A DNA stretch of 9,543 nt, from NCBI GenBank assembly GCA_016218905.1, contig JACRCS010000577.1, forward strand, positions 1 through 9,543, read 5' to 3'. The translations under genes and the position numbers were made by a program. Every line of letters starts with the position of its first letter. Positions within the stretch are counted from its first letter, which is position 1. The DNA is from Deltaproteobacteria bacterium. GTDB lineage: Bacteria; Desulfobacterota_C; Deferrisomatia; Deferrisomatales; JACRMM01. Positions 1 to 9,543 of the stretch are shown piece after piece. The notes under the pieces were generated by a model. That model was not told the origin of the DNA. It ran no database searches and saw only the letters and a program-made list of their open reading frames with translations.

Positions 1-141
1 ATCGTCACCAACGAGGGAAGGGACTTCCACCACCCCGCGCAGGTCTCCGACGTGGCCGCCCAGCTCAAGAAGTACGCGAAGGCCCGGCAGGGAAGCGTGT
101 GGGTGAAAGACCAGAGGGGAAACGGTGCGCGAAAGGAATGA
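1..141 (+). CDS. C-terminal end of an unrecognised protein (partial)
   Basis: Reading frame 1 is open from the first base to a TGA at 139-141 and gives 46 residues, ending with a basic, polar tail. Its codon use is GC-rich like the neighbour's. The fragment has a short amphipathic stretch rich in Ala, Lys and Gln followed by a charged tail. I do not recognise a family and assign no function. Its last 17 bases overlap the start of the lytic transglycosylase gene, an arrangement usual for co-transcribed, translationally coupled genes. That coupling is the main support for it being real. The N-terminus lies outside the window. Confidence 0.5.
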   Translation: MVTNEGRDFHHPAQVSDVAAQLKKYAKARQGSVWVKDQRGNGARKE

Positions 142-775
142 CCGACGGCTCTGCACGCTCTCGCTAGGTCTACTCTGCTGTGCGTTCTCGCCCGCTGTCG
201 CCCGGGCCGACATCTTCGCCCAGGAGCAGCAGGACGGGACGCTCTTCTTCACGGACGCGCCGGTCACCGGCGGCTACCGGGTCGTCATCCGAGAGTCCCT
301 GCCGCCCTCCGCGCGGGAGGAGAAGGCCGGCCCTGCCTGGACGGACGTCGCCCGGCGGGAGGCGTCCCGGAGGCGGCTGGATCCCCTCCTCGTGAAGGCG
401 GTGATCCAGATCGAGTCGGGAGAGGACCCCTCGGCGACCTCTCCCAAGGGCGCCAAAGGGCTCATGCAACTCATGCCCTCGACGGCCCAGATGCTGGGGG
501 TGGAGGACCCCTACGAGCCCAAAGCCAACATCCGGGGCGGAGTGCAGTACCTCTCCGCCATGCTGGAGCGCTTCGGCCGGCTCGACCTGGCGCTGGCGGC
601 GTACAACGCCGGCCCGGGAGCGGTGGAGCGCTTCAGAGGGATCCCGCCGTACCGAGAGACCCGCAACTACGTCACCCGCGTTCTGGACGCCTACCGCAAA
701 CTCGGCGGGCCATCGTCTCTTGACAGCCCCCAGGGCCCTGTAGATAATCGCGTCTCTCTTGCCGAGCGGGAATAA
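125..775 (+). CDS. Small periplasmic lytic transglycosylase, SLT (Slt70-like) domain
   Basis: The 216-residue product should cleave the MurNAc-GlcNAc glycosidic bond of peptidoglycan in the periplasm. The GTG start at 125 is preceded by AGAGGGG at a suitable distance. Residues 1-28 form a Sec signal peptide with a hydrophobic core and a likely cut after VARA. Residues 29-50 (DIFAQEQQDGTLFFTDAP) resemble the short DUF4124-type segment often found before SLT domains. The SLT domain covers about 75-192, with catalytic Glu97 in IQIES, the GLMQLMP motif at 112-118, AYNAGP at 159-164 and ETRNYVTRV at 178-186. The last ~24 residues lie beyond the domain. They are encoded by DNA that also carries the tRNA promoter and the first bases of the tRNA, so this tail may not be functionally constrained. 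The family call is firm; the exact subfamily and biological role are not. Confidence 0.93.
   Translation: MRERNDRRLCTLSLGLLCCAFSPAVARADIFAQEQQDGTLFFTDAPVTGGYRVVIRESLPPSAREEKAGPAWTDVARREASRRRLDPLLVKAVIQIESGEDPSATSPKGAKGLMQLMPSTAQMLGVEDPYEPKANIRGGVQYLSAMLERFGRLDLALAAYNAGPGAVERFRGIPPYRETRNYVTRVLDAYRKLGGPSSLDSPQGPVDNRVSLAERE
720..748 (+). promoter_or_regulatory. Sigma-70-type promoter of tRNA-Gly
   Basis: TTGACA at 720-725 is a perfect -35 box. It is followed by a 17-base spacer and GATAAT at 743-748 (5 of 6 matches to the -10 consensus). Transcription would begin near 755, about ten bases before the mature tRNA end. The promoter lies wholly inside the 3' part of the lytic transglycosylase reading frame. 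Confidence 0.75.
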
Positions 776-840
776 CTCAGTGGTAGAGTGCGACCTTGCC
801 AAGGTCGAAGTCGGGGGTTCGAATCCCCTTTCCCGCTCCA
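766..840 (+). tRNA. tRNA-Gly (anticodon GCC) with encoded CCA
   Basis: A full cloverleaf can be drawn. The acceptor stem GCGGGAA (766-772) pairs with TTCCCGC (830-836). The D stem is ACTC/GAGT. The anticodon stem CGACC/GGTCG encloses loop TTGCCAA, with GCC at 798-800. The T arm is GGGGG-TTCGAAT-CCCCT with one G-U pair. A discriminator T is followed by CCA at 838-840. Every stem pairs, so the gene looks functional. Its first ten bases overlap the end of the upstream reading frame, whose stop codon (773-775) straddles the acceptor/D-arm boundary. Confidence 0.97.
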
Positions 841-849
841 CGATTTCTC

Positions 850-865
850 CCCTGCTTTCGCAGGG
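850..865 (+). terminator. Short hairpin just after tRNA-Gly
   Basis: CCCTGC (850-855), loop TTTC and GCAGGG (860-865) form a perfect 6-bp stem ten bases past the tRNA CCA end. The following bases (TTACAC) are not a convincing T-run. It could stop transcription or mark the 3' processing region of the tRNA precursor. Confidence 0.35.
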
Positions 866-876
866 TTACACGCGGC

Positions 877-950
877 GGCCTTCGACTGACCAGTAAGCTT
901 GCCACCACTTCGCGAGAGTGGTGCATGGTCTTCGAAGGCCTCTTCTTTTG
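877..950 (+). terminator. Nested hairpin with T-rich tail, possible terminator
   Basis: An outer inverted repeat GGCCTTCGA (877-885) / TCGAAGGCC (932-940) encloses an inner one, CACCACT (903-909) / AGTGGTG (917-923). The outer 3' arm is followed by TCTTCTTTTG. The shape fits a backup terminator of the tRNA transcription unit or a small structured element. The 46-base interior is longer than in a usual intrinsic terminator. Confidence 0.35.
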
Positions 951-1651
951 CCCAAGTGCCTGGGCCGGCTGCGGAATCTGACCGTCGGGGCCTCCGGCGC
1001 GTTCCCGTTTCCCGCCCCCTCCGCAGGCTCCCAAGCTCCCGTTCTCCCGGGCGAAAGCCGTGCCGAACGGCAGTTGGACAGCGTTCCCGTTTCCCAGGTC
1101 GGGCCGTCCATGGCCTGCGCCACGTCCTCGTCATTTGCACCGACTCGCCCCGCTGCCGGGTCGAACGGAAGCCAGTGGCAGGTGGGTGGCTCGTGCGAGG
1201 TCTGCTCGAAGTACGTCACCCAGGGAGAGGCGGAACGGTCCGGCACCATGGTGGGGAAGACCCTTGCGTGCGCCACCTGATCGCCGCGATTCCGTGATGG
1301 AGAACACCGAAGAGACACAGTGACCGAAGATCGAAGGGAGCCATCGAAAGGTGAGCTCCCTTTCTTCGCTTCTGGAGGCGGAACCACCGGTCTACGGGGC
1401 AGGGGAGACTCGGCCTTCAGGCAGGCCGGTGAGGAGCGCTCACAATCGGCTCTCCTCCAGACGAACTCCTTCATAGGCTCCAAGATCGGTAGCGATGCTG
1501 CTACCTGAAGGCGCACAAGGCCTCCTCCGGGCCTCCTACGGAGTAGCTTTGGGCGATCCGTGAGCGCTGGAATGTTCCGCATCTAGGGCGGCGCCCGCAT
1601 CCGACCGAGTGACTCTCGGCGCACGCGGCGCCAGATGCCCCCGCGAGGCGC
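951..1651. other. About 700 bases with no convincing gene
   Basis: Open frames exist on both strands, but none has a ribosome binding site, a recognisable domain or persuasive composition. The visible structure is a 15-base direct repeat GCGTTCCCGTTTCCC at 999-1013 and 1081-1095, and a terminator-like hairpin at 1333-1363. One + frame ending at 1280 contains a CxxC pair near its C-terminus (CEVC), which could be a decayed zinc-binding protein. I cannot support it as a gene. The interval probably marks the switch from conserved chromosome to accessory DNA. Confidence 0.5.
1333..1371 (+). terminator. Terminator-like hairpin
   Basis: AAGGGAGC (1334-1341) pairs perfectly with GCTCCCTT (1355-1362), and a G-T pair extends it by one. 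The loop is 13 bases. A pyrimidine-rich tail (TTTCTTCGCTT) follows on the + strand. No clear gene ends just before it, so it could serve a lost gene. Confidence 0.35.
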
Positions 1652-1684
1652 TTGCGGTTTGTATATCGCTTACATATACTAAAC
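1652..1684 (+). promoter_or_regulatory. brnTA promoter with overlapping operator dyad
   Basis: A -35-like TTGCGG (1652-1657), a 17-base spacer and TATACT (1675-1680) precede brnT. Over the same bases lies an imperfect dyad, GTTTGTATAT (1657-1666) / ATATACTAAAC (1674-1684), with one bulged base. TATA-rich dyads over the core promoter are expected where the ribbon-helix-helix antitoxin BrnA autoregulates. The predicted transcription start (about 1687) coincides with the brnT ATG. Confidence 0.6.
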
Positions 1685-1686
1685 AA

Positions 1687-2010
1687 ATGAGGCCGCCAGA
1701 GATCCTCCAGCGCTGTACGGGGTTCGACTGGGACGAGGGCAATCGGGACAAGAACTGGGCTAAGCATGGGGTTTCCGACTCCGAAGCGGAGCAGGTGTTC
1801 TTCAACCGGCCGGTCGTGATCGCTGCCGATCCCCAGCACTCGGGCGCGGAGAGGAGATTTCTCGTCCTAGGGTGTACCGATGCCGGCCGAAGGCTGTTTA
1901 TCGCTTTCACGGTCCGACGGGACATGGTCCGAGTGATCTCCGCCAGAGACATGACCCGGAAGGAAGTTCAAGGATATGAGCGCCATGCGAAAAGGAATCC
2001 CGGTCTTTAA
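1687..2010 (+). CDS. brnT: BrnT-family toxin (DUF497 ribonuclease)
   Basis: The 107-residue product matches the BrnT family, RelE-like-fold ribonucleases that block translation by cutting RNA and are neutralised by BrnA. Family hallmarks are visible in order: FDWDEGNRDKNWAKHGVS at 13-30, followed by the DSEAEQVF helix; GAERRFLVLGCTDAGRRL at 53-70; the FTVRRDMVRVISARDM strand-turn at 74-89; and a terminal helix with KEVQGYER. I chose the ATG at 1687 because conserved sequence begins just after it. The upstream in-frame extension to 1609 lacks family features and would run through the promoter. No Shine-Dalgarno sequence precedes the ATG, and the promoter geometry suggests a leaderless mRNA. 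The gene overlaps brnA by 35 bases. Its composition is more A/T-rich than its neighbours, consistent with transfer. Confidence 0.9.
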   Translation: MRPPEILQRCTGFDWDEGNRDKNWAKHGVSDSEAEQVFFNRPVVIAADPQHSGAERRFLVLGCTDAGRRLFIAFTVRRDMVRVISARDMTRKEVQGYERHAKRNPGL

Positions 2011-2260
2011 GAGCGAAGAGGAAGAGCGAGAGTTCTGGGCTACGCATGATTCGGCCGAGTATGTAGACTGGTCGAAGGCGGAGGAGGTCGCTTTCCCGAA
2101 CCTCAAGCCTACCCTCAGGACGATTTCACTTCGTCTGCCGGAATCAATGATTGAGGAGCTGAAGCTTCTCGCAAACAAACGGGATGTCCCGTATCAGTCG
2201 CTGTTGAAGATGTTCTTGGCAGAGAGAATTCAGCAGGAGCTTCGGGAATTGCGTTCTTAA
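1976..2260 (+). CDS. brnA: BrnA-type antitoxin (CopG/ribbon-helix-helix)
   Basis: The 94-residue antitoxin is expected to bind and inhibit BrnT and to repress the shared promoter. The N-terminal half (FKSEEEEREFWATHDSAEYV, then DWSKAEEVAFPNLK) is the acidic BrnA/CopG antitoxin segment that contacts toxin. Residues 48-90 are a ribbon-helix-helix: strand RTISLRLPE, then two helices through LLANKRDVPYQSLLKMFLAERI. The start at 1976 has AAGGA a few bases upstream. A second in-frame ATG at 1985 is an alternative. The gene overlaps the end of brnT by 35 bases, so the two are translated from one mRNA. Toxin-first order is normal for brnTA. Codons with A/T in third position are more common than in flanking genes. 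Confidence 0.88.
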   Translation: MSAMRKGIPVFKSEEEEREFWATHDSAEYVDWSKAEEVAFPNLKPTLRTISLRLPESMIEELKLLANKRDVPYQSLLKMFLAERIQQELRELRS

Positions 2261-2387
2261 AGTACCCTCCGCTCCGGGACGCGCTCGCTTCAGTTCTGTC
2301 CAAAGAACCGAGTTCCCGAGCGAGCTGAGATGCTGATCTGATGCGAAGAAGCGAGGGTTAGATGCCCGGACAACCTCATTTGCGACC

Positions 2388-3043
2388 CTAATGACAAGTG
2401 CCCGGTGGGGTCGAGCCTTTACAGAAAGGTGGGGAAACTAGTCCTTGGGTGGGGTCGAATTTTGCTCGTGTATCGAAAGAAGCACGCGAATCCGGGCAGA
2501 ATTTAGATCCGACTGGACCCCAAGCGGACTTGGACGAACCCAATTTCACTCGTTTCCCCCTATCCGGTGGCCGCAGCCACCTTGCCAGGAAGCGGCGTCT
2601 GTGCCACACGAACGGTATGCGGCCCCGAGCTTGTCTGTCGAAGGTTTCCCGGTCGAACGTGATCGTCATGATCAAGACCTCGTTGTCGAATCCCACCTCC
2701 CACGCGATGCGGCCGATCTTCTGCTCCATTTCCGAGGTGACGACCGGCAGGATCACGCAGACGTCGAGGTCCGACCCCCATGTCGCGTCGCCACGGGCGC
2801 GAGAACCGTAGGCAAGCACCCTGGCCGTCGGGTACACGGTTCGCACCCTCTCGGCGAAGAGGTCGAGCCCCAGCCCGTGCAGGACCCGGAGGGTCTTCGC
2901 CAGGGAAGCGCCTTCCTTCCCGTTCTCGAGGTCCGACAGGACCGTGTCCCTACGCCGCAGAGCGCCGCGGCCTCTGCCTGGCGCAGGCCTTCGGCCTTGC
3001 GCTTCTCCCGGACCGCCGCACCGACGTCGCTGGCGGAGCGCAC
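2388..3043 (-). pseudogene. HipB-like HTH fused to a minimal nucleotidyltransferase, frameshifted
   Basis: Two frames together spell one protein. From a GTG at 3043 (alternative TTG at 3085) one frame gives an Xre/HipB-like helix-turn-helix start: ASDVGAAVREKRKAEGLRQ, then AEAAALCGVGTR. The second frame continues the same domain with LSDLENGKEGASLAKTLRVL and HGLGLDLF, then runs directly into a nucleotidyltransferase domain: RVLAYGSRARGD, then SDLDVCVIL (GSx10DxD), and FDNEVLIMTITFD. The junction at 2940-2944 needs one extra base, so a single-base deletion is inferred. The domain match ends near 2610; the tail to the stop at 2388 is unrecognised and may follow a second lesion. HTH plus nucleotidyltransferase suggests an autoregulated antitoxin or modifying enzyme, supported by the operators just upstream. 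It could be intact in the organism if the missing base is an assembly error. Confidence 0.72.
2404..2526. repeat. TGGGGTC-containing repeats between brnA and the nucleotidyltransferase
   Basis: GGTGGGGTCGA occurs at 2404-2414 and again at 2448-2458. An inverted relative, GACTGGACCCCA, lies near 2510-2521. AATTTTGC (about 2458-2465) and GCAGAATTT (about 2497-2505) form a further partial inverted pair. The TGGGGTC core is shared, in reverse complement, with the repeats at the transposon end near 6511-6547. This may be a relic of a transposon end, or chance in GC-rich DNA. The 3' end of a - strand reading frame runs through it but shows no family features there. Confidence 0.3.
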
Positions 3044-3047
3044 GATT

Positions 3048-3160
3048 TTCCCGCTCGGGCAAATATCACGTATATCGAGCCTCAATAGGCCTCAATCTTC
3101 CCGATCGGGAATATCGCGACGATCGGCGTCGAAGGCAAGGGAAATTTTCCCGTTCGGGAA
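3048..3160. promoter_or_regulatory. Three palindromic operators, TTCCCG-NN-CGGGAA
   Basis: Copies lie at 3048-3061 (TTCCCGCTCGGGCA, one mismatch), 3098-3111 (TTCCCGATCGGGAA, perfect) and 3147-3160 (TTCCCGTTCGGGAA, perfect arms). Their centres are 50 and 49 bases apart. The first sits immediately upstream of the GTG start of the HTH-nucleotidyltransferase, over the region where its ribosome binding site would be. They are the natural candidates for autoregulatory binding by that gene's HTH. An A/T-rich pocket (3061-3076) between copies one and two is the likeliest -10 region for the - strand promoter. Confidence 0.65.
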
Positions 3161-3162
3161 TG

Positions 3163-3228
3163 CTAGCAGGTGGAGTTGACGTCGTCTCGGGACCAGACCT
3201 GGACGGCAACCCTTTTGCCGGACTTCAT
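3163..3228 (-). pseudogene. Relic: last ~20 codons of a second hicB
   Basis: On the - strand this piece reads MKSGKRVAVQVWSRDDVNST-Cys-stop, closely matching the C-terminus of the intact hicB in this window (GKKISVQVWSGDEVSSTC). At DNA level, 3166-3206 and 5521-5561 match at 37 of 41 positions. Nothing upstream of about 3228 continues the HicB fold. By 3276 the sequence is the end of the hepT-like gene, so the rest of this hicB has been lost. Its stop codon lies two bases from the third palindromic operator. Confidence 0.75.
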
Positions 3229-3275
3229 CTGGCAGTGGGGGAGGCGAGAGAGTGTCGTCGTGAGCGCCCCTGTCG

Positions 3276-3709
3276 TCAGGGAAGGTCGTCCAGGAAGTCC
3301 GCGAAAGCAGAAAGCTCGATGCGCAGATCGTCCCAAAGCGGGGGGATCTTCGACAAGGTCCGAGATCCGAACCGGCGGTACTCGTCGAGCCCTTCGACAC
3401 TCGCTCGCTTCAGGACGGCCGGTCGAATCCCCTCGACTTCGCGAGTCATCGAGAGGAGCAACTGCTCGTGCCAGGACTGCCCTGAGTGTGCAGCGCCGTC
3501 CCAGATTGCGGGCGACGAGTTCGAGGAGCCGCTCGAGGCCTGAATAGAATCCGTGAAGGTTGAGGGCCGACCGAGTCGAGGTAGAGGTCTCGGTCTTCGC
3601 CAGCCTCCTGGACGTTCGCCCACGCGCGCGCTATCCGGGACACCGCGCGATCGAGATCGTTCAACTCACCCCGAATACGGCACGCGAGCTGTCGGGGGAC
3701 GGCGCTCAA
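3276..3709 (-). pseudogene. hepT: HepT-like HEPN ribonuclease toxin, frameshifted and internally deleted
   Basis: Three frames add up to one HEPN-fold protein. Frame one, from TTG 3709, gives ELNDLDRAVSRIARAW, then ANVQEAGEDRDLYLDSV. The second gives ALNLHGFYSGLERLLELV, then ARNL. The third gives DGAAHSGQSWHEQLLLSM, then REVEGIRPAVL and, after EYRRF, PPLWDDLRIELSAFADFLDDL. Two single-G insertions explain the shifts, near 3567-3568 and 3500-3502. HepT proteins degrade or nick RNA (tRNA in known cases) through an R-x4-6-H motif and are inactivated by AMPylation by MntA. Here the segment after EYRRF, where family members carry the RHxxRxxY-type motif, is missing by roughly 15 residues, judged from memory of the family. 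The TTG start overlaps the TGA of mntA, with a strong GAGGAGGGG upstream, so the pair was translationally coupled. Probably a dead toxin. Confidence 0.78.
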
Positions 3710-4089
3710 AGCTCCAACCCCTCCTCGTCGATCGAGTCACGCAGTGAGGGGCTGGCAGCCTCATACTCCACGACATCGACCTCCCGGCCGGGGAAGAATC
3801 CCTCCGCCCGACGCCAGGCGCGCCAATAGGCACCTGCGGGAAGCCCCTCGACTGCCAGGTCCACGTCAGAGGACGGCTCGAACCACGCCTGGTGTGCGAG
3901 GGATCCGAAGAGAACGACCCGGGCGGCGCCGAACTCCGTCTTCAGGGCTCTCGCGGCCTCTCGGGCGGAATCGAGCAGGCGCTGACGCTCCGTTTGCCCT
4001 TCTACGCTGGTGCTAATGGGGACTCGGGACTGAAAAGCCTCAACGAACCGCTTCCATCCTTCCGGACCCAGTTCCAGGGCTGTCGCCAT
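3706..4089 (-). CDS. mntA: MntA-type nucleotidyltransferase antitoxin
   Basis: The 127-residue minimal nucleotidyltransferase of the MntA/HepT type would transfer AMP from ATP to a tyrosine of the HEPN toxin and so silence it. After a helical N-terminus, residues 56-81 carry the family signature: ARVVLFGSLAHQ followed by SSDVDLAVEGL. Gly62-Ser63 and Asp75/Asp77 are the metal-binding pair. A third acidic residue is Asp105, in GREVDVVEYE. The ATG at 4089 is chosen because AAAGG precedes it and family homology begins after it; the longer open frame to 4227 has no family features. The stop overlaps the start codon of the hepT-like gene (TTGA). The antitoxin appears intact while its partner is broken, which is the safe order of decay. 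Confidence 0.85.
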   Translation of the reverse strand: MATALELGPEGWKRFVEAFQSRVPISTSVEGQTERQRLLDSAREAARALKTEFGAARVVLFGSLAHQAWFEPSSDVDLAVEGLPAGAYWRAWRRAEGFFPGREVDVVEYEAASPSLRDSIDEEGLEL

Positions 4090-4341
4090 TTGCCTTTCTC
4101 CCTCAGCAGTCGAAGTGCTCGCCGGTCCCGGCTCATGGCTCACTCTATCACACTCGACCGAAGGGGCGGGAGCCCGGTACCGAACTGGTCGAACCGGGGA
4201 TATCCGAGGGAACAACAACCTACGCAACCTACCTACGTCCCGCCAGCCGTCCCGGGAAAGAGACGACCAACCCGCCGTCGTCAGCGTCTGGGGTGAAGCT
4301 TGCGGCGTAGGTGAAGATCATCTCGCCCTACGAGTGCTCTG

Positions 4342-4767
4342 CTATCGCGCATCGCGGAACGGGTTCAGGACACGCACGCCGGTCTCGGCGAAGTCTCCGT
4401 CGTTTCGCGTGACTACGGTGAGATCGTGGACGAGGGCAGTCGCCGCGATCTGCTTATCCAAGGCGTTCTCTGGGTGCGGGACCCGGAGTCGGCCCCAGAC
4501 CTGTGCCGCTTCTTCGCCGAATTCGAGGATGCTCTCTTCGTAGTCGAGGAGGAGCTGAGTCAGCCACGCGTCCAGCGTCTCTGCCTGGACGACGTCACCC
4601 CTGTGCCGAATGAGCTCCACCCCGCGCCGAAGCTCGCCGACGGTCACGACCGAGACATAGACCGGAATCCCCTCCGAGACGGCTCGATCGAAGAAGGCCC
4701 GGACACCGGGGTTGGCTCGCGAGCTCTTGCGCACCTCGCTAATGACGTTGGTGTCAACCAAGTACAT
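4342..4767 (-). CDS. vapC: VapC-family PIN-domain toxin ribonuclease
   Basis: The 141-residue PIN-domain endoribonuclease is the toxin of a VapBC (FitAB-like) pair. VapC proteins cut tRNA or rRNA using an acidic Mg2+ site. The site is complete here: Asp5 in YLVDTNVISEV, Glu45 in VTVGELRRG, Asp104 in ENALDKQIAATA and Asp123/Asp125 in VVTRNDGDF. The C-terminal GVRVLNPF is the usual end of the fold. The ATG at 4767 is preferred over the longer open frame because MYLVDTN is the canonical VapC start. A GGAG lies about ten bases upstream, inside the end of vapB, with which it overlaps by 14 bases. Length is normal for the family and no lesion is seen. Confidence 0.93.
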   Translation of the reverse strand: MYLVDTNVISEVRKSSRANPGVRAFFDRAVSEGIPVYVSVVTVGELRRGVELIRHRGDVVQAETLDAWLTQLLLDYEESILEFGEEAAQVWGRLRVPHPENALDKQIAATALVHDLTVVTRNDGDFAETGVRVLNPFRDAR

Positions 4768-4990
4768 CGGGAGCGCTCCGCGAGTCTTCCACGCGCCCGA
4801 AATCCTCGTCCCGTCCGGCGTCGGGCATGGACGCCAGGACCTCCGCAAAGCTCCGCCGAACCGGACGCCGGAGTGCCTCCTCCAGGATCCGCCGATGCTC
4901 GGCTTCCGCGCTGACGCCGTGACGCGCCGCCCGCTGCTTCAACGCCGTCACGATCGCCTCGTCGAGGTTCCGCACGATGAGATTCGCCAT
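4754..4990 (-). CDS. vapB: VapB/FitA-type ribbon-helix-helix antitoxin
   Basis: The 78-residue antitoxin for the adjacent VapC belongs to the FitA-like ribbon-helix-helix group. The N-terminal ANLIVRNLDEAIVTALKQRA forms the DNA-binding strand and first helix. GVSAEAEHRRILEEAL is the characteristic second helix. The C-terminal part (FAEVLASMPDAG, then DEDFGR) is the tail that wraps around the toxin active site. The ATG at 4990 has GGAGGAG just upstream; the in-frame extension to 5026 would run through the operator. It is the first gene of the operon and overlaps vapC by 14 bases. FitA-type proteins bind the promoter as a toxin-antitoxin complex, and a perfect dyad lies directly upstream. Confidence 0.92.
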   Translation of the reverse strand: MANLIVRNLDEAIVTALKQRAARHGVSAEAEHRRILEEALRRPVRRSFAEVLASMPDAGRDEDFGRVEDSRSAPDVLG

Positions 4991-5008
4991 GGGTTCTCCT
5001 CCGTGTGA

Positions 5009-5045
5009 TGCTATCAATGATAGCAAGGCGCGGTCGGCTGGGCAA
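5009..5045 (-). promoter_or_regulatory. vapBC promoter with perfect 17-bp operator
   Basis: On the - strand, TTGCCC (5045-5040), a 17-base spacer and TATCAT (5022-5017) form a sigma-70-type promoter. The 17-bp perfect palindrome TGCTATCAATGATAGCA (5009-5025) covers the -10 box and the predicted start point. VapB/FitA binding there would block RNA polymerase directly. Confidence 0.75.
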
Positions 5046-5517
5046 CGGTGGAGAAGGAGGCCTCGGACGAGCCGCAGACGGCCCGGTGGGCGCCAAGGCG
5101 GAAAACCAGCAGGGAAGGGAGGTTACGTCCCTCTCGAGGTCACCTTAGGGCAATCGGCCCTAGCGCCATTAGGGCGATCCTAATGTGGCCCGATTAGGGC
5201 GAACCTTGAATGGCTCCAGGGGGCGATCCGCAACACCTTCCGGAACCCGGAAGTCCGGAGCGCTTCCGACGAAGCGCCCAGATCGGAGGAGACGGAGATC
5301 GCAGCGGGGCCCCTTCTTGGCAAGGCGACGGCCTCCGAGTTAAGAAATCAGGAGCGTCCCCCAGACCCGGCCCTACGGAGAGGGGGGCTGATGGTCCGGC
5401 TGGCGATCATCGAGCATGACTGCAACGGCGCGAAGCCTGCCGCCCGGGCAAGGGCTCGATCGTGACCAACGAGGAGGAAGCTGGTAGGCAGCCGGCCGGA
5501 GGTAACGCCGGCGGATG
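5046..5517. other. Gene-free interval between vapBC and hicAB
   Basis: No convincing gene is seen. It holds the TAGGGC dyad cluster at 5145-5202. A + frame is open from 5184 to a TGA near 5462 and reads plausibly for a time (EWLQGAIRNTFRNPEVRSA), but it has no start codon at its beginning and no family I recognise. It could be a decayed gene end. The region lies upstream of the vapBC promoter and downstream of hicB. Confidence 0.45.
5145..5202. repeat. Cluster of three TAGGGC dyads
   Basis: Three inverted repeats with similar arms and five-base spacers follow one another: TAGGGC/GCCCTA (5146-5162), ATTAGG/CCTAAT (5168-5184) and GCCC/GGGC (5188-5200). TTAGGGC is common to all, beginning at 5145, 5169 and 5194, spaced 24 and 25 bases. 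This looks like a multi-site operator or a set of transposon-end repeats. No adjacent gene that would use it is evident. Confidence 0.5.
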
Positions 5518-5970
5518 TCAGCAGGTTGAGCTGACTTCGTCTCCGGACCAGACCTGGACGGAGATCTTCTTTCCAAGCGCGTGGAGAGCGCGCTCCAGAG
5601 TCGGGGTCTTGGTGGGGTGGTGGGGATCGAGGATTCTTCGTGCCTCCTTCTCATTTAGATCGAGGCGACGAGCCAGCTCCGATTTGGAGACCTTCATCTC
5701 TCGAAGGGCGAGGTAGAGCGCTGCCTTCAACGCCGTATGCACGGGGACTGAAACCATACACTCGTCGGCCACGGCCGGGCTGGGCATCGGGATCTCGAGA
5801 CCAGCCCCGATGCGATACTCCAACGCGGCTTCCAGGGCTCCTTCGGCCTCTTGGACGCACGCTTCGGGGGTATCTCCCTGGGTGATCGCTTCCGGCAGAT
5901 CGCGGAAAGAAACGACGAACCCACCATCCTCAGGGTCGGGCGAGAGCTTTGCCGGGTAGCTGAAGTTCAT
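5518..5970 (-). CDS. hicB: HicB antitoxin with C-terminal HTH domain
   Basis: The 150-residue antitoxin binds the HicA RNase and regulates the operon. Residues 1-65 are the partially degraded RNase-H-like HicB fold: FSYPAKLSPDPEDGGFVVSF, then RDLPEAITQGDT and EACVQEAEGALEAALEYRI. Residues ~80-140 form an Xre-like helix-turn-helix: ALREMKVSKSELARRLDL, NEKEARRIL, then PTLERALHALGKKISVQVW. The ATG at 5970 has AGAAGG a few bases upstream. It follows hicA by eight bases, in toxin-first order. The longer open frame upstream of the ATG is the hicA region read in another frame. The last ~20 codons have a near copy at 3163-3228, showing that a second hicB once existed nearby. It appears complete and functional. 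Confidence 0.93.
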   Translation of the reverse strand: MNFSYPAKLSPDPEDGGFVVSFRDLPEAITQGDTPEACVQEAEGALEAALEYRIGAGLEIPMPSPAVADECMVSVPVHTALKAALYLALREMKVSKSELARRLDLNEKEARRILDPHHPTKTPTLERALHALGKKISVQVWSGDEVSSTC

Positions 5971-5978
5971 GGCGCCTT

Positions 5979-6191
5979 CTACAGGTCTTCGATGGTCAGG
6001 CCAAGTTGGGCGAGCATGGCGTGGAGGGTCCCCTTCTTCAGTTCGTCCTTCGGGTTCCTGACGACGGTGCGGCGCTTGCCCACCACCAGAACGCCGTGAC
6101 TCCCTTTGCCGAGCTCCGGATGCCATTCGAACGGTAATTCTCGGATTTTCGCATATGCTCGGACTCGGCGAACGAACTCAGAACCCTTCAT
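5979..6191 (-). CDS. hicA: HicA toxin (mRNA interferase)
   Basis: The 70-residue HicA has a double-stranded-RNA-binding-like fold and cuts mRNA independently of the ribosome, with one essential histidine. The family pattern is clear: KGSEFVRRVRAY at the N-terminus, KGSHGVLVVGKRRTVVRNP with catalytic His32, and the C-terminal KKGTLHAMLAQLGLTIEDL helix. ATG 6191 is preferred to GTG 6203 because the predicted transcription start lies at about 6202. That leaves a leader of roughly ten bases containing GAGCAGGG. Slightly longer than many HicA proteins because of a few extra residues before the GSHG motif. First gene of the hicAB operon. Confidence 0.92.
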   Translation of the reverse strand: MKGSEFVRRVRAYAKIRELPFEWHPELGKGSHGVLVVGKRRTVVRNPKDELKKGTLHAMLAQLGLTIEDL

Positions 6192-6208
6192 CCCTGCTCT
6201 CACTCCAA

Positions 6209-6258
6209 AGTATCGGTCATAAATGTCCGAAGGTCAACCTCCAGTCCACCTCCAGTCC
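6209..6258 (-). promoter_or_regulatory. hicAB promoter and adjacent tandem 11-mer
   Basis: On the - strand, TTGACC (6237-6232), a 17-base spacer and GATACT (6214-6209) form a sigma-70-type promoter. Immediately upstream, and touching the -35 box, ACCTCCAGTCC occurs twice in tandem (6237-6247 and 6248-6258). The tandem repeat is a candidate binding site for HicB or an activator. Confidence 0.6.
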
Positions 6259-6322
6259 GCCGGACGAAGCACGCGGGGGTGGATAAGGTGGCCTTTCGGG
6301 AAACGCCTTTGATCCCAGCCGC

Positions 6323-6511
6323 TCAGCGGCGGAGGGGCTCAAAGGCCGATCGGGCGGGGAGGGCGATCAGCGGCAACTTGGCCGCCTCAAAGACGCCGCT
6401 CACGAAGTCGTCCCGCTCCTTCCGGTCCTGTCGGTCATGGCTTCGGTCGTTGAGCTCCACTCCGAGAATGGGCGAGCCGGTCTGCGGGTCACAGACTTGG
6501 ACGCTCACCGG
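6323..6511 (-). pseudogene. C-terminal remnant of a DUF2726 protein, cut by the transposon
   Basis: The - strand frame reads VQVCDPQTGSPILGVELND, then RSHDRQDRKERDDFV, ending AAKLPLIALPARSAFEP and a TGA at 6323-6325. This is the core of the DUF2726 domain, a restriction-endonuclease-like fold whose biochemical role is not established. Family members normally have an N-terminal part before the VCDPxTG strand. Here that part is replaced by the repeated sequence of the transposon end, and the frame's apparent GTG start (6523) falls inside that repeat. I infer that the transposon inserted into the gene or caused a deletion next to it. The fragment is unlikely to be expressed as a functional protein. 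Confidence 0.75.
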
Positions 6512-6547
6512 ACCTGACCCCACCCCTGCTCACGTGACCTGACCCCA
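6511..6547 (+). repeat. Direct 12-bp repeats at the transposon left end
   Basis: GACCTGACCCCA occurs at 6511-6522 and 6536-6547, 25 bases apart. IS21-family ends usually contain several short repeats that serve as transposase binding sites. The second copy is preceded by a T (TG dinucleotide at 6535-6536) and followed by TTGTGAAG. Confidence 0.6.
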
Positions 6548-6608
6548 TTGTGAAGTCCGGCGCGAACGGGTCGCGTCGTCATTCCTTCAGAACGGCTGGT
6601 GGCCCACG

Positions 6609-6628
6609 TTTCTCCTGGAAAGGAGGAG
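6609..6628 (+). promoter_or_regulatory. Hairpin that sequesters the Shine-Dalgarno of the first transposon gene
   Basis: TTTCTCCT (6609-6616) can pair with AGGAGGAG (6621-6628) around loop GGAA, a GNRA-type tetraloop. There are six Watson-Crick and two G-T pairs. The 3' arm contains the perfect AGGAGG (6621-6626) that lies six bases before the GTG at 6633. Folding would hide the ribosome binding site. Confidence 0.6.
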
Positions 6629-6632
6629 CGAC

Positions 6633-7043
6633 GTGGTCCGCAAACGCCCGTGCAGCATCTGTCGAAAGTGGTTCCTCCCGAGCCCCCGCGCGGGACCTCG
6701 CCAGCACGTCTGCCCGAATCCCGATTGCCAGAGAGAACGTCACCGCCGCAACTGCGCCTCGTGGCGGCGGCGCAATCCCGACTACGACCGCGAGACCCGT
6801 CTGCGGGCCCGGCTCGCCGCCGACCGGCCTGAGCCGCCGGAGCCTGACCTACTTTCCTGGACGAGCGCGCGAGACTTAGTGGGGCTCGAAGTGCTTGTCG
6901 TGCTTGAGGAAACTCGCCAACTCTTCGTGGATGTCGCGCGAGACTCGGTCGCGCGCCAAGTGCTTGTCACCAAAGGGAAATCTGGCGAAGTCCTCCGGCT
7001 TGCCCGCGAGACGCCATCGACCGAGGGGCTGCTGCCTCCGTAG
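6633..7043 (+). CDS. Zinc-finger-like accessory protein of the transposon
   Basis: The 136-residue protein is of unestablished function. GTG 6633 is fixed by AGGAGG six bases upstream. Cys7-x2-Cys10 (CSICRKWF) and Cys27-x4-Cys32 (CPNPDCQRERHRR) look like one zinc-binding knuckle. A strongly basic helix follows (RRNCASWRRRNPDYDRETRL), suggesting nucleic-acid or protein binding. The C-terminal half (ARDLVGLEVLVVLEETRQL, then ARDSVARQVLVT) alternates charged and hydrophobic residues and looks folded. From memory, small cysteine-rich proteins of this kind are found beside IS21-like transposases in several phyla, usually as hypothetical proteins. It ends 35 bases before the ParB-like ATG (two bases before an alternative TTG). 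An adaptor in target choice or transposase regulation is inference. Confidence 0.75.
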   Translation: MVRKRPCSICRKWFLPSPRAGPRQHVCPNPDCQRERHRRNCASWRRRNPDYDRETRLRARLAADRPEPPEPDLLSWTSARDLVGLEVLVVLEETRQLFVDVARDSVARQVLVTKGKSGEVLRLARETPSTEGLLPP

Positions 7044-7078
7044 ACTTGCCGAGCACTCGGACGGGTGACGGGACGGAC

Positions 7079-8080
7079 ATGCAGATCGAGCTCCATCAGA
7101 TGGCTCTACGCTACGAAGCGCTTCGGATCGCCGATCCGGCCAGGCAAGCGCGGATGACCGCCTCCATCGCGGAGGTCGGCCAGCAGTCGCCGGTGTTGGT
7201 GGTGGGAACCGAGGCTCCCTTTGTTCTGATCGACGGCTACTGCCGAGCCCGGGCGATGCGTACCCTTCGCCGCGACACCCTCGAGGCCGTCTGCCTCGAC
7301 GTCTGCGAGCCGGAGGCGTTGCTGCTTGCCCATCGGCTCGATCTCGCCCGGCCACGTTCGGCTCTGGAGGAGGGGTGGTTTGTCCAGGAGCTCCACCGGA
7401 CTCACGGGCTGAGCCTTTCCGATCTCGCGCGCAGGTCGGGCCATTCGGTGAGCTGGGTCTCCCGGCGTCTGGCGCTCGTGGAGAGCCTGCCCGATGGCCT
7501 TCAGGAGCTCGTTCGCCGGGGCAAGCTCCCCTCCCATGCCGCGATGAAGGTGCTGGTGCCTTTGGCGCGCGCCAACACGGCCCACGCGCTCTCGCTCGCG
7601 ACCCGGGCCTGCGAGCTTGCCCAACGGCTCTCGGCACGCCAGTGGGAGGCGCTCTACACCGCCTATCGCAAGGCGGCTCCGGAGATCCGAAGCCGCATCG
7701 TCGAGCATCCCGGGCTCTTCGTCCGAGTCAGTGAGGAGCAGCGCCGGCCTGAGGCACCGAGCCCGAAGTCCGCGGTAGAGGTCTTGCTGTCGGACCTGGA
7801 GGCTCTTTCGGCGATTTGCCGCCGGGCCCGGCGAAGACTTCGAGAGTTTTCCCCCACCGAACTCGACGAGCCGAGCCTCACGGCCTGCCTCGAGCCCGCC
7901 TGGGCCTCGGCGCGGGCCGATTTCGATGCCCTTTCCCGCCTCTCTTCGGAGCGCCTGCGTGAGAACCGACTTCGAGACCAGGACGGCTGTCCTTCGCCTT
8001 CACCGGCAGGGCCACGGCCTGAAGACCATTGCGCGTACCCTCGGGATCTCCAAGAACACGGTCAAACGGCTGGTCTTTGA
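7079..8080 (+). CDS. ParB/Spo0J-family protein of the transposon
   Basis: The 333-residue protein has a ParB N-terminal domain at about 1-95. Visible elements include IADPARQARMTASIAEVGQQ, SPVLVVG, the box VLIDGYCRARAMRTL (the position of the CTP-binding GERRxRA motif in chromosomal ParB) and HRLDLARPRSALEEG (equivalent to the ENxQRxDLxPxEEA motif). A helix-turn-helix follows at 108-160 (LSLSDLARRSGHSVSWVSRR, then LPDGLQELVRRGKL). Canonical ParB proteins bind parS, load CTP and slide as clamps. Several normally conserved CTP-motif residues differ here, so clamp activity is uncertain. ATG 7079 is chosen over TTG 7046 because the domain begins there. The last 40 codons overlap istA and are proline-rich and unlike ParB. 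No ParA partner is seen. Its place before istA suggests a role in DNA recognition or target choice. Confidence 0.85.
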   Translation: MQIELHQMALRYEALRIADPARQARMTASIAEVGQQSPVLVVGTEAPFVLIDGYCRARAMRTLRRDTLEAVCLDVCEPEALLLAHRLDLARPRSALEEGWFVQELHRTHGLSLSDLARRSGHSVSWVSRRLALVESLPDGLQELVRRGKLPSHAAMKVLVPLARANTAHALSLATRACELAQRLSARQWEALYTAYRKAAPEIRSRIVEHPGLFVRVSEEQRRPEAPSPKSAVEVLLSDLEALSAICRRARRRLREFSPTELDEPSLTACLEPAWASARADFDALSRLSSERLRENRLRDQDGCPSPSPAGPRPEDHCAYPRDLQEHGQTAGL

Positions 8081-9401
8081 AACCGATGCCCCTGCGGCTC
8101 GTGCCTGTGCCCTCGACCCCTACGCCGAGCGCGTCCGGGAGCTCTACCTCGAATGCAAAGGCAACCGCGTCCGTGTCCACGAGGAGCTCGCGAAGGCCGG
8201 AATCTCGGTCCCGTATCCGACGCTGACCCGCTTTGTGCGCCGCCTCGGGCTCGGCGTTCGCGTCCCTGAGCGTTCGGGCCAGTATGACTTCGCCCCCGGC
8301 GCCGAGATGCAGCACGACACCTCGCCCCACACCGTCGAGATCGCCGGAAAGCCGAGGGCCCTCCAGTGTGCTTCGCTCGTCCTTTGCTACTCGCGCATGC
8401 TCTACGCCGAAGTCTTTCCGACCTTCCACCGCTTCTACGCCAAAGTCTTTCTGACCGAAGCGCTCCAGGCGTTCGGGGGAGCCGCAAAGACCTGCATGCT
8501 CGACAACTCGAGCATCATCATCGGGCACGGTACGGGGAAAAACGCCGTGCCCGCCCCGGAGATGGAGGCTTTCAGCGCGCGGTTCGGCTTTACGTTCGCC
8601 GCCCACGAGCTCGGCGACGCCAACCGCTCGGGCCGCGTGGAGAGGCCCTTTCACTTCATCGAGAACAACTTCTACGCGGGCCGGCGGTTCGCAAATCTCG
8701 CCGATCTCAACGAGCAGCTCCGGGCCTGGTGCGAGCAGCAAAACCGCTCGGTCAAGCGCCACTTGCAGGCCTCCCCCCTCGAGCTCTTCGCCGCCGAGCG
8801 CCCCCACCTCCGCGCGCTCCCGCTCTATGTCCCCGAGCCCTACGCCCGGCATCACCGCACCGTGGATCTCGAGGGAAACGTCCACCTGCACACCAACGCC
8901 TATTCCGTTCCCGACGAGCTCATCGGCCGCTCGGTGGAGGTCCACGAAACGAAGACGGCCGTGCGCGTCTTCCACCAGCACCACCTCGTCTGCGAACACG
9001 TCCGGGAGGAGGAAGGGGCGCGCGTGCGAAAAATCCTGCCCGCCCACCAGCACAAGGGGCGTACGCCTCGTTCGACCTCGCGGCCGCCCATCCCCGAGGA
9101 GGCGCTCCTGCGGGCCGCCGGCGAGGAGTTCGCCGAGCTCGTCGGCCGCCTGCGAAAGCTCCACGCCGGCCGCGCCGTGCGGCCGCTTCGCCGACTGCAC
9201 CAACTCTATCTCGACTACCCGACCGAGAGCCTGCGGGCCTGCCTTCGCGAGGCGCTCGCTTACGGCCTGACCGATCTCGACCGCATCGAGCGCATGCTCC
9301 TGCGCGCGCTCTCCGGCGACTTCTTCCGTCTGCCCTCGACCGACGAGCGACCCCACACCCCTCCCGATCCAGGAAACGAGCGCGACGATGATGACCGATG
9401 A
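7959..9401 (+). CDS. istA: IS21-family transposase IstA (DDE)
   Basis: The 480-residue transposase has an N-terminal helix-turn-helix (TRTAVLRLHRQGHGLKTIAR, then TLGISKNTVKRLV) and a second DNA-binding segment at 53-98. The integrase core carries DDE residues Asp120 (MQHDTSPH), Asp182 (MLDNSSI) and Glu228 (GRVERPFHFIENNFY), with spacing normal for the group. The C-terminal beta-barrel follows at about 280-345 (VDLEGNVHLHTNAYSVP). IstA cuts and joins transposon ends and needs IstB for target DNA. GTG 7959 is preferred because GGAG (7948-7951) lies seven bases upstream; ATG 7926 is an alternative. It overlaps the ParB-like frame by 122 bases and istB by 14. No stop or lesion is seen, so it could be active. 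Confidence 0.93.
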   Translation: MRTDFETRTAVLRLHRQGHGLKTIARTLGISKNTVKRLVFETDAPAARACALDPYAERVRELYLECKGNRVRVHEELAKAGISVPYPTLTRFVRRLGLGVRVPERSGQYDFAPGAEMQHDTSPHTVEIAGKPRALQCASLVLCYSRMLYAEVFPTFHRFYAKVFLTEALQAFGGAAKTCMLDNSSIIIGHGTGKNAVPAPEMEAFSARFGFTFAAHELGDANRSGRVERPFHFIENNFYAGRRFANLADLNEQLRAWCEQQNRSVKRHLQASPLELFAAERPHLRALPLYVPEPYARHHRTVDLEGNVHLHTNAYSVPDELIGRSVEVHETKTAVRVFHQHHLVCEHVREEEGARVRKILPAHQHKGRTPRSTSRPPIPEEALLRAAGEEFAELVGRLRKLHAGRAVRPLRRLHQLYLDYPTESLRACLREALAYGLTDLDRIERMLLRALSGDFFRLPSTDERPHTPPDPGNERDDDDR

Positions 9402-9543
9402 CCTCGACCAGCTTCTAAAAACCCTGACGCTGAAAAAGATCCGGGAAATTCTCCCCCGGGAGCTCGATCGGGCCGCGAAAAGCCCACCGAGCTACGCCGA
9501 GTTTCTCGCTCGCCTCCTGCGAGAGGAGGCACTCTTCCGGCGG
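9388..9543 (+). CDS. istB: IstB-type transposition helper ATPase (N-terminal part)
   Basis: The frame is open to the window edge (52 codons). Residues 5-52 (LDQLLKTLTLKKIREILP, then SYAEFLARLLREEALFRR) are the N-terminal helical domain of IstB, the AAA+ ATPase that assembles on target DNA and activates IstA. The Walker motifs would lie beyond the window. Two tandem ATG codons (9388, 9391) are possible starts. Both overlap the end of istA, the usual coupling of istA-istB. Confidence 0.88.
   Translation, partial: MMTDDLDQLLKTLTLKKIREILPRELDRAAKSPPSYAEFLARLLREEALFRR

What the first reader, a model, noticed from the sequence alone, without database searches (positions are those of the whole stretch)
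6511..9543. IS21-type transposon carrying a ParB-family protein and a zinc-finger protein upstream of istAB
Seen: four packed same-strand genes (CxxC protein, ParB domain plus HTH, DDE IstA, start of IstB) beginning next to a repeated end sequence. Known: IS21 elements need only IstA and IstB, and IstB is an AAA+ target regulator comparable to MuB and TnsC. ParB proteins are DNA-binding CTPase clamps. Inference: the ParB-like protein and its small partner form a targeting or regulatory module, perhaps directing insertion to particular sites or controlling copy number. There is no ParA, so ordinary partition is unlikely. I recall similar neighbourhoods in other genomes but know of no assigned function.
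Basis: partly seen in the sequence, partly recalled or inferred. Interest (0 to 1): 0.75.

Follow-up and report, generated by a model that had tools for sequence, protein, structure and literature searches.

The report
Four-gene IS21 transposon with ParB-like module
This is the left end of a jumping DNA element that carries, besides its usual two transposition genes, a zinc-finger-like gene and a ParB-like DNA-binding gene that travel with it, plus an evenly phased set of short DNA repeats that looks like a built-in control switch.

Summary
The four genes belong to one IS21-family transposon. Its left end is at 6496, not 6511; the right end lies beyond the window. Among 102 distinct ParB-like genes, IstA follows in 90 of 94 with enough sequence, a Cys-rich gene precedes in 76 of 79, and in 38 of 39 elements with both ends found all four genes lie between them. 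Seven independent insertions have flush 5-9 bp target duplications. ParB-bearing IstAs form one clade; 35 outside it with upstream sequence show no ParB. The ParB-like protein keeps GxxR but lacks ENxQR, so a CTPase clamp is unproven. Duplicated targets share no evident sequence, so site targeting is not supported. New: the zinc-finger gene carries short direct repeats, conserved as DNA, mostly 67-70 bp apart, otherwise 60, 78-81 or 89, i.e. steps of about 10 bp. They co-vary with the zinc finger and also occur in ParB-less IS21s with another small protein in that slot. I read the extra genes as a swappable regulatory/end-assembly module. The transposon is near certain; the mechanism is about even odds.

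The parts
6496..6547 (+). left terminal repeat: tip CTTGGACGC and two tandem copies, L1 6503-6522 and L2 6528-6547
6633..7043 (+). type-1 Cys-rich (CxxC...CxxxxCQ) basic protein, 136 aa, probable zinc finger (zinc binding inferred from the cysteines, not tested)
   Evidence: no Pfam family above cut-off for the window protein; AF2 mean pLDDT 77.8, first 50 residues about 90 or more
6868..7012 (+). phased repeat array: CGCGAGAC at 6868, 6937, 7005 (spacings 69, 68); a further copy at 6789 (79 before). These are the only four in the window, none on the - strand
   Evidence: in the window the triple score is only marginal (31 against a maximum of 29 in 10 shuffles)
7079..8080 (+). ParB-like protein, 333 aa: ParB-N fold, HTH_ParB, helical C-terminus; 3' end overlaps istA
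7926..9401 (+). istA, IS21 DDE transposase (GTG at 7959 is an alternative start)
9388..9543 (+). istB, first 52 codons, cut by the window end; overlaps istA

Best explanation
A four-gene IS21-family transposon of about 3.7-4.8 kb. IstA pairs the two-repeat ends and joins them to a target; IstB prepares the target (known for IS21, inferred here). The zinc-finger and ParB-like genes are dedicated parts of the element, not cargo. The zinc-finger protein binds a helically phased array of short sites inside the element near its left end. The ParB-like protein binds another sequence, constant across the clade (probably the ends or an operator), and works with the zinc-finger protein, much as KorB works with KorA, to build a nucleoprotein complex that controls expression of the transposition genes and/or assembly of the ends, much as Mu's enhancer does. 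Shown: unit, ends, target duplications, clade, array, phasing. Inferred: who binds what, and the effect.
For: IstA follows the ParB-like gene in 90/94, a Cys-rich gene precedes it in 76/79, and all four lie inside the ends in 38/39. Flush TSDs in seven independent elements. Two copies 99.97% identical over 3897 bp in one single-contig genome. ParB+ IstAs are one clade, 88 of 133 tips. istA sits in the +1 frame of the ParB-like gene in 82 of 94, and one further locus, L006, has both in one ORF. Array score >=34 in 47/63 with the type-1 gene against 2/63 without; copy 3 out of frame with copy 1 in 23/47; third codon positions of copies 1 and 2 identical 156/161 in the core against 281/680 beside it. 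Spacings other than 67-70 fall in steps of about 10 bp: 14 spacings from 9 elements, 1 of 5000 uniform and 0 of 5000 frame-preserving random sets as periodic. Array similarity follows the zinc finger (partial r 0.54, 0/300 permutations), not IstA (-0.03, 189/300) and weakly ParB (0.18, 5/300). ParB HTH helix SxSWVSRRL nearly invariant. Folds like ParB, Noc and KorB.
Against: No binding, expression or transposition data. The array lies inside the zinc-finger gene, so co-variation may be joint inheritance. Array cores were chosen as best matches, which inflates 156/161. 16 of 63 elements with the type-1 gene fall short of the array threshold, and the window's own array is marginal. Elements with the second Cys-rich type (20 of 79) have no detected array, so an array is not needed for every ParB element. 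42 of 50 end pairs show no TSD of 5 bp or more; 11 of the 50 lack 5 bp of flank on a side. Four of 94 ParB-like genes have no IstA found. Most loci came from a ParB profile search, so the ParB-IstA counts are not a random sample.
Confidence: 0.5

Rival explanations
1. Target-selection module: the ParB-like and zinc-finger proteins recruit IstB to chosen DNA, as TniQ/TnsD do for TnsC.
For: IstB is the IS21 counterpart of TnsC; TniQ/TnsD also carry zinc-finger and HTH parts (passages of PMC10293859). The extra genes are fixed in the sampled clade.
Against: Seven TSDs share no evident sequence. Joined flanks give varied places, some inside or at the start of ORFs (ORFs judged by eye). The array core is not specially close to the flanks of 18 loci tested (300 bp each side): best hits per locus 2-6 mismatches, like control cores; L218 had a 2-mismatch hit 187 bp away, equalled by its best control. 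No TniQ hit for either window protein at E 0.01.
Confidence: 0.2
2. The array acts as RNA (translation attenuator or guide-like transcript) rather than as DNA sites.
For: It is transcribed if the operon is; copies often lie outside the frame.
Against: No consensus RNA fold (alifold z -0.46 on 11 elements; mean single-sequence z +0.34 on 30, mononucleotide shuffles). No Rfam hit in the window at gathering thresholds but tRNA. Spacing in steps of about 10 bp points to duplex DNA.
Confidence: 0.12
3. Passenger or self-maintenance genes with no role in transposition (for example host regulation or partition-like stability).
For: ParB fold; orphan ParB proteins are common on mobile elements (passages of PMC12704722).
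Against: In the IstA tree the ParB-bearing tips are one clade and no tip inside it lacks ParB, L006 counted as a shared ORF; overlap with istA and that one shared ORF. ENxQR absent in 120 of 120 listed relatives.
Confidence: 0.13

Closest known systems
IS21 family (IS21, IS5376; istA-istB)
   Same: IstA by NCBIfam, IstB by Pfam in a relative, istA-istB overlap, ends made of two direct repeats each (passages of PMC10122671 and PMC11208146)
   Different: Two extra genes in nearly every sampled member, a phased internal array, and tips that mostly read CTT...AAG rather than the terminal CA described for IS5376
KorB-KorA of plasmid RK2
   Same: ParB-type fold plus a DNA-binding partner; Foldseek hits KorB; KorA stalls the KorB clamp (passages of PMC11790492)
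   Different: Lacks ENxQR; partner is a zinc-finger-like protein, not KorA; clamp not shown
Phage Mu transpositional enhancer
   Same: Internal sites that help assemble the ends (passages of PMC3362531); MuA and MuB are relatives of IstA and IstB
   Different: A separate zinc-finger gene and helically stepped spacing are seen here; no function shown here
Tn7 target selectors (TniQ/TnsD, TnsE, TnsF)
   Same: Extra gene(s) beside a DDE transposase and its AAA+ partner
   Different: No TniQ domain found and no shared target seen. PMC10293859 states that IS21 has not been reported with a target selector (passage)

Membership tests
IS21 family | IstA transposase of IS21 type | tested here: met
   NF033546 167.8 bits, cut-off 160
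IS21 family | IstB AAA+ helper directly after istA | tested here: met
   window has only 52 codons (E 0.0027); relative L217 IstB PF01695 1e-60; IstA+IstB in 52/56 with 2400 bp downstream
IS21 family | ends each with at least two direct repeats | tested here: met
   69 left and 59 right ends listed, found with a profile that spans two tandem repeats; window left end
IS21 family | terminal 3' CA dinucleotide | tested here: inconclusive
   of seven TSD-flush elements the right tip reads ...AAG in five...AGG in one...CAG in one; cleavage sites not mapped; feature described for IS5376 (passages)
IS21 family | short target duplication | tested here: met
   5-9 bp in 8 of 50 end pairs (7 independent; L218 is 7 bp flush or 9 bp one base in), 0.3 expected by re-pairing, maximum 2 in 200 trials; window itself not testable
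Canonical ParB CTPase (ParABS) | ParB fold with HTH | tested here: met
Canonical ParB CTPase (ParABS) | GERR box and ENxQR box for CTP binding and hydrolysis (motif letters recalled; three boxes described in PMC12704722) | tested here: not met
   GERR 3/120, ENxQR 0/120 of listed relatives; GxxR kept
Canonical ParB CTPase (ParABS) | ParA partner gene | not tested
   no ParA search was run; no ParA family among hits of the window proteins scanned
Tn7 TniQ/TnsD target selector | TniQ domain | tested here: not met
   no TniQ among Pfam hits of the two window proteins at E 0.01
Tn7 TniQ/TnsD target selector | fixed or preferred target site | tested here: inconclusive
   seven TSDs without evident common sequence; too few sites to exclude a loose preference

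The most novel reading that the evidence does not exclude
IS21 elements of this clade carry a dedicated, swappable regulator of transposition: a zinc-finger protein that reads a helically phased internal enhancer-like array (its sequence changing in step with the protein), paired with a ParB-fold NTP-dependent clamp, or in other IS21 lineages with a small HTH-type protein in the same slot, that couples the array to the IstA-IstB machine. This would be an accessory control system of an IS21 element and a use of the ParB fold in a transpososome, neither of which my searches showed described.
Probability: 0.33. Interest if true: 0.85.

Novelty: new variant of a known kind. Interest (0 to 1): 0.7.

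Why it matters
IS21 is a simple model (IstA plus IstB) for AAA+-controlled transposition. A clade spread over several phyla with two more genes and a phased DNA array shows that it is not always minimal, and gives a compact system for asking how a ParB-fold protein and an internal array control a transposase. Deleting the array, or shifting its phase by half a helical turn, would test this directly.

Tried and rejected

Rows dropped or added: ParB hits of 80 bits or less; loci repeating the same ParB sequence in those calls; repeated IstA sequences. In the first spacing test I had added three elements by hand (L159, L003, L192), two of them below the array threshold; one search repeats it without them, with a frame-preserving control, and is the one to use. 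Hit L214 holds only the C-terminal part of IstA. A target-preference row that I had first marked 'not met' is now 'inconclusive', as seven sites are few.

Full report
Observation. The window holds, on the + strand, a Cys-rich gene (6633-7043), a ParB-like gene (7079-8080), istA (7926 or 7959 to 9401) and the first 52 codons of istB. IstA passes the NCBIfam IS21 cut-off. The ParB-like protein passes Pfam's HTH_ParB and stays below the TIGR00180 cut-off. A direct repeat lies at 6503-6522 and 6528-6547. No genome is held for the window, so the right end could not be read.

Relatives. A profile of 25 ParB-like proteins matched 149 stretches of public genome contigs; 111 encode a relative and the best 80 loci were kept. 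By their titles these are nearly all metagenome-assembled environmental bacteria: many Acidobacteria, also Deltaproteobacteria and Myxococcales, a Deferrisomatales, Planctomycetota and others. With later genome searches there are 102 distinct ParB-like genes. IstA follows in 90 of the 94 with at least 1400 bp downstream (missing: L051, L080, L118, L126). IstA and IstB follow in 52 of 56 with 2400 bp. A Cys-rich gene precedes it in 76 of 79 with at least 650 bp upstream: 56 of the window's type 1, and 20 of a second type (examples). L014 instead has another Cys-containing ORF not counted here; L122 and L123 have none found. In one phylum-wide sample, 15 of 283 genomes held a ParB-like match at E 1e-25.

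Ends. Many loci carry inverted ends that bound all four genes. Each end has two tandem copies about 24 bp apart of a motif like GCTCGCCAGAATTGACCC behind a tip like CTTCGGC. 69 distinct left and 59 distinct right ends are listed. Of 39 elements with both ends found, 38 hold zinc-finger, ParB-like, istA and istB genes between them; lengths are 3720-4802 bp. In 50 loci with an end pair, 8 have a target duplication of 5 bp or more; re-paired flanks gave 0.3 on average and at most 2 in 200 trials. L068 and L227 are one insertion, so seven are independent: L032 (6 bp), L066 (8), L068 (9), L189 (5, the weakest), L218 (7 flush), L221 (9), L222 (8). The other 42 of 50 show none; 11 of the 50 lack 5 bp of flank on a side, several are repeats of one locus, and the rest are unexplained. 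One single-contig genome has two copies 99.97% identical over 3897 bp; one has a TSD and the other none. In the window, a gapped profile of the 128 ends scores 31.0 at 6496; the next best place scores -4.8 and the best of 40 shuffled windows 9.6.

Does istAB occur without the extra genes? In an IstA tree of 133 tips (midpoint root), the ParB-bearing ones form one clade of 88, counting L006 where both parts lie in one ORF. The 45 others have no ParB found, 35 of them with at least 900 bp of upstream sequence. Searches by IstA alone gave 13 hits at 40% identity or more; one search finds a ParB-like match upstream in 12 (one a 36-bit fragment), and the 13th is a C-terminal fragment of IstA. Seven of the 13 lie in four genomes first reached through ParB loci (G316, G005, G009, G321); the other six, in genomes not so reached, all have ParB. 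istA lies in the +1 frame relative to the ParB-like gene in 82 of 94.

The zinc-finger gene and a swap. The type-1 protein has no Pfam family above cut-off in the window and no convincing fold match. It also matches in ParB-less IS21 elements outside the clade: L164 (same place as L229), L165, L170, L175, L176 and L208 (26-98 bits, so some weak). There, a different small protein sits between it and IstA. Four were scanned: three match the HTH_36 family just below Pfam's cut-off and one (L164) has no hit.

A phased array. In the 3' half of the type-1 gene, and often past its stop, are two or three copies of a short repeat whose sequence differs between elements. A three-copy score of 34 or more occurs in 47 of 63 elements with the type-1 gene (42 of 57 with ParB, 5 of 6 without) and in 2 of 63 without it. 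It is a DNA feature: the third copy is out of frame with the first in 23 of 47, lies past or across the stop in 23 of 47, and third codon positions agree in 156 of 161 in the core against 281 of 680 beside it (the core was picked as the best match, so 156/161 is inflated). In the 47, 80 of 94 spacings are 67-70 bp; the other 14, from 9 elements, are 60, 78-81 and 89, steps of about 10 bp. With these 14, 1 of 5000 uniform random sets and 0 of 5000 sets that keep the codon frame were as periodic; taken once per lineage as I grouped them, again 1 and 0 of 5000. 122 spacings from control elements show little periodicity (R 0.25). Array similarity between 42 ParB elements follows the zinc-finger domain (partial r 0.54, 0 of 300 permutations), not IstA (-0.03, 189 of 300), and ParB weakly (0.18, 5 of 300). 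The gene contains the array, so shared inheritance could explain part or all of this. No RNA fold was found. The core is not specially close to insertion sites; one of 18 loci, L218, had a 2-mismatch hit at 187 bp, which its best control equalled. The window has CGCGAGAC at 6868, 6937 and 7005, and another at 6789, the only four on either strand; its three-copy score is marginal alone (31 against a maximum of 29 in 10 shuffles).

How it probably works. The fixed gene set, the overlap with istA, the one shared ORF and the phased sites point to control of the transposition machine itself. I favour a nucleoprotein switch: the zinc-finger protein on the array, with the ParB-like protein as partner, comparable to KorA-KorB co-repression (PMC11790492, passages) and to Mu's internal enhancer (PMC3362531, passages). 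Targeting remains possible, but the few sites seen are diverse.

Known or new. PMC10293859 states that IS21 has not been reported with a target selector (passage). My searches covered an open-access library only and showed no description of this element. ISfinder and subscription papers were not available. I file it as a new variant of the IS21 family.

Noticed in passing
window 1609-6203: Between a tRNA-Gly gene (766-840) and the transposon lies a run of toxin-antitoxin-type genes: BrnT with a CopG-type antitoxin (+), nucleotidyltransferase ORFs and a HepT-like ORF (-), a PIN protein with a FitA-like antitoxin (-), HicB-like with HicA-like (-). HicA passes its Pfam cut-off; HicB is just below.
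   Followed up: partly
window 3048-3160: Three palindrome-like copies of TTCCCGNTCGGG at 3048, 3098 and 3147, 49-50 bp apart, beside a nucleotidyltransferase ORF on the - strand; 6 matches with up to 1 mismatch in the window (both strands) against 0.78 expected.
   Followed up: partly
window 3163-3220 and 5518-5575: Similar stretches; the first encodes a piece like the C-terminus of the HicB-like ORF at 5518-5970, perhaps a second, decayed hicB (read by eye).
   Followed up: no
L006 5989-7170: In Enhygromyxa salina SWB007 the ParB-like and IstA parts lie in one open frame up to the contig end.
   Followed up: partly
L002, L007, L009, L020, L029, L045 and others, upstream of ParB: A second kind of Cys-rich basic protein replaces the type-1 protein in 20 of 79 elements; arrays were not detected in the ones scanned (sequences).
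   Followed up: partly
L054, L064, L074, L217 left ends: A third end-type repeat (GCTCTCCAGAATCGGCCAC) lies further inside the left end.
   Followed up: no
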